From Metabacillus sediminilitoris (GTDB taxonomy: Bacteria; Bacillota; Bacilli; Bacillales; Bacillaceae), in NCBI RefSeq assembly GCF_009720625.1, contig NZ_CP046266.1, forward strand, positions 1,807,501-1,871,500: 64,000 nucleotides of DNA, given 5' to 3'. The position numbers and the translations under genes were made by a program. Of the stretch, positions 1 through 64,000 are shown piece by piece; position 1 is the first letter of the stretch, and every line of letters starts with the position of its first letter. A model generated the notes under the pieces. The model was not told where the DNA came from, did not search any database, and saw only the letters and a list, made by a program, of their open reading frames with translations.

Positions 1-2
1 AA

Positions 3-224
3 ACAGTTTCCGAAAGAATGAAAGAATACGAGAAAATAGGAATTGAAACGTTTATTCTATCAGGGTATCCACACTTAGAAGAGTCCTATCGTGTCGCAGA
101 GCTGTTGTTCCCATATTTAGAAATGGAAAAGTCAAAAAATGCAGGTACTTCGAGTATTGTCAGTCCTTTTGGAGAAATTGTTGCGAGCGATCTCCTTCCA
201 AAAAAACTACATTCAAATAGGTGA
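3..224 (+). CDS. ssuD: Alkanesulfonate monooxygenase SsuD, C-terminal part (cut by window edge)
   Basis: The frame is open from the left edge, so only the last 73 or so residues are present. They contain [20 protein letters not shown], typical of the C-terminal helices of SsuD. SsuD is the cytoplasmic FMNH2-dependent, luciferase-like monooxygenase that releases sulfite from alkanesulfonates. The stop codon overlaps the GTG start of the following permease, as expected in an ssu operon. Gene order here is ssuD-ssuC-ssuB; the binding protein must lie to the left or elsewhere. Family assignment rests on this motif plus operon context. Confidence 0.85.
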
Positions 225-994
225 TAGAAATGAAGAAAAGTATGAATCAACTTGTACCATGGATTGTGCCATTCATCCTGCTAATTTCCTGGCAAGTGCT
301 CTCATCGGTAGGATTTATCTCATCAAGAATTTTACCAAACCCCGTTGATATTGTAAAAGCAGCAATAGAGCTTGGGCAGTCAGGTCAATTACTACATCAT
401 ATTAGTGTTAGTACACAGAGAGCCTTTTTCGGATTTATTATTGGGGGAGGTATTGGGTTTTTACTAGGTTTATGGAATGGTTTGTCTAGAGTAGCAGAAA
501 CGCTATTCGATACATCCATCCAAATGATTCGTAATATTCCCCATCTCGCTTTAATTCCAATTGTCATTTTATGGTTTGGAATTGAAGAAGAAGCAAAGCT
601 ATTTTTAGTTGCTCTTGGTACATTTTTTCCTATCTACTTAAACACATTTCATGGCATTCGTTCGGTGGACACCTCATTAATTGAAATGGGTAAGGTTTAT
701 GGCTTAAGAGGATTCCGTCTATTCTGGCATATTATTTTTCCAGGTGCTCTAGCTTCCATTTTAGTAGGTGTTCGCTTTGCACTTGGCATCACTTGGGTTA
801 CGTTAATCGTAGCCGAAACCATTGCAGCAAACTCTGGAATTGGGTATATGGCAATGAATGCGAGGGAATTTATGCAATTAGATGTTGTTGTCTTAAGTAT
901 CATGTTATATGCCATCTTAGGAAAACTATCTGATTATATCGCGAAATTAGCAGAAAGACGATTTTTAACATGGGATCAGAATTTTCAGAAGTAG
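221..994 (+). CDS. ssuC: Aliphatic sulfonate ABC transporter permease SsuC
   Basis: This 257-residue inner-membrane permease has about six hydrophobic segments and a BPD_transp_1 domain. The EAA loop appears as [20 protein letters not shown]. It forms the channel of the SSU importer for aliphatic sulfonates used as a sulfur source. The GTG at 221 overlaps the ssuD stop codon; an ATG at 230 is an alternative start. It lies directly upstream of its ATPase. Related permeases import taurine, nitrate or thiamine precursors, but the ssuD neighbour favours sulfonates. Confidence 0.88.
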
Positions 995-1004
995 GAGGAT
1001 CATC

Positions 1005-1769
1005 ATGAGTAAAGGGAAAAGAGCAAAGCTAGAATTATCAAATGTGCAAAAATCATTTGGTCAGCAGGAGGTACTTAAAAACATTGAACTAAAAGTAAAT
1101 AAAGGAGATTTCATAGCCATTGTAGGGAAGAGCGGATGTGGAAAAAGTACTTTGCTTAGATTAATAGCTGGACTAGAACAACCAAGCGGAGGAGACATAG
1201 TAATAGATGGAAAGCCGTTAAATGAAAAGAGCTCAACTGCTAAAATGATGTTCCAGGATGGAAGGCTTCTTCCCTGGAAAACAGTCCAGCAAAATGTTGG
1301 CTTAGGATTAAAAAAAGGAAATGAAGAAAAAATAACTACTCTACTGGAGCAGGTAGGATTATTAGGACGTGCGAAGGAGTGGCCGAATGTTTTATCAGGT
1401 GGTCAAAGACAAAGAGTCGCACTTGCAAGGGCCCTTGTCCATGAACCTGAACTCCTTTTGTTAGATGAACCTTTAGGTGCACTAGACGCATTAACGAGAA
1501 TTGAAATGCAACAGCTCATTCAAGATTTATGGATGGAAAAGCAATTTACGGCAATCTTGGTTACACATGATGTGGAGGAAGCAATCGCCTTAGCAAACCG
1601 TGTCATTGTCATTGAAGCTGGTGAAATATCTATGGAACAAGTGATTAACCTTCCATATCCACGGCAAAGGGATCATCCTGTTTTTCATAAAGCAGTAACC
1701 AAGATATTGACTCATATTTTAGGGAAAGAAAAGAATGTATCAGAGGATTTTAAAATATCTAATGTGTGA
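1005..1769 (+). CDS. ssuB: Aliphatic sulfonate ABC transporter ATP-binding protein SsuB
   Basis: A 254-residue ABC ATPase with Walker A GKSGCGKST near residue 42, Q-loop MMFQDGRLLPW, signature LSGGQRQR, Walker B LLLLDEPLGALD and the switch histidine in LVTHDVEEA. It energises SsuC-mediated sulfonate uptake on the cytoplasmic face. The ATG follows an AGGAGG site and lies 10 bp after ssuC, so the genes are cotranscribed. It ends the operon and is followed by a stem-loop. Substrate is inferred from the operon because the ATPase itself is not substrate-diagnostic. Confidence 0.88.
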   Translation: MSKGKRAKLELSNVQKSFGQQEVLKNIELKVNKGDFIAIVGKSGCGKSTLLRLIAGLEQPSGGDIVIDGKPLNEKSSTAKMMFQDGRLLPWKTVQQNVGLGLKKGNEEKITTLLEQVGLLGRAKEWPNVLSGGQRQRVALARALVHEPELLLLDEPLGALDALTRIEMQQLIQDLWMEKQFTAILVTHDVEEAIALANRVIVIEAGEISMEQVINLPYPRQRDHPVFHKAVTKILTHILGKEKNVSEDFKISNV

Positions 1770-1834
1770 TTTTTTACCTATAATTCCTAGTTAAACTATA
1801 TGATTTTTATATTTTTTTGTATTTGGTATAAATG

Positions 1835-1866
1835 AAGACCTAACCTTTTCATTAAGGTTAGGTCTT
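1835..1866 (+). terminator. Stem-loop terminator of the ssu operon
   Basis: A perfect 13-bp stem (AAGACCTAACCTT at 1835-1847 with its complement at 1854-1866) closes on a 6-nt loop. The T-run is short. The group II intron remnant begins 3 bp after the stem, which matters for the intron class. Confidence 0.75.
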
Positions 1867-1869
1867 ATT

Positions 1870-2110
1870 GTGTGCCCAGCATGGGTGCAATCTATAGGGT
1901 GTAAGCCCTGAACGGTGAAGGCAGAAATAAAACAGTAGCTCAATGCAACGGTGTTCGCGGTGACGCGGAATCTAAAGGAAGAGGGCGGCAAACCTTATCT
2001 CCAAGCAGGAATCATGATTAATGGTGTAACCTTTGATTCTGAGGAAGGAACACCACAGGGAGGTCCACTAAGTCCACTTCTTTCCATATTCTTTTGGATG
2101 AACTCTATCC
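1870..2110 (+). mobile_element. Decayed group II intron (domain I RNA plus reverse-transcriptase fragment)
   Basis: The sequence opens with GTGTGCCC, resembling the conserved group II 5' end GUGCGCCC. It continues with CAGCATGGGTGCAATCTA and GGTGTAAG-type domain I segments up to about 1985. There it switches to a reverse-transcriptase fragment whose translation contains AGIMINGVTFDSEEGTPQGG and PLSPLLS, a core RT block. The YADD active site, maturase and domains II-VI are missing, and the RT frame degrades after about 2100. A large internal deletion has therefore joined the 5' ribozyme to the mid-RT. It can no longer splice or move. Identification rests on remembered consensus. Confidence 0.8.
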
Positions 2111-2247
2111 CAAACTTTATAAAAGTGAAATTGAAACATATAGTAATTAGATAGAAAGACACAGTTGACCGCCCATGGAGACGAAAGATACAAATTTACA
2201 TAAGTTCTCTCTTGTTAGAGCATACTTAAATTAAAAAGGTAGGAAAC

Positions 2248-2805
2248 ATGGATAAGTTTCAGGAAATAGAAAAGACGTATGAATATTTACGGAAGTTGTG
2301 GCTAGATTACTGGGCTAATGAAGTGGTTTTTACTTATCAATGGTGGATAAATGTTTTTTTGTTAATTTTCCCTTTTGTTCTGTGGTGGAGATTGATCGAC
2401 AAAACTCGGATAATAGAAATAAGTATGGTTGGATTAATAATATCTATTATTTCTTTTATATTTGACCAAATTGGTTCATCACTAGGTTTTTGGACTTATC
2501 CGTATACTTTAACACCCTTAGAAAGAGACTTGTGGGCAATTGCTGATTTTTCTATCCTTCCTCTTATTTATATGATGCTTTATCAGTGGTTTCCTAAGTG
2601 GAAAACATACATAGTAGGAACGATCATATTTGCATTATTCGCTGCATTTGTCGGGGAACGTATTTTTCAATGGTTAGGGATTTATGTAATGTTAAAATGG
2701 GAGCACATATACTCGATCCCGGGTTATATTTTTATTGGGATATTTGTGAAAATCATACTAAATAAATTTAAAACAATTGAGGTTAATGCCAAAAGAAATG
2801 AATAA
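2248..2805 (+). CDS. CBO0543-like integral membrane protein
   Basis: A 185-residue protein with about five hydrophobic segments after a charged N terminus, rich in Trp and Phe. Blocks such as FDQIGSSLGFWTYPYTLTP and PGYIFIGIFVKIILNKF resemble the CBO0543 family of small Bacillales membrane proteins. No function is established for that family. An AGG-type ribosome site precedes the ATG. It is monocistronic and followed by a terminator. A more diverged relative is at 19460-19963. Confidence 0.65.
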   Translation: MDKFQEIEKTYEYLRKLWLDYWANEVVFTYQWWINVFLLIFPFVLWWRLIDKTRIIEISMVGLIISIISFIFDQIGSSLGFWTYPYTLTPLERDLWAIADFSILPLIYMMLYQWFPKWKTYIVGTIIFALFAAFVGERIFQWLGIYVMLKWEHIYSIPGYIFIGIFVKIILNKFKTIEVNAKRNE

Positions 2806-2827
2806 CATTTAGTTCAGCTAACGTGTT

Positions 2828-2860
2828 GCGATACTTTAATAAGTATCGCTTTTCTTATTT
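2828..2860 (+). terminator. Terminator after the CBO0543-like gene
   Basis: A 9-bp perfect stem GCGATACTT/AAGTATCGC with a TAAT loop is followed by a T-rich tract. A weaker stem (AATGGT/ACCATT) follows at about 2911-2930 and has no clear role. Confidence 0.85.
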
Positions 2861-3002
2861 TGCATAATAGTTGAATGGCATTAGGATAAAGGATATTTCA
2901 GGACAGGGAAAATGGTAGCCAAGGAACCATTCTATTTTCATTACTTGGATAAATTTAATTTGCTATAATATAAAAAGCTATTCATTTTTTTTATCAAATA
3001 GT

Positions 3003-3012
3003 AAACCGGTTT
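3003..3012 (+). promoter_or_regulatory. Candidate LacI-family operator
   Basis: The perfect 10-bp palindrome AAACCGGTTT has the central CpG typical of LacI/GalR operators. It lies 40 bp upstream of the lacI-type start and downstream of a possible TTGGAT-18-TATAAA promoter (2945-2974). Autoregulation is likely but inferred. Confidence 0.5.
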
Positions 3013-3051
3013 CCTAGAAAATAAGTGATTAGATTAATGGAGTGTATAAAG

Positions 3052-4068
3052 ATGAAAAAAAGACCAACGATCCAAGATGTTGCGAACCTCGCTGGTGTAT
3101 CAAAGGCTACCGTATCAAAGTATCTGAATAACATTCCATATGTTTCTCCGAATACACAGAAGAAAATTGAGAATGCCATTGAGACGCTTCAGTTTCAACC
3201 TAATAGTTTAGCTCGTGGCTTAGCCAATAAGTCAACGAAGCTAATTGGTCTTGTTGTCTCAAATTATGAAAGCATGATCAATATGGAATTGATTAAGTCA
3301 GTCGAAACGGAAGCTGCTAAACATCATTATAGTGTCGTTCTGTTTAGTACGAATGATGATATTAGCAACGAGCGTGAACTTCCAGATGTCCTTATGAATA
3401 AATTTCAGCATTTAGATGGCATTATTTTAGCAAATGTAAGAGAAGAGGGGATTGAATTATCACAATTTAACAAGACATTTAAGCACATTGTTCTGCTTCA
3501 TCGCCATATTCCTAATAGTCAAGTTGATTATGTTGTGATAGATGGATATATTGGAGGTCGTTTAGCAGCAGAGTATCTTGTTGGTCTTGGACATCAGCGG
3601 ATTGCTATGATTACAGGTCCAAAAAACATTTATCAGTTCCAACAGCGCGTCAAAGGATTTAAGGATGTTTTGAAGGAACACGGCCTCCTTGGGTACTGTA
3701 ATATTTTAGAAAGTGGGCAAAGTGTCGAAGAAGGCTATGAAGCCGCTGAAAAAATTGTTTTTAAGAGTCATTCACCGACAGCTATTTTTGCCGGTACTGA
3801 TGTTCTTGCACTTGGTGTTTTAGATGCTGCAAGACAATATGGATGGAAAGTTCCTGAAGATTTATCTGTTATTGGATTTGATAATATTTACTTTTCAAGG
3901 TTTGCGAGGATACCACTCACGACCATTGATGCTAGAATCAAAGATTTAGGAGAACAAGCGGTAAGGACATTACTTGAACGAATTCAAGGAAAATCAAGTG
4001 AAATGAAAAAAATTGAATTGCGCCCAACTTTAGTTGTTCGTGAATCCTGCAAGAGGAAAGAAGAATGA
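3052..4068 (+). CDS. LacI family transcriptional regulator
   Basis: The 338-residue protein begins with a classic LacI helix-turn-helix, TIQDVANLAGVSKATVSKYL. A hinge helix (NSLARGLANKST) and a periplasmic-binding-like effector domain follow. The start at 3052 is preferred over an in-frame upstream ATG because a GGAG site lies about 8 bp before it and the HTH then begins near residue 5, as is normal. The effector is probably a sugar. The next gene encodes a transporter of another class, so the target set is uncertain. A CG-centred palindrome upstream suggests autoregulation. Confidence 0.9.
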   Translation: MKKRPTIQDVANLAGVSKATVSKYLNNIPYVSPNTQKKIENAIETLQFQPNSLARGLANKSTKLIGLVVSNYESMINMELIKSVETEAAKHHYSVVLFSTNDDISNERELPDVLMNKFQHLDGIILANVREEGIELSQFNKTFKHIVLLHRHIPNSQVDYVVIDGYIGGRLAAEYLVGLGHQRIAMITGPKNIYQFQQRVKGFKDVLKEHGLLGYCNILESGQSVEEGYEAAEKIVFKSHSPTAIFAGTDVLALGVLDAARQYGWKVPEDLSVIGFDNIYFSRFARIPLTTIDARIKDLGEQAVRTLLERIQGKSSEMKKIELRPTLVVRESCKRKEE

Positions 4069-4169
4069 AGGATAAATCCAAATAATAATAACGATTGATG
4101 AGTATTTATCATATTTCATTACTTACAGAAACTTACATTAATATACTTCTTTGAGGAGAGTCATTTTAA

Positions 4170-5084
4170 ATGAATCAGGAATTTCTTTATATTATTATCA
4201 TCATTGCCCTTGGGTATCTATTAAAACGTGTAAATATTTTACGAGAAAAAGATGGTGCAGTGATTTCAAAAATTATTTTTAAAATTACCCTGCCTGCTTT
4301 AGTTCTTGTCACATTCGATTCTGTAAAAATAGAAACTTCTTTAATTTTAATACCAGTTATTGTACTCGTTTATGGAATCATAACAGCATGTCTAGGTTTC
4401 TTAGTTTTTAAAAATGAGGAAAGAGAACTTAAAGGTTCTTTACTGATGCTTTCTTCGGGATTTAATGTTGGCTTATTTGCATTTCCTTTAGTTTATGCAA
4501 TATGGGGGATGGGTGGATTAACATATTTTAGTATGTTTGATGTCGGAACATCATTTGTTGTGTTTGGAATTGCTTATATTATAGGAAGTCATTTTTCAGA
4601 AGAAGGTCTAAGTTTTAAACCAATCGACATTCTAAAAAAACTTGGAAAGTCTATTCCGTTAATGACTTATCTTATTGCTACTATTTTAAATTTTAGCCAC
4701 ATTCAATTACCTGATACACTCATTAATGTTGCAAGTACAATCTCAGGAGCTAATATGCCATTATGCTTATTATTATTAGGACTTTATTTAAATTTTAAAT
4801 TCGAAAAACAATTTATTAAACCTATGTTGAAATTTTTAACTTTTCGTTACGGTTTAGGTCTGCTTTTTGGTTTTGGTTTATACCTTTTCCTTCCTTACGA
4901 TCAGATGTTTCGGTATACAATCTTGATCGGGTTGTTACTACCTGTTGCAGCATCACCCTTACCCTTTGCAGTTGAATTTAAATATAGCACCAGCAGCATC
5001 CGTTTAATTGCCACTATATCAAATATAACGATTCTAATGAGTATTGTTATTTTATATATTTTTGCAAACTTTATTTTGAATTAA
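4170..5084 (+). CDS. AEC (auxin efflux carrier) family transporter
   Basis: A 304-residue membrane protein with about ten hydrophobic segments in the two-repeat layout of AEC carriers. The N-terminal GYLLKRVNILREKDGAVISK and the FNVGLFAFPLVYAIWGMGG block are typical. Bacterial members export or take up organic acids such as malate. A GAGGAG site precedes the ATG. The LacI-type gene is 101 bp upstream on the same strand and may regulate it. Substrate unknown. It ends at a strong bidirectional terminator. Confidence 0.85.
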   Translation: MNQEFLYIIIIIALGYLLKRVNILREKDGAVISKIIFKITLPALVLVTFDSVKIETSLILIPVIVLVYGIITACLGFLVFKNEERELKGSLLMLSSGFNVGLFAFPLVYAIWGMGGLTYFSMFDVGTSFVVFGIAYIIGSHFSEEGLSFKPIDILKKLGKSIPLMTYLIATILNFSHIQLPDTLINVASTISGANMPLCLLLLGLYLNFKFEKQFIKPMLKFLTFRYGLGLLFGFGLYLFLPYDQMFRYTILIGLLLPVAASPLPFAVEFKYSTSSIRLIATISNITILMSIVILYIFANFILN

Positions 5085-5085
5085 A

Positions 5086-5135
5086 AACAAACCAACTAAG
5101 TGCTCTTTTAAGAAAGAGTTCATAGTTGGTTTGTT
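5086..5135 (+). terminator. Bidirectional terminator between convergent genes
   Basis: The outer stem AACAAACCAACTA (5086-5098) pairs perfectly with 5123-5135, and an inner CTCTTT/AAAGAG stem stacks on it. A- and T-rich flanks on both sides suit termination of the AEC gene (+) and the methyltransferase gene (-). Confidence 0.85.
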
Positions 5136-5142
5136 CCATTAT

Positions 5143-5835
5143 TTATGTTTTCCTTCCATATAGTACAACAAAGTTAAAATATTTATATACACAGTCAACA
5201 TCCTTGTATCCACTCTTTGTTAGCCAGTTTAATTGGTCATCTAACGTGGACAACTTATCTAATTTTGTTCGTTCATATGCTGAATCAATTTCTTCTTGCG
5301 ATAAACCACTATTTTCAACCTTGTGCTTCCAATCATTCTTGTAAAGCTTCTCCAGAAAAGGTGTATTTCCTAATACTTGGTCAGCGTTTAGAAAAAGTCC
5401 ACCATTATTTAATATGGAGTAAGTTCGTTGATATAAATTTTTCTTCTCCTTATCCGGTAAATGGTGGATGGATAATGATGATACAATAATATCAAACGTA
5501 TGATTAAACTCATAAGAAGTATAGTCATCTATAATATAATTAATATTTGAAAGATGAGAGAATCTTTTCTTTGCGATATCAATCATCTTTTCTGAAATAT
5601 CGATAAGAGTAAGATTCGCTTCAGGGTATTTCTGTAGAATAAAAGATGAAAATAAACCAGTTCCTGACCCGATATCAAGTACAGTTGGTGCTTGAGAATG
5701 AGTGTTCATGATGGAAATAGGGATCGAATAAAAATCATCAAAACATGGAATTAATTTGCTTCTCTGAGAATCGTATAGATTTGCGTTTTCATTAAACTGT
5801 TGCACAATGGAATCTCTTGATTGATTGAATGACAT
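5143..5835 (-). CDS. Class I SAM-dependent methyltransferase
   Basis: A 230-residue soluble protein with motif I VLDIGSGTGLFSS, an acidic end of beta-2 in LTLIDISEKMI, and post-motif VSSLSIHHLPDKEK. These mark a Rossmann-like methyltransferase related to the UbiE/small-molecule group. The substrate cannot be read from sequence. The ATG has a GGGGGAA site upstream. It is divergent from a LysR-type regulator, with a perfect palindrome between them, which suggests regulation by that neighbour. Confidence 0.85.
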   Translation of the reverse strand: MSFNQSRDSIVQQFNENANLYDSQRSKLIPCFDDFYSIPISIMNTHSQAPTVLDIGSGTGLFSSFILQKYPEANLTLIDISEKMIDIAKKRFSHLSNINYIIDDYTSYEFNHTFDIIVSSLSIHHLPDKEKKNLYQRTYSILNNGGLFLNADQVLGNTPFLEKLYKNDWKHKVENSGLSQEEIDSAYERTKLDKLSTLDDQLNWLTKSGYKDVDCVYKYFNFVVLYGRKT

Positions 5836-5913
5836 GTTGTTATTCCCCCTTTATCGTTTGTTAATTGAATGATACAGAATATTACATATAATTAAAATTA
5901 ACGAAAAAATTGA

Positions 5914-5940
5914 TTTTTAATAACGATTCGTTATTAAAAA
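5914..5940 (+). promoter_or_regulatory. Perfect palindromic operator between methyltransferase and LysR genes
   Basis: Two perfect 12-bp arms (TTTTTAATAACG at 5914-5925 and its complement at 5929-5940) flank ATT. The dyad contains the T-N11-A pattern of LysR boxes. It sits 22 bp before the lysR ATG and about 80 bp before the divergent methyltransferase start, so it could serve both promoters. Confidence 0.7.
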
Positions 5941-5961
5941 GCTATAGGAGATAAATACAAC

Positions 5962-6837
5962 ATGGAAATGAAATGGATAAAGACATTCGTTATTACTGCT
6001 AAGTATGAGAATTTCAGGAAAACCTCAGAAGAACTGTTTCTAACACAACCTGCTGTAACTAAACATATTAAAAGGCTGGAAGAAAGCCTTAATATTCAAT
6101 TGTTTGACAGAATAGGCAATAAAGTTGCTCTTACACCAGCAGGTCATACATTTCTTTTATATGCAAGGGAGTTAATATCAAAGTATGAGCAAGGAATGAA
6201 AGATTTTGAATCGTGGAAACAAGGATATAATCGAAAGTTAGTTATTGCTGCTGCACCACAAATCGCATCATCATTCCTCCCATCTATACTAAGGAATTTT
6301 ATTGATGAAAATCCAAATATAGAAGTCATCATAAATGTACTGAAATCTTATGATATAGGCGAGGAAATCAGTTCAGGGAGAGCAGACTTAGGACTAACAA
6401 GAATTCTACCTATCCATACAAATATAAAGAACAAGATGATTCATGAAGAATCTGTTATATTAGTTGGACCTAATGAAGGCAAAGAGGCGGCTTTTCTTGA
6501 TGAACAAACGATACTACATAAGTACAGGCTAATAACTCATAACCACCCAGATTATTGGGATAATCTTTTAAACAATGTTAAGAGGTATTATCCAACTGTG
6601 CAAACAATGAAAGTTACTCAAGCAGAAGTGACAAAGCGTTTCATAGAAGAAGGACTTGGAGTCTCCTATTTACCTATTACTATGGTTAAAAACGAAATAG
6701 ATAGGAATAAACTGGTAGAAATAAAGCCAGAAAAAATTATCCCGCCAACATCCTCTACCTATGTATTAACAAAAGTAGAAACAGATGAAGTATTGAAGTT
6801 TATTACATTTTTAGGAGCTTCAATTTCAACGTTTTAA
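5962..6837 (+). CDS. LysR family transcriptional regulator
   Basis: The 291-residue protein has an N-terminal winged HTH (TSEELFLTQPAVTKHIKRLE) and a C-terminal LysR substrate-binding domain from about residue 90. The likely target is the divergent methyltransferase gene and its own promoter, through the palindrome just upstream. The inducer is unknown. An AGGAG site precedes the start, slightly distant at about 12 bp. It is not preceded or followed by cotranscribed genes. Confidence 0.88.
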   Translation: MEMKWIKTFVITAKYENFRKTSEELFLTQPAVTKHIKRLEESLNIQLFDRIGNKVALTPAGHTFLLYARELISKYEQGMKDFESWKQGYNRKLVIAAAPQIASSFLPSILRNFIDENPNIEVIINVLKSYDIGEEISSGRADLGLTRILPIHTNIKNKMIHEESVILVGPNEGKEAAFLDEQTILHKYRLITHNHPDYWDNLLNNVKRYYPTVQTMKVTQAEVTKRFIEEGLGVSYLPITMVKNEIDRNKLVEIKPEKIIPPTSSTYVLTKVETDEVLKFITFLGASISTF

Positions 6838-7008
6838 TTTCTTTAAAAGATTAATATAGATTCCACCTTCTTTAACTAAAACTAGCTAGTAATTTCTCAA
6901 TTTTTTCAGAGGCACGAACCTTTGGATAGCCTTTTTCATTTTCTTTGAAGAAATAATATGTTTATGATACAGTGTAGGAAGTTTGTTCATCTGAGAGGGG
7001 ATTTCTTC

Positions 7009-8223
7009 GTGGAATTGCGAAAGCCTTATACGAAATCATTGTACATATATTTACTTTTAGCTGGGATTGTTCTAGTTGCGTTTAATTTAAGACCTGCAAT
7101 TACATCTTTAGGACCGTTAATTGGGATGATTCAAGAGGATATCGGATTAGCTCATTGGAGTGCCGGCTTGCTGATGAGTCTGCCGCTCATTACATTTGCG
7201 GTTATGTCTCCGATTGTGCCAAAACTCGCCAATCGCTTTTCGAATGAGCTTGTCTTGATTTTTGGTTTGCTTTTGCTGTTAATTGGTATTGGCATTCGTT
7301 CGATCTCGCTGTCCTTTTTTCTTTTCACGGGCACTCTTTTAGTAGGGGTAGGCATAGCCATTGGTAATGTTTTATTGCCGGCAATCGTTAAAGATAAATT
7401 CCCAAAGAAATTTGGGTTGATGACGAGTGTTTATTCAACCTCAATGGGATTGATTGCATCTCTTGCATCAGGTGTTAGTGTACCACTTGCGGATCGTTTC
7501 CAGCTAGGCTGGCAAGGATCGTTAATTGTCTGGGGTTTGCCAGCTGTGTTAGCTATTTTCATTTGGGGCTATCTTCTAAAATACCGACAAGGCAATCCAA
7601 CGGAAATAAAGAAGGTTCAATCACAGCATCACCATGTCTGGCGTTCACGACTTGCATGGCAGATCGCCATCTTCATGGGGTTTCAGTCCTTTTTATTTTA
7701 TGTCACGATCTCGTGGTTACCTGAGATTCTCCACGCTCGTGGGATGAGTATGGAAACAGCTGGCTGGCTGCTTTCCTTTACACAAATTATGGGTTTACCT
7801 GCAAGTTTCTTCATTCCAGTCATCGCAGGTAATTACCGCTCACAGCTATGGATTGCATGTGCGTTAGGTGTATGTTCAATCATTGGTTACAGCGGGTTAT
7901 TTCTAGGCAATTCTGAACTGAATTTGATTGCAAGTATTATGTTAATCGGCTTCGCATTAGGTGGGAACTTTCCATTAGCTTTAAGCTATTTAGGATTGCG
8001 AACGAAAAATGCAAAGCAAGCTGCAGAGCTGTCAGGAATGGCACAATCAATTGGCTATATACTAGCAGCAGTTGGTCCGATGTTTATTGGGTATTTGTAC
8101 GACATTGCACACATATGGACTGTTCCGCTTATCACACTGATTATTATCTCAGCGGTCATGACTGTATTTGGCATGAGTGCTGGAAGGGATCGATTTATTG
8201 GGGACAGTCCCTCATCGCTATAA
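7009..8223 (+). CDS. CynX/NimT-type MFS transporter
   Basis: A 404-residue, 12-segment major facilitator. The N-terminal block AFNLRPAITSLGPLIGMIQ is typical of the CynX/NimT group (cyanate, 2-nitroimidazole and similar small molecules; YycB in B. subtilis). The GTG start at 7009 is preferred because GAGAGGGGA lies about 8 bp before it; the longer frame from 6958 has no ribosome site. The last residues (GDSPSSL) and the stop lie inside an inverted GGGGACAGTCCC repeat, so the original C terminus was probably altered by that element. Confidence 0.85.
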   Translation: MELRKPYTKSLYIYLLLAGIVLVAFNLRPAITSLGPLIGMIQEDIGLAHWSAGLLMSLPLITFAVMSPIVPKLANRFSNELVLIFGLLLLLIGIGIRSISLSFFLFTGTLLVGVGIAIGNVLLPAIVKDKFPKKFGLMTSVYSTSMGLIASLASGVSVPLADRFQLGWQGSLIVWGLPAVLAIFIWGYLLKYRQGNPTEIKKVQSQHHHVWRSRLAWQIAIFMGFQSFLFYVTISWLPEILHARGMSMETAGWLLSFTQIMGLPASFFIPVIAGNYRSQLWIACALGVCSIIGYSGLFLGNSELNLIASIMLIGFALGGNFPLALSYLGLRTKNAKQAAELSGMAQSIGYILAAVGPMFIGYLYDIAHIWTVPLITLIIISAVMTVFGMSAGRDRFIGDSPSSL

Positions 8224-8242
8224 GTAGTGGGGGACTGTCCCC
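8200..8242 (+). repeat. GGGGACAGTCCC-type inverted repeat overlapping a stop codon
   Basis: GGGGACAGTCCC at 8200-8211 pairs with GGGACTGTCCCC at 8231-8242. The loop holds the stop codon of the MFS gene. Related palindromes occur at 9211, 13578 and 59606, all at gene ends. It may also act as a transcript-end hairpin. Confidence 0.75.
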
Positions 8243-8251
8243 TAACTTTTG

Positions 8252-8305
8252 TTGACATATGACACTGTGTCATATATGATTATTTTAGAAGTGACACAAT
8301 GTCAT
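8252..8305 (+). promoter_or_regulatory. Promoter with two TetR-type operators (alarmone-synthetase operon)
   Basis: TTGACA (8252-8257) and TATGAT (8275-8280) are separated by 17 bp. A 19-bp perfect palindrome, ATATGACACTGTGTCATAT (8257-8275), fills the spacer, so a bound repressor would exclude polymerase. A second imperfect copy, TGACACAATGTCA (8292-8304), is centred 32 bp downstream, about three helical turns. The TetR gene at the end of the same operon is the obvious ligand. Confidence 0.85.
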
Positions 8306-8322
8306 ATTGAGGTGGAAGAGTG

Positions 8323-8457
8323 ATGGATGAGAATGCAGTAAGAAAATTAGTGGATGAATTACAATTAAGAAAAATCAATGCTTCAATATGTAAAAGACCA
8401 AAAATAAAGAATAAATACAAGTATGTTCCCTTAGGAATAAAGGGAATTTTCCGATAA
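8323..8457 (+). CDS. 44-residue basic hypothetical protein, first gene of the operon
   Basis: The frame ATG 8323 to TAA 8455-8457 has a GAGGTGG ribosome site and starts about 40 bp after the -10 box. It ends 10 bp before the alarmone-synthetase start. The product begins MDENAVRKLVDELQLRKINA and has a basic second half. I do not recognise it. It could be a real small regulator, a translational leader, or a remnant. Its position between promoter and synthetase makes translation likely. Confidence 0.5.
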   Translation: MDENAVRKLVDELQLRKINASICKRPKIKNKYKYVPLGIKGIFR

Positions 8458-8467
8458 GGAGATAAAC

Positions 8468-9205
8468 ATGGAAGTTTCAACAAAAGGAAGTTTAGCTCAA
8501 TTTAAAACATTAAAAAACGAAATCACTCGATTTATGATGTCCTATAAGTTTGCTTTAGATGAAATGAATACCAAAATTGATATTTTAAAGCAAGAATTTC
8601 ACTATATTCACGATTATAATCCGATTGAACATGTGAAATCCCGATTAAAATCACCTGAAAGTATCTTTAAAAAGATGCAGAGGAAAGGGTATGACTTCAC
8701 ATTATCAGCGATCAAGAAAAATATTCGCGATATAGCAGGTATTCGAATTACATGCCCATTTATTTCAGATATTTATGAATTGAGTGCGATGCTGCAAAAA
8801 CAAAAAGATATAAAAGTCATTGAATGTAAAGATTATATTAAAGAACCGAAGCAAAATGGGTATCAAAGCCTCCACTTAATCTTAGAAATTCCAATTTTTA
8901 TGTCAGATAAAGAAGACCATATCCCTGTTGAAATTCAAATTCGAACGATCGCGATGGATTTCTGGGCAAGCTTGGAACACAAAATTTATTATAAATATGA
9001 CAACGAAATCCCTGAAAACATAAAAAATGATTTAAAAGCCGCTGCACTTTCAGCAGCACAATTAGATAAGAAAATGGAAAGTATTCATAAAGAAATGAAC
9101 ACGTTTAAAGAGCTTAATGACAAAGAACAGGAACTGCAAATCAAATTGTTTGAAAAAGAAAGGTTTCATATTCCTCAAGACTTATTGCTTCATTTAATAA
9201 AATAA
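8468..9205 (+). CDS. ywaC: Small alarmone synthetase, YwaC/RelP type
   Basis: A 245-residue single-domain (p)ppGpp synthetase that transfers pyrophosphate from ATP to GDP or GTP in the cytoplasm. Diagnostic blocks are HVKSRLKSPESIFKKM (ATP/substrate binding), DIAGIRITCPFISDIY, KEPKQNGYQSLHLILE, and EIQIRTIAMDFWASLEHK with the catalytic Glu and Gln region. There is no hydrolase, TGS or ACT domain. The blocks match B. subtilis YwaC, though this protein has a longer helical C-terminal tail. It lies in an operon with a TetR regulator, unlike the ECF-sigma control known for ywaC, so the activating signal may differ here. Confidence 0.87.
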   Translation: MEVSTKGSLAQFKTLKNEITRFMMSYKFALDEMNTKIDILKQEFHYIHDYNPIEHVKSRLKSPESIFKKMQRKGYDFTLSAIKKNIRDIAGIRITCPFISDIYELSAMLQKQKDIKVIECKDYIKEPKQNGYQSLHLILEIPIFMSDKEDHIPVEIQIRTIAMDFWASLEHKIYYKYDNEIPENIKNDLKAAALSAAQLDKKMESIHKEMNTFKELNDKEQELQIKLFEKERFHIPQDLLLHLIK

Positions 9206-9210
9206 ACGGA

Positions 9211-9223
9211 AGGGGAGTCCCCT
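9211..9223 (+). repeat. Short palindrome related to the GGGGACAGTCCCC family
   Basis: AGGGGAGTCCCCT lies between the synthetase stop and the TetR start. It looks like a shortened form of the GGGGACAGTCCCC element, missing the central AC or GT. Confidence 0.45.
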
Positions 9224-9241
9224 GTACAAATGGGGGGAAAC

Positions 9242-9874
9242 ATGCCGAAAATTACTTTTTTTAATCTACCAGAGGATAAAAAACAAAAATTAATTGCTGC
9301 AGCAAAACAAGAATATTCAAGAGTACCTTTATATGAGGCATCCATTACGAACATTATTAAAAAAGCCGGCATTCCTCGCGGCAGTTTTTATCAATACTTT
9401 GAAGACAAAGAAGACGCATTTTTCTTTTTATTAAAAGAACTAACGAAAGAATATAAGAAAAATTTTCTCTTACTCTTGAAAAACAATAATGGCGATTTAT
9501 TTGACACGATGGCCTCATTTTTTGAATTGATCATAAAAGAAGAAGATAATATTCATTTTTTGCGTAATACGTTTTTAAATATGACATTTAAAATTGAACG
9601 GACATTTGCGAGCAGTTTCAGTGAAATTGAAATGAATGAAAATTTTCAGAGAATGAGTAACTTAATAAATAAGTCCACCTTAAACGTAGCGAATGATAAG
9701 GAATTGTTCCATCTCATGCAAATTATATCGTCTGTCACATTTCGTAACTTTGTGAAGATTTTTGCCCAAGAAGTCACACTTGAAGAAGCAATGAATGACT
9801 ATATGATTGAGATGAATTTGTTGAAGAATGGACTGTTTCGAAATAATGGGGAGAGTACATCCAATACTAAATAA
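9242..9874 (+). CDS. TetR/AcrR family repressor
   Basis: A 210-residue regulator with an N-terminal HTH (ITNIIKKAGIPRGSFYQYFE) preceded by KLIAAAKQEYSR. The helical C-terminal domain holds the unknown ligand pocket. ATG 9242 is preferred over 9230 because a GGGGGG site lies just 5 bp before it. It is the last gene of the unit that starts at the 8252 promoter. The two TGACA/TGTCA dyads there indicate autorepression. A strong terminator follows. Confidence 0.85.
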   Translation: MPKITFFNLPEDKKQKLIAAAKQEYSRVPLYEASITNIIKKAGIPRGSFYQYFEDKEDAFFFLLKELTKEYKKNFLLLLKNNNGDLFDTMASFFELIIKEEDNIHFLRNTFLNMTFKIERTFASSFSEIEMNENFQRMSNLINKSTLNVANDKELFHLMQIISSVTFRNFVKIFAQEVTLEEAMNDYMIEMNLLKNGLFRNNGESTSNTK

Positions 9875-9927
9875 AAGGATCGTATAGACCTTATCGCTGT
9901 GCCTTTTAGGTAAATATATGAAATGCT

Positions 9928-9956
9928 AACCGGAAGGGAGTTCTTCCGGTTTTTTA
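9928..9956 (+). terminator. Terminator of the alarmone-synthetase/TetR operon
   Basis: A 9-bp stem AACCGGAAG/CTTCCGGTT with a 6-nt loop is followed by a run of T. Confidence 0.92.
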
Positions 9957-9995
9957 TTTTGAAATTTTAAAAAACACATGACTTTCGATAATATA

Positions 9996-10025
9996 TTGAC
10001 ATTTATTAGCTATTGTAAGTATCAT
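9996..10025 (+). promoter_or_regulatory. Possible sigma-A promoter for the YolD-like/transporter unit
   Basis: TTGACA (9996-10001) and TATCAT (10020-10025) are separated by 18 bp. This is the best promoter in the 329-bp gap 9875-10203. The distance to the first gene is about 180 bp, so a closer promoter is possible. Confidence 0.4.
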
Positions 10026-10139
10026 ATAAATAGGAAACTTAGTTCACTATTTATGAATACTCCTTTTACTTTAACACAAATGACATGGGAAAGTAGATGC
10101 TGTTAAAAAGTAATTCAAGATAAAATATTAGGTTGTGTT

Positions 10140-10154
10140 TTGTAAGCGTTATCA
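10140..10154 (+). promoter_or_regulatory. Catabolite-responsive element (cre), perfect match
   Basis: TTGTAAGCGTTATCA fits the WTGNAANCGNWNNCW CcpA consensus at every position. It lies 50 bp before the YolD-like gene and 278 bp before the aromatic-acid-type transporter. CcpA binding here would repress both when glucose is present. Confidence 0.75.
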
Positions 10155-10203
10155 ATTGTTTTATTACCTATATTTGAAAGTTATCAGTTAAGGGGGGGGT
10201 GGG

Positions 10204-10401
10204 ATGATTTTAAAGGAATTATCAACAAATGAGTTGATCACGATTGATTATTACAAAGAGGGAATGATTAAAACATGTAAGGCTTATGTTTTATATCTTA
10301 ACGTAAATGATCAAACTCTTTTGATAAAGGATGAACAGCTAATCGTCTACTCTATTCATTTATCGGGTATAAAGGAGATTCTGTTTACAGAATACGTGTG
10401 A
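10204..10401 (+). CDS. Small YolD-like protein
   Basis: A 65-residue protein. DYYKEGMIKTCKAYVLYLNV followed by a conserved-looking IKDEQLIVYSIHLSGIKEI resembles the C-terminal half of YolD-like proteins. Those are found with Y-family polymerases and elsewhere, and their function is unclear. The N-terminal part of YolD is missing, so this may be a short paralogue. A G-rich ribosome site precedes the ATG. It is 16 bp upstream of the transporter gene, so the two are cotranscribed. Confidence 0.5.
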   Translation: MILKELSTNELITIDYYKEGMIKTCKAYVLYLNVNDQTLLIKDEQLIVYSIHLSGIKEILFTEYV

Positions 10402-10417
10402 TTAAGGGGGGAAACCA

Positions 10418-11764
10418 TTGAAAACGATCAATGTGGGAGAAATTATCGATAATCAAAAATTTAACCGTTTTCACTTACAGTTACTAATCTGTTGTATGTT
10501 TATTATTATTTGTGATGGTTATGATATGTTCATGTTAGGAACCATTATCCCGACATTAATGGACGAGTGGGGAATTAGTCCAATTGAAGCGGGAGCACTT
10601 AGCAGCTACGCGTTAATTGGGATGATGTTAGGTGCGTTAATTTTTGGACCTGTTGCCGATAAAATCGGCAGAAAAAATGTGATTTTTTTATGCACAATCA
10701 TCTTCTCAGTCTTTACCTTTACTTCAGGGTTTGCAAATGGATTTGCATTATTTGCTGTGCAGCGTTTTATCGCTGGATTAGGACTTGGAGGGGTTATGCC
10801 AAACCTCGTTGCCTTAATTACCGAGTATGCTCCTAAAAAATTGAGAAGTACATTAGTGGCCATCATGTTTAGCGGACATGCATTAGGGGGTGTAGTTGCA
10901 TCTGTCGGTGCGATCTATTTAATTCCGAATTTCGGCTGGAGAATGGTCGTATGGCTGGCGGCTGTACCATTACTATTATTACCGCTCTTAAATAAAGTTC
11001 TTCCAGAATCAATTAACTTTTATGTGTTACGAAATCAAAAAGATACATTGATTTCTGTTCTAAGTCAAATTGATCCTAATACAAACTATAGCAAAACAGA
11101 TAAATATATTCTAAACGCAGAAAAAAGCACAGGCTTCCCAGTTAAAAAATTATTTAGTGAACACCGTGCCTTAAGTACGATCATGTTCTGGATTTCGTTT
11201 TTTATGTGTCTCCTCGTAATGTATGGACTAAGCACATGGCTGCCGAAAATCATGCAAGGAGCAGGCTATCCATTAGGCTCAAGTCTCACCTTCCTCTTAA
11301 CTTTAAATATTGGAGCAGTAATCGGTGCTATCACAGGCGGAAAATTAGCAGATCGTTTTGGATCAAGAAAAGTACTCATTTCATACTTTCTTTTAGCTTT
11401 CGTATCTCTCTTACTCTTAAGCTTTAAACCAAGTATGTTTCTATTATATGTGTTATTAATGATTGCCGGTGGAACAACAACAGGGACACAAATTATTACA
11501 AATGCCTATGTATCGCAATATTATCCATCAGAAATTAGATCAACAGGGATCGGCTGGGCCCTAGGTATCGGAAGAATCGGCGGAATTATGGGACCAACAT
11601 TGGTAGGTATTTTATTAAGCCAACAATTCTCTCTGCAAGTAAACTTCCTAGCCTTTGCCATACCTTGTCTAGTAGCCGTGATTGCGATTTGGTTTGTACA
11701 GGAGAAGTATAGCCAAACATATCAAGTTGCGAAGCCTAATGATCAGATTGGGAAAATTGTTTAG
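10418..11764 (+). CDS. Aromatic acid:H+ symporter (AAHS) family MFS transporter
   Basis: A 448-residue, 12-segment MFS protein. The TM1 block CDGYDMFMLGTIIPTLMDEW and the ADKIGRKNV loop are hallmarks of the AAHS/PcaK/BenK group, which import benzoate, hydroxybenzoates and related acids. The start is TTG at 10418 behind AAGGGGGG. It is about half identical by eye to the transporter at 27773-29140. A perfect cre box upstream predicts glucose repression. No aromatic ring-cleavage genes are nearby, so the substrate is open. Confidence 0.85.
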   Translation: MKTINVGEIIDNQKFNRFHLQLLICCMFIIICDGYDMFMLGTIIPTLMDEWGISPIEAGALSSYALIGMMLGALIFGPVADKIGRKNVIFLCTIIFSVFTFTSGFANGFALFAVQRFIAGLGLGGVMPNLVALITEYAPKKLRSTLVAIMFSGHALGGVVASVGAIYLIPNFGWRMVVWLAAVPLLLLPLLNKVLPESINFYVLRNQKDTLISVLSQIDPNTNYSKTDKYILNAEKSTGFPVKKLFSEHRALSTIMFWISFFMCLLVMYGLSTWLPKIMQGAGYPLGSSLTFLLTLNIGAVIGAITGGKLADRFGSRKVLISYFLLAFVSLLLLSFKPSMFLLYVLLMIAGGTTTGTQIITNAYVSQYYPSEIRSTGIGWALGIGRIGGIMGPTLVGILLSQQFSLQVNFLAFAIPCLVAVIAIWFVQEKYSQTYQVAKPNDQIGKIV

Positions 11765-11768
11765 AAAG

Positions 11769-11792
11769 GGAAGCTTATAACGCTTCCTTTTT
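11769..11792 (+). terminator. Terminator of the AAHS transporter unit
   Basis: GGAAGC/GCTTCC (11769-11774 and 11782-11787) with a 7-nt loop, followed by TTTTT. Confidence 0.75.
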
Positions 11793-11821
11793 ATCGTTAT
11801 AATTTCAAAATGATAGATTTG

Positions 11822-11900
11822 GATTCACTGATAAAACCGAAATTTCGCTGATATATTCCAGAAATCACTGATATAATCAAAATTTCGCTGATAAAATTCA
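11822..11900 (+). repeat. Four-copy 20-bp periodic repeat (CTGATA type)
   Basis: The hexamer CTGATA recurs at 11828, 11848, 11868 and 11888, exactly 20 bp apart, within degenerate units of the form TTYRCTGATAWAAT. Flanking A/T positions vary. It lies between a terminator and the amidohydrolase gene. Function unknown. A 20-bp period equals about two helical turns. Confidence 0.75.
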
Positions 11901-11982
11901 AAGACGATCCTCAAGCTCAATTTGATTTCATAATTTTTATAACAAATAGTAAAATGATTAAAAAGCATACAGGGAGATTACT

Positions 11983-13578
11983 ATGTCAAAAACGATTTTT
12001 ACAAATGGAAAAATTTATACATTAAATAAGAATCAACCTATAGTTGAATCGATTGTCGTAGAAAATGGGAAAATTGTAGAGCTCGGTTCACATGAAGATA
12101 TGATCCTGCAATGGGGCAGGCATGATACAACGATTATTGATTTACAAGGGAAAATGGCGACACCCGGCATGATTGACAGTCATCTGCATCTTTCCGGTGT
12201 TGCGTTTAATTTGCTCGATCTTGATTTAGTTGGTGTGACTTCGAAACACGACATGCTTCATAAAATACGTGAAAAGGCAGGAGCGATTCCACAAGGAAAA
12301 TGGTTAATTGGCATTGGTTGGGATGAAAATTTATTCAATGATGGCAGTACGATTCCGACTATTGAAGAATTAGACTATGTTGCACCGAATTGTCCAATCT
12401 TTTTAAAAAGAATTTGTCACCATGCTTTTTTAGTCAATAGTAAGGCACTCGAAGTATGTCAATACGATCCGTCAATGACCGTGCCGACAGGTGGACAAAT
12501 TGTTCTTGATCCAGTTACGAAGAAGCCAAACGGATTAATCCTTGAAACGGCAGCAAAGCTTTTTACGGATCAAATTCTAGATAAATCATTTGATGAACTG
12601 AAACATGGCCTTGAACTAGCCATGCAGCTAGCTGTAACAAAAGGCTTAACAAGCGTGCATACAAATGATCCGTTATATTTTGGAGGTTTAGATCAAACAT
12701 ATAAACTGTATAATGAAATCATCAATCATGACCATAAAGGTTTAAGATGCAATCTATTAATCGATTATCCTTTCTTGAACGATTTAAAAGAAAGAGGAAT
12801 GGCTGCTGGATTTGGGAATGAGAAATTACAAATTGGAGCGATTAAGTTTTTTGCAGACGGGGCATTTGGAAGAAGGACAGCTCTCTTAAAGGAGCCTTAT
12901 CATGATGCACCACAACAATTTGGTGAGGAAATGCAGGACAAGGCTGCACTTTTTGACATGTTCAAAGAGGTGAAAGAGTACGGGATGCCAATTGCTGTTC
13001 ATACAATCGGTGATAAAGCGTTAGAAGATGTATTGGATTTATTAGATCAGCTGCCAAAAGGACAACATCGGGACCGCTTTATTCATGTTTCTCTTATCCG
13101 GGAGGAATTGATAGCACGTTTAGCTGATTCAAGCCGTATCGCTGATATTCAGCCTCGATTTGTTGTGAGTGATTATCCATGGATTAAAGAAAGACTTGGT
13201 GAAGAAAGAGAAAAGAATCTATATGCATGGAAAACACTGCTTTCAAGAGGAGTCATTTGTGCAGGCGGCTCAGATGCACCTGTAGAACCATTAGATCCAT
13301 TACTAGGTCTTCATGCAGCACTGACAAGAAGATTACCATCACAATCACACCAAGGCTGGAACGAAAAAGAAAAATTATCAATATTGGAAGCTGTTAAATT
13401 GTTTACAATAGGCGGCGCCTATGCAACAAATGAAGAGCATGTCAAAGGTACGTTAACACAAGCCAAATTTGCTGATATGACAGTCTTTTCAAAAGACCTA
13501 TTTGCAATCGAACATCCAGACGAGCTTTTAAGCAATAAGGTTGAAATGACGATTATTGATGGAGAGGTGCGGTGTTAG
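11983..13578 (+). CDS. Amidohydrolase family 3 protein (YtcJ-like)
   Basis: A 531-residue metal-dependent hydrolase. The composite beta-sandwich start (FTNGKIYTLN) leads into the metal motif GMIDSHLHLSG. Later ligands are KFFADGAFGRRTALL, AVHTIGD, and GGSDAPVEPLDP near the C terminus. These match the N-substituted formamide deformylase/YtcJ branch of the amidohydrolase superfamily. The natural substrate is not known. AGGGAG precedes the ATG. A GGGGACAGTCCCC palindrome overlaps the last base of the stop codon, followed by a terminator. Confidence 0.87.
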   Translation: MSKTIFTNGKIYTLNKNQPIVESIVVENGKIVELGSHEDMILQWGRHDTTIIDLQGKMATPGMIDSHLHLSGVAFNLLDLDLVGVTSKHDMLHKIREKAGAIPQGKWLIGIGWDENLFNDGSTIPTIEELDYVAPNCPIFLKRICHHAFLVNSKALEVCQYDPSMTVPTGGQIVLDPVTKKPNGLILETAAKLFTDQILDKSFDELKHGLELAMQLAVTKGLTSVHTNDPLYFGGLDQTYKLYNEIINHDHKGLRCNLLIDYPFLNDLKERGMAAGFGNEKLQIGAIKFFADGAFGRRTALLKEPYHDAPQQFGEEMQDKAALFDMFKEVKEYGMPIAVHTIGDKALEDVLDLLDQLPKGQHRDRFIHVSLIREELIARLADSSRIADIQPRFVVSDYPWIKERLGEEREKNLYAWKTLLSRGVICAGGSDAPVEPLDPLLGLHAALTRRLPSQSHQGWNEKEKLSILEAVKLFTIGGAYATNEEHVKGTLTQAKFADMTVFSKDLFAIEHPDELLSNKVEMTIIDGEVRC

Positions 13579-13590
13579 GGGACAGTCCCC
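13578..13590 (+). repeat. GGGGACAGTCCCC palindrome at a gene end
   Basis: The element GGGGACAGTCCCC starts on the last base of the amidohydrolase stop codon. It is a single arm of the inverted repeat seen at 8200-8242. Confidence 0.7.
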
Positions 13591-13613
13591 TACTAACCGA
13601 AAGGATGAAGGCA

Positions 13614-13645
13614 AAACAGAGAGAATGCTTCTCTCTGTTTTTTGT
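13614..13645 (+). terminator. Terminator of the amidohydrolase gene
   Basis: A perfect 10-bp stem AAACAGAGAG/CTCTCTGTTT with a 7-nt loop and a T-run. Confidence 0.92.
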
Positions 13646-13810
13646 ATTTTCTTCAAGTATTCATAAACAACATAAATTTTAAAAATAAAACTTGATTTCC
13701 TACATTATGGAAGATAAGATGATTGATGGTGAAAAAATCTTTTATTACGAACAGGGATGTAATGAAAGAAAAACGGATGAAGAAAATGTAGTTCAGAGAG
13801 GGAGATGAAC

Positions 13811-15085
13811 TTGGAAATAAATAATCAAGATGGCATGTCCGCTACAGCAGTCAAACCGACTGGGAATCTTTTTGCAAATCGATTTGTTGTGGCGATCATG
13901 GCATCAAACTTCTTGCTGCAGCTCGGTATTTGGGTGCGGAATTTTGCGATTCTATTATACGTGACAGAAATCACAAATAATGATCCATTGTATGTTTCGT
14001 TGATTTCTGTTGCGGAGTTTGCGCCAATCTTTATCTTTTCATTTATTGGAGGAACATTTGCAGACCGCTGGAAGCCTAAGCTTACGATGGTTTGGTGTGA
14101 TTTATTATCAGCTGTTTCCATTTTTGTTGTGTTACTTACACTTCTTTACGGTTCATGGCAGACGATTTTCTTTGCAACATTTGTATCAGCTATTTTATCT
14201 CAATTTTCTATGCCTTCAGCCATGAAGCTGTTAAAGCAGCATGTTCCAGGTGAACAATTACAATCTGTTATGGCGATGTTCCAATCATTAATGGCGATCT
14301 TTATGGTCATCGGTCCAGTTATAGGGGCATTTGTTTATCAAAAGTATGGCATCTATACGTCGATTGGTGTAATGGGAACGATGTTTTTACTTTCAGCAGT
14401 TGTTTTATTCACTCTTCCACGAGATGCAGCGAAAGAGAAAACAGAAGAGGAAAATAATTTCAAGAAAGAATTAGCAGATGGATTTCGCTATGTCATGTCA
14501 AAGAAAATTCTAAGATCAATGGGATCAATCTTTGCTTTTTGTGGTCTGGCGGTTGGCCTTATTTCACCATTGATGATCTTTGTAACGATTGAAAAATTGG
14601 GCTTGCCAAAGGATTATCTTCAGTGGTTACTCATGGCAAATGGGGTAGGTATGCTGCTTGGCGGAGGAATTGTCTTTGCGATTTCAAAGAAAATCTCCCC
14701 GCAAAAGCTTCTTGCACTCGGTATCTTCGCAAGTATGATTGGGACGATCGGTGTTGGTTTGTCAACAAATTTCGTTTTAACCATTCTTCTTCAACTTTTT
14801 AACGGTTTATTTTTCCCATGCATTCATATTGGGATTAATACGTTAATCCTAAAAAATACGGATGAGGCTTTTATCGGACGTGTTAATGGTGTCCTCAATC
14901 CGTTATTTATGGGAATGATGGTCATTGGTATGTCAGCATCTGGAATTGTAAAGACCCCGCTGACATTGACTGGTGTGTATGTACTTTCAGGTGTCTTATT
15001 CCTTATTGGAACATTGCTTACATTTCCACTTTTCAATTTAAAGGATGAAAATACAGAGGTACAGCCGGTTTTGGAAAATAAATAA
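13811..15085 (+). CDS. DHA3-type MFS efflux transporter
   Basis: A 424-residue MFS protein with about 12 membrane segments. NFLLQLGIWVRNFAILLYVT and GGTFADRWKPKLTMVWCD fit the DHA3 group (macrolide, enterobactin and drug exporters). TTG 13811 is favoured over ATG 13805 because the AGGGAG site ends only one base before the ATG but 7 bp before the TTG. Substrate unknown. It is a single gene, ending at a strong terminator shared with the convergent RNase J gene. Confidence 0.82.
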   Translation: MEINNQDGMSATAVKPTGNLFANRFVVAIMASNFLLQLGIWVRNFAILLYVTEITNNDPLYVSLISVAEFAPIFIFSFIGGTFADRWKPKLTMVWCDLLSAVSIFVVLLTLLYGSWQTIFFATFVSAILSQFSMPSAMKLLKQHVPGEQLQSVMAMFQSLMAIFMVIGPVIGAFVYQKYGIYTSIGVMGTMFLLSAVVLFTLPRDAAKEKTEEENNFKKELADGFRYVMSKKILRSMGSIFAFCGLAVGLISPLMIFVTIEKLGLPKDYLQWLLMANGVGMLLGGGIVFAISKKISPQKLLALGIFASMIGTIGVGLSTNFVLTILLQLFNGLFFPCIHIGINTLILKNTDEAFIGRVNGVLNPLFMGMMVIGMSASGIVKTPLTLTGVYVLSGVLFLIGTLLTFPLFNLKDENTEVQPVLENK

Positions 15086-15096
15086 GCAAGCAAGAT

Positions 15097-15127
15097 AAAC
15101 GAGCTTGAGAGTAACTCAAGCTCGTTT
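15097..15127 (+). terminator. Terminator after the DHA3 transporter
   Basis: A perfect 13-bp stem, AAACGAGCTTGAG (15097-15109) with 15115-15127, and a 5-nt loop followed by TTTT. Confidence 0.93.
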
Positions 15128-15193
15128 TGTATTTAGTTGATCAGGCAAAAAGTTTGTCTGGATTTGTCGGTTGGTCATTATCTTTAAGCTTTT

Positions 15194-15288
15194 GGACAAT
15201 AAAATTGCAATCAGGACAATAAAATCACCTGATCAGACAATAAATGCTGAGCTTCGGACAATATCTCTTGTCACACGGACAATAAATC
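15194..15288 (+). repeat. Five-copy 20-21-bp periodic repeat (GGACAATAAA type)
   Basis: GGACAAT or AGACAAT recurs at 15194, 15214, 15235, 15256 and 15277, spaced 20, 21, 21 and 21 bp, usually followed by AAA or ATC. The block fills the space between two convergent genes. It resembles the block at 11822-11900 in period but not in core sequence. Confidence 0.75.
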
Positions 15289-15301
15289 ATTCGGTATAAA
15301 C

Positions 15302-16975
15302 CTACACCTCAATAATGATCGGTAAAATCATCGGTTTCCGCTTCGTTTTTTCAAATAAATATTGTCCCAATGATTTTTTAATGTTTTGTTTAAGCACATT
15401 CCATTGATGGATGTCCTCAGCTAATAAGTCGTTAACGTTTTTTTCGACAAGGTGATTAACCTTTCGAAGCAGGTCCTCAGAGTCTCGCGCATACACAAAG
15501 CCACGTGAAATCGTATCAGGGCGTGATATCATTTTTCTTTCTGATTTACTAATTGTTAAAACAATCACGATCATTCCATCCTCTGATAATTGTTTGCGAT
15601 CTCGTAATACAATCTCGCCAACATCACCAACACCAATTCCATCTACATATGTATTACCAGATGGGATTTTACGAGTTTGCCGTGCCTCTTTGTTTTCAAT
15701 ATCAACAACATCCCCATTGTTAATGATAAATGTATGATTTTTTCGTACACCAACAGACTCCGCTAGCTGTCTGTGGTGATGCAGCATTCTAAATTCACCA
15801 TGTATCGGGATAAAATAAGTCGGTTTCATTAATGTGAGCATTAATTTTAAATCTTCTTGGTAGCCGTGCCCTGATACATGCATGCCTGTTGAACTGCCTG
15901 AGCCGTAGATGACATGTGCACCAAGCTGAAATAAGTTGTCGATGATTCGTGATACATTGCGTTCATTCCCTGGAATAGGTGAGGCAGCTAAAATCACCGT
16001 GTCCTCAGGTAAAATTTCTACACCACGAAAAGAGGATGTCGACAAGCGGGCAAGAGCGGCCAATGGCTCACCTTGACTTCCTGTACATAGAATTGCCACC
16101 TGTTCTGGGGGCAGTGCATTGATTTGATGTGGTTCGATTAACATACCTTCAGGAACTTGCAGATATCCACGTTTAATCGCTACATCAATGACATTTACCA
16201 TACTGCGGCCAAGCAACGCAAGCTTACGATTTGTCTTAAGTGCTGCAGAAACAACCTGCTGAACACGATTGACATTCGAAGCAAAGGTAGAAATGATCAC
16301 TTTGCGTTTTGCTTTCATAAAAGCCTCATCAATATGGTCACCAACCCGTCGTTCAGTCGGAGTCGACCCAGAACGTTCAGCATTCGTACTCTCTGATAAT
16401 AGCAAGAGCACACCTTGCTGACCGATCTCCGCCATTTTATGTATATCCGAATATTGATTGTTTACAGGAGTTAAATCAAATTTAAAGTCACCGGTATGGA
16501 CGACATTTCCTTCTGGTGTATGAAAAACAATACCCAAACAATCCGGAATACTATGGCTTGTTTTGAAAAACGATAAACTCATTTCATCAAACTGAATACG
16601 TGATTGATCATCAATTGATTTTAGTTCGGTTTCTCTAAGAAGCTTATGTTCCGTTAATTTTAATTCAATTAAACCTAAGGTAAACTTAGTTGCATATATA
16701 GGTACGTTTAATTTTTTTAAAAAGTAAGGAATGCCCCCAATGTGATCCTCATGCCCATGTGTCACAATCATCGCTTTAATCTTTTCTTTATTTTCAACAA
16801 GATAGGTAAGATCAGGAATGATCAAGTCAATTCCTAATAAACTTTCATCAGGAAACTTCGCCCCGCAGTCGATAATAATAATCTCATCTGCATATTGGAC
16901 CACATACATGTTTTTACCGATTTCATTAATCCCGCCTAAGGCGAAAATTGATAATCCATTGTTCTTTGTACCCAA
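15302..16975 (-). CDS. rnj: Ribonuclease J family protein
   Basis: A 557-residue metallo-beta-lactamase/beta-CASP RNase with endo- and 5'-exonuclease activity in mRNA turnover and rRNA maturation. The metal-binding motif THGHEDHIGGIP, TGDFKFD, beta-CASP motif LLLLSESTNAE, IPIHGE and the C-terminal MILPII-EV tail are all present. It resembles RNase J1 more than J2 but differs at many positions, so it may be an extra paralogue rather than the housekeeping rnjA. The start is TTG at 16975 behind an AGGAGG site; no in-frame ATG lies nearby. Confidence 0.88.
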   Translation of the reverse strand: MGTKNNGLSIFALGGINEIGKNMYVVQYADEIIIIDCGAKFPDESLLGIDLIIPDLTYLVENKEKIKAMIVTHGHEDHIGGIPYFLKKLNVPIYATKFTLGLIELKLTEHKLLRETELKSIDDQSRIQFDEMSLSFFKTSHSIPDCLGIVFHTPEGNVVHTGDFKFDLTPVNNQYSDIHKMAEIGQQGVLLLLSESTNAERSGSTPTERRVGDHIDEAFMKAKRKVIISTFASNVNRVQQVVSAALKTNRKLALLGRSMVNVIDVAIKRGYLQVPEGMLIEPHQINALPPEQVAILCTGSQGEPLAALARLSTSSFRGVEILPEDTVILAASPIPGNERNVSRIIDNLFQLGAHVIYGSGSSTGMHVSGHGYQEDLKLMLTLMKPTYFIPIHGEFRMLHHHRQLAESVGVRKNHTFIINNGDVVDIENKEARQTRKIPSGNTYVDGIGVGDVGEIVLRDRKQLSEDGMIVIVLTISKSERKMISRPDTISRGFVYARDSEDLLRKVNHLVEKNVNDLLAEDIHQWNVLKQNIKKSLGQYLFEKTKRKPMILPIIIEV

Positions 16976-17342
16976 AATGATGTCCTCCTATTTTCCATTT
17001 ATTCATAGTATTATCCTTTTTTGTTTTGATTTATCAATGTATTGTAAATTCAGCTATGGCAGGTTCAAAGAAAGGTGACTTAAAAGGACGGAATGTGATG
17101 AGGTGTGGTGTGGTGTGGTAAACCTTGGATAATGATTTATTAATAAACTATCTTCAAATTGGCGACACGTATATCATGCCAGATGCAGTGAGCAAGAACG
17201 TTTAGTCATGATGTAACTGTACTTCTGAATCACCTAATTCATTAACTGTTTAGTCTGGTTTCTTCCTAACCTACTAAAAAATCAATATACCCAGCAAAGT
17301 TAGGTAGTACATTGATAACACAATATTGTCTTTGGGAAGGAC
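16976..17342. other. Intergenic stretch without a recognisable gene
   Basis: It contains the upstream region of the RNase J gene (ribosome site near 16983-16988) and a GGTGT simple repeat at about 17101-17120. I see no conserved coding frame, RNA fold or promoter that I would defend. Confidence 0.5.
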
Positions 17343-17384
17343 GGAAAAAACAATAACCTCCTTCGTTCATATGTCAGAAGGAGG
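17343..17384 (-). terminator. Terminator of the chemoreceptor gene
   Basis: On the minus strand CCTCCTTC/GAAGGAGG (17357-17364 and 17377-17384) is followed by a T-run (plus-strand A-run at 17345-17350). Confidence 0.85.
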
Positions 17385-17411
17385 TAAGAGTCAATGAATG
17401 TATTGGTATGT

Positions 17412-19136
17412 TTACTTTAACTGAAAATTTTTCACCTGATCATTCAAATTCTCTGCTAATTGTGAGAGCTGGATGGCATTTCCTGAGATTTCTTCCATCG
17501 ATGAGTGGGTTTGCTTGACAGAAGAAGTCGTTTCTTCAACACCTGCAGCTGATTCTTCGGAGATTGCGGCAATCTTTTCAATGGAATCATTCATACATAT
17601 TGAGTTTGTTGAGATCACTTCTAAGTTTTTTGAAATAACCGATATTCTTTCAACCATACTGGACACTGAAGAGTGAATCTTACTAAAGGCTTCTCCAGTT
17701 AATTGAATTTGACTGCTGCCATTTTGAACTTGGTCATAGCCTTCTTCTAACGAGTGAACGATATCATGTGATTCATGTTGGATGTTATCAACAATTTCCG
17801 TAATATCCTTGACAGAAGTCGTAACCTGGACGGATAGCTTTCTTATTTCATCAGCAACAATCGCAAACCCTTTCCCATGTTCACCTGCTCTTGCAGCTTC
17901 AATTGCGGCATTAAGTGCAAGCAGATTTGTTTGACCTGCGATGGAGTTGATCACATCGACTAATTTTGTGATTTCTTGTAATTGTTGGTCTAATACTTGA
18001 ACTTTTTGTACGGAGTTATGAACAATGCTATTAATAAGTTCCATTTGATGCACGGATCCTGACATATACTGGATGCCTTCGTTAGCAAGCTCTAACACTA
18101 CGTTTGATTTCAGCGAAATTTCTTCTCCATTTTGATTAGCTTCTTGTATTTTTATTGAAAAGTTATCCATCTCTTGAGCTAATAGTCTAGAAGCGTCTGC
18201 TTGTGTATCAGCCCCATTTGAGAGCAATTGCATGGTAGCAGCAACTTGTAAACTACCTTGTTTCACTTCATTTGAAGAGTGTGTTAATTCTTCGCTATGT
18301 CGTGAAACAGAACCAGCAACATTGGAGATGTTAGAGATCATGTCTCTAAGATTTTCTCGCATTTTATCAATCGCAACCGATAAATTCCCTATTTCATCTG
18401 AGCGCTTGATTTCCATTTTAGCTGTTAAGTTTCCTGCTCCAACGTGCTGCACTTGCCTCGTTAAATCTTTTAAAGGTTTTAATAGATAATAGGTAAAAAA
18501 GAAAATAATCACACTGCTAATGACAAGAATTAGGACCGTTATCATCATTAATGTTAGCTTATTTTCATCAAGCTGTTGATAAACCTTCGTTGCATCAAGG
18601 TCAGCTCCCATAATCCCAATCACGTCACCTGTTGAATTTTTTATTGGAACATAGGCTGACACCGTTCCGCCCCAGTTTTGCGAAAAAGTCATATCAACCT
18701 GCATGGATTCTGTTTCAAACGTCTTCACAATCGCCGGAAATGTAGCTATTTCCTCCTCAACATCACCCAGCAGCGATTCATCTTCACTGCCTACAGGCAT
18801 TCCATCAACCATATAATAATACTGATATGTCCCATTTACTTGTTCACGTGACATTGTGTATAAATAGGTCAACCCTGTTGTCTCACGTAATTCATTTAAT
18901 TGTTCTCTTAATTGATAATATAAATCTGTTTCCCCAGAATCTAATGTAATTTCTTCGTATTTCTCCACATCAATGCCATCAACTGCTTGTTGAACAATCG
19001 TTCCTGCAAGCTGACTAACCGTATCCTTTACGAGATTAGCAGACACCGTATGACTTATATAGGCGAGAATGATACAATTTGTTAGAACAATTAACGAAAA
19101 AGTAACTAACATTTTAATTCGTAAACTTCTTTTCAT
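17412..19136 (-). CDS. Methyl-accepting chemotaxis protein
   Basis: A 574-residue transmembrane receptor. TM1 spans about residues 8-32. An extracellular sensor domain (about 33-192) carries [20 protein letters not shown] and a [11 protein letters not shown] end typical of Cache-type pockets. TM2 spans about 194-216, followed by a HAMP domain. The long coiled-coil signalling domain has the conserved tip [20 protein letters not shown]. It signals through CheW/CheA to the flagellar motor. A GGAGGAA site precedes the ATG. It is a single gene; the ligand is unknown. Confidence 0.93.
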
Positions 19137-19418
19137 TAAGATTTTTCCTCCAACAATTAAACTAGTAAGCGATATGTATTGTATATGTATTAAAATTTAT
19201 ACTATCATAAAATAGGAAAATAAAGAAAAAATTGAATAAATAGGTAAATTATTGCTATTGAATAATGGGAAAAAAGATGTTTAAAAAGTGGTTACATGTC
19301 ATCTTAAAAGTAGAGGAAACTTTTTCACAAAAAGCAGGGAGGATATACCAATTACCTTATAAGGAATGGTATAGGATTGTGTTCTTATAGATATCATGAT
19401 GAGAGCAGGAAAACAATG
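19137..19418. other. Intergenic stretch without a recognisable gene
   Basis: AT-rich spacer holding the promoter region of the chemoreceptor on the minus strand. No frame with a ribosome site or recognisable product was found. Confidence 0.5.
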
Positions 19419-19449
19419 AAAAGACTGTTATCATTGACTACAGTCTTTT
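19419..19449 (-). terminator. Terminator of the small membrane-protein gene
   Basis: A 10-bp stem AAAAGACTGT/ACAGTCTTTT with an 11-nt loop, ending in a T-rich tract on the minus strand. Confidence 0.7.
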
Positions 19450-19459
19450 ATAAGATCAA

Positions 19460-19963
19460 TTATATAGTTGTATTTTTTGAATCACCGTCAGCCGTCTTTC
19501 TAACCAGTTGGATAATAAGACGAACAAATAAAAAAGTAGCATTAATTGATAGAAACGAATACTTCCAATTCCATGATTTCTTATATTTAATCAAATCAGT
19601 GTTCCTCTCAAACCAAGTTTCAATAATGGTCATCGGAATACTGAAAAGCAAGACTTTAGAAATGACACCAACAAGGTTGGATTTCTTTGTTAATTGATTA
19701 AAATAGATACAGCTTAGCGGAAAAATAAGATAATTAAATACTACACTTATATCGAAAATTTTAAATAAATTATAGGGGTACTTAACAAAGCCTTTTTTCA
19801 CAACAAATGTATCAATAAATGAAGAGAAATAGCCCTTTAAAAAAAAGACAAGTAACCAATCTTTCATGTCATGAATTGGTTTTTTGCGAACAAGAGGCAA
19901 AAAAATAACCATGCTAAATATTAATAGTCCCTTTAATACAAACTTTTCAAATGTATGTCCCAA
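19460..19963 (-). CDS. CBO0543-like membrane protein
   Basis: A 167-residue protein with about five hydrophobic segments. KDWLLVFFLKGYFSSFIDTF, then VKYPYNLFKIFDISVVFNYL and IPMTIIETWFERNTDLIKY, match the CBO0543 family layout, including the acidic residue and WFERNT-type loop. The start is TTG at 19963 with AAAGGAGG 8 bp upstream; no ATG fits as well. Role unknown. It is divergent from the SRPBCC gene. Confidence 0.65.
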   Translation of the reverse strand: MGHTFEKFVLKGLLIFSMVIFLPLVRKKPIHDMKDWLLVFFLKGYFSSFIDTFVVKKGFVKYPYNLFKIFDISVVFNYLIFPLSCIYFNQLTKKSNLVGVISKVLLFSIPMTIIETWFERNTDLIKYKKSWNWKYSFLSINATFLFVRLIIQLVRKTADGDSKNTTI

Positions 19964-20059
19964 CTGATTGCCTCCTTTATTGTCATATTTTAACCAATAT
20001 CCATAAAAAAATGATGAATGGGCAATAAATTAATTTTCCAAAAAAGGATGATGAAGCAA

Positions 20060-20497
20060 ATGAACAACCTGACAAAATTTAAAATTGAAAAACCTGCAAA
20101 TGAAGTATTTGAAGCATTCGTAGACCCTGAAAAAATCGGGAATTTTTGGTTCTCATCAAGCTCTGAGAGATGGGGAAAAGGGAAAACTGTTACGTTAAGA
20201 TATGATGAATATGATGCTGTGGTGGATATAAACGTAATCGAAATGGAATTACATAAGAAAATTGTGTTCAAATGGGGGCCAAGTGATGATGAACATACAG
20301 TTACGATTACACTGACTGCTATGGATCATGTCCACACAATCATTGAGGTGAAAGAAGAAGGTTTTCATGAAAATGATGAAGGACTCATACATGAATTAGT
20401 CGACAATAAAGAAGGCTGGGTTTACATGTTGACCTGTTTAAAGGGTTATTTAGAATGTGGTATTAGTACGTTAAGAGCTGGCATCGTAAAGGAATGA
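20060..20497 (+). CDS. SRPBCC/AHSA1-domain protein
   Basis: A 145-residue START-like protein. FKIEKPANEVFEAFVDPEKI, FWFSSSSERW and VFKWGPSDDEHTVTITLT match the AHSA1 (Aha1 C-terminal-like) fold, which binds hydrophobic ligands. Function of bacterial members is mostly unknown. ATG 20060 is preferred because AAGGATG lies about 9 bp before it; the longer frame from 20018 lacks a ribosome site. It ends with a terminator shared with the convergent pseudogene. Confidence 0.8.
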   Translation: MNNLTKFKIEKPANEVFEAFVDPEKIGNFWFSSSSERWGKGKTVTLRYDEYDAVVDINVIEMELHKKIVFKWGPSDDEHTVTITLTAMDHVHTIIEVKEEGFHENDEGLIHELVDNKEGWVYMLTCLKGYLECGISTLRAGIVKE

Positions 20498-20534
20498 ACT
20501 TTTAGTGGCTTTTGGGTACTTTCATAACGAAAAA

Positions 20535-20569
20535 AAAGACCTTGTTGTCGGTGAACAAACAAGGTCTTT
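20535..20569 (+). terminator. Terminator after the SRPBCC gene
   Basis: A 12-bp stem AAAGACCTTGTT (20535-20546) with AACAAGGTCTTT (20558-20569). An A-run precedes it, so it could also serve the opposite strand. Confidence 0.85.
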
Positions 20570-20574
20570 CGTAT

Positions 20575-21035
20575 TTATTGGCTTACTATTTGTATACCCT
20601 TCACAAGAAATTCTGTTTGTCTTTTGTCTGTAGTAAGAACGAAAACATCAATTTGGGATGACTCGCTTTCCAAAGCAAAGGGCAGTTCTAATGTTTCCAG
20701 TTATCAGAGAGTTCTGTATCTACGTTTTTTTCTTTCATAAAACGGCCTCTTGCATCGGTTTCTTCGATTTTTAATAAAACCTTTTCTTTCCCCCTAAGAG
20801 TGATGAGATAGTTAATCGTTTTTGTTGAGAATTACTTTTTTGGCGTATAAACAATCCCTTCACCTGCTTTTTCACCTTTTGTTTCAACCTTGTATTCATC
20901 AGTATTTACTTCTGTAATTGTAGCGCCAACACCGAAGAACTTACTTTTTTGCTTACCTTCATTTGCTGATAATAGGCTTTGGGAGGGCAGAAACAATAGC
21001 GCGAAAACGAAGCTTGTGATAAAAAAATTCATCAT
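20575..21035 (-). pseudogene. Broken gene for a small secreted protein
   Basis: The intact first part encodes a signal peptide (MMNFFITSFVFALLFLPSQS) and about 45 mature residues ending IVYTPKK. A TAA stop at codon 68 interrupts a frame that continues without a break into STKTINYLITLRGKEKVLLK and TDARGRFMKEKNVDTELSDN. A second lesion near 20698-20705 shifts the frame. The rest (ELPFALESESSQIDVFVLTT... IQIVSQ) runs to a TAA at 20575-20577. The parent would be about 150 residues. I do not recognise the family. Confidence 0.7.
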
Positions 21036-21385
21036 TTCATCAACCTCCTATTCCTTTAAAGGGACAGGCCTTTTTCATTTGTCTTTTATATCAATAACTA
21101 CTGACAATTTATGAACCTGGCTTTAAGCCGCTACTCATAGTATGGTGATTAAACGAATAAAAAATAAATCAAAATAAAACAGCGTTTGTTTTTATGAATG
21201 AAAAATTTCTACTATTTCATTTTTCCTCTAAAACAATCCACTATTTATAAAATGGTAGTAACGAAGAGCACAGTAAAATACTTTGTTACATATTAAGATT
21301 AATGACCCTTTATTCTTCATACATAGGTCACTTCAAAAGTGGGAAGAATACACATAAAATTGTATCTTTTTTGGAGGTTCGAATA
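21036..21385. other. Intergenic region upstream of the first DUF3231 gene
   Basis: It holds promoters for the pseudogene (minus) and the DUF3231 gene (plus), AT-rich throughout. No convincing sigma-A boxes or conserved element were identified. Confidence 0.5.
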
Positions 21386-22408
21386 GTGGAGAAGGAGATA
21401 GATAAGCAAATTAATCTTACGTCTGCTGAAATATCCCAGCTCTGGGCTACATATATGAATGATAGTGCAAGTATTCCTGTTTTATCTTACTTTCTGGAAA
21501 AGGTTGAGGATAAAGAAATAAAGCATTTAATTAAATACGCTTTACAGTTATCTCAATCACATGTGCAAAAAATTGCAGATATATTTAAGGGGGAAAACCA
21601 TCCTATTCCTTATGGTTTTAACATACATGAGGATGTAGATTTGACAGCATCTAGATTATTTACTGATAGTTACTATTTAAATTTTATTCACAATATGTCT
21701 AAAATAGGTCTTAATGGTCATGGTATGAGTTTATCCATTTCTGTAAGGAAAGACATTACTGAGTTATTCAAGGAATGTCTTACAGAGACAATCCATTTAT
21801 ATGAAGTATCAAAGGATATGCTGCTGTCAAAAGGTCTATATATCAGGTCTCCTTACATACCGAAACCTGCGAAAGTAGATTTCATTAAAGATCAAAGTTT
21901 TCTATCAGGATTTTTTGGAGAGAAACGACCACTCACTGCTCTGGAAGTGACTGCTTTATATTCCAATTTACAAAGGAATGCTCTAGGTGTAGTAACCATG
22001 ATAGGTTTTGGGCAGGTCTCTAGGGAAAAAGAGGTAGCAAAGTTTTTAAAGAGAGGGAGAGATATTGCTCGAAAACATTGTGAAATATTTGGAGGACATT
22101 TGAAAAAGGATTTACTTCCAGCTCCGATGACATGGGATTCCGATGTAACAGACAGCACACATTATGTATTTTCAGATAAGCTCATGATGTTTTTTACGAC
22201 GATCCTAATTGGCTTAGGTGTCCAATATTATGGTCAGAGTATCGCTATAAGCCCTAGAAGAGATTTAGGGATTATGTATAATCGATTAACAGCAGAAATA
22301 CAGCTTTTCTCAGAGGATGGGGCTAACATTATGATACGACATGGATGGCTCGAGGAGCCTCCAAAAGCTCCTGATCGAGATGAGCTAGCAATGAAAAATA
22401 AACATTAA
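21386..22408 (+). CDS. DUF3231 family protein
   Basis: A 340-residue all-helical protein made of two similar halves. Each half has a helix ending in a His-containing segment, a P-x-P turn (HPIPYGF; LLPAPMTWD) and an LFTDSYY/FSDKLMM block. This is the DUF3231 tandem layout, predicted to form ferritin-like bundles. Function is unknown; members are common in spore-forming Bacilli. The GTG start at 21386 is chosen because GGAGG lies 8 bp before it, while the longer frame from 21302 has none. A diverged relative is at 25861-26910. Confidence 0.82.
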   Translation: MEKEIDKQINLTSAEISQLWATYMNDSASIPVLSYFLEKVEDKEIKHLIKYALQLSQSHVQKIADIFKGENHPIPYGFNIHEDVDLTASRLFTDSYYLNFIHNMSKIGLNGHGMSLSISVRKDITELFKECLTETIHLYEVSKDMLLSKGLYIRSPYIPKPAKVDFIKDQSFLSGFFGEKRPLTALEVTALYSNLQRNALGVVTMIGFGQVSREKEVAKFLKRGRDIARKHCEIFGGHLKKDLLPAPMTWDSDVTDSTHYVFSDKLMMFFTTILIGLGVQYYGQSIAISPRRDLGIMYNRLTAEIQLFSEDGANIMIRHGWLEEPPKAPDRDELAMKNKH

Positions 22409-22421
22409 CTTCCATTGTAAG

Positions 22422-22455
22422 CCTTACTGTATTCAAACAGTAGGTTTTTCTTGTT
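22422..22455 (+). terminator. Terminator after the first DUF3231 gene
   Basis: CCTTACTGT pairs with ACAGTAGG (one bulge) around a 6-nt loop, followed by TTTTT. Confidence 0.7.
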
Positions 22456-22574
22456 TTTGATTGATAGGATTGGTTACATACAGTCCGTCTATTCACAAAC
22501 GCATCATGAATTCCTTTCTTCCTGAGAATACTAAAACATGAATCTTGAGATTTCATGACAGGAGGATGAAAGAT

Positions 22575-24365
22575 ATGAAGAATAGTTTTCAACGATATGA
22601 AATGAAAAAGCTAAACCCTCAAAACGATGAGTTTGCCATCATCCTCTACATAGATAACGATCATTTAACAGAGTTTGCAAATGAATTAGGCACTGAGCCG
22701 GCATCTAGTGAAAATATTACTTTTATGGCGAAGCAGATTATTAAAGAACGGTACGCGAATCTAAGGGTTACGATGGTGAAGGTTGTTGTTGGAGGAATGG
22801 TCGTTAGCTCCATCCCGCTTACATTAGATAAAAATTCTGCACATGCTGAGGAGAATACATCAGCAGAAACGCAAATGGATCATACAAACAATATTCATTA
22901 CATTGTTTCCTCAGGTGATACACTTTGGAAATTATCCGTAAAGTTTGGAACAACGGTTGATGCTATCAAAAAAGCAAATAATTTATTATCTGACAGCTTA
23001 AAATTGAATCAGCAATTAATCATTCCAAAGGCGTTTCATACAGTGGAAACAGGAGATTATTTAACGGTTTTGGCAAAAGAATATGGCGTACCTGTACATG
23101 CGATCAAGGAAGCAAATCATCTCACAACGGATGCAACACGTCTTGGTCAAATTCTGATTATTCCTCACGTAATGGGGAATCAAACGAGCGAGCCGGCACC
23201 CGCTGTGACACAGCCTCCTCCACAAACACAAACATCTATGTATACTGTTGTTTCCGGAGACAGTTTATCTGTCATTGCCAAACGTTTTGGCACAACAGTT
23301 GAGGTATTGAAAGCGTTAAATGGATTACAAACAGATGTATTGAAAATTGGTCAAACATTAACAATACCAGCAGGTGCTAATGGTCCTTCTGAACCAATAA
23401 CACCTGCCCAAACTGAGGCGCCAACTGTCACAACAACGTACCAATATACAGTTGTGGCAGGAGACAGCTTATGGGGAATTGCAGCAAGACACAATCTTGC
23501 AGTCGATACTTTACGAAGCACAAATCATTTAACAAGTGATGTTTTGCAAATTGGGCAAATTCTTGTTATTCCTGGAGGTGAAGGAACAGTTGCCACACCA
23601 GCACCGCCACCTGCAACAGATTCAAGGATCACGAGTTATACAGTCGTATCTGGTGATTCATTATCTGTTATCGCTAAAAGATTCAATACAACTGTAGATC
23701 AAGTAAAACAAGCGAATCAATTAACAACTGATGTAATTCGTGTTGGACAGGTTTTAACAATTCCAACAGGTCGAATTGCTCCCGCTAATGAACCAACAGC
23801 AGCACCTAATCCAACAAGTGATGTAATAGGGATCCAAAAAAACCTCCAAACACTCGGCTATTATACGGTGCCGACAATGACTGGAAGATATGACTCAGTA
23901 ACTACCCTGGCGGTCAAAAGCTTCCAAGCTGATTACCTGCTTCCAGTGACAGGAACTGTAGATGATACAACAAAAACGGCCATCGAACATGCCATTGTCA
24001 AAAAGGCGTTAATCAACGACACAATAAATTACCTTGGAGTTCCGTATGTATGGGGAGGAGCAACACCATCTGGCTTTGATTGTTCAGGATTTGTTTATTA
24101 CATGTTCAATCAACATGACGTGAACATGTCCCGCAACACCTCAGCAGGTCTTTATAAAACAGGAATAACCATTCAACGAAGTCAATTACAGCCTGGTGAT
24201 CTTGTATTCTTTGCCGTCAATACAACTGGAACGATTACACATGTTGGCTTTTACATGGGTGATAATCAGTTTATCTCAGCGACAAATTCGAAAGGGATTG
24301 CACTTTATTCGATGGATAACAGCTATTGGAGTAAATATTATGTTGGTGCGAAGCGGGTATACTAA
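22575..24365 (+). CDS. LysM-repeat NlpC/P60 cell-wall hydrolase
   Basis: A 596-residue exported peptidoglycan hydrolase. It has an unusual N-terminal stretch of about 65 residues before a hydrophobic segment (VKVVVGGMVVSSIPL) and an AHA-type cleavage site near residue 91. Five LysM repeats follow (each YTVVSGDSL...IP-like), then a PG_binding_1 domain (IGIQKNLQTLGYY) and an NlpC/P60 domain. The catalytic Cys is in GFDCSGFVYY and the His in THVGFYMG. NlpC/P60 enzymes cut D-Glu to DAP bonds in stem peptides. Start 22575 has GGAGG 9 bp upstream. Single gene with its own terminator. Confidence 0.9.
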   Translation: MKNSFQRYEMKKLNPQNDEFAIILYIDNDHLTEFANELGTEPASSENITFMAKQIIKERYANLRVTMVKVVVGGMVVSSIPLTLDKNSAHAEENTSAETQMDHTNNIHYIVSSGDTLWKLSVKFGTTVDAIKKANNLLSDSLKLNQQLIIPKAFHTVETGDYLTVLAKEYGVPVHAIKEANHLTTDATRLGQILIIPHVMGNQTSEPAPAVTQPPPQTQTSMYTVVSGDSLSVIAKRFGTTVEVLKALNGLQTDVLKIGQTLTIPAGANGPSEPITPAQTEAPTVTTTYQYTVVAGDSLWGIAARHNLAVDTLRSTNHLTSDVLQIGQILVIPGGEGTVATPAPPPATDSRITSYTVVSGDSLSVIAKRFNTTVDQVKQANQLTTDVIRVGQVLTIPTGRIAPANEPTAAPNPTSDVIGIQKNLQTLGYYTVPTMTGRYDSVTTLAVKSFQADYLLPVTGTVDDTTKTAIEHAIVKKALINDTINYLGVPYVWGGATPSGFDCSGFVYYMFNQHDVNMSRNTSAGLYKTGITIQRSQLQPGDLVFFAVNTTGTITHVGFYMGDNQFISATNSKGIALYSMDNSYWSKYYVGAKRVY

Positions 24366-24380
24366 TACTTTAAATGATTG

Positions 24381-24409
24381 TGGGCATCCAATGTTGATGC
24401 CCATTTTTT
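24381..24409 (+). terminator. Terminator of the NlpC/P60 gene
   Basis: TGGGCATC/GATGCCCA with a 7-nt loop and a six-T run. Confidence 0.93.
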
Positions 24410-24474
24410 ATCACTGAACCATGCCCCGTGAGACTGAATGTTTTATTTATCAGTTTGTGAAGTTTTTAAAAATA

Positions 24475-24560
24475 TGAAAAAACCCCCCGAAGCTTCGGAA
24501 GGGCTCATGTTAAAAATGTGGCGACCTTTGCAAGACGAAAAGGGCAATCAGATAAAATGA
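24475..24560 (-). ncRNA. Candidate minus-strand small RNA ending in a terminator
   Basis: Read on the minus strand, the self-complementary CCGAAGCTTCGG (24487-24498) followed by GGGG and TTTTTT (plus A-run 24476-24482) forms a terminator with no minus-strand gene in front of it. Upstream is a C/U-rich segment with GATTGCCCTTTTCGTCTTGC. A CATACTA box lies at 24577-24583, similar to sporulation sigma-F/G -10 elements, but I see no -35 at standard spacing. A decayed gene end is an alternative. Confidence 0.35.
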
Positions 24561-24658
24561 TTTTATTAAAAGTTTATAGTATGTTAAGAAAATATGTTAT
24601 CAACTATACATTGTTCGATAGCTTTCGGTCATACCAAAGCTTGTAGGAGGGATTTTTT

Positions 24659-25717
24659 ATGGAAATTGGCATAAGCACGTTTGTCGAAACAACACCAGAT
24701 GTAGAAACAGGTAAGGTCATAAGTCATGCTCAAAGGATACGAGAAGTTGTCGAGGAAATCATTCTGGCCGATCAGGTAGGGTTAGATGTTTTCGGTGTCG
24801 GGGAACATCATCGTAAAGATTATGCGGCATCCTCTCCTGCAGTCGTCCTATCTGCAGCAGCATCACAGACGAAACGGATCCGTTTAACAAGTGCGGTAAC
24901 AGTCCTATCTTCAGCAGACCCAGTCCGAGTGTTTCAGGACTTTGCTACGCTTGACGCAATCTCGAATGGACGAGCAGAAATCATGGCGGGGCGCGGTTCG
25001 TTTATCGAATCTTTTCCACTGTTTGGCTATGATTTAAAAGACTATGATGAGCTGTTCGAGGAGAAGCTGGAGTTGTTGTTGAAAATACGGGAGTCGGAGA
25101 AAGTGACATGGAAAGGCGGACATCGCCCGGCGATTCAAAACCTCGGTGTGTACCCGCGCCCTGTTCAGAATCCTTTGCCGGTATGGATTGGCAGCGGTGG
25201 TAATTCTGATTCTGTTATCAGGGCAGGACTTCTTGGACTGCCTCTCGTTCTAGCCATTATCGGCGGAAGTCCGCTCCAATTTGAGCCGCTCGTACAGTTA
25301 TACAAAAAGGTCGCTGCACATGCAGGTCATGACATCTCCAAATTGCCTGTTGCATCACATTCACATGGTTTTGTGGCCGAAGAGACCGAAGTAGCAGCAG
25401 ATAAGTTTTTCCCGCCGACCCAACAGGCCATGAATGTTTTAGGACGTGAGCGCGGTTGGGGTTCATACACTCGGGCAAGCTTTGATGCAGCCCGGAGCTT
25501 TGAAGGAGCATTGTATGTTGGTGATTCAAAAACAGTTGCCGAAAAAATCATTCACCTTCGAAAAAACGTCGGTATCACACGCTTTATGCTTCACGTACCG
25601 GTTGGAACAATGCCTCATAATGATGTCATGAAATCCATCGAATTGTTAGGGCAAGAAGTGGCACCGATGGTTCGCAGTGAAATAGCAAAATGGGAAGCTG
25701 AGGGGGAAGGGAATTAA
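24659..25717 (+). CDS. LLM-class flavin-dependent oxidoreductase
   Basis: A 352-residue TIM-barrel luciferase-like monooxygenase. [40 protein letters not shown] and [20 protein letters not shown] are typical of the group, which uses FMNH2 or F420. The substrate is unknown. GC content and codon choice look higher than in the flanking genes, a possible sign of acquisition. GGAGGG precedes the ATG. A short decayed copy of codons near 25058-25103 is found at 37171-37215. A strong terminator follows. Confidence 0.88.
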
Positions 25718-25726
25718 CCACTATCC

Positions 25727-25758
25727 AAATAGCTTGGAATTTATTCCAAGCTATTTTT
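25727..25758 (+). terminator. Terminator of the LLM oxidoreductase gene
   Basis: A 14-bp perfect stem AAATAGCTTGGAAT (25727-25740) with 25743-25756 and TTTTT. Confidence 0.95.
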
Positions 25759-25860
25759 ATTGTTCTAACAATCGTTTCGATTCTGTAAAATTTTAGGATT
25801 CCTCTAATATTTTAACGAAAGATACAAATAATAGTCTTATTAATAGCTTTGGAGGATAAC

Positions 25861-26910
25861 ATGAATAAGAACTCATTCATCGAAAAACAAAACGCTGAGT
25901 GTCAACTACACAAGCAGTTATCTTCTTCGGAATTAGCTGACTTATTTAACAATTATCTTGGTGACTCTTTGTTTAGTTGTATGTTTCAACACTTTCTTCA
26001 AGTTGTAGAAGATGAAGAAGTTAGAAAGTATGTTGATTATTCTTTATCAATTTCAAGTAGGCATGTTCAAGAAATTCAAGCTCTTTTTAAGAAGGAACAT
26101 ATTCCAGTTCCTGTTGGGTTTGGTGAACAGGATATTCGAAAAGATGCACCACGCCTTTTTAGTGATATGTTCATGGTTTTTTATATTGTTCAGATGTCGA
26201 GTTCGGGGTTGTATACTTATGGAAATGCTTATTCATGTTCAACACGACAAGATAGTATGAATTATTTTCGAAACTGTTTAAATGATACAGCCGAAATTTA
26301 TGAAAAAGGCGTTCATTTATTACTTGCAAAAGGTATGGACATTAGTTTTCCAATGATCCCCTATCCGAAAAAAATTGATTTTGTCGAGAAAAAATCCTTC
26401 ATTTCCATGATTACAGGAAGGGATAGACCACTAACAGCCAATGAAATAAAGCATTTGCAATATAACATAAATTCAAACATATTAGGAAAATCTCTTATGC
26501 TAGGGTTCAGTCAGGTGGCATCTTCAGATAAAATTCGAAGCTATTTTCAAAAAGGTGCTCAACTATCCAGCAATCAAATCCAAAGCTTTGCTGAACATTT
26601 AATCAATCAAGACCTCCCTGTACCTAAGGTGTTGGATGAACATATTACAGATTCAACGACATCTCCTTTTTCAGATAAACTCATGATGTATCATAATTCA
26701 TTAGCAGGAAGTATAGCAGTCCAAAATTTCGGTGCTGCCCTTTCACAAATGTTACGACATGATTTAGCAGCAGAGTTCGTGAAATTAATACCGTTAATTG
26801 GAAAATTTAACAATGACGGCTTAAACATGATGATTGAGAACGGATGGTTTGAAGAACCATTTACAGCAGCTGATCGAGAAGCACTTGCGAAATCTTCAAA
26901 TAGAAATTAA
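25861..26910 (+). CDS. DUF3231 family protein (second copy)
   Basis: A 349-residue tandem DUF3231 protein. Half-site signatures HIPVPVGF with RLFSDMFMVF, and LPVPKVLD with SPFSDKLMMY, align with the protein at 21386-22408, and both end in GW.EEP....DRE.LA. ATG 25861 is chosen because GGAGG lies 6 bp before it. Function is unknown for the family. It is 41 bp upstream of a membrane-protein gene with which it is probably cotranscribed. The two paralogues are separated by the LysM hydrolase and the LLM oxidoreductase. Confidence 0.82.
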   Translation: MNKNSFIEKQNAECQLHKQLSSSELADLFNNYLGDSLFSCMFQHFLQVVEDEEVRKYVDYSLSISSRHVQEIQALFKKEHIPVPVGFGEQDIRKDAPRLFSDMFMVFYIVQMSSSGLYTYGNAYSCSTRQDSMNYFRNCLNDTAEIYEKGVHLLLAKGMDISFPMIPYPKKIDFVEKKSFISMITGRDRPLTANEIKHLQYNINSNILGKSLMLGFSQVASSDKIRSYFQKGAQLSSNQIQSFAEHLINQDLPVPKVLDEHITDSTTSPFSDKLMMYHNSLAGSIAVQNFGAALSQMLRHDLAAEFVKLIPLIGKFNNDGLNMMIENGWFEEPFTAADREALAKSSNRN

Positions 26911-26951
26911 TCTGATCACTTTAATTAATAAAGAAAGTAGGATTAGAAAAT

Positions 26952-27416
26952 GTGAATAAGGATGCGATCGAAAGATTATTCTGGTCCATCGCCTTTCCGG
27001 GTTTTGGACAACTTCTAAATCGTAAATATGTTAAAGGAATATTGTTTATTTTTCTCGAATTTACTGTAAATGTCTTTGCGAACTTTAATAGTGCAATCAT
27101 GTCGAGTTTTCAAGGGGACATTCAAAAATCAATAGAGCAACTAAATTTCCAATGGATTATGTTTTATCCTTGTTTATATTTTTTCTCGATGTGGGATGCC
27201 GTTAAGGATGCTAATAAAGAAAGTGAGAATTCGAATCTTTTATTTCTCCCATTTGTCTTTTCCGCCTATTTTGTAACTGTTGGAGTAATGTACTCGACGA
27301 AATTGGAAATCTTCGGTGTGTTGTTAGGACCGATTTTTTTACCAATGGTATTTGTCATACCAGGTGTCTTGATTGGGCTAATGATAAAAAAAATCATCGT
27401 AAAGTTTGGTAAATAA
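26952..27416 (+). CDS. Small integral membrane protein
   Basis: A 154-residue protein with about four hydrophobic segments. The N-terminal FPGFGQLLNRKYVKGILFIF is TM2-domain-like (a G-x-G-Q-L turn leading into a helix). I do not know a function. The GTG start has a weak ribosome site (GTAGGA). It follows the second DUF3231 gene at 41 bp, suggesting an operon, and ends before a hairpin at 27468-27492. Confidence 0.65.
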   Translation: MNKDAIERLFWSIAFPGFGQLLNRKYVKGILFIFLEFTVNVFANFNSAIMSSFQGDIQKSIEQLNFQWIMFYPCLYFFSMWDAVKDANKESENSNLLFLPFVFSAYFVTVGVMYSTKLEIFGVLLGPIFLPMVFVIPGVLIGLMIKKIIVKFGK

Positions 27417-27467
27417 ATTTGATGGGGTAGATTAGGATTTGCATAGAAAATAAATCTAAACATTAAG

Positions 27468-27500
27468 GGCTGTCCTAAACGATTGGACAGCCTGTCTTAT
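27468..27500 (+). terminator. Hairpin after the membrane-protein gene
   Basis: GGCTGTCC/GGACAGCC (27468-27475 and 27485-27492) with a 9-nt loop; only a weak T-rich tract follows. Confidence 0.5.
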
Positions 27501-27551
27501 GCCTTTTATTATTGTGGTGCCTTGAAACGGAGCATAAGGAGGGGGGCGAAC

Positions 27552-27704
27552 TTGCTATTTGGTTTTTGGAAGAATAAATGTGAGATCTGTAACAGGAAAA
27601 TAAGTCGGTTGCGAAAATATATCAATGATAGAGGTAAAATCATCAAGGTATGCCTGCCTTGTTCGGAGTATGCAGAAAGACGGGCATTTAAGCTGAAAAG
27701 ATAG
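27552..27704 (+). CDS. 50-residue CxxC...CxxC zinc-ribbon-like protein
   Basis: The product is MLFGFWKNKCEIC...KVCLPCSEY..., with two Cys pairs 23 residues apart that could hold one zinc. The basic middle (RKISRLRKYINDRGKI) could bind nucleic acid or an acidic partner. The TTG at 27552 has AAGGAGGGGGG just upstream; longer in-frame starts lack one. No recognised family. A decayed second copy is at 37040-37155, showing the gene family is real. Confidence 0.6.
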   Translation: MLFGFWKNKCEICNRKISRLRKYINDRGKIIKVCLPCSEYAERRAFKLKR

Positions 27705-27733
27705 TGGTTTTTTGAACTTTTTTTGGGTACTTA

Positions 27734-27767
27734 GTGCCTGTCCGCGATTTCATCTAGGAACAGGCAC
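27734..27767. repeat. GTGCCTGTCC inverted repeat / bidirectional terminator
   Basis: GTGCCTGTCC (27734-27743) pairs with GGAACAGGCAC (27757-27767). It separates two convergent genes and has A/T tracts on both sides. The sequence type recalls REP-like palindromes in Bacilli. Confidence 0.6.
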
Positions 27768-27772
27768 CATTT

Positions 27773-29140
27773 TCAATAATCAGCTGCTTTTTTTAATACG
27801 ATATCTTCATGTTGAGAAACAACTAGTTTATCATAACTGCCGTATCTTTCTTGAACAAATAATAGGGCGATACCGCCAAGAATACTTGGAATGGCAAAGG
27901 CCATAAATGCATTTTGCGGCTCTGAGTTTATGACTAAAAGCAGCCCGACGAGAATTGGAGCAAGAATGGAACCAATCCGCCCAACCCCGACAGTTACCCC
28001 GACACCAGTCGAACGAATCTCTTTCGGATAAAACTCGGAGATATACGGATTTACTAGATTTTGCGTTCCGACAGTGCATGCGCCGCCAATGGCAATTAAT
28101 ACATACAGCATCACGATGTTGGATGTCATACTAAGAGAAACGAAGGTTATCGCACCAAGCAAATACATCAATAACAGGACTTTTCGATGGCCGATTCGGT
28201 CAACGAAATAACCTCCAAGCAATGATCCTCCAATTTGACCGACCCCTAACACAAGATTGAATGATAGACTAGAAGATAGCCCATAGCCAGAAGCCTGCAT
28301 AATTTTAGGTAGCCACGTATTTAAACCATAAACCATCAGCAAACAACTGAACACCATGATCCAAAAAGCGAGCGTGCTAATGGTGCGTTGATTAGCAAAC
28401 AACTTTTTAACTGGAAAACCTTTCGCACTTTCTTTCGTACGTGCATATTCATAATCATCTGTTTCTTTGTAATTTCCATTCGGATCTACTTGATTTAATA
28501 TGTTTGCCAGTTTATCTCCCTGTTTGCGTAAAATGTAATAAGAAAGAGATTCAGGGAATTTTTTCATAAAAATAGGCAAGGTGAAAAGTGGAATAATACC
28601 GAGCCAATACAACAATCTCCAGCCAAAATCCTCCAATATGTACATGCCCATAAGAGAAGCGAGTATGCTTCCTATAGAATAGCCGCAATACATGGTTGCG
28701 ACAATAAGAGCACGGCTCTTTTTGGGCGAATATTCAGTCATTAAAGCGATGACGTTTGGCATAAGCCCGCCCATACCAAGAGATGCGATAAAGCGCATGA
28801 TCGTAAAAATCAGAATACTCGGTGCAAGACCGGCCAAAAGTGTAAACACACTGAATAAAAACATGCAAATCGCCAATACTTTTTTGCGGCCGACAGCATC
28901 TGCTAACGGACCAAAGATAAACGCACCGAGCATCATGCCTACAAGGGTATAGCTTCCGACTGCCCCAGCCTCAACAACTGTTAAGCCGAAGTCTTCCATC
29001 ATTAACGGCAAACCTACCCCATACATTGCGATATCAAAACCATCGAATGCAAGAGCATAAACACACCATAGAAAAATAAATAAATGAAAACGATTAAATT
29101 TACTACGAGCCATTACTTCAGATGCATTAATCTTATGCAC
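27773..29140 (-). CDS. AAHS-family aromatic-acid-type MFS transporter
   Basis: A 455-residue, 12-segment MFS protein with FDGFDIAMYGVGLPLMMEDF in TM1, GPLADAVGRKKVLAICMF, and FPKEIRSTGVGVTVGVGRIG. These fit the AAHS group. It aligns along its whole length with the transporter at 10418-11764, including the GFPVKKLF linker. The GTG start at 29140 has AAAGGAGG about 9 bp upstream. A LysR gene lies upstream on the same strand and probably controls it. Substrate not determined. Confidence 0.87.
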   Translation of the reverse strand: MHKINASEVMARSKFNRFHLFIFLWCVYALAFDGFDIAMYGVGLPLMMEDFGLTVVEAGAVGSYTLVGMMLGAFIFGPLADAVGRKKVLAICMFLFSVFTLLAGLAPSILIFTIMRFIASLGMGGLMPNVIALMTEYSPKKSRALIVATMYCGYSIGSILASLMGMYILEDFGWRLLYWLGIIPLFTLPIFMKKFPESLSYYILRKQGDKLANILNQVDPNGNYKETDDYEYARTKESAKGFPVKKLFANQRTISTLAFWIMVFSCLLMVYGLNTWLPKIMQASGYGLSSSLSFNLVLGVGQIGGSLLGGYFVDRIGHRKVLLLMYLLGAITFVSLSMTSNIVMLYVLIAIGGACTVGTQNLVNPYISEFYPKEIRSTGVGVTVGVGRIGSILAPILVGLLLVINSEPQNAFMAFAIPSILGGIALLFVQERYGSYDKLVVSQHEDIVLKKAADY

Positions 29141-29349
29141 TCTTCACTACCTCCTTTTGATAAGAGGGTAGAGCGATCATCAACTTTTTATAGAAGTTGT
29201 GTCCCCCCTGTGCATGTCTATACCATGTTGAAATTGTTTTTGTTCTCATGATCTTCACTCCCTCTATGTTGAATGTGATTAATCATAGCACGGAGATTGG
29301 ATATAGAGTAACAGTTAATAATTATCATCAGTTATAGAAAAAAGCTATA

Positions 29350-30264
29350 TCAAGATGCAGTATAATAATCGATAATTTGCTTTAATTCCTCCAAATAAAT
29401 GTTGGCCATTCTGCTCAGCCTTGTTTTTTTATGAACAATCCAGCCAACCGTAATGGTCTCGTCTACATCAAGCGGCACAGAAACAATGTTAGAACCATTC
29501 AAATCTGTACTTAAAACACCTGTTGAAATCGTATAGCCATTAAGCCCAATCAATAAATTAAACAATGTGGCCCTGTCACTGACTTGAATGCTTTTTTTAC
29601 GAGGAATCGTACTGAACATTTCTTCTGCATAATAAAAAGAATTATATTCTCCCTGTTCAAAGGAAAGTCGGGGATAGGCATCTAAATCTTCTAACGATAC
29701 CGATAATCTAGAGGCAAGCGGGTTTTGGGCGCTAATAAAGATATGCGGTTTCGCTTCAAAAAGCGGATGGAAGTCCAAGCCTTCTTCCTTCATGATTTGA
29801 GTCATGACTTTTTCATTAAATGAACTGAGATACAAAATACCGATCTCACTGCGCAGATTTTTGACATTTTCAATAATTTCATAGGTTCTCGTTTCACGTA
29901 ACGTGAATTGATACTCGGATGCGCCATGTTTTTTAATCATCTCAACAAATGCATTAACAGCGAACGCATAATGCTGTGTGGAGACTGAAAACAATTGCTG
30001 GGAAGGCGATGCATCAAAATAGCGCCGCTCAAGCAGCTCAGCTTGTTCGACAACTTGGCGTGCATAGCCAAGAAATTCTGCACCATCCCTTGATAGAGTG
30101 ATGCCTTTTGATGTCCTCAGAAAAATATCAATGCCAAGCTCTTTCTCAAGATCTTTCACCGCTTTTGATAAGCTTGGCTGTGTCATATAAAGACGGCGTG
30201 CCGCCTCATTGATAGAGCCGCAAAGGACAATTTCAATTACATATTTAAGTTGTTGCAATGTCAC
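29350..30264 (-). CDS. LysR family transcriptional regulator
   Basis: A 304-residue LysR protein with HTH block EAARRLYMTQPSLSKAVKDL and a C-terminal effector domain (ETRTYEIIENVKNLRSEIGI; DVDETITVGWIVHKKTRLSR). The GTG start follows GGGGGATTAAGAA. It is read toward the AAHS transporter 209 bp downstream, so it may regulate that gene, perhaps in response to the imported acid. That target is inferred from position. Confidence 0.87.
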   Translation of the reverse strand: MTLQQLKYVIEIVLCGSINEAARRLYMTQPSLSKAVKDLEKELGIDIFLRTSKGITLSRDGAEFLGYARQVVEQAELLERRYFDASPSQQLFSVSTQHYAFAVNAFVEMIKKHGASEYQFTLRETRTYEIIENVKNLRSEIGILYLSSFNEKVMTQIMKEEGLDFHPLFEAKPHIFISAQNPLASRLSVSLEDLDAYPRLSFEQGEYNSFYYAEEMFSTIPRKKSIQVSDRATLFNLLIGLNGYTISTGVLSTDLNGSNIVSVPLDVDETITVGWIVHKKTRLSRMANIYLEELKQIIDYYTAS

Positions 30265-30386
30265 TTCTTAATCCCCCTTTTTCTTATTAATAGTATATAG
30301 GAAGTAGATTAAATGAGAAATAGAAAACGAGAGTGGGGACTTTCCTCTAATGGGGTAACATGTTGTGAATTAGAACAAGCTGTTGT

Positions 30387-30437
30387 TTGACATATTTTTG
30401 AAAATAGCATACATTAATGTTAGTCAGTACTGACATT
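30387..30437 (+). promoter_or_regulatory. Promoter and TetR operator before the tetR/efflux pair
   Basis: TTGACA (30387-30392) and TACATT (30410-30415) are separated by 17 bp. The palindrome GTCAGTACTGAC (30423-30434) lies directly at the expected transcription start. The same half-sites recur before the efflux gene. Confidence 0.75.
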
Positions 30438-30462
30438 CTTAGAAGGGATTGAACTAGTAGTC

Positions 30463-31053
30463 ATGGTTTCAAATCGAAAACAGGATACAACAGAAAAAAT
30501 CATTACTGCCGCGATAGACCTTTTTTCTAAAAATGGATATAACGGGGTTACAACAGAGGAAATTGCAAAGGAAGCTGGCTTTAGTGAAAAAACGCTATTT
30601 AGACATTTTCAAAGTAAGCAAAACTTATTAGAGCAAGCAATTGACCGATATCATTATGCTGAGGAAATGCGTGCCATTTTTGATAGTAAACTCACCTGGA
30701 ACCTCAAGGAAGATTTACTGTTAATTAGCCAGAATTATCATAGAATTATGCATCGGAACCGAAAAATGCTCCGAATCATTATGAAAGTAGGGGAAAATGT
30801 TCCTGGTTTGCACCAGTATTCACACAGACACCCTCAGGCATTAAAAGATTTTTTAACTAACTATTTTGCAGAAATGAAAAATAGAAAAAAAATGGTTCCC
30901 TTTGATGCAGAGCAAATTGCGATTACCTATCTTTATATGAATTTTGGATTAGCACATGGAAGAATGAACGAAGACCCTGCATTTACTGATGAAAGGTTCG
31001 CGAAATTAATTGAAGAAAGTGTTGCATTATTTACTAGGGGATTAACTCCCTAG
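30463..31053 (+). CDS. TetR/AcrR family repressor of an efflux gene
   Basis: A 196-residue repressor with HTH TTEEIAKEAGFSEKTLFRHF after IITAAIDLFSKNGYNGV. The C-terminal domain binds an unknown ligand. A GTCAGTACTGAC operator overlaps its own start of transcription and a near copy precedes the downstream pump gene, so it probably represses both. The stop codon lies inside a terminator stem, giving the pump its own regulated promoter. Confidence 0.88.
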   Translation: MVSNRKQDTTEKIITAAIDLFSKNGYNGVTTEEIAKEAGFSEKTLFRHFQSKQNLLEQAIDRYHYAEEMRAIFDSKLTWNLKEDLLLISQNYHRIMHRNRKMLRIIMKVGENVPGLHQYSHRHPQALKDFLTNYFAEMKNRKKMVPFDAEQIAITYLYMNFGLAHGRMNEDPAFTDERFAKLIEESVALFTRGLTP

Positions 31054-31065
31054 TATGTTTTTTAC
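31033..31065 (+). terminator. Terminator overlapping the end of tetR
   Basis: ACTAGGG/CCCTAGT (31033-31039 and 31048-31054) is followed by TATGTTTTTT. The tetR stop codon is in the descending arm. Confidence 0.8.
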
Positions 31066-31070
31066 TTCCA

Positions 31071-31089
31071 AATGTCAGTCAGTACAGAC
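31071..31089 (+). promoter_or_regulatory. Second TetR operator, before the efflux gene
   Basis: AATGTCAGTCAGTACAGAC closely matches the operator at 30416-30434, with the shared core GTCAGTAC.GAC. It lies 32 bp before the MFS start. Confidence 0.7.
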
Positions 31090-31120
31090 TTTCTTTTAAT
31101 TGGCAAAGGAGGAATTAATG

Positions 31121-32476
31121 ATGGAAAACATGATAAAAAAGCAAGCGAGTGAAAAGTTATTAATTATTATGATGCTTACGGTCACTTTTTCGTCTATGAG
31201 TATATTACTCTTCAACTTTGTTCTTCCTCTCATAAGCGAAGAATTTCAGCTTACAAATTCTCAAGTAAGCTGGGTTACTTCGGCCTATACCCTTATATAT
31301 GGGATTGGAACAGCGATTTATGGAAAATTAGCAGATCGGTATAAACTGAAAAATTTATTAACCTTTGGTTTAATTCTTTTTAGTTTCGCGTCATTACTAG
31401 GTTTCTTTTCTACATCCTATTGGCTTTTGCTAGTTGCGAGGTGTTTACAAGCAGCTGGCGCGGCGACGATTCCTGCAACTGCGACTCTTATTCCAATACG
31501 ATATTTTCCTATTGAACGAAGAGGTACAGCGATGGGGACGGTGTTTGTAGGAACAGCTTTAGGTAGTGCACTTGGCCCTGTTATTTCTGCATTAGTTGTC
31601 AGTGTTGTGGATTGGCGTTGGCTTTTCTGCATCCCTCTATTCCTTCTTTTGACATTGCCGTTTTATTTGAAATATTTAGGAGATGAGGAAGGAGCCGACA
31701 CGGATCTTGATTGGTTAGGCGGAGCATTATTAGCCTTAACAGTTACCCAAGTTTTATTAGGTGTAACGAGCAACGCAGGATGGTTTATCGGGGGGATTGT
31801 TGCTTCGCTTTTATTCATCATTCGAATTCACTCTGCGAAGCATCCTTTTGTTCACCCCGAGTTATTTAAGAACAAAAAATATTCATCTAATTTAGTGTTA
31901 GCGTTTTTAATAACAGGAATTGGTTATTCACTATTTTTTCTAACTCCTTTATTTCTAGCAGATGTACAAAAACTCCCTACTAGCTTGATTGGATTCGCGA
32001 TGGTACCCGCTGCTGCTGCATCGGCCATATTGAATAGACAAGGTGGAAAGCTTACGGATTCGAAGGGAACATCCTATTTATTCTTTCTTGCATCAAGTTT
32101 ATTAATAGTATGTTTTTTCCTGCTTTCAACTTTAATCGATTCGAATGCTTGGTTCATCGCGCTATTTCTAATCTTTGGCAATGTCGGCCAATCGTTTATG
32201 ATGATTGTCATGTCTAAATCGATCTCAATAACATTGCCAAAGGAGAATGCAGGTGTTGGAATGGGTCTGCTAATGATGCAAAATTTCATTTCAGGCTCTA
32301 TTGCAATCGGGATATACGGGAGGGCCGTTGATATTGAAGCAAGTAGTTCGTGGAATCCATTTCTACAGTCATCAATGGGTACTATATACAGTAACATTTT
32401 CTTTGTATTGGCTATCTTACATGTTGTTATTTTGATTGTTTACAAGTTAAAGAGGAATAAAATCCTTAAGGATTAA
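31121..32476 (+). CDS. Tet(K/L)-like MFS multidrug efflux transporter
   Basis: A 451-residue protein, probably 14 membrane segments. SQVSWVTSAYTLIYGIGTAI, YGKLADRYKLKNLL and the mid-loop HPFVHPELFKNKKY match the DHA2/Tet(K)-Tet(L) group of proton antiporters. ATG 31121 has AAAGGAGG 8 bp before it (ATG 31118 also possible). The upstream TetR repressor and operator imply drug- or metabolite-induced expression. Tetracycline itself as substrate is not established. Confidence 0.85.
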   Translation: MENMIKKQASEKLLIIMMLTVTFSSMSILLFNFVLPLISEEFQLTNSQVSWVTSAYTLIYGIGTAIYGKLADRYKLKNLLTFGLILFSFASLLGFFSTSYWLLLVARCLQAAGAATIPATATLIPIRYFPIERRGTAMGTVFVGTALGSALGPVISALVVSVVDWRWLFCIPLFLLLTLPFYLKYLGDEEGADTDLDWLGGALLALTVTQVLLGVTSNAGWFIGGIVASLLFIIRIHSAKHPFVHPELFKNKKYSSNLVLAFLITGIGYSLFFLTPLFLADVQKLPTSLIGFAMVPAAAASAILNRQGGKLTDSKGTSYLFFLASSLLIVCFFLLSTLIDSNAWFIALFLIFGNVGQSFMMIVMSKSISITLPKENAGVGMGLLMMQNFISGSIAIGIYGRAVDIEASSSWNPFLQSSMGTIYSNIFFVLAILHVVILIVYKLKRNKILKD

Positions 32477-33009
32477 TTCCTCATAATTGATACTAGCAAA
32501 TGCCTGTTGAAAAGAAAGGAATTGGAGGCACAAAAATACGTTCACTAGCTAATTGGGTAATTTAGCATCAATTAATTGAAAAGTGAAAAAGGCGACTTTG
32601 CTTAACATTTTTTTATATGCCTAAATTGTTTGTATTAAACGAAACAGGTGGATATTTAATAATCGTAACGCGCCCTTTGGAACGATTCTTAACGCAAAAA
32701 ACGTGTGTTTATGATTCTTCCAGAAGGGCGCTTTTTGCGTAATCGGCCAAACGGGTGTTGACATGCTGAAAGAGCAACGTTGGAAAGAGGGGGTTTTTTA
32801 AGCATTGGTTGGTTATATTACCTATACTTAGCTTTTGGATTTCTAGAAGTTTTTCACTATATCTTTTTATTGAACACAAAAGGCTGTCCTCTTGAAACTG
32901 TACAGCTCTGCGGCAATGAGGCAGAGTTTCAAAAGGTGATTGGAGACTGAGAAGTGCTATATGCCGATTAACTGAACTGATTCGAATGAAAGGGGGAACA
33001 AAGACCTTC
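32477..33009. other. 533-bp non-coding stretch with a large stem-loop
   Basis: No coding frame is supported. A stem GCGCCCTTTGGAA (32670-32682) pairs, with one bulge, with 32718-32731, encloses about 35 nt, and is followed by TTTTT. It could be the terminator of a small RNA or a remnant of a mobile repeat. A second imperfect dyad, CTTGAAACT with AGTTTCAA, lies at about 32892-32932. Confidence 0.5.
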
Positions 33010-33858
33010 CTACTTTTGTGTTTTAAAAGGATACAGCTGCCGGTAATCGGTAGGTGTCATTCCTTCATGTTCTAAAAAGCGTTTATTAAAATAGCTTATA
33101 CTCGGATAGCCTGCTTTTAGTGCAATTTCTTTAATCGTCATTTCCTTATTGTCCAGTAGCCATTGTTTGCTCATTTGAAGACGGCATAATGTAATAAATG
33201 CCATTGGTGTCATTTGTGTAGCCCGTTTAAAAAGGCGGCAAAAATAATAAGTGCTCACACCTGCTTGTTCTGCCCAGAAATCCAATTCGAATGGTTCACA
33301 AGCTTTACTTTGCATCAAGGGCAGCAAAGATTGAATTCGATCATCTAATTCTTGCTTTCGATCAGAAGTCCGTGGCATCACATTTGTAATAAACTCCATT
33401 AAGAAAGTATAGGTAAGGGTGGACAAGCGGGACAAATGCAGAAAACTATTTTTCTCTGCTTCAAGGAGAAGCTGTTCATGTGCTTCTTCTAATGGTTGGA
33501 TATGTTGTACATTCCAAAGCGAATGGCGATGAAACCCTTTTTTCGATAAAAATGGATGGAGGACACTTCCATAAAAATGAACCCATCGAATATTCCACGG
33601 ATCATCATGGCTGCTGTAATAACGTTGTTCCTGTATAGGAAAATACAAAAAAGCATCCCCGCGCTTTAAGGAAAATTGTTTTCCGTCAATTTCTACAAAA
33701 CCAGATCCAGAAACAACGAAGTGGATACTAAAGTTATTAAGCGTTCCCACTGTCCGGTCTACCAGATGTTTGGGCTCATCCCAATACCATCCGATTGATT
33801 CGGGAAGAACCATATATTCATGATCATGGAGTGTTGGTAATAAATATTGTCTTTGCAT
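33010..33858 (-). CDS. AraC family regulator with cupin domain
   Basis: A 282-residue regulator. The N-terminal cupin-like domain (FVVSGSGFVEIDGKQFSLKR) probably binds a sugar. The C-terminal AraC domain has two HTHs (DFWAEQAGVSTYYFCRLFKR and IKEIALKAGYPSISYFNKRF). ATG 33858 has an AAAGAGTG site 7 bp upstream and is preferred to the TTG at 33864. It is divergent from the Gfo/Idh/MocA gene, its likely target along with the adjoining aldo/keto reductase gene. Confidence 0.88.
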   Translation of the reverse strand: MQRQYLLPTLHDHEYMVLPESIGWYWDEPKHLVDRTVGTLNNFSIHFVVSGSGFVEIDGKQFSLKRGDAFLYFPIQEQRYYSSHDDPWNIRWVHFYGSVLHPFLSKKGFHRHSLWNVQHIQPLEEAHEQLLLEAEKNSFLHLSRLSTLTYTFLMEFITNVMPRTSDRKQELDDRIQSLLPLMQSKACEPFELDFWAEQAGVSTYYFCRLFKRATQMTPMAFITLCRLQMSKQWLLDNKEMTIKEIALKAGYPSISYFNKRFLEHEGMTPTDYRQLYPFKTQK

Positions 33859-33983
33859 TCGCAATCACTCTTTTCATAGCAATATTGTTTCATATGGAGG
33901 GCAAAAAGATTTCATTTTTATTTTATTATGAGTTTAATATAATGACAATATACTATTATGTTTATGTAAAGGAGAGGAACGGA

Positions 33984-34979
33984 ATGAAAAAAATTCGTTG
34001 GGGTATTATTGGGTGCGCCGGTATTGCGAAGCGCTCGGTTATACCAGGAATCCAGCAATCTGAAACAGGCGAAGTCACTGCGATCGCTAGTCGCGGATTG
34101 GAAAAGGCCATGCAAACAGCTCAACAATTGAATATACCGACAGCTTATGGTAGTTATGAAGAATTACTTGCTGATCCTACTATTGAAGCCGTTTACATTC
34201 CTCTGCCTAACCATCTGCATAAAGAATGGGCTATCCGTGCAGCAGAAGCCGGCAAACATGTATTATGCGAAAAGCCATTAGCGATCAATGCAGATGAAGC
34301 ACAAGAAATGGTAGAGGCTGGCGAAAAAGCTGGCGTTGTATTTGCTGAAGCATTTATGTACCGATATCATCCACGGTATAACTCAATTCGTGACATTATT
34401 AAATCGGGTGAAATTGGAGAGCTTCGCGGAATTCATGGCACATTTACCTTTAACAATTCAATGGACATGAACAATGTTCGTTATAAACAAGAATGGGGCG
34501 GTGGCTCGTTATATGATGTTGGTGTTTATCCGATTAGTGCAGCACGCATGTTGTTAAACGAAGAGCCGCAAGCAGCAACTGTACATGCTTTATTTTCTGA
34601 AGAGCACGATCATGTAGATATGATGGCCTCTGGCATTTTAGAGTTTAATCGCGGTGTAGCTTTAACCTTTGATTGCGGAATGTGGGCAGATTTCAGAAAT
34701 ACGCTTGAAGTTTTGGGAACAGAAGGACGAATTGAAGTTCCTAGTGCTTTTGTCGTTAATCAGGATGAACGAGATAACTTTTTTGTATATACAAAAGATG
34801 GGCGTAGAGAAGTGAAAGTCCCTCACATAAACCAATACTCATTGCAAGCAGATGCATTAGGAAGAAGCATTCGGAACGGAGATCCACTTCCTTTTCCAGC
34901 GACCGATGCCGTCCTGAATATGAAAGTTTTGGATGCATGTTTACTTTCAGCAAGAGAACGCCGTCGTGTTGAAATTTAA
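33984..34979 (+). CDS. Gfo/Idh/MocA family sugar oxidoreductase
   Basis: A 331-residue NAD(P)-dependent enzyme. The Rossmann motif is WGIIGCAGIAKRSVIPGI and the EKPLAIN box carries the catalytic Lys. The second half (EWGGGSLYDVGVYPI) is the substrate-binding sheet domain. Family members oxidise or reduce sugars and inositols. ATG 33984 follows AGGAGAGG; the longer frame starting at 33795 runs over the divergent regulator and is not used. It is 19 bp from the aldo/keto reductase gene. Confidence 0.9.
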   Translation: MKKIRWGIIGCAGIAKRSVIPGIQQSETGEVTAIASRGLEKAMQTAQQLNIPTAYGSYEELLADPTIEAVYIPLPNHLHKEWAIRAAEAGKHVLCEKPLAINADEAQEMVEAGEKAGVVFAEAFMYRYHPRYNSIRDIIKSGEIGELRGIHGTFTFNNSMDMNNVRYKQEWGGGSLYDVGVYPISAARMLLNEEPQAATVHALFSEEHDHVDMMASGILEFNRGVALTFDCGMWADFRNTLEVLGTEGRIEVPSAFVVNQDERDNFFVYTKDGRREVKVPHINQYSLQADALGRSIRNGDPLPFPATDAVLNMKVLDACLLSARERRRVEI

Positions 34980-34998
34980 CTAATTGGAGGTCAATACA

Positions 34999-35940
34999 AT
35001 GAATGCGATTACAGTTCCAGGTTTATCAAAACCAATAACGACTCTTATTCAAGGCTCTGATTATTTTAGGCCTAGTATTTATGAAAAAGTTTGCAATGTG
35101 CTGGACCGTTATTTTGCAATAGGCGGGAATACGATTGACACAGCCCATGTTTACTGTGGCGGGGAGAGTGAACTGGCTATTGGCCAATGGATGAAAGACC
35201 GAAACAATCGTGAAGATATTGTCATATTGACGAAAGGGGCTCACCACGACAAGAATGGCCCTCGGGTAAATCCTGAAGAAATTTCAAAGGATCTTTTTGA
35301 GAGCTTAGAAAGACTCGGAACAGATTATATCGATTTATATGCATTGCATCGTGATGACCCGAATGTCCCGGTTAGCGTCCTTATCGATGCCTTAAATGAA
35401 CATATTGCCGCTGGAAGAATTAAGGCGATTGGCGGGTCGAATTGGACGGTTCAACGGTTGCAGGAAGCGAATGAATATGCGGCTTCTAATGGGTTAGTCG
35501 GGTTTACTTTTAGTAGTCCAAATTTAAGTTTAGCCAAAGCGAAAGAACCATTTTGGGCAGGCTGTGTATCAGCTGATGCCGCTGATTGTGAGTGGCATGA
35601 AAAATATCAGCTCCCAATTTTATCGTGGTCATCCCAAGCAAGAGGTTTCTTTACAGGTCGCTTCACGCCGGAAGATCATAGCAATGAAGATCTTGTACGC
35701 GTTTTCTACAGTGATGACAACTGGGAACGTCTGCGTCGCGCTGAACAATTGGCAAAAGAAAAGGGTGTCAGCACCATTCAAATTGCTCTTGCCTATGTGC
35801 TCAATCAACCATTTCCGGCATGTGCCCTTATCGGTGCTCAAAATGAAGTTGAGTTGATTTCTTGTTATGAAGGCTCCAACATTGTTTTAACCCGAGAAGA
35901 GATAAGTTGGTTAGAACACGTTGAAAGTAGTGTGAGATAA
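34999..35940 (+). CDS. Aldo/keto reductase
   Basis: A 313-residue TIM-barrel oxidoreductase with the family tetrad visible: Asp and Tyr in GGNTIDTAHVYCGGESEL, Lys in VILTKGAHHD and His in IDLYALHRDDP. LNQPFPACALIGAQ is the nicotinamide-binding end. ATG 34999 has TTGGAGG 9 bp upstream. It forms an operon with the Gfo/Idh/MocA gene, so the two enzymes may interconvert a keto and hydroxy sugar. Substrate unknown. A terminator follows. Confidence 0.9.
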   Translation: MNAITVPGLSKPITTLIQGSDYFRPSIYEKVCNVLDRYFAIGGNTIDTAHVYCGGESELAIGQWMKDRNNREDIVILTKGAHHDKNGPRVNPEEISKDLFESLERLGTDYIDLYALHRDDPNVPVSVLIDALNEHIAAGRIKAIGGSNWTVQRLQEANEYAASNGLVGFTFSSPNLSLAKAKEPFWAGCVSADAADCEWHEKYQLPILSWSSQARGFFTGRFTPEDHSNEDLVRVFYSDDNWERLRRAEQLAKEKGVSTIQIALAYVLNQPFPACALIGAQNEVELISCYEGSNIVLTREEISWLEHVESSVR

Positions 35941-35982
35941 ACATTCATGGAATCATATGTAAGCAAGCAATTTTAATAGAGG

Positions 35983-36016
35983 CGCCATCCGAGGATATAA
36001 CGGATGGCGATTTGTT
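35983..36016 (+). terminator. Terminator of the Gfo/AKR operon
   Basis: CGCCATCC/GGATGGCG (35983-35990 and 36002-36009) with an 11-nt loop, followed by ATTTGTT. Confidence 0.85.
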
Positions 36017-36079
36017 CTGGTCATTGGTAAAGAAAGTATACATTAAGTCTTTCCCTTTATAATTTAGCTGGGTAAAACT

Positions 36080-36345
36080 AATTAACATTGGAGGTAATAT
36101 TTTTTTATTTCATCCCATTTGGTTGATTTTTCGTTTTTCTTACAGAAAAACTCCTTAATTAAAGTTACTTCTCTAGGGCTTTTTCTGTCATTATCAATTG
36201 AAGTATTTCAATACATATATTCAACTGGCAGAATCAAATATTTAAAACAATTGGAGCTTTTTTAGGAGCTATTAAATACTTATCTATCCTTATCTCCTTT
36301 ATAACAATTGCTTTGTACTCGATAGTAATAGTAGGATCTAACTAA
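36080..36345 (+). pseudogene. VanZ-like membrane protein remnant
   Basis: Fragments in three frames read in VanZ order: VIFFYFIPFG before a stop; then LGLFLSLSIEVFQYIYSTGR; then FKTIGAFLGAIKYL and a final hydrophobic segment ending IVIVGSN. The VanZ motifs (IPFG, SLSIE..Q....GR, N.IGA.LG) are preserved, but frameshifts and a deletion after GR break the gene. The N terminus is missing. Intact relatives occur in many Bacilli and some confer teicoplanin resistance. Confidence 0.65.
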
Positions 36346-37039
36346 GAAAAAATTTCAATACTGTGAATAAAGATTATAATTATAATCATTTGGATCACAA
36401 TTAATCAAATCATCATCATATGTCAGAATAAAACTATGAACAAAATAATGCACAAGTGTTTTTTTGAAATAGAAGCTTTAATAAAAGATAGTTACTTGGA
36501 CAAAAATAAAGTCCTAAAAAACCAAGTAACTCTTTCATTTTAATCGAAATGTTTAAAATCAAATCCCTCATCTGTCTCTTCCGCCAACCACCAATGCATG
36601 GTACTATATATGTTTAGTTTTCAAACTCTTACTTAATTCACAAACAAAAAAATGGGAACAATACAGTTCCCAGCTTAACTAAATATTCGCTAACCAACTT
36701 CTCTATAATTAAATTTACTACATTACAAAATATTCATTACTACTCAAGAACCTCGGGCTTTTTAATCTTTAATATAAACCAAACAATGATAAAGGTACTC
36801 GGTTTCCTATTACATATATACAATATTCTTGATCACTTTGAACTTCAGAAAGATATCCTCTATTGAAAAGTTTTTCAAGATACAAAATTACATCAATATA
36901 TTTTGGGTCTACCTGTATAATAATCTCTTAAATCTTACAATAAGAATACCAATGGTTACCAAATTAAATTACAGGAATTAGAAATCTGGGACCGATAAAA
37001 GGAAGAGAAAAGGAATTGATTTTAAGTTCTTTGAACAAT
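36346..37039. other. Degenerate AT-rich region
   Basis: No intact gene. A stem GTTACTTGG/CCAAGTAAC (36491-36499, 36522-36530) encloses a GGAC/GTCC stem. On the minus strand, 36769-36927 stays open for 52 codons (IIIQVDPKYIDVILYLEKLF... to SLFGLY) without a start or ribosome site. I treat it as a gene remnant of unknown family. Confidence 0.45.
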
Positions 37040-37215
37040 AAGTGTTTATTATGTAAAAGGAAAATAAGTCGTTTGTGAAATAATATGAATGATAAAGGAA
37101 GGACCAAAAAGGCATTCTGCCATGTTCTGTCCAAGAGTATGTAGAATGTCAAAATTATAAATGGGACTTTTTGAGGAAGCTGGAGTTGTTATAAAAATAC
37201 AGGAGTCGGAGAAGG
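37040..37215 (+). pseudogene. Decayed CxxC mini-protein copy fused to an LLM-oxidoreductase fragment
   Basis: Bases 37046-37155 read CLLCKRKISRL, then a stop, and frameshifted traces. They match the intact gene at 27552-27704, including the shared run AGGAAAATAAGTCG. Bases 37171-37215 match codons at about 25058-25103 of the LLM oxidoreductase (GAAGCTGGAGTTGTT, then AGGAGTCGGAGAA). In the intact locus the LLM gene comes first and about 1.8 kb separates the two genes. Here the order is reversed and they nearly touch. Confidence 0.75.
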
Positions 37216-37359
37216 AATCTACCATCAACTTAAGTTCTAAATATATCTAACCTCATCTAAATATATTGGAATTTTCTAAAAATTAATCATCATCTACAAT
37301 AAAACTATAGAAAGTAACAGTGAGGTGATGAGGAAAGAAGCAGTAGAGATTATTTTAAA

Positions 37360-37374
37360 ATGTAAGCGTGTTCA
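37360..37374 (+). promoter_or_regulatory. cre-like box before the GH172/ABC region
   Basis: ATGTAAGCGTGTTCA matches the CcpA consensus except for one W position. It lies 40 bp before the GH172 start, as expected for catabolite repression of a sugar-use operon. Confidence 0.6.
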
Positions 37375-37413
37375 GTTAGGGAGAACTATATTATTGATGG
37401 GGGGATGTAAACG

Positions 37414-38538
37414 ATGAATGTATGGCAGCCGAATAGTCCATTAGGAGGACTGCCATTTATTAAGAATGCAAGCTCAAAGTGAGAATCTAGTTATGACCGT
37501 ACAGGTGGTAATAGAGATTTTAAAGAAGTAGAACCAGGTGAAACAGCAGTCATGGCTGATATTAAGGGTGCTGGTTGTATTAAACATATTTGGATGACGA
37601 CAAGATGCTATGCCGAACAATACTTACGTAAGTTAGTTTTAGAAATGTATTGGGACGGTGAAGAAAATCCTAGTGTGAGAGTACCTTTAGGTGATTTCTT
37701 TGGAATTGGGCACGCAACATGCAAGCATTATGTATCATTACCATTGAGCATGGTGATGGGGGAAAGAAGAGGACCAAAGGGACCTTTTGCAGCTTCGATG
37801 AACAGTTATTTCTCGATGCCATTTGGAGATGGTGCAAGAATTCAATTAATAAATGAAAGTGAAAGCAGAATTGAAAACTTATTTTATTACGTAGATTACG
37901 AGAGTTATGATAGTAGTGACCAAATTCCTGATGATGTTGGAAGGTACCATGCAACATGGAATCGGGAAAATCCTTGTCAAAAAGTCGTTCATCCAAAAGA
38001 AATGGATAAACCCGCACCATGGGAGCTGCCAGGTAAAAATACAACCGGAGATGACAATTATGTCATATTGGATACAGAAGGAAAAGGTCATTAAGGTTGT
38101 GTATTAAATATCGATAATTTTGATGCATCAAATCAGGAATTCACTTGGCCGGGTGAGGGTGATGATATGTTTTTCATTGATGGAGAAGAATGGCCGCCAT
38201 CACTGCATGGAACAGGCACAGAAGATTACTTTAATGCAGCATGGGGTTTTCCAAGTGGAGAATATGCTGGTCCATATCATGGTATTTCTTTAGGAAGTGA
38301 TGTTCAGGAGCATTTTGGCTTATGGAGTTTATATCGATTTCATATAGAGGATCCGATTCGTTTTTCAACATCCATTCGTGCAACAATTGAACATGGTCAT
38401 GCCAATGATCAAGGAAATGATTATTCGAGTGTTGCCTATTGGTATCAGCTTGAACCACATAAGCCATTACCAAAGCTTCCAAACGTAAAAGATCGACTTC
38501 CAAGAAGATGGCCTGAACATGGGCTGTGGGATAAGTAA
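37414..38538 (+). pseudogene. GH172 / DUF2961 glycoside hydrolase with two in-frame stops
   Basis: One reading frame of 374 codons runs from ATG 37414. It is interrupted by TGA at 37480 (within a conserved SSYDRTGGNRDF context) and TAA at 38092 (GKGH, stop, GCVLNIDN). Conserved DUF2961 blocks remain: IKGAGCIKHIWMTTR, VPLGDFFGIGHA and GTGTEDYFNAAWGFPSGEYA. GH172 enzymes act on fructofuranosides or arabinofuranosides. The rest is free of frameshifts, so inactivation looks recent. It heads the ABC importer cluster, whose substrate is probably its former product or substrate. Confidence 0.85.
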
Positions 38539-38569
38539 GCCAAAATGAAACCTTTAGGGGGCATGTATC

Positions 38570-39910
38570 GTGAGGAAGAAAAAAGGAATTCTTAGCGGGA
38601 TATCATTATTACTTATTCTATCGATGTCTTTATATGGTTGTTCAGGTAGTGAGGTTGCAGGAGAGAAAGAGAAGGTTGATGAAAAATCTCTCACTGTACT
38701 TGTAGAGGGAGGAAGCCCTGCATTTACAGTTGCAAAAGAAACAGCTGAAGAATTCAAAGAAAAAACTGGCTACGAAGTAAAGATTGAGTCAGTTCCTTAT
38801 ACAGGAGTTTACGATAAATTAAAAGCGGAAGTCGCTTCACAGGCGGGGGCATTTGATGTAGCTACAATTGATATATTATGGTTTCCGGCTTTAGCCTCAG
38901 GATTGCTGCCTCTCGATCAGCTTATCACAGATGAGGTGGAAAATGATTTATTCCCAGGATTAGTAGAAGGTGGCAGCTATCAAGATAAAGTGTATGGAAT
39001 GCCAGTTTGGACAAATGCAAAGAATTTGATTTATCGAAAAGATTTATTTGAAGATAATCAAAATAAGGCCGATTTTAAAAAGCAGTATGGCTATGAGTTA
39101 AGTCCTCCTACAACTTGGGATCAATATAGAGATATTGCTAAATTCTTTACACGTGATACAGATAATGATGGTGAAATCGATATGTATGGCACAACCGTTT
39201 TTGGGGCGAATAATGGGGATACAGTTGCTAGCTGGCTTGACCATGCAACACAAGCTGGAACAGAATCATTGGTCATTGACAATGAAAGTGGAGAAGTTCT
39301 TGTTAATACAAAACCATATGTTGAATCATTGCAATTTTTAACAGATATGGTAAGCAAAGATAAATCGGTTCCGCCTGGTGCACTGGAAATAGCATCTGCC
39401 GAAACGTCTGAGTTGTTCTGGAGCGGGAAGTTAGCCATGATGACGGCATGGGGCCACTTTTATGTACCATCAAATGATCCGAAGCAATCAGATGTAGCCG
39501 GAAAGGTTGGAAGTGCACCTATGATTGCCGGCGGTGAAGGGATCGGTGCTGTTCCAGGACCATGGTATCAGGTGATCCCGAACTCTTCGAAGAAACAGGA
39601 AATTGCACAGACATATTTAGAGTTTATCTATGAAAAGAATGAGTTATTTATGGAAGCATTGGGAGTAGCCGCAAGAAAGTCTGTTTTCGAAGAATATAGT
39701 AAAAAAGAGGGTTACGAGCATTTAGAACCACTTATGACAACATTAAGCGCGAAACAAACCCAAAATAGACCAGAAATTAAGGAATGGCAGCAAATAGAAA
39801 GTGAAGCACTGATTCCAGCAGTAGCATATGCTCTTTCAGGGGAAAAAACACCTCAAGAAGCACTCGACTGGGCAGCAGAAATCATTAAAGGAATTATCCC
39901 GCCAAAATAA
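38570..39910 (+). CDS. Carbohydrate ABC transporter substrate-binding lipoprotein
   Basis: A 446-residue extracellular solute-binding protein of family 1. The lipobox LYGC near residue 24 predicts a lipid anchor. Conserved features are PAFTVAKETAEEFKEKTGYE, AGAFDVATIDILWFP and WGHFYVPSN. It captures a sugar or oligosaccharide for the two permeases downstream. No ATPase gene is present here, so a shared MsmX-type ATPase elsewhere is likely. The GTG start has AGGGGGC 8 bp upstream. A perfect hairpin follows and may protect this mRNA. Confidence 0.9.
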   Translation: MRKKKGILSGISLLLILSMSLYGCSGSEVAGEKEKVDEKSLTVLVEGGSPAFTVAKETAEEFKEKTGYEVKIESVPYTGVYDKLKAEVASQAGAFDVATIDILWFPALASGLLPLDQLITDEVENDLFPGLVEGGSYQDKVYGMPVWTNAKNLIYRKDLFEDNQNKADFKKQYGYELSPPTTWDQYRDIAKFFTRDTDNDGEIDMYGTTVFGANNGDTVASWLDHATQAGTESLVIDNESGEVLVNTKPYVESLQFLTDMVSKDKSVPPGALEIASAETSELFWSGKLAMMTAWGHFYVPSNDPKQSDVAGKVGSAPMIAGGEGIGAVPGPWYQVIPNSSKKQEIAQTYLEFIYEKNELFMEALGVAARKSVFEEYSKKEGYEHLEPLMTTLSAKQTQNRPEIKEWQQIESEALIPAVAYALSGEKTPQEALDWAAEIIKGIIPPK

Positions 39911-39933
39911 GTAAAAAGATAAAAAATGAACAA

Positions 39934-39978
39934 GAGATCTCTCTACGAACAGATCGATTCATGTAATAGAGAGATCTC
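39934..39978 (+). promoter_or_regulatory. Perfect 12-bp stem between binding-protein and permease genes
   Basis: GAGATCTCTCTA (39934-39945) pairs fully with 39967-39978 around a 21-nt loop, with no T-run. Such stems protect upstream mRNA 3' ends and raise binding-protein levels over permeases. Partial termination is an alternative. Confidence 0.65.
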
Positions 39979-40026
39979 AGGTAGTAAGGAACGAGAGACT
40001 TAGTTTACTAGAAAAGAGGCATTTAA

Positions 40027-40917
40027 ATGAAATTAAAAAATGGTGCACTTTCTACCATGTTTTTTATGCCAGCTGCATTATTTATGGGTGTATTTTTGGT
40101 TTATCCGATACTTCTCCTCTTAAAGGATAGTTTTTTTCAGATCGATTTAATGAATCCCGCTGCAAGGGAATTTGTTGGATTAGCTAATTATATCGACTCT
40201 CTTACTTCAGACCGATTTTTAAAGGCTTTAGGGAACACCGTTGTTTATATCATTGTAGCAGTTGGAGCCGAATTTATAATTGGTCTCATTTTAGCCTTAC
40301 TATTAAGCAATGCATTTAAGGGGAGTCAGATCATCAGAACCGTATTGCTTAGTCCCTTAATGTTAGCTCCATTAGTTTCAGGGTTAATATGGAAATTTAT
40401 GCTTAACGATCAGTTTGGAATAATTAACTGGGTTCTTTATAAAATAGGGATTATTTCAGACCCGCATCAAATCCTTTGGTTGTCTGATTCCAGGTTTGCT
40501 CTTATTTCAACGATCATTGCTGATATATGGCTAACGACGCCTTTCATTATGTTAGTACTATTAGCTGGAATTCAGGGGATTTCAAAAAGCCTATATGAAT
40601 CTGCCGATATTGATGGCGCAAATAAATGGCACAAGTTTAGGTATATTACCGTTCCTTCTATAATTCCTGTAGCTTCGGTGGCATTGTTAATTAGAATCAT
40701 AGATGCTGCAAGAACATTTGATATTGTGTGGGTGTTAACACAAGGAGGACCTGGATTTTCCTCAGAGCTTTTAAGCACATATATGTATAAAACTTTAACT
40801 CGTTATGGGCAAGTAGGACAATCAAGTGCGATGGCCGTCATCTTTATTATCATCTTGTTAGTTTTAAGCTCGTTCTTTATTTCAAAAATATGGTCACCAA
40901 GGAAAAAGAATGCCTAA
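40027..40917 (+). CDS. Carbohydrate ABC transporter permease (MalF-type)
   Basis: A 296-residue inner-membrane permease with six predicted segments. The EAA loop is YESADIDGANKWHKFRYITV, followed by VLTQGGPGFSSELLSTYMYK, both typical of CUT1 sugar importers. It pairs with the next permease gene. The gene lies between the binding-protein hairpin and the MalG-type permease, 21 bp from the latter. An AAAGAGG site precedes the ATG. Confidence 0.92.
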   Translation: MKLKNGALSTMFFMPAALFMGVFLVYPILLLLKDSFFQIDLMNPAAREFVGLANYIDSLTSDRFLKALGNTVVYIIVAVGAEFIIGLILALLLSNAFKGSQIIRTVLLSPLMLAPLVSGLIWKFMLNDQFGIINWVLYKIGIISDPHQILWLSDSRFALISTIIADIWLTTPFIMLVLLAGIQGISKSLYESADIDGANKWHKFRYITVPSIIPVASVALLIRIIDAARTFDIVWVLTQGGPGFSSELLSTYMYKTLTRYGQVGQSSAMAVIFIIILLVLSSFFISKIWSPRKKNA

Positions 40918-40938
40918 TGAAAGGTGAGGTGAATAGTG

Positions 40939-41826
40939 ATGAATGATTTACCTTTGCGTAAAACGGAATTATCGAAGCGGATACCTGTGAATGCTGCAAA
41001 ATTAAAACGAAAGCTATGGCTTATATTTGTTATTGTATTAACCTGTTTACTCGCTTTGTTGTTTCTTGGGCCATATGTTTATCTGCTTTTAACTTCTTTA
41101 AAACCTTCAGCAGAGGCGGTTAGTACTCCACCAACATTGTGGCCGTCTACATTTTCTTTTGAAAATTACCGTAATATGTTTGATTACTTACCGGTCGGAA
41201 AATATTTCATAAATAGCTTGGTAACAGCTGGTGCAAGTACGATTATTAGTGTCTTAGTAGGAGCATTGGCCGCTTATGGGATTTCTAGATTTACATCTGT
41301 TACAGGAAATTACTTTTTATTGTTTACTTTGGTCATCCGAATGGTTCCAATGATCAGCATTGCCATTCCAATGTATATGATTATTAAGGATATGGGTCTA
41401 CTTGATACTCAATTGGCATTAATCTTGGTTTATACGAGTGTGAATGTCCCATTTGCTATTTGGCTAATGATCGGATTTTTAGATTCTGTTCCAAAAGAGT
41501 TCGATGAAGCAGCCCGTATCGATGGATGCAGTTGGCTTGGGGCATTTATCAGAGTGATTCTTCCTGTCTCGCTTCCAGGTCTGGCAACAACCGCAATTTT
41601 CACATTTATGCTAGCTTGGAATGATTTCTTATTTTCACTTTTGATGACGAGTACGCAAGCTAAAACAGCTACAGTCGGAATATCAGAATTTTTAACGGCT
41701 TATAATCTTGATTTAGGACCTATGACAGCAGCGGCTGTTTCATTTAGTCTCCCGGTTATGATTTTTTCCTTATTCGTCCAGCGTTATATTGTGAGTGGAA
41801 TGACTTTAGGTGCAGTTAAGGAGTAA
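40939..41826 (+). CDS. Carbohydrate ABC transporter permease (MalG-type)
   Basis: A 295-residue CUT1 permease with six segments. The EAA loop is EFDEAARIDGCSWLGAFIRV and the C terminus ends VSGMTLGAVKE, the usual MalG-like tail. ATG 40939 has GGTGAGGTG about 9 bp upstream; GTG 40936 is possible. It is the last gene of the importer unit and partners the permease at 40027-40917. Confidence 0.92.
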   Translation: MNDLPLRKTELSKRIPVNAAKLKRKLWLIFVIVLTCLLALLFLGPYVYLLLTSLKPSAEAVSTPPTLWPSTFSFENYRNMFDYLPVGKYFINSLVTAGASTIISVLVGALAAYGISRFTSVTGNYFLLFTLVIRMVPMISIAIPMYMIIKDMGLLDTQLALILVYTSVNVPFAIWLMIGFLDSVPKEFDEAARIDGCSWLGAFIRVILPVSLPGLATTAIFTFMLAWNDFLFSLLMTSTQAKTATVGISEFLTAYNLDLGPMTAAAVSFSLPVMIFSLFVQRYIVSGMTLGAVKE

Positions 41827-42132
41827 ATACAGTTCGAAGCGGGGGCTTTCTTATTTGAAGCAAATATGAATCTTAGAGGAAGAAGACTGCTCCCTTCAGC
41901 TTTACAACACTTTTTCCTGTAGAGGAACAATAGGAAAATATAAATATATTAAAATTTATGTAAAATGACAACCAAAAGTAAGAGATACAGGTTATAATCA
42001 TTTTAACGAATATTTTCTAATGATTCAGAAAATGGACAACTCCAATCTTGCTAATTATGCATGAATAGAAAATAAAAATAATGAAAGCGCTTTATTTTAT
42101 AGTCAAAAATTTTTAGGAAATGGAGATGATCT
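41827..42132. other. Spacer between importer and two-component system
   Basis: It has no coding frame. The last 50 bp carry a cre-like box (42081-42095), so the sensor kinase gene probably has its own promoter here. No strong terminator was found. Confidence 0.5.
42081..42095 (+). promoter_or_regulatory. cre-like box before the sensor kinase gene
   Basis: ATGAAAGCGCTTTAT matches the CcpA consensus with one mismatch and is nearly palindromic (AAAGCGCTTT). It lies 38 bp upstream of the kinase start. Confidence 0.6.
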
Positions 42133-43878
42133 ATGTTTAAATTACTCAGCACAACAGATTCTCCTATTAAACAAAAAATTATCCTACTTGCTTTATTCTC
42201 AACATTAATACCATTGCTTGTTATTGGTCCTTTTACTTTTATCCTTTTTAATAAAGCGGTTGAAAACAAAGTATCTGCAACGATCACAAACTTATTAACG
42301 ATTGCGGATTGGAATATTGATACATTAATAACGGATATTGAGGATATTTCCAATGGCATTTTTTTATCAAATGATATCCGCGGATTTTTGTCTAATCACA
42401 AAGTTGGACCAAGTCTTTTTAGAAGTGAAACAGCATCTCGGAATACGTTAAATAATATAAACGTTGTGAATAGGCCTTTTATTCATTCCATTTATATAGG
42501 AAATGAAAATCATGGACTATTAAAGATTAATAGAGGTGAAAGCCTTGCTAAAGGTAACGAATATCAGCTTATAAAAGATTCAAGCTTTTATCATCAGTTA
42601 ATGAATAGCTCTTGGAAGGGAAAATGGTTTAATGGCCATAATATGAGACTTGTCACGGCAGATAAACAACCTCTAATTTTTGGAAGAATGATAAGAAATC
42701 TCGACACAATGAATTCAATTGGCATTTTATTAATTAGCATTGATTCACAAATCTTTGAAAGTATGTTTAACGACGTAAAAACAAAGGGGAATATCCTCGT
42801 TCTGGACGGAAATCACATCTTATATTCACGAATTGATACTCAAGTCTCCCCCTTGCAAGTGACGAATATGATAGATGGATCAGAAAATAAAGGGACAGTC
42901 ATCAAAGAAATAGATGGTACAAAGAATATCGTAAACTACCATATAAATGAGAAAACGGGATGGAAAGTTGTTAGTATCATTCCATATGCAAGTGCTGTAA
43001 GAGAAGTAAATGAAATACGCACCATAACCATTACCTTATTGATTTTTGGGTTAATTCTCTCCATCATTTTTGCTTTTACACTATCCAGAAAAATCACAAA
43101 ACAGCTTGGCTTATTGCGTTTGGTTACAGAAAAAATGGAAAAAAGAGAAGTCATTTCAGGTATTGAATTTAACAAAGAAGATGAGATAGGAAAAATAGGA
43201 AATCGTTTTGTTGAGATTTACAATCGTAATATTGATTTACAGTTAAAACTATATGAATCTAAGATAAAGGAAAAAGAAGCAGAACTTTTGGCATTACAAA
43301 GCCATATTAATCCTCATTTTTTATATAATACGCTAAACACAATTTATTGGATGGCTTTAAAGTTACATGCAAAACCGATAGCAAAGATTGCGATCAGCTT
43401 ATCGAAAATTTTTAAATTAACGTTAAATGAAGGCAGCCATATAACAACCGTTAAAAATGAATTGGATCAAGTTGAAAGCTATCTGGAAATTCAAAACATT
43501 CGATTCGATCACAAAATTAGCTATAGCTTAGAAGTTGATCCTGCCATATTTGAAACAAGAATCATTAAGCTCCTGCTGCAGCCAATTATTGAAAATGCTG
43601 TCTACCATGGTTTAGAACAATTAGGCAAAGGCAGGATTATAATAAAAGGTTCTAAACAGGATCATTGTTTACTATTTGAAATCAGTGATAACGGTAAGGG
43701 CTTTGATTCCCAAAACTATCATACAAACAAGATGGGTTACGCCTTAAAGAATATAAACGAAAGGTTAAAGCTTCATTATGGTGATGGTTTTGGATTAGAA
43801 ATTAATAGTGAAATTGGTAAGGGTACAACAGTCTTTCTTAAGGTAGGTCTAGAGGATGAAGGAAAAAACATAGGGTAG
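42133..43878 (+). CDS. YesM-type sensor histidine kinase
   Basis: A 581-residue membrane kinase. TM1 is near residues 17-40, an extracellular sensor domain runs to about 295, and TM2 is near 297-316, followed by HAMP. The LytS/YesM-type phosphoacceptor His is in LQSHINPHFLYNTLNTIYWM. The ATP-binding domain has N-box IIENAVYHGL and G-boxes DNGKGF and GKGTTVFL. It probably senses the sugar handled by the adjoining importer. Its stop lies 9 bp before the response-regulator ATG. Confidence 0.93.
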   Translation: MFKLLSTTDSPIKQKIILLALFSTLIPLLVIGPFTFILFNKAVENKVSATITNLLTIADWNIDTLITDIEDISNGIFLSNDIRGFLSNHKVGPSLFRSETASRNTLNNINVVNRPFIHSIYIGNENHGLLKINRGESLAKGNEYQLIKDSSFYHQLMNSSWKGKWFNGHNMRLVTADKQPLIFGRMIRNLDTMNSIGILLISIDSQIFESMFNDVKTKGNILVLDGNHILYSRIDTQVSPLQVTNMIDGSENKGTVIKEIDGTKNIVNYHINEKTGWKVVSIIPYASAVREVNEIRTITITLLIFGLILSIIFAFTLSRKITKQLGLLRLVTEKMEKREVISGIEFNKEDEIGKIGNRFVEIYNRNIDLQLKLYESKIKEKEAELLALQSHINPHFLYNTLNTIYWMALKLHAKPIAKIAISLSKIFKLTLNEGSHITTVKNELDQVESYLEIQNIRFDHKISYSLEVDPAIFETRIIKLLLQPIIENAVYHGLEQLGKGRIIIKGSKQDHCLLFEISDNGKGFDSQNYHTNKMGYALKNINERLKLHYGDGFGLEINSEIGKGTTVFLKVGLEDEGKNIG

Positions 43879-43887
43879 GTGTACCAT

Positions 43888-45432
43888 ATGTATAAACTTT
43901 TAATCGTTGATGATGAAAAGATTGTCATTGAGGGCTTAAAATATGCAATTAATTGGAAGGATTATCATATAGAAATCGTTGGAACTGCCTCGAATGGAAA
44001 AGAAGCCCTTCAAAAAATGATTGATACGAAACCTGATATTGTCTTACAAGATATTAGAATTCCCGAAATAAATGGCTTGGATTTAATCAAAGAAACGAAA
44101 ACCCTTGGGCTCGAAACAGTCTTTATTATGATTAGTGGTTATTCTGAATTTGAATATGCGAAAAGGGCTATTGAACTTGAAGCTCTCGACTATTTAGTCA
44201 AACCAATTGAAGTGGATGAAATCATTGCTTCGGTTGAAAAAGCGATTTGTAAAATAAAAAAACGAAACGAAGAAAAGCGAATAGATAAGACGATAAAGCA
44301 ATATGAAGATGCAATGGAAGAGAAACAGGTCCTTGAATATATGTTAGGTAATCGAAACGTTCAACCTGAAAAAATAAAAGATCTAAAACAGTTTAGCTGT
44401 GTTGTGCTGGAAGTAAGAAATATGAAATTGGCAGAACATGATATGGAAGAGAAAATGAATACTCTTAGTTTAGACATTAAAAAAAGATTAACAGAGAGAG
44501 GAATAAAGTGTTTTCCTTATAACATGAATCAATCTTTAACAATATTGGTTTCTTTCTCACAAATTTACAACATATCATCCTTTCTTGATGACCTATTTCA
44601 TCTTGTTCCTATTGAGATGCAATCGAATGTATCAGCTGGAATTAGTCTTACATATTCCAATCTATTAAAAGTGAATCAAGCATATAAAGAGGCAAAGGAA
44701 TCTGTCAAGATTGGCATTTATTCAGATCAACGGATCACTTATTATGGTGAATTAGAAAATATGAACAATACAATTGGTTCTCCTATTATCACAAAAATCG
44801 ACCAATACTTCACCTCAAGTCATTTAGATGATGTTTTCGAAATAGATCACTTGATTGATTACATCATCGATTATTCAAAGCAGAATCGACTTCCACCCCA
44901 AAAATCAACCTATTTATGCTTTAAGTTGGCTAACAATTTACTTGAATATGTGGAGAATGAATGTGAACTAGATCATTTGATGGGAGATCGCTATGAGGTG
45001 TATGAACAATTAAACGCTCAGAACTCTTTGGATGAGATCAGTCATTGGTTAAGGAGTTTAGTTATTAAGATCAAAAATCATATAGAAGATCATAAAGTTT
45101 CTTACAATGAAAAACTAATCCTGGATATGAAAAATTACCTAAATACTAACTATAGAGAAACAGTCGTTTTAGAAGATTTAGGCAAGTTTTTTTATAAAAA
45201 TCCAGCCTATCTTTGCAGCTTATTTTCAAAGTCAGTTGGGAAAACGATTTTTGAATATATTACATTAACAAGAATGAACAACGCAAAAAAATTGTTAAGG
45301 ACCTCTACTTGTAAAGTGGCAGACGTTGCTGCACAAGTGGGCTATGAAAACCAAAAGTATTTTTATCAAGTGTTCAAAAAAAATGTCGGAATCACTCCTA
45401 GTCAATATCGGTCAAAGCATCTTGTAAAATAA
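43888..45432 (+). CDS. YesN-type response regulator (receiver plus AraC domain)
   Basis: A 514-residue regulator. The receiver domain (about 1-120) has DDEK acidic residues, the phosphorylated Asp in KPDIVLQDIRIPEINGLD and Lys in DYLVKPIEV. A variable middle region is followed by a C-terminal AraC DNA-binding domain (LEDLGKFFYKNPAYLCSLFS; VADVAAQVGYENQKYFYQVF). ATG 43888 is chosen for its GGTAGGTG site. It likely activates the importer and GH172 genes upstream. Confidence 0.93.
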   Translation: MYKLLIVDDEKIVIEGLKYAINWKDYHIEIVGTASNGKEALQKMIDTKPDIVLQDIRIPEINGLDLIKETKTLGLETVFIMISGYSEFEYAKRAIELEALDYLVKPIEVDEIIASVEKAICKIKKRNEEKRIDKTIKQYEDAMEEKQVLEYMLGNRNVQPEKIKDLKQFSCVVLEVRNMKLAEHDMEEKMNTLSLDIKKRLTERGIKCFPYNMNQSLTILVSFSQIYNISSFLDDLFHLVPIEMQSNVSAGISLTYSNLLKVNQAYKEAKESVKIGIYSDQRITYYGELENMNNTIGSPIITKIDQYFTSSHLDDVFEIDHLIDYIIDYSKQNRLPPQKSTYLCFKLANNLLEYVENECELDHLMGDRYEVYEQLNAQNSLDEISHWLRSLVIKIKNHIEDHKVSYNEKLILDMKNYLNTNYRETVVLEDLGKFFYKNPAYLCSLFSKSVGKTIFEYITLTRMNNAKKLLRTSTCKVADVAAQVGYENQKYFYQVFKKNVGITPSQYRSKHLVK

Positions 45433-46107
45433 GGAAGAGTGAAACTAGAAGATTGTATTCATGTATTGTATTTTATGATTTTGAATTTCTCGAACAATAG
45501 GAGGATGCCACTATTTCTGGGCTAGGGCAAGAGCGATCGCTGTGTTATTTTCTGGACGATAATCTAAGATAGATCGTATCTAATGTGAGACAACTAATTT
45601 TAAGCAAATGAACCAGACTTAAAAGTTCCCTTAATCTTATTTGTATGAAGGAGAGCACATGTGCTCAGGAAAAATGTTTTTTATTTCATTAGGTATTCGA
45701 GAATGAATGTGTTATGCTGTCATTAACCATTTAATACCTTTAGCATGTTGTTTTCCCCCCGCTTATTTATAAGCGGGGTTTTTTATGTTGGTTTTTAGAA
45801 AATTATTCAGCAAGGGAACCTATTTTTAAAGAGGTGTCCGAACAAAAGCATAAAAATGGGTATACTTGTAGCCATTGTTATGCGAGCAATGTTGTTCGTT
45901 TTATTACGACGGAGAGCAAAATGATTGTTGATAGTTGCCTGGTCTCAACAAACGTAACTTATAATAATCTAAGATTATCAACTTATCAAATATAACAATT
46001 TTTCCCATTTTCATAACAAGCAAGAATATTTTTACGAGGAAATAGCCTTTTATGTTAAAATTTACAAGTAAATAGAAAAACGTATTCTTATAGAGAGAAG
46101 TGAAATA
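45433..46107. other. 675-bp gap with a terminator and a possible zinc-ribbon remnant
   Basis: Besides the terminator at 45757-45784, bases about 45846-45990 read KHKNGYTCSHCYASNVVRFI in one frame, reminiscent of the zinc ribbon at the start of some transposases. The evidence is too thin to name. The rest is unassigned AT-rich DNA with the promoter region of the hydrolase gene. Confidence 0.35.
45757..45784 (+). terminator. Strong terminator downstream of the two-component system
   Basis: CCCCGCTTA/TAAGCGGGG with a TTTA loop and six or more T. It is 325 bp past the response regulator, so an unrecognised transcript may end here. Confidence 0.93.
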
Positions 46108-47088
46108 ATGAACATCAAAAAGAAATCTAGATTATGGATCATTACAAGAAACGTTTTTTTGTTTATTGTAGCATTCGTTCTTATTTGGTTCGTTTTCCAT
46201 CACATTATGGCAACATATGAGGAAAAAAAATATTCACCATTAGGGCACTTAGTTGAAGTAGATGGTAAGAATATGCACGTGTATACAAAAGGTGAAGGAG
46301 ATAACACCATTGTTTTATTAAGTGGTTTAGGAACAGCCGCACCTGTGTTAGATTTCGATCCATTAATAAATAAGATGGCAAAGAATAATAAAGTGGTCGT
46401 AGTAGAGAGTTTTGGATATGGTTGGAGTGATGTAACTAATAAGGAACGAACAGTTGAAAATATAGTGGAAGAAATTAGAACTGCTCTAAATAAATCAAAC
46501 ATAGAAGGTCCGTACATATTAATGCCACACTCAATTTCTGGGGTTTATAGTATGTATTATGCTAATAAATATCCAGATGAAGTTAAAGCGGTTATAGGGA
46601 TTGATTTCACTTTGCCACAGGCTATAGAGTATTTTGGTGAATCGGCTCCAACAATGCCCGCATATATGAGCTATGTTGCACAAACTGGAATTGCTCGATT
46701 GGCATTATATATGACTCCAGATGATTTCCTTCCTTTAGCTGAGAATGGTACCTATTCCGTAGTAAATTTAAAAATGACCAAAGCCATTTCTGCTTGGAAA
46801 GGCTATAACAAGAATGTAGTTGATGAAGCAAATGAAATAAAAAATAATATTGATAAAACAGTCGATTTGACATTCCCACCTGATATGCCTGTCTTGTTCT
46901 TTACTACGGAAGAAGATAAAGTAAATGAAGATGGTAAATCCAATGTAACTTTTTATCAAACGCAGTTAAGTAAAAATTCTTCAAGTAAAATAATCACTTT
47001 AGAAGGACATCATTATCTTCATTGGACTCGTTATAAAGAAATGAGCCAACACGTAAATGAATTCACAAAAACATTAGCAGGTGAATAA
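46108..47088 (+). CDS. Membrane-anchored alpha/beta hydrolase
   Basis: A 326-residue protein with an N-terminal uncleaved hydrophobic segment (about residues 11-33), placing the catalytic domain outside the membrane. The oxyanion region is VLLSGLGTAAPVLDF, the nucleophile lies in MPHSISGVYSMYYANKYPDE, and the catalytic His is in EGHHYLHW. The usual GxSxG is altered to HSISG. A GAGAGAAG site precedes the ATG. The substrate is unknown; related proteins act on esters, epoxides or lactones. Confidence 0.83.
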   Translation: MNIKKKSRLWIITRNVFLFIVAFVLIWFVFHHIMATYEEKKYSPLGHLVEVDGKNMHVYTKGEGDNTIVLLSGLGTAAPVLDFDPLINKMAKNNKVVVVESFGYGWSDVTNKERTVENIVEEIRTALNKSNIEGPYILMPHSISGVYSMYYANKYPDEVKAVIGIDFTLPQAIEYFGESAPTMPAYMSYVAQTGIARLALYMTPDDFLPLAENGTYSVVNLKMTKAISAWKGYNKNVVDEANEIKNNIDKTVDLTFPPDMPVLFFTTEEDKVNEDGKSNVTFYQTQLSKNSSSKIITLEGHHYLHWTRYKEMSQHVNEFTKTLAGE

Positions 47089-47231
47089 TAAAATAATTGG
47101 AATTTCACCTATTTTATATTAATACTTCAGCAAAAGTGTGTAATTATGGAAGTAATCTAGAAAAGGACCTCCAAGGTCTTTTATTTATTGGGGATTATCA
47201 ACAATATTATTTAACAGATTTTAGAAAATAA

Positions 47232-47260
47232 AAAAAGGACTCTCTAGGAGAGTCCTTTTT
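47232..47260 (-). terminator. Bidirectional terminator before the cold-shock gene
   Basis: AAAAAGGACTCTC and its complement GAGAGTCCTTTTT face each other around a short loop, with A- and T-runs. It ends the minus-strand csp transcript and could also end the hydrolase transcript. Confidence 0.9.
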
Positions 47261-47264
47261 ATCA

Positions 47265-47465
47265 TTACGCTTTGTTTACGTTAGTAGCTTGAAGTCCACG
47301 TTGACCTTGTTCTGTGTCAAATGTAACTTTTTGGCCTTCATCTAATGATTTAAATCCTTCGCCTTGGATAGCTGAGAAATGTACGAATACATCATCTCCA
47401 CCTTCAACTTCGATGAAACCGAAACCTTTTTCTGCGTTAAACCATTTTACTGTACCTTGTTGCAT
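47265..47465 (-). CDS. cspC: Cold-shock protein, CspC-like
   Basis: A 66-residue single-stranded RNA-binding OB-fold protein. RNP1 [10 protein letters not shown] and RNP2 VFVHFSAI are intact, as is the start [17 protein letters not shown]. It is nearer to B. subtilis CspC ([21 protein letters not shown]) than to CspB or CspD. The start at 47465 has GGAGG 9 bp upstream; a longer frame is the translated leader. Csp genes usually have long cold-sensing 5' leaders, and the 250 bp upstream may hold one. Confidence 0.93.
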
Positions 47466-47772
47466 GTGTATTACCTCCTGAGTGGATATATTCCACAGTT
47501 TAATACTATAGTTGCTCAATTAGATATCAAAGGCGAAAAGTTTAAACCACTTATTCTTTCCTTACTTACCGAACAAAAATAATTCTTCTTTATAGTAACA
47601 GAAAATATTTGGAAAATCAAATGGTATTAAAAAATAAATAAAATATTTCTTCGAAAAGAAGAATTAGTGTCAATAGAAAAATGCCATTTTGAGTACAAAA
47701 TGGCAGATATTGATCATATATGGTTGTTGTCGTGTTTCGTTCAGAGATTTATTCTTGTATAGAAAAGGAGCA

Positions 47773-48066
47773 TCAGAGCTCCCAAGGTGGAAATTCGCTA
47801 TCCTTTTGTTTTTCATATTCTTTCATCCGAGAATATGAATTTGCGAGCTTAGCTAAGATAAAACCTTGAGGATTGGCTGTTTCGACATGACCCTTTAGCT
47901 CTTGAATTTTACTATTGGCAAACATGTTTCCTACTCTAGCTAAATGTTCAATTGTATCCATTAATTCAGGATTGTCATTGTAATTTGCCTTTGCAATGGA
48001 GTATATATAATCAAGTTTATTACTAATAAGTTTAAGTGTTTCAATATCAAATTGTTCATTTTTCAT
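47773..48066 (-). CDS. 97-residue hypothetical protein
   Basis: A soluble, mostly helical protein (IETLKLISNKLDYIYSIAKA ... FILAKLANSYSRMKEYEKQK) ending in FPPWEL. I do not recognise a family. It has an AGGAGTGG ribosome site before the ATG and sensible composition, so it is probably real. It stands alone, on the same strand as the csp gene. Confidence 0.5.
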   Translation of the reverse strand: MKNEQFDIETLKLISNKLDYIYSIAKANYNDNPELMDTIEHLARVGNMFANSKIQELKGHVETANPQGFILAKLANSYSRMKEYEKQKDSEFPPWEL

Positions 48067-48186
48067 AAAATTCCACTCCTCATTAATAAAGCATATGGAA
48101 TGAATGGGAAAGTGGAACAGAAAATACGATGAAAATGTGAAATAGTTATGGCTTTGATAAATGTGTATGAAGAAAGCGAAGGGATC

Positions 48187-48312
48187 TTAAGTTTGTTTAT
48201 GGTTTGATGCAGGATTTTTATTAGGCTTTGGTAATAAATTTTTTAACTTATTTTTCAAGTAGTCTTTAAGAAGATCACGCTTACGTTTTAACTTTTTGTC
48301 ACGATTTTTCAA
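48187..48312 (-). CDS. 41-residue strongly basic hypothetical protein
   Basis: TTG 48312 follows GGCGGTGAG. The product begins MKNRDKKLKRKRDLLKDYLK and continues NKLKNLLPKPNKNPASNHKQ. Over a third of residues are Lys or Arg, with a predicted amphipathic helix. It may bind nucleic acid or acidic surfaces. No family recognised. A chance frame cannot be excluded, but ribosome-site placement supports it. Confidence 0.45.
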   Translation of the reverse strand: MKNRDKKLKRKRDLLKDYLKNKLKNLLPKPNKNPASNHKQT

Positions 48313-48639
48313 CGAACTCACCGCCTTTACTAAGAGTTTATTGTGAAGATCACATAACTAGTATAGATGAATGTTTATCATGACTATTCTAAAAAGCCAT
48401 TATAATGTGTGAAGAAAAGAAAAACAACAGCAAACATTTTTCTAGTTGTGGTATGACATTATATTAAGGATGTGAAGAAATGGAATATTTATGCGCAGGA
48501 AGATATGAAAGAAATCGAAGTGCTAACTACAAAACCTTACATTGCAGTTCATTGTAGGATAAAGGAGGAGGGAGGTTTGTTCTGCGTAATGACCATATAA
48601 GAAGAGATACCTGTCCACAATATAGGAAAGCATCCTAAT
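48313..48639. other. Intergenic region without a supported gene
   Basis: It includes promoter regions for the minus-strand small genes and unassigned sequence up to the gdhA remnant. A plus-strand frame from about 48480 (MEYLCAGRYERNRS) stops early and is not supported. Confidence 0.4.
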
Positions 48640-49010
48640 GGCACAACAACTGTACTATCTGACATTTTAAATTGTTGTCTTGCAGCATTGCATCAACATG
48701 TAAACCGTACCGTATCCAGTCGCTTCTTTTCTTAGTCATATTCCACTGTAACCAATTCCTTTATCAGTCAAAACAACAACTTCAATGCCGCCGAGCATTT
48801 TTAATTGACCTAATAACCCCGATTTCTCTACTGCTAAACCCGTCGCCAGCTTGAACATCTGTTTCAGACCCGATCTATTTGCTTAGTTCTATTATAAAGC
48901 TTTGACAAAAACGATATGATTTCTCCATCCGATTTTCTATTAGTGGAAGCGGGTCCAGCCTTTTCAGCTGCAAATTTGTTGAACTGCTTAAAAGTTTTTC
49001 AATTAGTGTT
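48640..49010 (-). pseudogene. Fragment of a glutamate dehydrogenase gene
   Basis: On the minus strand the pieces read in gdhA order. KSDGEII with TTTTGTCAAAGCTT matches [33 protein letters not shown] matches the [20 protein letters not shown] region. [12 protein letters not shown], then a frameshifted AMLQDNNLK and STVVV, match [20 protein letters not shown] and STVVVS. Stops and frameshifts are frequent and both ends are missing. The intact gene lies 7.4 kb away on the same strand (56423-57811), though divergence suggests a different donor or old duplicate. Confidence 0.8.
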
Positions 49011-49060
49011 CTATTTCTAAAAAACTTAAATACTTGTAATTAATTTAAATAAAATCCATG

Positions 49061-49123
49061 TTGACAAATAGTAGATTGAGGGTATACTAAAATCATAAGG
49101 TAACTTAGTAGACAAGTGAACAA
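49061..49123 (+). promoter_or_regulatory. Promoter and GntR-type operator of the transketolase operon
   Basis: TTGACA (49061-49066) and TATACT (49083-49088) are 16 bp apart. The 23-bp site at 49101-49123 (TAACTTAGTAGACAAG then TGAACAA) overlaps the expected transcription start. The identical 23 bp occur at 52997-53019. The core ACTT-N7-AAGT is a dyad. Confidence 0.8.
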
Positions 49124-49192
49124 CTCGGAATAATGTAAGCCCTTTAGTTAAGGTCTATACACAATAAGTCATAATTTAATGAGGTGGCGAAG

Positions 49193-50026
49193 ATGAAAAA
49201 TATAAGTATTGAAGAATTAAAAGAAAGAGCTGTTGAAATGAGGAAAACAGCTATAACTATGATTCACAAAGCACAATCAGGTCATCCTGGAGGTTCACTT
49301 TCTGCAGCTGATCTCATGACAGCTTTATATTTTAAGGAAATGAACATTGATCCAAGCAATCCTACTTGGGAAGATCGTGATCGATTTGTTCTATCGAAAG
49401 GTCATGTTTGCCCAATCCAATATTCAGCATTAGCTCTACTTGGATATGTCCCATATGAAACGATCTACACATTAAGAGAGTACGGTTCTCCTTTCCAAGG
49501 ACATCCAGATATGAAAAAGTGTCCGGGAATTGATATTTCAACAGGTTCACTTGGTCAAGGACTTTCTTGTGGAGTAGGGATGGCAATCGCAGGTAAAAGA
49601 GATAAAAAAGATTATCGAGTGTTCTCTTTAGTTGGAGATGGTGAGTGTCAGGAAGGTCAAATTTGGGAAGCTGCTCAAACTGCAGTGAAGTACCAACTCG
49701 ATAATTTAGTTGTCTTTGTAGATAATAACAGACTTCAAATAGATGGTTTCTGTGATGAGATTATGCCAGTTTTAGATCTTGAGAAGAAATTTGAAGCTTT
49801 TGGCTTTGAAACAAAACGAATTGATGGACATTCGATGGAAGCAATTGTTGAAACATTAGATGAAATTAGAGAATTGAAAAATGGAAAACCAAAATGTATC
49901 GTACTTGATACCGTAAAAGGGAAAGGCGTTTCTTACATGGAAGATATCGCCGAATGGCACGGGATTGCTCCAAATGACGAAGAATTTAATCAGGCAATGG
50001 AAGAAATCGCAGGAGGTTTAAAATAA
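49193..50026 (+). CDS. Transketolase, N-terminal (thiamine pyrophosphate) subunit
   Basis: A 277-residue half-transketolase carrying the TPP pyrophosphate-binding domain. Conserved features are SGHPGGSLSAADLMTALYF, SKGHVCPIQYSALA, and the metal-binding motif GDGECQEGQIWEAAQTAVKY ending in NNR. It works with the next gene product as a split enzyme moving two-carbon units between ketose and aldose phosphates or analogues. ATG 49193 has GAGGTGG upstream; an in-frame GTG at 49184 sits inside that site. First gene of the GntR-controlled operon. Confidence 0.92.
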   Translation: MKNISIEELKERAVEMRKTAITMIHKAQSGHPGGSLSAADLMTALYFKEMNIDPSNPTWEDRDRFVLSKGHVCPIQYSALALLGYVPYETIYTLREYGSPFQGHPDMKKCPGIDISTGSLGQGLSCGVGMAIAGKRDKKDYRVFSLVGDGECQEGQIWEAAQTAVKYQLDNLVVFVDNNRLQIDGFCDEIMPVLDLEKKFEAFGFETKRIDGHSMEAIVETLDEIRELKNGKPKCIVLDTVKGKGVSYMEDIAEWHGIAPNDEEFNQAMEEIAGGLK

Positions 50027-50973
50027 TGAGTATCATGGAAAAAACGCTCACAACAAAAAAAGCGACAAGAGAAGCCTTTGGTGATGAAATCGTAAAACTA
50101 GGAAAAGAAAATAAAGATATTTATGTTATTGATGTAGATATTGCAAAATCATGTAAAACAAGCAATTTTATCAAGCAATTACCTGAACAGCATATTAATG
50201 TAGGAATTGCTGAGCAAAATGCTGCCGGTCTCGCTGCTGGACTTGCTACAACTGGTAAGATCCCTTTTGTAAGCACTTACGCTGTGTTTGGCTCATTAAG
50301 AATGGCTGAGCAAATTAGACAAGAAGTGTGTTATCCCAACTTAAATGTAAAAATTGCATGTTCTCATGGCGGGTTAACTCCTGCAAATGATGGAGGAAGT
50401 CACCAAGCGATCGAAGATATGGGTGTGTTAAGAAGTTTTCCTAATATGACGGTTATTATGGGAGCTGACTATTACTCTACTAGAAAACTTGTCGAGCAGG
50501 CAGCAAAGACCTATGGACCTGTTTATCTACGTTTTACTAGAGATACGATTCCAATCATTTACGATGAAAATGAAGAATTCACAATTGGTAAAGCAAAACA
50601 ATTAAAAGATGGTAATGATATAGCAATTATCGCGAATGGTGATACTGTTCATCTTGCATTACAAGCTGCGAAGCAATTAGAAAATGAAGGTATTTCTGTA
50701 AAGCTATTAGACATGCACACAATTAAACCTCTAGATCGAGATGCAGTTGTGGAATGTATAAATATTGGAAAGATAATTACAGTGGAAGATCATACGATTT
50801 TAAATGGTCTAGGGAGTGCAGTTTGCGAAGTTGTTGCAGAAGAAGGTAAGGGCATCGTAAGAAGAATAGGTGTGCAAGATCAGTTCGGACAATCTGCACC
50901 ATATGAAAAACTGTTAGAACTTAATGGTATTACCGTTGAAAATATTATTGCTACTGCAAAAGAAATACTTTAA
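50026..50973 (+). CDS. Transketolase, C-terminal subunit
   Basis: A 315-residue partner with the pyrimidine-binding domain. The conserved Glu is in INVGIAEQNAAGLAAGLA, followed by HGGLTPANDGGSHQAIEDMG and the C-terminal transketolase domain (KLLDMHTIKPLDRDAVVECI). The ATG overlaps the previous stop (TAATG), so the two halves are translationally coupled. Split transketolases like this serve both standard pentose phosphate flux and dedicated pathways such as apulose-phosphate or sulfosugar cleavage. Confidence 0.92.
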   Translation: MSIMEKTLTTKKATREAFGDEIVKLGKENKDIYVIDVDIAKSCKTSNFIKQLPEQHINVGIAEQNAAGLAAGLATTGKIPFVSTYAVFGSLRMAEQIRQEVCYPNLNVKIACSHGGLTPANDGGSHQAIEDMGVLRSFPNMTVIMGADYYSTRKLVEQAAKTYGPVYLRFTRDTIPIIYDENEEFTIGKAKQLKDGNDIAIIANGDTVHLALQAAKQLENEGISVKLLDMHTIKPLDRDAVVECINIGKIITVEDHTILNGLGSAVCEVVAEEGKGIVRRIGVQDQFGQSAPYEKLLELNGITVENIIATAKEIL

Positions 50974-50983
50974 GTAAAAGCTA

Positions 50984-51065
50984 TGTTAAAGCTTAATGTT
51001 GATTTTCGATCACTTTGTTGATTGGAGCGAACACCTGTAGCGAAAATCAACAACCATGTTTAACA
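50984..51065 (+). repeat. Nested inverted repeat inside the transketolase-SDR operon
   Basis: Outer arms TGTTAAA (50984-50990) and TTTAACA (51059-51065) enclose GTTGATTTTCG (50998-51008) and its complement at 51041-51051. The inner part TTGATTGGAGCGAACACCTG resembles a dispersed intergenic element often seen in Bacillus genomes. It may stabilise or partially terminate the operon mRNA. Confidence 0.6.
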
Positions 51066-51126
51066 GAGCCTAAGTAAAAAAGAAATAGTTTAAAAAATCA
51101 TCTTATTTTGAGGAGAGACTAAAAAC

Positions 51127-51885
51127 ATGTTTGAATTAACTAATAGAGTTGCTATCGTTACAGGAAGCGGATCAAAAAAAGGGATTGGCCGTACAATTGC
51201 CCTAACACTTGCAAAGCAAGGAGCAGCCGTTGTAATCGCTGATTTAAATGCAGATGGGATTCAAGATACAGTTCAAGCGATTCAAGAAGCTGGTGGAAAA
51301 GCATTAGGTGTAGAACTAAATGTAACGAACAAAGAATCAGTTGATGCTATGGTTGAAAAAGTTCTAGCAGAATATGGACGGATTGACATTCTTGTCAATA
51401 ATGCAGGAATTTCACAAAAAGTGACAGTTGAAGATATGACAATTGAAGATATCACAAAAGTCTTTAATGTCAATATGTTTGGATTATTCCTATGCTCTCA
51501 AGCGGTATTAGAACAAATGAAAAAACAAAAGTTTGGTAGAATTATAAGCCTTTCCTCTGTATCTGCTAAAAGAGGAGGAGGGGTATTCGGGGGAGCACAT
51601 TATTCAGCATCCAAAGCTGCTGTCCTAGGATTCTCTAAGAATTTGGCACGTGAAGTTGCAGTAGACGGAATTACAGTAAACTGTGTTGCACCAGGCCTTG
51701 TTAATACTGAAATATGGAAATCATTGCCTAAAGAAGATGCTGAACAAGTGATTGCTGGAATACCAATGGGCAGACCAGGTGAAACAGAAGAAATAGCAAC
51801 AACAATTGCTTTCTTAGCTTCTGAAGAAGCATCTTATATTACTGGTGAAGAAATCGATATTAACGGCGGATCACATATGGATTAA
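51127..51885 (+). CDS. Short-chain dehydrogenase/reductase
   Basis: A 252-residue classical SDR. The cofactor motif is GSGSKKGIGRTIA, then NNAG, active-site Ser in ISLSSVSAK, and the YSASK Tyr-Lys pair, ending in GEEIDINGGSHMD. An acidic residue after beta-2 (VIADLNADG) favours NAD. It resembles polyol and sugar-acid dehydrogenases as well as FabG, so the substrate is not fixed by sequence. It is the last gene of the transketolase operon, where it probably makes or removes a keto sugar. Confidence 0.88.
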   Translation: MFELTNRVAIVTGSGSKKGIGRTIALTLAKQGAAVVIADLNADGIQDTVQAIQEAGGKALGVELNVTNKESVDAMVEKVLAEYGRIDILVNNAGISQKVTVEDMTIEDITKVFNVNMFGLFLCSQAVLEQMKKQKFGRIISLSSVSAKRGGGVFGGAHYSASKAAVLGFSKNLAREVAVDGITVNCVAPGLVNTEIWKSLPKEDAEQVIAGIPMGRPGETEEIATTIAFLASEEASYITGEEIDINGGSHMD

Positions 51886-51904
51886 TGATATAGTCCCTTA
51901 CTTT

Positions 51905-51935
51905 ACAGGCATTCCAACAGGAATGCCTGTCTATT
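51905..51935 (+). terminator. Terminator of the transketolase-SDR operon
   Basis: ACAGGCATTCC/GGAATGCCTGT (51905-51915 and 51920-51930) with a 4-nt loop; the T-run is weak. Confidence 0.75.
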
Positions 51936-52100
51936 AGTTTGATGAAAAAAAGAAGATCAAATCAAGGAACAGAATCCAAATAGAGATTTTATTAAAAATC
52001 CCTAGATTCATTCGAAATTTAAGTTTATTGCCCTTTTAAATAAATTTCTATATAATTATTCTTAATTAAAAATGTTAATTTGAACACAATATGGAGAGAA

Positions 52101-52811
52101 GTGGTTATTATTAGTTTTAATCCGGTATCCAGCAAGAAATTATATATGCAAATTTATAGCCAAATCCTTTCAGAAATCCAATCGGGTTCTTTTAAAATAG
52201 GTGATAAACTTCCAGCTGAAAGAGAATTATGTGAACAGTTTGGTGTAAGCCGTGCCCCAATTCGTCAGGCACTTAGTGCGTTGGAACTAAATGGAATTAT
52301 CTATTCCCGTCAAGGCGAAGGTGTTTATGTGAAAAATACTCAGGTTACACCTGATAGGTCTCAATCAGCCATATTTTTCAATTCTATTTCCCCTGAGGAT
52401 ATCGTTGAGGTAAGGATGAATATTGAGCCTCTTATCGTAAAATTTGCTGCGCAAAGAGCCACGAATGAAGACATAGAGGAACTTCGTAGGACAATCGAAG
52501 AGATGGAGAAAGAAACTAAAGCTGGTGTATATGTACCAGAAACAGATGAAAAATTACATTATGGCATTGCAAAGGCTTCTCATAATGATTTGTTTATCAA
52601 CATGATGGCCGCTATTAATAATGCAATGAAACAACAAGAAATGTGGAAATTTATTCGCGACCGTACCGTCACACGTCCAGACTATAGAGATGTTAATTTT
52701 AAAGAGCATCAATTAATTATTAAAGCGATTGAGGATCATAACGAAAAAGAAGCAGTCGAAATTATGACGAATCATATGCAAAACTTATATGACCGGTATT
52801 GGAAAGATTAA
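52101..52811 (+). CDS. FadR-subfamily GntR regulator
   Basis: A 236-residue repressor. The winged HTH is KLPAERELCEQFGVSRAPIR with GEGVYV at the wing. The C-terminal all-helical FCD domain (VEVRMNIEPLIVKFAAQRAT; LHYGIAKASHNDLF; HQLIIKAIEDHNEKEAVEIM) has the metal-binding His and Asp pattern typical of organic acid-sensing members. GTG 52101 is preferred for its GGAGAG site. It sits between two promoters that share an identical 23-bp site and is the likely regulator of both. Confidence 0.87.
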   Translation: MVIISFNPVSSKKLYMQIYSQILSEIQSGSFKIGDKLPAERELCEQFGVSRAPIRQALSALELNGIIYSRQGEGVYVKNTQVTPDRSQSAIFFNSISPEDIVEVRMNIEPLIVKFAAQRATNEDIEELRRTIEEMEKETKAGVYVPETDEKLHYGIAKASHNDLFINMMAAINNAMKQQEMWKFIRDRTVTRPDYRDVNFKEHQLIIKAIEDHNEKEAVEIMTNHMQNLYDRYWKD

Positions 52812-52848
52812 TAAATGAAATTTCTGCAGTTGAAAATTATACAATACT

Positions 52849-52881
52849 AAAAACCCCCTTTTAAATATTAAGGGGGTTTTT
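52849..52881 (+). terminator. Terminator of the GntR gene
   Basis: A perfect 12-bp stem AAAAACCCCCTT (52849-52860) with 52870-52881. Confidence 0.95.
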
Positions 52882-52956
52882 AGTATTTCAAGGTTTAAAG
52901 TGTCCTACATAAGAATGATGAGTTTTATAAAATGTTTAGACTATTTCATCAATATA

Positions 52957-53019
52957 TTGACAAATAAAACTGGCAAACGTATAATGAACATATAAGTAAC
53001 TTAGTAGACAAGTGAACAA
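52957..53019 (+). promoter_or_regulatory. Promoter and GntR-type operator of the ACS transporter transcript
   Basis: TTGACA (52957-52962) and TATAAT (52980-52985) are exactly 17 bp apart, a consensus promoter. The 23-bp site at 52997-53019 is identical to that at 49101-49123 and placed at the same distance (11-12 bp) after the -10 box. Confidence 0.88.
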
Positions 53020-53146
53020 GAATACAAAAATAGAAAGGATGGAAGGGATAAATGTAATCGTTCACAATAGCAATAAACGGTTCCATATAGAGAAGTTATT
53101 GAGGAATTATTTGACATAACATCATTTAGATTTTGCTGTGAAAAAA

Positions 53147-53161
53147 ATGTAAGCGTTTGAA
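53147..53161 (+). promoter_or_regulatory. cre-like box in the transporter leader
   Basis: ATGTAAGCGTTTGAA matches the CcpA consensus with one mismatch. It lies downstream of the promoter, where CcpA would act as a roadblock. Confidence 0.5.
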
Positions 53162-53289
53162 GAGGGGAGACATCACTTGTCATTTTAGTAGTTTCATTGG
53201 CAATGAGAAAAAGATACTACTATTCTCTCTAAACTCAGGTGATATGAAATCATGAAATGAATAAACAGGCAACTAAAGGAGGAATTGTA

Positions 53290-54621
53290 TTGGATCAACA
53301 CACATTAGAGCGTACAACGACTAAAAAAGTTACATTAAGATTAATTCCATTTCTATTTCTATGTTTTATTATTGCCATACTAGATAGGGTGAATATTGGA
53401 TTTGCAGCTTTGCAAATGAACAAAGATTTAGGTTTCTCAAATGCAGTCTTTGGATTAGGAGCAGGAATCTTTTTCATTGGTTATTTCCTTTTAGAAGTAC
53501 CAGGAAGTGCGATGATGACAAAAGTTGGAGCAAGAAAATGGATTAGCAGAATTATGGTTACTTGGGCTATTGTTGCAGTTTTAATGGCTTTTGTACAAAC
53601 TCCATTGCAGTTTTATGTGGCACGATTTGTATTGGGGATTGCCGAGGCTAGTTTTTATCCATGTATGGTCTATTACTTAAGTGGTTTTTATCAAACGAAA
53701 CATCATGCGAAAGCGATTGCAGGATTTATGTTGGCGATCCCGGGAGCAAATGCATTAGGTGCGCCACTTTCAACTTTTTTATTAGGTATTGACTGGTTAG
53801 GAATGGCTGGATGGCAATGGCTGTTTATTTTGGAAGCGATACCAGCCTTTATCTTAGGTGTGATAAGTTATTTTTATCTCGATGACAAAATTGAAGATGT
53901 AAAATGGTTAAACAAAGATGAGAAAAAATGGCTGATTGACATTACGACAAAAGAAAATCTTGAAAAACAGCAAGTAAAACATTATACATTTGCACAGGCA
54001 TTGAAGGATCGTGACGTATTAATCTTATCTGTAGGATATTTTTGTTGGATGGTTGGCTATTACGGAATAAATATGTTTTTACCAACGATTTCACAAGGCT
54101 TGTCTGAGACAACATCACTCAGTATGCAAAATATGGGATGGATTTTAGGACTTATGTATGTTTGTGCCATGGTGGTGATGATTCTAGTTGGAAACCATTC
54201 TGATAAAAAGAATGAGAGACGTTGGCATGTAGCCTTTTGTTTAACAATAAGTGCTATTGCAATGATGATTAGCAGCTATGTTGCTGATACAAGTATCATC
54301 TTATCATTTGTATTTCTAACCATCGCACTGTGCGGCGCATTTGGTGCATATTCTCCATTTTGGGCGATTCCACCTTCTTTCTTAACTGGAGCTGCTGCTG
54401 GAGGTGCGATTGCCCTTATTAACAGTATAGGTAATTTAGGAGGATTCTTTGGACCATACATTGTGGGATATATTAAGGATACAACAGGATCCTTTAATAT
54501 AAGTATGATTTTCTTAGGAATCAGTATGATCTTAAGTTCTTGTATTATAGTCTTCTTGGTAAAACAGTCAGGAAAGGCTTTAAGCAAGGAAGTTGAAAAG
54601 AAACTAGAAAAAACAAGTTAA
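53290..54621 (+). CDS. ACS-family (anion:cation symporter) MFS transporter
   Basis: A 443-residue, 12-segment MFS protein. LDRVNIGFAALQMNKDLGFS in TM1, GARKWISRIMVTW and the LSGFYQTKHHAKAIAGFM loop are typical of the ACS family, which imports hexuronates, galactonate, tartrate and other organic anions. TTG 53290 follows AAAGGAGG at 7 bp; ATG 53257 has no ribosome site. It is expressed from the GntR-site promoter with a long leader of about 290 nt. The substrate likely feeds the transketolase operon. Confidence 0.87.
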   Translation: MDQHTLERTTTKKVTLRLIPFLFLCFIIAILDRVNIGFAALQMNKDLGFSNAVFGLGAGIFFIGYFLLEVPGSAMMTKVGARKWISRIMVTWAIVAVLMAFVQTPLQFYVARFVLGIAEASFYPCMVYYLSGFYQTKHHAKAIAGFMLAIPGANALGAPLSTFLLGIDWLGMAGWQWLFILEAIPAFILGVISYFYLDDKIEDVKWLNKDEKKWLIDITTKENLEKQQVKHYTFAQALKDRDVLILSVGYFCWMVGYYGINMFLPTISQGLSETTSLSMQNMGWILGLMYVCAMVVMILVGNHSDKKNERRWHVAFCLTISAIAMMISSYVADTSIILSFVFLTIALCGAFGAYSPFWAIPPSFLTGAAAGGAIALINSIGNLGGFFGPYIVGYIKDTTGSFNISMIFLGISMILSSCIIVFLVKQSGKALSKEVEKKLEKTS

Positions 54622-54728
54622 AATGTCCATCTATATATGTTTGTAAAATGATCAGAGGGATGACGCGCTTATTCCGTTGTGTGTTTATGAAAGGGTTTTA
54701 ATAAAACAAAAACTATGGGGGAAAAGGT

Positions 54729-54881
54729 ATGTCTGTGGAATTAAATGTAAAACAAAATACAATTTTATGTCAAGAATGCGGAGAAGTGATTGACACAATT
54801 GATAGCTCGGAAGGAGTTAAAACGTGGTTCGGAATCTGTACGAATTGTGCTATAGAAAAGCAAGCAAGTGTCATTGACTAA
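54729..54881 (+). CDS. 50-residue CxxC/CxxC zinc-ribbon protein
   Basis: The product is MSVELNVKQNTILCQECGEV...VKTWFGICTNCAIEKQASVID. Two Cys pairs (CQEC, CTNC) 20 or so residues apart suggest one bound zinc. The layout recalls SR1P-like GapA-binding peptides, but the sequence is not close. A GGGGG site precedes ATG 54729. It lies 107 bp after the ACS transporter and may share its transcript. Function unknown. Confidence 0.6.
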   Translation: MSVELNVKQNTILCQECGEVIDTIDSSEGVKTWFGICTNCAIEKQASVID

Positions 54882-55040
54882 ATCTGTAATAAACGTCTGC
54901 AAAAAACTCTGGTCCCTAGAATCAAATTCAAATAGACAAAATAAATCCAAGTGAAAATTTTATGATCATTCTATAAATGTTGGATTGCTAGATTATAGAA
55001 TTAATTAACATTGTATTTCATTTAATAGGAGGAATATGGT

Positions 55041-55538
55041 ATGGCGATTACATTTAAAAATAAACCTGTTTCATTACAAGGAAATGAAGTGAAAGTTGGA
55101 GACATAGCACCTAATTTTACAGTGCTTGCAAATGATTTATCTTCTATAACACTTGCAGATTCAAAAGGAAAGGTTCGTTTAATTTCGGTAGTGCCTTCTC
55201 TAGACACAGAGGTTTGTGATACTCAAACACGACGATTTAATGAAGATGCAGCTAATATAAGTCAAGTAGAAGTGTTAACCATTAGCGTTGATTTACCGTT
55301 TGCCCAAAATAGATGGTGCGGGTCAAATGGACTTGAAAACGTAAAAACACTTTCCGACCACCGTGATCTTTCATTTGGTGAAGCTTATGGGGTTCATATA
55401 AAAGAATTACGCTTATTAGCACGTGCCGTATTTGTCATTGATTCAAGTGACAGGGTGACATATGTAGAGTATGTAAATGAAGTAACCAATCATCCTGACT
55501 ATCATGCAGCAATAGAAGCTGCTAAAGCTGCAAAATAA
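55041..55538 (+). CDS. tpx: Thiol peroxidase Tpx
   Basis: A 165-residue atypical 2-Cys peroxiredoxin. The peroxidatic Cys is in [17 protein letters not shown] and the resolving Cys in [12 protein letters not shown], with [11 protein letters not shown] at the C terminus. It reduces alkyl and hydrogen peroxides using thioredoxin in the cytoplasm. AGGAGG precedes the ATG. It is preceded by about 160 bp without a gene, so it may have its own promoter; a role in the surrounding sugar cluster is not implied. Confidence 0.95.
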
Positions 55539-55588
55539 CATAAATACTAAATAAAAAATAGGATATAAAATGACCGTGATATATTCAT

Positions 55589-55620
55589 GCTGCCCGGGAA
55601 ATCTTGGCAGCCTTTTATTT
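55589..55620 (+). terminator. Terminator of tpx
   Basis: GCTGCC/GGCAGC (55589-55594 and 55606-55611) with an 11-nt loop, followed by CTTTTATTT. Confidence 0.8.
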
Positions 55621-55703
55621 CGTCATGTAACTGATTAGTTGATATCCAGAGTGAAAAATGTAGAATTTAAAAAAATCATGAAAAGAGAATAGGAGGAAGT
55701 TGA

Positions 55704-56150
55704 GTGAAAGTAGCAATTGCTTCTGATCATGGCGGTATATCCATTCGTAAGGAAATGATCTCCTTGATGAAGGAGATGAAGATAGATTTTATAGATTTGG
55801 GATGTGAATGTGAAACATCTGTTGACTATCCAGATTATGCGCTAACAGTAGCTGAGAAAGTAGCAAAAGGTGAAGTAGACCGCGGGATTTTAATCTGTGG
55901 TACAGGTATTGGAATGAGCATAGCAGCAAATAAGGTAAAGGGAGTACGCTGTGCACTTGTACATGATACGTTTAGCGCTAAGGCTACAAGAGAGCATAAC
56001 GATTCCAATATATTGGCTATGGGTGAGCGTGTGATTGGTTCAGGATTAGCTCGTGAAATTGCGAAAATTTGGCTAACAACCTCTTTTGAAGGAGGGAGAC
56101 ATGCTAATCGTGTAAAAAAAGTGACGGATTATGAGGAAGCATACATTTAA
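55704..56150 (+). CDS. rpiB: Ribose-5-phosphate isomerase B
   Basis: A 148-residue aldose-ketose isomerase of the RpiB/LacAB family. ASDHGG binds the phosphate. The catalytic Cys is in LICGTGIGMSIAANKVKG, and HDTFSAKATREHNDSNILAM supplies the ring-opening His. Similarity to B. subtilis YwlF is very high by eye, so ribose-5-phosphate is the simplest substrate. The GTG start follows AGGAGG. Its location beside a split transketolase suggests use in the same pathway, but a terminator separates it from tpx. Confidence 0.9.
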   Translation: MKVAIASDHGGISIRKEMISLMKEMKIDFIDLGCECETSVDYPDYALTVAEKVAKGEVDRGILICGTGIGMSIAANKVKGVRCALVHDTFSAKATREHNDSNILAMGERVIGSGLAREIAKIWLTTSFEGGRHANRVKKVTDYEEAYI

Positions 56151-56162
56151 AAACTATTATTT

Positions 56163-56208
56163 AGGCTACTTTATTTCCGAATCGATTTTGGAATAAAGCA
56201 GCCTTTTT
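56163..56208 (+). terminator. Terminator of rpiB
   Basis: AGGCT-CTTTATT-CC pairs with GGAATAAAG-AGCCT across a long imperfect stem and is followed by TTTTTATTT. Downstream, 56231-56300 carries a TTGATT...CTTCCC/GGGAAGG dyad resembling the element at 50984. Confidence 0.85.
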
Positions 56209-56422
56209 ATTTGGATAATTTTCGAACGTTGATTTACGTTGATTGGCTCATTAATACACTCCTTCCCCGAGAGGGATCCTCTAAATGGGAAGGAATGTTT
56301 ATTGATCAGTAAGTAGCAAACAGCTTTAATGAACAAGCTTCTAATAGTATCTAATTTTTCTCATCAGGTACCGATCATCCTCAATAGTAAATAATCACAT
56401 TACAGAGGGGACAGGAAACATA

Positions 56423-57829
<1,407 letters not shown>

Positions 57830-57981
57830 TTATGATAAAATTTTATAAATGTATCATTAAAAATTAGCTTTACCTCAACAATTCTTATTAAATATTTTAT
57901 AATTAAAAAAACGATCGAATCAATATAAAGAAACGATAATATTAATGCGTTTTTTGCATGAATGAATGTGGGGGAGTAAAA

Positions 57982-58887
57982 ATGGACTTTAAACAAATCC
58001 GATATTTTATGGAAGTTGCTGAACGGGAACATGTAACAGAAGCCGCAGATTCCTTACATGTAGCACAATCTTCTGTCAGCAGACAAATTGTCAATTTAGA
58101 AAACGAATTAGGTGTAGACTTGTTCATAAGAGAAGGACGAAGAGTTCATTTAACACCAATTGGAAAAATATTTTATGAACGAATGAAACACGCAATGAAT
58201 GTGATGGATGATGCAAGACGTGAGGTTGAGGAATATTTAGATCCGGAAAAAGGTACGATACGAATTGCTTTTCCGATTAGTCTTGCAGCATATACATTAC
58301 CAACGGCGATCTATGCGTTTAGAGAACGCTACCCTGAAGCGAAGTTTCATCTCAAACAAGGATTGTACCGCGAATTAATTGACGGTGTGATTAAAGGGGA
58401 CTTTAATCTGGCATTAATTGGTCCATTGCCACTTGAAGAGAAAAAAATTAACCGGAAAGTATTGTTTACAGAAAATATTGTCGCACTTTTGCCTATTCAC
58501 CATCGTCTTGCCAAAAAATCCTCGATAAAACTTCGTGAATTGGTTGATGAACCATTTTGTTTATTGCCTGAAGGATTCGTCTTTCGCGATATGGTTGTAA
58601 ATGCTTGTCAGGATCTTGGCTTCTCGCCAACTGTAGCGTTTGAGGGTGATGATATTGATGCATTGAAAGGGCTTGTGTCAGCTGGACTCGGTGTGACCTT
58701 AATGCCTGAAGTCACATTAGTTGATAGCCTGCCGCGCTCAACCGTGAAAATCCCATTGGTTGAACCAAATGTAACCCGAACAGTAGGTGTGATTACCCCG
58801 AAGGAACGAGTCCTGCTTCCAACTGAAAAATTATTTTACAATTTTCTGCAGGAATTTTTCGCGAGATTGGATGAATTTAAAAATTGA
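57982..58887 (+). CDS. gltC: GltC-like LysR regulator
   Basis: A 301-residue LysR protein. RYFMEVAEREHVTEAADSLH, VAQSSVSRQIVNLENELGV and GLVSAGLGVTLMPE closely match B. subtilis GltC, the activator of glutamate synthase. ATG 57982 has GGGGGAG upstream. It is divergent from gdhA, not gltAB, so here it may control glutamate dehydrogenase instead. Orthology versus paralogy cannot be decided from this window. Confidence 0.82.
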   Translation: MDFKQIRYFMEVAEREHVTEAADSLHVAQSSVSRQIVNLENELGVDLFIREGRRVHLTPIGKIFYERMKHAMNVMDDARREVEEYLDPEKGTIRIAFPISLAAYTLPTAIYAFRERYPEAKFHLKQGLYRELIDGVIKGDFNLALIGPLPLEEKKINRKVLFTENIVALLPIHHRLAKKSSIKLRELVDEPFCLLPEGFVFRDMVVNACQDLGFSPTVAFEGDDIDALKGLVSAGLGVTLMPEVTLVDSLPRSTVKIPLVEPNVTRTVGVITPKERVLLPTEKLFYNFLQEFFARLDEFKN

Positions 58888-58967
58888 TTGTAATGTATAC
58901 GGAAAATGAGCGGACAAGCCTGTACGATAGGAACAAAAGCCTGTCGTTTGGCTCATGCCACGAAATC

Positions 58968-59228
58968 TTAATATTCCTTTTCCTGCTGAGGGTTTTCTAA
59001 TAGGGGATAGGCATGTTGCCATTTATCTTCTAATAAGTTCAGCTTCCTGCATAATTGATATAAATAATGTGCACCACGAAACTGATCATGATTTATTTTA
59101 TTCAAATAAGAGATGGAATTTTGAGCAAATTGCCGTGCTTGCTCCAGATTATTTTGGTCTAATTCTTGGATAATTTCCTTAATGATATCCAATGAATAAA
59201 CGGCTGTTCTTAAGGTGCGAATCATCAT
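58968..59228 (-). CDS. Short helical hypothetical protein
   Basis: About 86 residues, helical and acidic-basic mixed (SLDIIKEIIQELDQNNLEQA; FRGAHYLYQLCRKLNLLEDK). The frame opens immediately after a stop codon and has only a weak ribosome site, so it may be the tail of a broken longer gene. No family recognised. It lies between gltC and a uvrA remnant. Confidence 0.4.
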   Translation of the reverse strand: MMIRTLRTAVYSLDIIKEIIQELDQNNLEQARQFAQNSISYLNKINHDQFRGAHYLYQLCRKLNLLEDKWQHAYPLLENPQQEKEY

Positions 59229-59371
59229 CACTTAACGGACATGTATGCGGTGATACCTGCGATACCCATTTTCCGGGTACGTGAAGGTGTTAGAAGGTCC
59301 ATCTTTCCCCAATACCGACCTACTGGATCTGAAACCATCTCCTTTACTTATAAGACGAGCAATCAACTGGA

Positions 59372-59599
59372 TTTCATCCAACAGTTGTCGAAAAATTACC
59401 ATTATTAGTAAATCGGTTAGTTGACGCAGGTAACACAGTCATCGTTGTTGAGCATAATCCTGACCTCATTCGTGAATCAGATTGGATTATCGACCTGGGC
59501 CCTGAAGGCAGAATTGCAGGCGAGATGATCTTCGCAGAAGGAACATCAGCGGAAGTTGGGAGAGAAAAAGAATTTTATACTGGGGCTTTTATTAATTAA
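59372..59599 (+). pseudogene. C-terminal fragment of a UvrA-like protein
   Basis: The last 75 codons read FHPTVVEKLPLLVNRLVDAG, NTVIVVEHNPDLIRESDWII and DLGPEGRIAGEMIFAEGTSA before a normal stop. This matches the end of UvrA, including the H-loop VEHN and the IDLGPEG motif. There is no start and no upstream ATPase domain. It probably remains from an extra, UvrA2-like gene. Upstream sequence to 59240 is unrecognisable. Confidence 0.8.
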
Positions 59600-59605
59600 G
59601 GAAGT

Positions 59606-59640
59606 GGAGACTGTCCCAAACTGAAAAGGGGGCAGTCCTC
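59606..59640 (+). repeat. Inverted repeat related to GGGGACAGTCCCC
   Basis: GGAGACTGTCCC (59606-59617) and GGGGGCAGTCCTC (59628-59640) form an imperfect dyad directly after the uvrA remnant. Confidence 0.6.
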
Positions 59641-59811
59641 ATCGAGTTAAGATGTGAAACGAAAAGAGATAGTCAACATTAGTGTGTAGCTAGTACAACT
59701 AGGTTTATTTTTGTCTTTCAGGAATCTGGATGGATTTGTCTTACTAACGATGTTGCATTCTTTTATATTTTTTGATAATATCGTTTCATAGCTAACGATT
59801 ATGAAAACTTA

Positions 59812-60339
59812 ATGAGGTGGGTTAATATTCATTTATTTAATGAGGATGGGGAACTGCTTCCCGAAGAAATGGAGACAATCAATCAGTTAACGAAAATCCC
59901 GATTCACTCGCTAAATCTAGATGCGATTGCAGTTGTTACAAATGTCTATCGGGTCGCACAAGGGTTAAGAAACAAAATGGAACGGGAAGTCTTATCTGAA
60001 TATGGGTTATCATGGACGGCATTTTCGATGCTATATGATTTGTGGATTTGGGAATCCATCGAGACGAAAAAATTAGCTGAGTCAGCAGGTGTATCAAAAG
60101 CCACAGTAAGTAATATAACGAAAACACTTGAACGAAAAGAGCTATGTTATAGAAAAAGTGACACTAGGGACAGAAGGATGACTTTCGTTGCGTTAACCGA
60201 CAAGGGAAAGCAAGTGATGGAGAAGCTATATCCGCGATTCCATGTAGGCGAAATCGAGATTGTTTCTGGATTGTCAATAGATGAACAAAAGAGTATGACT
60301 AAATTACTAAGAAAAGTCATTCGAGAAAATCATTTCTAA
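59812..60339 (+). CDS. ywaE: MarR family regulator (YwaE-like)
   Basis: A 175-residue MarR protein. The winged HTH covers ETKKLAESAGVSKATVSNIT, and the wing is SDTRDRRMTFVALTDKGKQV. It is followed by a tyrosine T-box and a tyrZ-type gene, the same arrangement described for ywaE-tyrZ in B. subtilis, where the MarR protein represses the pair. The ATG at 59812 overlaps a GAGGTGG motif, so the true start may be slightly later; no better standard codon is visible nearby. Confidence 0.8.
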   Translation: MRWVNIHLFNEDGELLPEEMETINQLTKIPIHSLNLDAIAVVTNVYRVAQGLRNKMEREVLSEYGLSWTAFSMLYDLWIWESIETKKLAESAGVSKATVSNITKTLERKELCYRKSDTRDRRMTFVALTDKGKQVMEKLYPRFHVGEIEIVSGLSIDEQKSMTKLLRKVIRENHF

Positions 60340-60364
60340 TTACCAACAATTACATATTGAAAAA

Positions 60365-60605
60365 GCAATGATGGGAAATCCAGTAGTCGTTATCTCCCTG
60401 TAAACAGAGAGTCGATGGTTGGTGAGAATCGGCACAAAGATAACACGAATTACATTCCTTGAGCTTTCTTTGTGAAACATAAAGCAGCAAAGAACGGACG
60501 AGCCGTTAATCGTTGAGTGGAAGGATGATTTCCTTCAATAAGGGTGGTACCGCGTGCAAAAGTTAAACCACGTCCCTTTTATTAGGGATGTGGTTTTTTT
60601 ATTTT
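60365..60605 (+). promoter_or_regulatory. Tyrosine-specific T-box riboswitch
   Basis: The leader contains the T-box sequence AGGGTGGTACCGCG (60541-60554). A terminator stem AACCACGTCCCT (60566-60577) pairs with 60584-60595 and a T-run follows. Stem I lies upstream, with an AGAGAGT-type GA motif near 60405. The specifier is probably TAC at 60451-60453 (Tyr). Uncharged tRNA-Tyr would stabilise the antiterminator and turn on tyrZ. Confidence 0.93.
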
Positions 60606-60626
60606 TATTTTTTAGGAGGAACAAAG

Positions 60627-61874
60627 ATGAGTCATTTCATTGAACAATTAAACGAGGAACAACTTACAGAAGTAAGGCGGCAAATGCAAATTTACAGCCA
60701 AGGCGTAAAAGAGATTATTCCAACGGAAGAGTTAGAAAATAAAATTGCAAAATCCATTTTAGAAAATAAACCACTAAAAATTAAACTAGGCTTAGATCCT
60801 TCAGCACCAGATGTGCATCTTGGCCATACTGTGGTCCTTAACAAAATGAGGCAGTTTCAAGAAAATGGTCACATCATCCAACTCATTATAGGTGACTTTA
60901 CCGGAAAAATTGGCGATCCAACAGGAAAATCTGTTGCTCGAAAACAATTAACAGATGAAGAGGTTAAGCATAATGCGAAAACATACTTCGAACAATTTGC
61001 AAAGGTTATCGATATGGAAAAAGTCGAACTGCATTATAACTCAAAATGGTTATCAACATTAAACTTTGAAGATGTCATTCAACTAGCAGGAAAAATCACC
61101 GTCGCAAGGCTATTAGAAAGAGATGACTTTGAAGAACGAATTGCTTTTGGAAAACCAATTTCTCTGCATGAATTCTTTTACCCTCTAATGCAAGGATATG
61201 ATTCCGTCGTATTAGAATGTGATATAGAACTAGGTGGAACAGATCAACACTTCAACATTTTGATGGGAAGACATTTTCAAGAAAAGTTTGGGAAGGAAAA
61301 GCAAGTAGCCTTGTTAATGCCATTATTAGAGGGGCTTGATGGTGTTGAGAAGATGTCTAAATCAAAGAAAAACTACATTGGTATTGATGAAAGTCCACAA
61401 GAAATGTACGGAAAAGCGATGTCCATTCCAGATGAATTAATGAATAAGTACTTCGAATTAGTAACAGATTTTACTCCTGAACAAATTCAAACCATTAAAG
61501 ATCAGATCGAAACAGGTGTATTGCACCCAAGAGATGCAAAAATGTTATTAGGTAAGACAATTGTTAGAATGTACCATGGATTAGAAGCGGCGGAAAGCGC
61601 AGAACAACATTTTATCTCAGTCTTTCAACATAGGTCATTACCTGATGAGATTCCAGTGATTGATTGGAATGGAAAGATGGAAACAACCATCATAGACCTG
61701 CTTGTTGATTTAAAACTATTAAACTCTAAAAGTGAAGCCCGTAGAATGATTGAGAATAGGGGAGTTAGGATAAATGGAAACAAGGTCGAAGATACGAACT
61801 TACAACTTTTGATGACCGATGGATTAATCGTACAAATTGGTAAACGAAAATTCGTTAAAATAAATATACAATAA
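60627..61874 (+). CDS. tyrZ: Tyrosyl-tRNA synthetase, TyrZ type
   Basis: A 415-residue class I synthetase that charges tRNA-Tyr. The HIGH motif is in [20 protein letters not shown] and the KMSKS motif in [11 protein letters not shown]. The C-terminal S4-like domain includes [18 protein letters not shown]. The [11 protein letters not shown] block marks the TyrZ clade rather than the TyrS clade. ATG 60627 follows AGGAGG; the longer frame from 60588 runs through the terminator. In B. subtilis TyrZ is the more D-Tyr-selective enzyme. Confidence 0.93.
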
Positions 61875-61991
61875 GGTATGTGTTAAAGTTGTCTATTTTA
61901 TGAATCTCTTATTTGAAGGGAAGAGAGGGTTCTTTTATTAAGGTATTAAGTAATAGAAGAATGTATCTTTATTAATTATGTAAAAATTGTG

Positions 61992-62040
61992 TAAGCGAGC
62001 TTGTTATTTTGATAAGGGTGAACAAGCTCGCTTATTTTTT
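61992..62040 (+). terminator. Terminator of tyrZ
   Basis: TAAGCGAGCTTGTT (61992-62005) pairs perfectly with 62021-62034 and is followed by TTTTTT. It overlaps the end of the convergent small gene. Confidence 0.93.
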
Positions 62041-62403
62041 AAATGGTTGTTTTCTAAAAGATGTAGTGATCAAATTAGTAGATTTTTGACTAGTATTTTT
62101 GTTAAGAACGATTAGTAGTCTAGATTGTTTTTTTTTTTGAAGAATCTTATTAATTTTAAATTGATATTTGTTGTTGTAAGATTTTTTTTCCATTTTCTTA
62201 GGGTTGAGTTTTCCAATTATATAACGAACATCAATATCATTATAGATAAGATTTTTATGTTTTTCATTTTCCAACTGTGTCATAAACCATTGATAACGTT
62301 TTAATAATGTAATGTTTTTTTCTATTTCTTCCTCAGAAACTTCTTTAAGAAAAGGAAGTAAAAAAGTACCGATTGAGCCTAATAATTCAAAAAATAATCC
62401 CAT
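62032..62403 (-). CDS. 123-residue hypothetical protein
   Basis: A short hydrophobic N terminus (MGLFFELLGSIGTFLLPFLK) leads to a charged helical region and a Lys/Ser/Thr-rich basic tail. No family recognised. ATG 62403 has GGGAG about 8 bp upstream, favouring it over the longer frame from 62433. It could be a small membrane-associated protein. The stop lies inside the tyrZ terminator. Confidence 0.45.
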   Translation of the reverse strand: MGLFFELLGSIGTFLLPFLKEVSEEEIEKNITLLKRYQWFMTQLENEKHKNLIYNDIDVRYIIGKLNPKKMEKKSYNNKYQFKINKILQKKKQSRLLIVLNKNTSQKSTNLITTSFRKQPFKK

Positions 62404-62867
62404 TTTTCGTCTCCCAATATTTGATAAATACAAGATTTTACAATAAAATTATACCAAAAATATACTGAATTGTTAGATTAATTAAATTTACATTAGAATA
62501 GAGTTTTTAAGTTAACCCCTTCATAAATAAAGTCCCCCTTGATAGTTTATAAAAGATTGATAGATGGATGAGTAGGTATAGGGATACTATAGATAAAGAC
62601 TTATAGTTATGAAACAATTTTTTGAAGATAAATTTCGGTTACTGTTAGGACATTTTCGAAAGGTTAGTATATTAGCCACGTGTATGTAGCGTGGCTTTTT
62701 GTATTGGGATTTGAGTAGAGTCACCATTTTAAATGCGAGTTGATCATAGTGTAACCAAGTACCGTTATCAAAATACATTTCTCGTAAATTATACATGAAG
62801 TATTTAGGGGAAGAATAAGCTTCTTCCCCTGGTTATATAGTGTATTAAATTATTTTGATGTAAATTC
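62404..62867. other. Intergenic region with two hairpins
   Basis: A plus-strand terminator-like stem AGCCACG/CGTGGCT with TTTTTG lies at about 62675-62702, and AGGGGAAG/CTTCCCCT at about 62807-62830. No gene ending at the first one is recognisable. A minus-strand frame at 62587-62796 lacks a ribosome site and crosses the first hairpin. Confidence 0.45.
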
Positions 62868-63095
62868 TTACTTAACCAATTTATAATTTTTATGATTAAC
62901 GATCGTTTTGTAAGGTTCGCCTGTTTTTGGGTTTTTCCCGTAATCAACAATAACAGAGTTATCCCGAACCACAACCACTTTCGCTTTTGTTCCTTTCTCT
63001 GTTCCACTTTTGATTAAAATCGTATTGCCTACCTCTGCTTTTACAACTTTCGTTTTTTCTTCGCTTGTTTCATTTGTTACAATGTCTTCTGCCAT
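62868..63095 (-). CDS. DUF2187 (YkvS-like) small protein
   Basis: A 75-residue protein. The C-terminal part (AEVGNTILIKSGTEKGTKAK ... NSVIVDYGKNPKTGEPYKTI then VNHKNYKLVK) matches the KOW/SH3-like DUF2187 family, exemplified by B. subtilis YkvS. An acidic N-terminal extension of about 20 residues precedes it. AAGGAG lies upstream of the ATG. The family has no established function. Confidence 0.78.
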   Translation of the reverse strand: MAEDIVTNETSEEKTKVVKAEVGNTILIKSGTEKGTKAKVVVVRDNSVIVDYGKNPKTGEPYKTIVNHKNYKLVK

Positions 63096-63413
63096 GTCTA
63101 TTTCTCCTTTTTCTATAGTATTGTCATTATTTCAATGTTTTTATTTTAGAAAAAAATTGGCCCTTATTAAGGGGGCGCCGCTTGGAAATTAGAGCTTATC
63201 TTTATAAGCTTCCATAACTAATTTGGTTTATTCTTATAATTTCATCAAAAGCGAACAGTAAATATATTTGCTGCGATAAATATTAAAAAACGTTTTGGGG
63301 AAAATATCATCGATTCTTCAAACGAGTTAACCTAATGATGTAGGAGAAGAGCTTTTTTAGAATGGCAGGCAGGAAAAGGCTGCAGCTATTATCAGAACGG
63401 AGGAACATACATA
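63096..63413. other. Intergenic region upstream of the SDR gene
   Basis: It holds divergent control regions for the DUF2187 gene and the SDR gene. I see no clear promoter boxes, repeat or small gene. Confidence 0.4.
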
Positions 63414-64000
63414 ATGAGCAGTCGATATGATGGTAAAGTCGTATTAATTACAGGAGCAGGCTCTGGCCTAGGTCAAGCATCTGCTTTACAAATTGCTAAA
63501 GAAGGGGCAAAGCTTTCATTAGTAGATCTAAATAGTGATTCTTTAGAGGAAACCAAGAAATTAATTTTAGAGGCTGTACCAAATGCAGAGGTGCTTTTAG
63601 TTACTGCAGATGTTTCAAATGAAGAAGCAGTTAAAAATTATGTTAATCAAACAGTGGAAACATTCAGTAGAATTGATGCATTCTTTAATAATGCAGGAAT
63701 AGAAGGGAAGCAGAATCCAACCGAAGATTATGGAATTGACGAGTTCCGTAAAGTAATAGGTGTTAACCTAAATGGTGTGTTTTTTGGGATGAAATATGTG
63801 CTAGAAGTAATGAAAAAACAAGGCTCTGGGTCGATCGTTAATACAGCTTCGGTTGGCGGGATCCGCGGTGTAGGTAATCAGTCAGGGTACGCAGCAAGTA
63901 AGCATGGGGTTGTCGGCTTAACAAGAAATTCTGGAATTGAATATGGTCAATACGGTATAAGCGTCAAAGCCATTGCACCAGGAGCAATCATGACACCAAT
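63414..64000 (+). CDS. Short-chain dehydrogenase/reductase (truncated by window edge)
   Basis: The first 195 residues of a classical SDR are present. The cofactor motif is ITGAGSGLGQASAL with acidic LSLVDLNSD (NAD-type), then FFNNAGIEG, the Ser region IVNTASVGG, and the active-site YAASK. It resembles levodione or sugar-alcohol dehydrogenases, but the substrate is not fixed. CGGAGG lies 9 bp before ATG 63414. The last residues visible (APGAIMTP) are the usual PG motif. Confidence 0.9.
   Translation, partial: MSSRYDGKVVLITGAGSGLGQASALQIAKEGAKLSLVDLNSDSLEETKKLILEAVPNAEVLLVTADVSNEEAVKNYVNQTVETFSRIDAFFNNAGIEGKQNPTEDYGIDEFRKVIGVNLNGVFFGMKYVLEVMKKQGSGSIVNTASVGGIRGVGNQSGYAASKHGVVGLTRNSGIEYGQYGISVKAIAPGAIMTP

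Follow-up and report, generated by a model that had tools for sequence, protein, structure and literature searches.

The window, by which we mean the whole 64,000-nucleotide stretch of Metabacillus sediminilitoris DNA that was analysed, holds a cluster encoding a split transketolase (TK), an SDR dehydrogenase, a GntR regulator, an MFS carrier and a ribose-5-phosphate isomerase B (RpiB). All of these genes proved to be real and to lie where an earlier, sequence-only reading had placed them (Table 1); that reading had passed over a thiol peroxidase gene and an SR1P-like ORF between the carrier and RpiB genes. By eye, TK-N probably starts at the ATG at 49193, which has GAGGTGG ahead of it, and the regulator more likely at the GTG at 52101.

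Table 1. Features of the transketolase cluster (positions in the window)
Feature	Position	Strand	Remarks
Promoter P1	49061..49088	+	TTGACA, 16-bp spacer, TATACT
Operator O1, GntR-type	49100..49123	+	GTAACTTAGTAGACAAGTGAACAA; 23-mer from TAACTT begins 12 bp past the -10 box
TK-N, split TK N-terminal (ThDP-binding) subunit	49184..50026	+	Transketolase_N, 201.7 bits
TK-C, split TK C-terminal subunit	50026..50973	+	Clade signature SHGGLTPANDGGSH and STYAVFGSLRM
SDR, proposed sugar-acid (omega-1) dehydrogenase	51127..51885	+	S144, K148-R149-GGG, Y159, K163
GntR regulator with FCD domain	52080..52811	+	GntR HTH plus FCD, as in the FadR/FCD subfamily
Promoter P2	52957..52985	+	TTGACA, 17-bp spacer, TATAAT
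Operator O2	52996..53019	+	24-bp string identical to O1; 23-mer begins 11 bp past the -10 box
cre-like site	53052..53066	+	ATGTAATCGTTCACA; perfect match to WTGNAANCGNWNNCW; between O2 and carrier gene
MFS carrier, anion:cation symporter-like	53257..54621	+	D-galactonate and HpaX carrier families score best, neither reaching its cut-off
SR1P-like ORF	54729-54881		50 aa
Thiol peroxidase Tpx	55041..55538	+
RpiB	55704..56150	+	Proposed return enzyme for xylulose-5-phosphate

The two TK chains together exceed the cut-offs for Transketolase_N, Transket_pyr and Transketolase_C, and the best PDB match of TK-N is 6yak, itself a split TK. Both subunits match the split-chain enzyme of Carboxydothermus hydrogenoformans (6yaj/6yak) over nearly their full lengths, but that enzyme has GEDGASHQ and STFAVFAAGRA where the window has ANDGGSHQ and STYAVFGSLRM. 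Ten Transket_pyr matches occur in the genome; apart from the split TK, two of them fall in reading frames as long as a transketolase (688 and 680 aa). Among its 25 best NCBIfam families, the SDR exceeds the cut-off of only two broad ones, the glucose 1-dehydrogenase (PRK07231; NF005559, 237.4 bits against 215) and a FabG subfamily (PRK12826), breadth at which membership does not prove a substrate. No sugar-acid enzyme family among these 25 was over its cut-off; gluconate 5-dehydrogenase (NF006070) reached 197.3 bits against 279, which leaves that activity possible. A homologue search with the SDR gave generic names only among the 120 of 1403 matches listed. The carrier had been called an ACS anion transporter, and its anion-carrier type stands, with TIGR00893 as best family; however, at 299.1 bits against 395 it falls short of membership in ACS (2.A.1.14) and is better termed ACS-like. 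RpiB, the second of two RpiB-family genes in the genome, is close to canonical, as had been claimed: it exceeds the TIGR01120 equivalog cut-off (176.6 against 138.65 bits) and falls under that for D-erythrulose-4-phosphate isomerase (NF051858; 122.7 against 240).

The identical 23-bp operator reported at both promoters is in fact part of an identical 24-bp string, but its offset from the -10 box, described as the same, is only nearly so (Table 1). With up to three mismatches, the 23-mer occurs in the 5.6-Mb genome at these two sites only (reversed control, 1). The cre-like control likewise bore examination, with a perfect match ahead of the carrier gene; allowing one mismatch, the cre pattern occurs 51 times on both strands of the 64 kb. 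No operator with up to three mismatches was found ahead of tpx or RpiB in the window, and some relatives have one at these genes.

We surveyed 81 loci, of which 54 carry a distinct TK-C signature of the ANDGGSHQ/STYAVFGSLRM type. Many Bacillus-like and clostridial bacteria have the cluster conserved as a unit. A relative of the SDR is present in 51 of the 54 and an organic-anion carrier in 49, and all of TK-N, TK-C and SDR were identified in 50, the SDR gene lying less than 400 bp after TK-C or overlapping it in 48 of these and being separated by other genes in two. The carriers, typed by clusters with representatives checked by NCBIfam, belong to four interchanged types: ACS-like (25 of 54), TRAP (16), GntP (9) and TctA (2), with none by these clusters in 5. 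The sequence-only reading had called for such a survey and had named the separation of SDR and transporter from the split TK in other genomes as the observation that would tell against it; the co-occurrence was upheld. A GntR/FCD relative accompanies 40 of the 54 loci. Regulation of a TK-based catabolic unit by GntR, as proposed, is supported, but the idea of a single regulator oversimplifies, since several relatives carry two GntR genes. Thirty loci include one or more of RpiB, RpiA, Rpe, PfkA and FBA, the other 24 having no such return gene among the clusters defined, and Tpx is near the cluster in 14. The loci that lack the SDR (L082, L083 and L085) have, by eye, TTT-type carriers and another dehydrogenase, which in L083 is a Zn-dependent one (MDR). 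In a sister-clade locus (L212) the TK and MDR genes are accompanied by those for a TRAP carrier and, by eye, PfkA, and we saw no SDR there. The MDR of L038 scores 197.2 bits against a cut-off of 469 for L-idonate 5-dehydrogenase (NF007375).

The TK-C clade (56 rows) forms one side of a branch with 100/100 support and a stem of 0.61, and is named only 'transketolase' by the family models used. In all 54 loci Y replaces the F of STF, and GS (53) or GT (1) replaces AA, AT or AS. The head-group residues R15, S42, H114 and R172 of the window have R, S, H and R as their counterparts in all 54 loci; the comparison covered these four motif positions, which were paired from their spacing and from the alignment with 6yaj. 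According to one study, SF-transketolases carry RAFDR in place of RSFHR (PMC11659671). This SqwGH-type RAFDR motif occurs neither in the window nor in any of the 54 loci. The H is the telling residue, because A in place of S is also seen in 11 of 19 other loci.

The operator was sought in the relatives as a 15-bp core with up to two mismatches within 350 bp upstream. Of the 54 TK-N genes examined, 34 have it upstream, as do MDR (8/12), MFS (14/32), GntP (5/9) and DctP (4/18) genes, Tpx (4/14), and, among return genes, RpiB (4/20) and PfkA (1/16); none was seen ahead of TKC or SDR (0/54 for either). With scrambled or reversed versions of the core, twenty in all, the rate was 0-1.7%, and 14 of the 54 TK-N genes have no operator even at three mismatches. 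A genome-wide search for missing steps, as had been suggested, returned mostly the TK clusters: 19 of 22 zero-mismatch matches in eight genomes of the genus lie in the TK cluster region. Zero-mismatch sites elsewhere lie ahead of a carrier adjoining a GntR gene (G011) and around a second SDR, a GntP-type permease and a GntR gene (G016), and several one-mismatch sites have no evident connection with the cluster (L150-L154, L159). In four of the eight genomes the controls gave at least as many matches as the true operator, the window genome being one of the four (2 real, 10 control), and no missing step was identified.

Evidence on the nature of the solute comes from the TRAP binding proteins, in which R156, R176 and N216 are invariant (16 of 16) and align with Arg152, Arg173 and Asn213 of 4P47. 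The latter are carboxylate contacts. The same study describes ten homologues: two in the open state, three with sugar acids bound, one with orotate, and the remainder with pantoate or erythronate (PMC11668362). A structure model of the binding protein has a modest mean pLDDT of 72.8, and its best structural matches were TRAP binding proteins of many kinds, so that no ligand was assigned in this way. In 4pdd, 4pdh and 4p9k we take erythronate to be the ligand.

From gene content, conservation, the operator, the active-site residues and the clade we infer a set of reactions, along with the sign and ligand of the regulator, in which the cluster would form a kinase-free catabolic unit for sugar acids with a dedicated split TK; we put the probability of this reading at roughly 0.6. 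An aldonate would enter through the anion carrier, and the SDR would oxidise the secondary hydroxyl adjoining its terminal CH2OH, so that the resulting keto-acid ends in HOCH2-CO-; the MDR of relatives would act on the epimeric acid, presumably giving the same keto-acid. The split TK may then transfer the ketol group from this keto-acid donor to glyceraldehyde-3-phosphate, which would form xylulose-5-phosphate and leave an aldehydo-acid with two carbons fewer. Since the carboxylate would stand in for phosphate, no substrate kinase would be needed. RpiB, Rpe, PfkA and FBA would turn xylulose-5-phosphate back into triose phosphates, which renews the supply of acceptor; a return function is the best reading of RpiB because relatives have RpiA, Rpe, PfkA or FBA beside it or in its place. 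Both promoters are probably kept repressed by the GntR/FCD protein as long as neither the acid nor the keto-acid made from it is available, and CcpA would act on the carrier gene.

Within this model a C4 substrate slightly leads: L-threonate or D-erythronate converted to 3-oxo-tetronate, with glyoxylate left over, is a tentative but plausible choice. A C6 route, from D-gluconate or L-idonate through 5-keto-D-gluconate to tartrate semialdehyde, is possible though rather doubtful, a C5 route leaving tartronate semialdehyde is unlikely, and anything else is more unlikely still. Acidic ketoses are possible TK donors, since 5-keto-gluconate is split by an engineered variant of the E. coli TK, with tartrate semialdehyde as product; the variant that is better on this compound carries R358I/H461S/R520Q (PMC12016104). 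These changes lie at the phosphate site, and the signature enzymes keep all of the residues concerned, which either speaks against C6 or means that the residues serve the acceptor. The loci vary in the genes that could deal with the aldehydo-acid: a tartronate semialdehyde reductase-like gene occurs in 2 of 54 (one above cut-off, one just below), a D-2-hydroxyacid dehydrogenase in L082, L085 and the sister-clade L213, and tartrate dehydratase was noticed only beside L055 and L148. The window genome has tartrate dehydratase, adjoining another GntR gene by eye, and tartronate semialdehyde reductase, at separate places. As proof of C5 the reductase failed: within the genus it passes its cut-off in four of the eight genomes with the TK and in one of the 13 without, and it is not specific, lying by eye in all five beside a DUF1537-type kinase and near a GntP-like permease. 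Tartrate dehydratase (2/8 and 0/13), at a separate locus in the window genome, was likewise set aside as proof of C6, and neither malate synthase (17 of 21 genus genomes) nor glycerate kinase (21 of 21) discriminates.

The claim that no sugar kinase is present survives as a regular feature of the cluster and fails in two single cases: L065 has a PfkB gene near its far end, and L074 a DUF1537/D-threonate-kinase-like gene (234.5 bits against a cut-off of 450) on the opposite strand, about 0.9 kb after the SDR. The latter was missed by a kinase motif scan, which is therefore not sensitive. The other observation named as telling against the sequence-only reading, a kinase or isomerase within the regulon, is touched upon by the operators before some RpiB and PfkA genes. 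We read these genes as handling xylulose-5-phosphate and not the substrate, though ordinary pentose-phosphate chemistry fits them too. A TK-based, GntR-regulated catabolic unit with an anion carrier and no regular substrate kinase is supported.

That ordinary chemistry defines the strongest competing explanation, which we consider improbable: the split TK would add pentose-phosphate capacity, and SDR and carrier would handle an acid entering elsewhere. The near-canonical RpiB, the company of pentose-phosphate and glycolysis genes, some with the operator, and retention of the TK phosphate-binding set in 54 of 54 loci all agree with it, but two reading frames as long as a complete TK are present in the genome anyway, the clade is distinct, long-stemmed and associated with a dehydrogenase and anion carriers, and a kinase able to make a phosphorylated entry compound was seen near the TK only in L065 and L074. 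Somewhat less probable is a neutral short sugar, with the SDR forming erythrulose, a TK donor, from a tetritol or similar polyol, and glycolaldehyde being left. A kinase would be unnecessary there too, SDRs often act on polyols and sugars, and that of the window passes the broad glucose 1-dehydrogenase model; yet organic-anion carriers in 49 of 54 loci, the carboxylate contacts of the TRAP proteins and a regulator of the FCD type, whose members usually bind organic acids, weigh against it.

A sulfosugar, suggested by the sequence-only reading, is very unlikely as substrate. The outline, a split TK with an RpiB-family protein, is alike, and an isethionate-binding TRAP protein has the same contact residues (PMC11668362). 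Against this stand the invariant R, S, H and R, the absence of RAFDR and the RpiB score above the canonical cut-off; in the 28 of 54 loci whose core surroundings were read by eye, neither an SqvD-type isomerase nor a sulfoquinovosidase was recognised. The same reading showed no recognisable sulfoacetaldehyde reductase or dehydrogenase. Least likely of all is that TK, SDR and carrier share nothing but their location, within a loosely assembled island of genes for acid sugars: tetronate and tartrate genes do lie close by in single loci, but the SDR recurs in 51 of 54 loci over several families and two phyla, and an operator is shared.

If the kinase-free sugar-acid unit is real, it would be a carboxylate counterpart of the sulfo-TK pathway, possibly yielding glyoxylate directly from C4 acids, in which the carboxylate does the work of phosphate and spares the ATP of a kinase. 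It would also give a function to a TK clade and correct pathway annotation in many Bacillota genomes. The odds somewhat favour the wider proposition that a TK subfamily for carboxylate ketoses defines such a pathway, with a constant TK and exchangeable dehydrogenase and carrier, in Bacillaceae, Paenibacillaceae, Staphylococcaceae, Clostridiaceae and Spirochaetota. Among the titles listed in searches of an open-licence library, none describes this TK with a sugar-acid dehydrogenase.

The sulfo-TK pathway (SqvD, SqwGH, SqwI) for sulfoquinovose uses a split TK, an anionic non-phosphorylated ketose donor and glyceraldehyde-3-phosphate as acceptor, sends xylulose-5-phosphate to the pentose-phosphate pathway and has no substrate kinase (PMC9594981, PMC11659671). 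The proposed unit would share all these traits but would differ in entry by a dehydrogenase instead of an isomerase, in its organic-anion carriers, in the R-S-H-R set in place of RAFDR, in a near-canonical RpiB and in having no sulfonate genes recognisable by eye. In the L-idonate/D-gluconate route, IdnD is an MDR and IdnO an SDR, which, as proposed here, act on epimers to give one keto-acid; however, our SDR and MDR fall below the gluconate and idonate 5-dehydrogenase cut-offs, and no gluconate kinase was recognised by eye in the 28 loci examined. Tetronate pathways (LtnD/OtnI/OtnK or DtnK/PdxA, by NCBIfam names) phosphorylate 3-oxo-tetronate or the acid. With a C4 substrate the proposed unit would have 3-oxo-tetronate in common with them, but here TK would cleave it unphosphorylated. 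Locus L074 has DtnK-like and PdxA genes near its TK.

We infer that the cluster represents a carboxylate-type variation on the logic of the sulfo-transketolase (sulfo-TK) pathway, which is the closest described system (PMC9594981, PMC11659671). The pathway and the proposed route have in common an anionic ketose, a split TK, and xylulose-5-phosphate formed without a kinase; no description of a sugar-acid version was found in the open-licence papers covered by targeted literature searches. In the proposed route an SDR, or a Zn-dehydrogenase (MDR) acting on the epimer, would make a keto-acid, and TK would move its ketol onto glyceraldehyde-3-phosphate, giving xylulose-5-phosphate and a shorter aldehydo-acid.

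The six features named by the sequence-only reading (TK-N, TK-C, SDR, GntR/FCD regulator, ACS-like MFS carrier and RpiB) are all present in the window, which occupies 1,807,501-1,871,500 of a single-contig genome of 5.6 Mb, and the closest named relatives of TK-N among the matches listed are mostly from Metabacillus. The carrier and RpiB genes are parted by tpx and a small SR1P-like ORF. Cre-like control had been suggested, and a perfect cre match is present. An identical operator had also been placed at the same offset from the -10 boxes of two promoters: the identity holds, with one 24-bp string occurring before TK-N (O1) and again before the carrier (O2), but the offset differs, as the 23-mer begins 12 bp past one box and 11 bp past the other. 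The proposed genome-wide search for this 23-mer, allowing up to 3 mismatches, gave no match beyond O1 and O2.

Features of the window and of related loci (L, numbered loci of relatives)
Feature	Position	Details
Split DUF2961 gene	window 37552-38535	Two ORFs (profile positions 1-122 in the first, 144-235 in the second); looks broken; adjoins ABC sugar-carrier-like genes
TK-N	window 49184-50026	
TK-C	window 50026-50973	
cre match	window 53052	
SR1P-like ORF	window 54729-54881	50 aa; between carrier and tpx; Pfam 23.7 bits, cut-off 26; no match in NCBIfam
tpx	window 55041-55538	Thiol peroxidase gene; tpx also recurs beside the TK cluster in L037, L041 and L149
Acid-sugar gene row	L172:4787-9758	Window's genome, separate, near flagellar genes; tartronate semialdehyde reductase over cut-off, DUF1537-type kinase-like protein, class II aldolase, GntP-like carrier
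Second SDR row	L147:5256-9006	Neighbours are a GntR and a permease of the GntP family; operator core present twice without mismatch; SDR 92% identical to best match among locus ORFs; no TK seen
PfkA gene	L148:8139-9152	Behind a perfect operator core; split in two, 99 aa (PFK positions 1-77) and 210 aa (110-277)
IS110-type transposase gene	L148:14423-15703	Between TRAP carrier genes and TK-N
Aldolase-like row	L110:11653-15135	KDPG-aldolase-like, DapA-like and SIS-domain-like genes; strand opposite TK cluster (by eye)
Sister-group TK row	L213:7582-18309	ABC sugar-carrier-like genes, glyoxylate-reductase-like protein
Sister-group TK row	L215:1282-11727	Two MDR-like proteins, glycyl radical enzyme, aldehyde ferredoxin oxidoreductase-like protein

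A contig scan, with one genome per species, matched at least 593 stretches, at least 573 of them encoding TK-N relatives, and the best 80 of these together with the window made up a set of 81 loci. Predicted ORFs of 54 of the 81 encode a TK-C with the signature SHGG-TP-(N/T/S/D)DG-SH, and six-frame reading adds L056 and L058; of the rest, 19 loci carry a TK-C lacking this signature and 6 yielded no TK-C. In the stretches covered, with flanks of at most 9 kb, the 54 signature loci contain an SDR (51), an organic-anion carrier of one of four types (49), a GntR/FCD gene (40), RpiB (20), PfkA (16), tpx near the TK cluster (14), MDR (12), FBA (4), RpiA (3), Rpe (2) and a tartronate semialdehyde reductase-like gene (2), counts that are not independent, there being near-copies among the rows (e.g. 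L038 and L039). NCBIfam provided the identities of the window genes and, for MDR, DctP, GntP, FBA and the reductase, of one or two proteins each; PfkA, RpiA, Rpe, TctA and others were identified by eye. A close TK-N copy (at least 88% identity) is present in 8 of the 21 genus genomes examined, the window's included, and a TK-C of at least 77% identity in 3 of 398 genomes drawn from the phylum (the window's, G391 and G306; next best 56%); hence, the unit is uncommon but scattered.

In a midpoint-rooted TK-C tree of 102 rows, the signature group (56 rows, comprising the 54 and two more, with L056 and L058 left out) is separated from all other rows by a branch (support 100/100, stem 0.61), and next to it stands a small group with TPGNDG. 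At four positions the signature TKs have R, S, H and R (54/54); in the 19 non-signature TKs the second of these is A in 11 and S in 8, the other three being the same. Elsewhere, the signature TKs show Y in 54/54, against F in the 19 others, and GS or GT, against AA, AT or AS. The RAFDR set, given for sulfofructose transketolases in PMC11659671 and defining the sulfo-TK, is absent from the signature TKs. These residue patterns suggest that the signature TK still uses a phosphorylated acceptor, with an altered donor site.

The SDR residues K148-R149, at +4/+5 from S144, recur in 26/26 aligned SDRs chosen from the family, and may bind a carboxylate. Several loci have both SDR and MDR, with an own carrier for each and two GntR genes; on the simplest reading the two enzymes would supply one keto-acid from two epimers. 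L083 combines TK-N, TK-C, MDR and a TTT-type carrier (by eye) and lacks an SDR in the locus. L212, from the sister group, has PfkA, TK-N, TK-C, MDR, DctP, DctQ and DctM, with no SDR seen (all by eye, the MDR also in a separate analysis). In the TRAP binding proteins three carboxylate-contact residues, drawn from PMC11668362, are invariant (16/16); a sulfonate-binding TRAP protein treated there retains the same three contacts.

Xylulose-5-phosphate would be returned to the acceptor, glyceraldehyde-3-phosphate, via Rpi, Rpe, PfkA and FBA with an ordinary TK and transaldolase. By the TK mechanism, a C4 keto-acid yields glyoxylate, a C5 keto-acid tartronate semialdehyde, and a C6 keto-acid a C4 semialdehyde. 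The aldehydo-acid genes differ between loci: the reductase-like gene scores 435.6 bits in L043 (cut-off 397; operator with 2 mismatches) and 393.7 bits, just under that cut-off, in L086, where it lies between DctM and TK-N; a 2-hydroxyacid dehydrogenase occurs in L082 and L085, the former under all cut-offs shown; and the glyoxylate-reductase-like protein of sister-group L213 reaches 419.5 bits (cut-off 455). A C4 substrate is slightly ahead, because it requires the fewest extra genes and DtnK-like and PdxA genes lie near the TK in L074. This does not fix the chain length, since C6 has an in vitro precedent (PMC12016104) and tartrate dehydratase genes lie near L055 and L148 (alpha subunit tested in L148 alone), whereas those of the window's genome are away from the cluster.

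Across the loci, the 15-bp operator core, ACTTAGTA(G/T)ACAAGT (up to 2 mismatches, up to 350 bp upstream, sites between divergent genes scored for both), precedes TK-N in 34 of the 54 genes examined, from 56 loci. It also precedes MDR (8/12), the reductase-like gene (1/2), the MFS (14/32), GntP (5/9) and DctP (4/18) carrier genes, tpx (4/14), RpiB (4/20), GntR (9/50) and PfkA (1/16), and neither TK-C nor SDR (0/54 each), both of which lie inside the operon; for the 20 controls, one reversed and 19 shuffled motifs, the rate was 0 to 1.7%. The picture is not a simple one: fourteen TK-N genes lack the core even at 3 mismatches (L045, L046, L054, L060, L061, L073-L077, L081, L082, L085, L086). Genome-wide, the control turned up as often as the core or more often in four of the eight genomes from the genus, so a lone site away from the cluster carries little weight.

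The PfkA gene of L148 is apparently broken in its genome. Among the sister-group loci, the gene row of L215 possibly serves a different anaerobic acid route, and L213 encodes a TIM-barrel isomerase similar to that of Spirochaeta loci.
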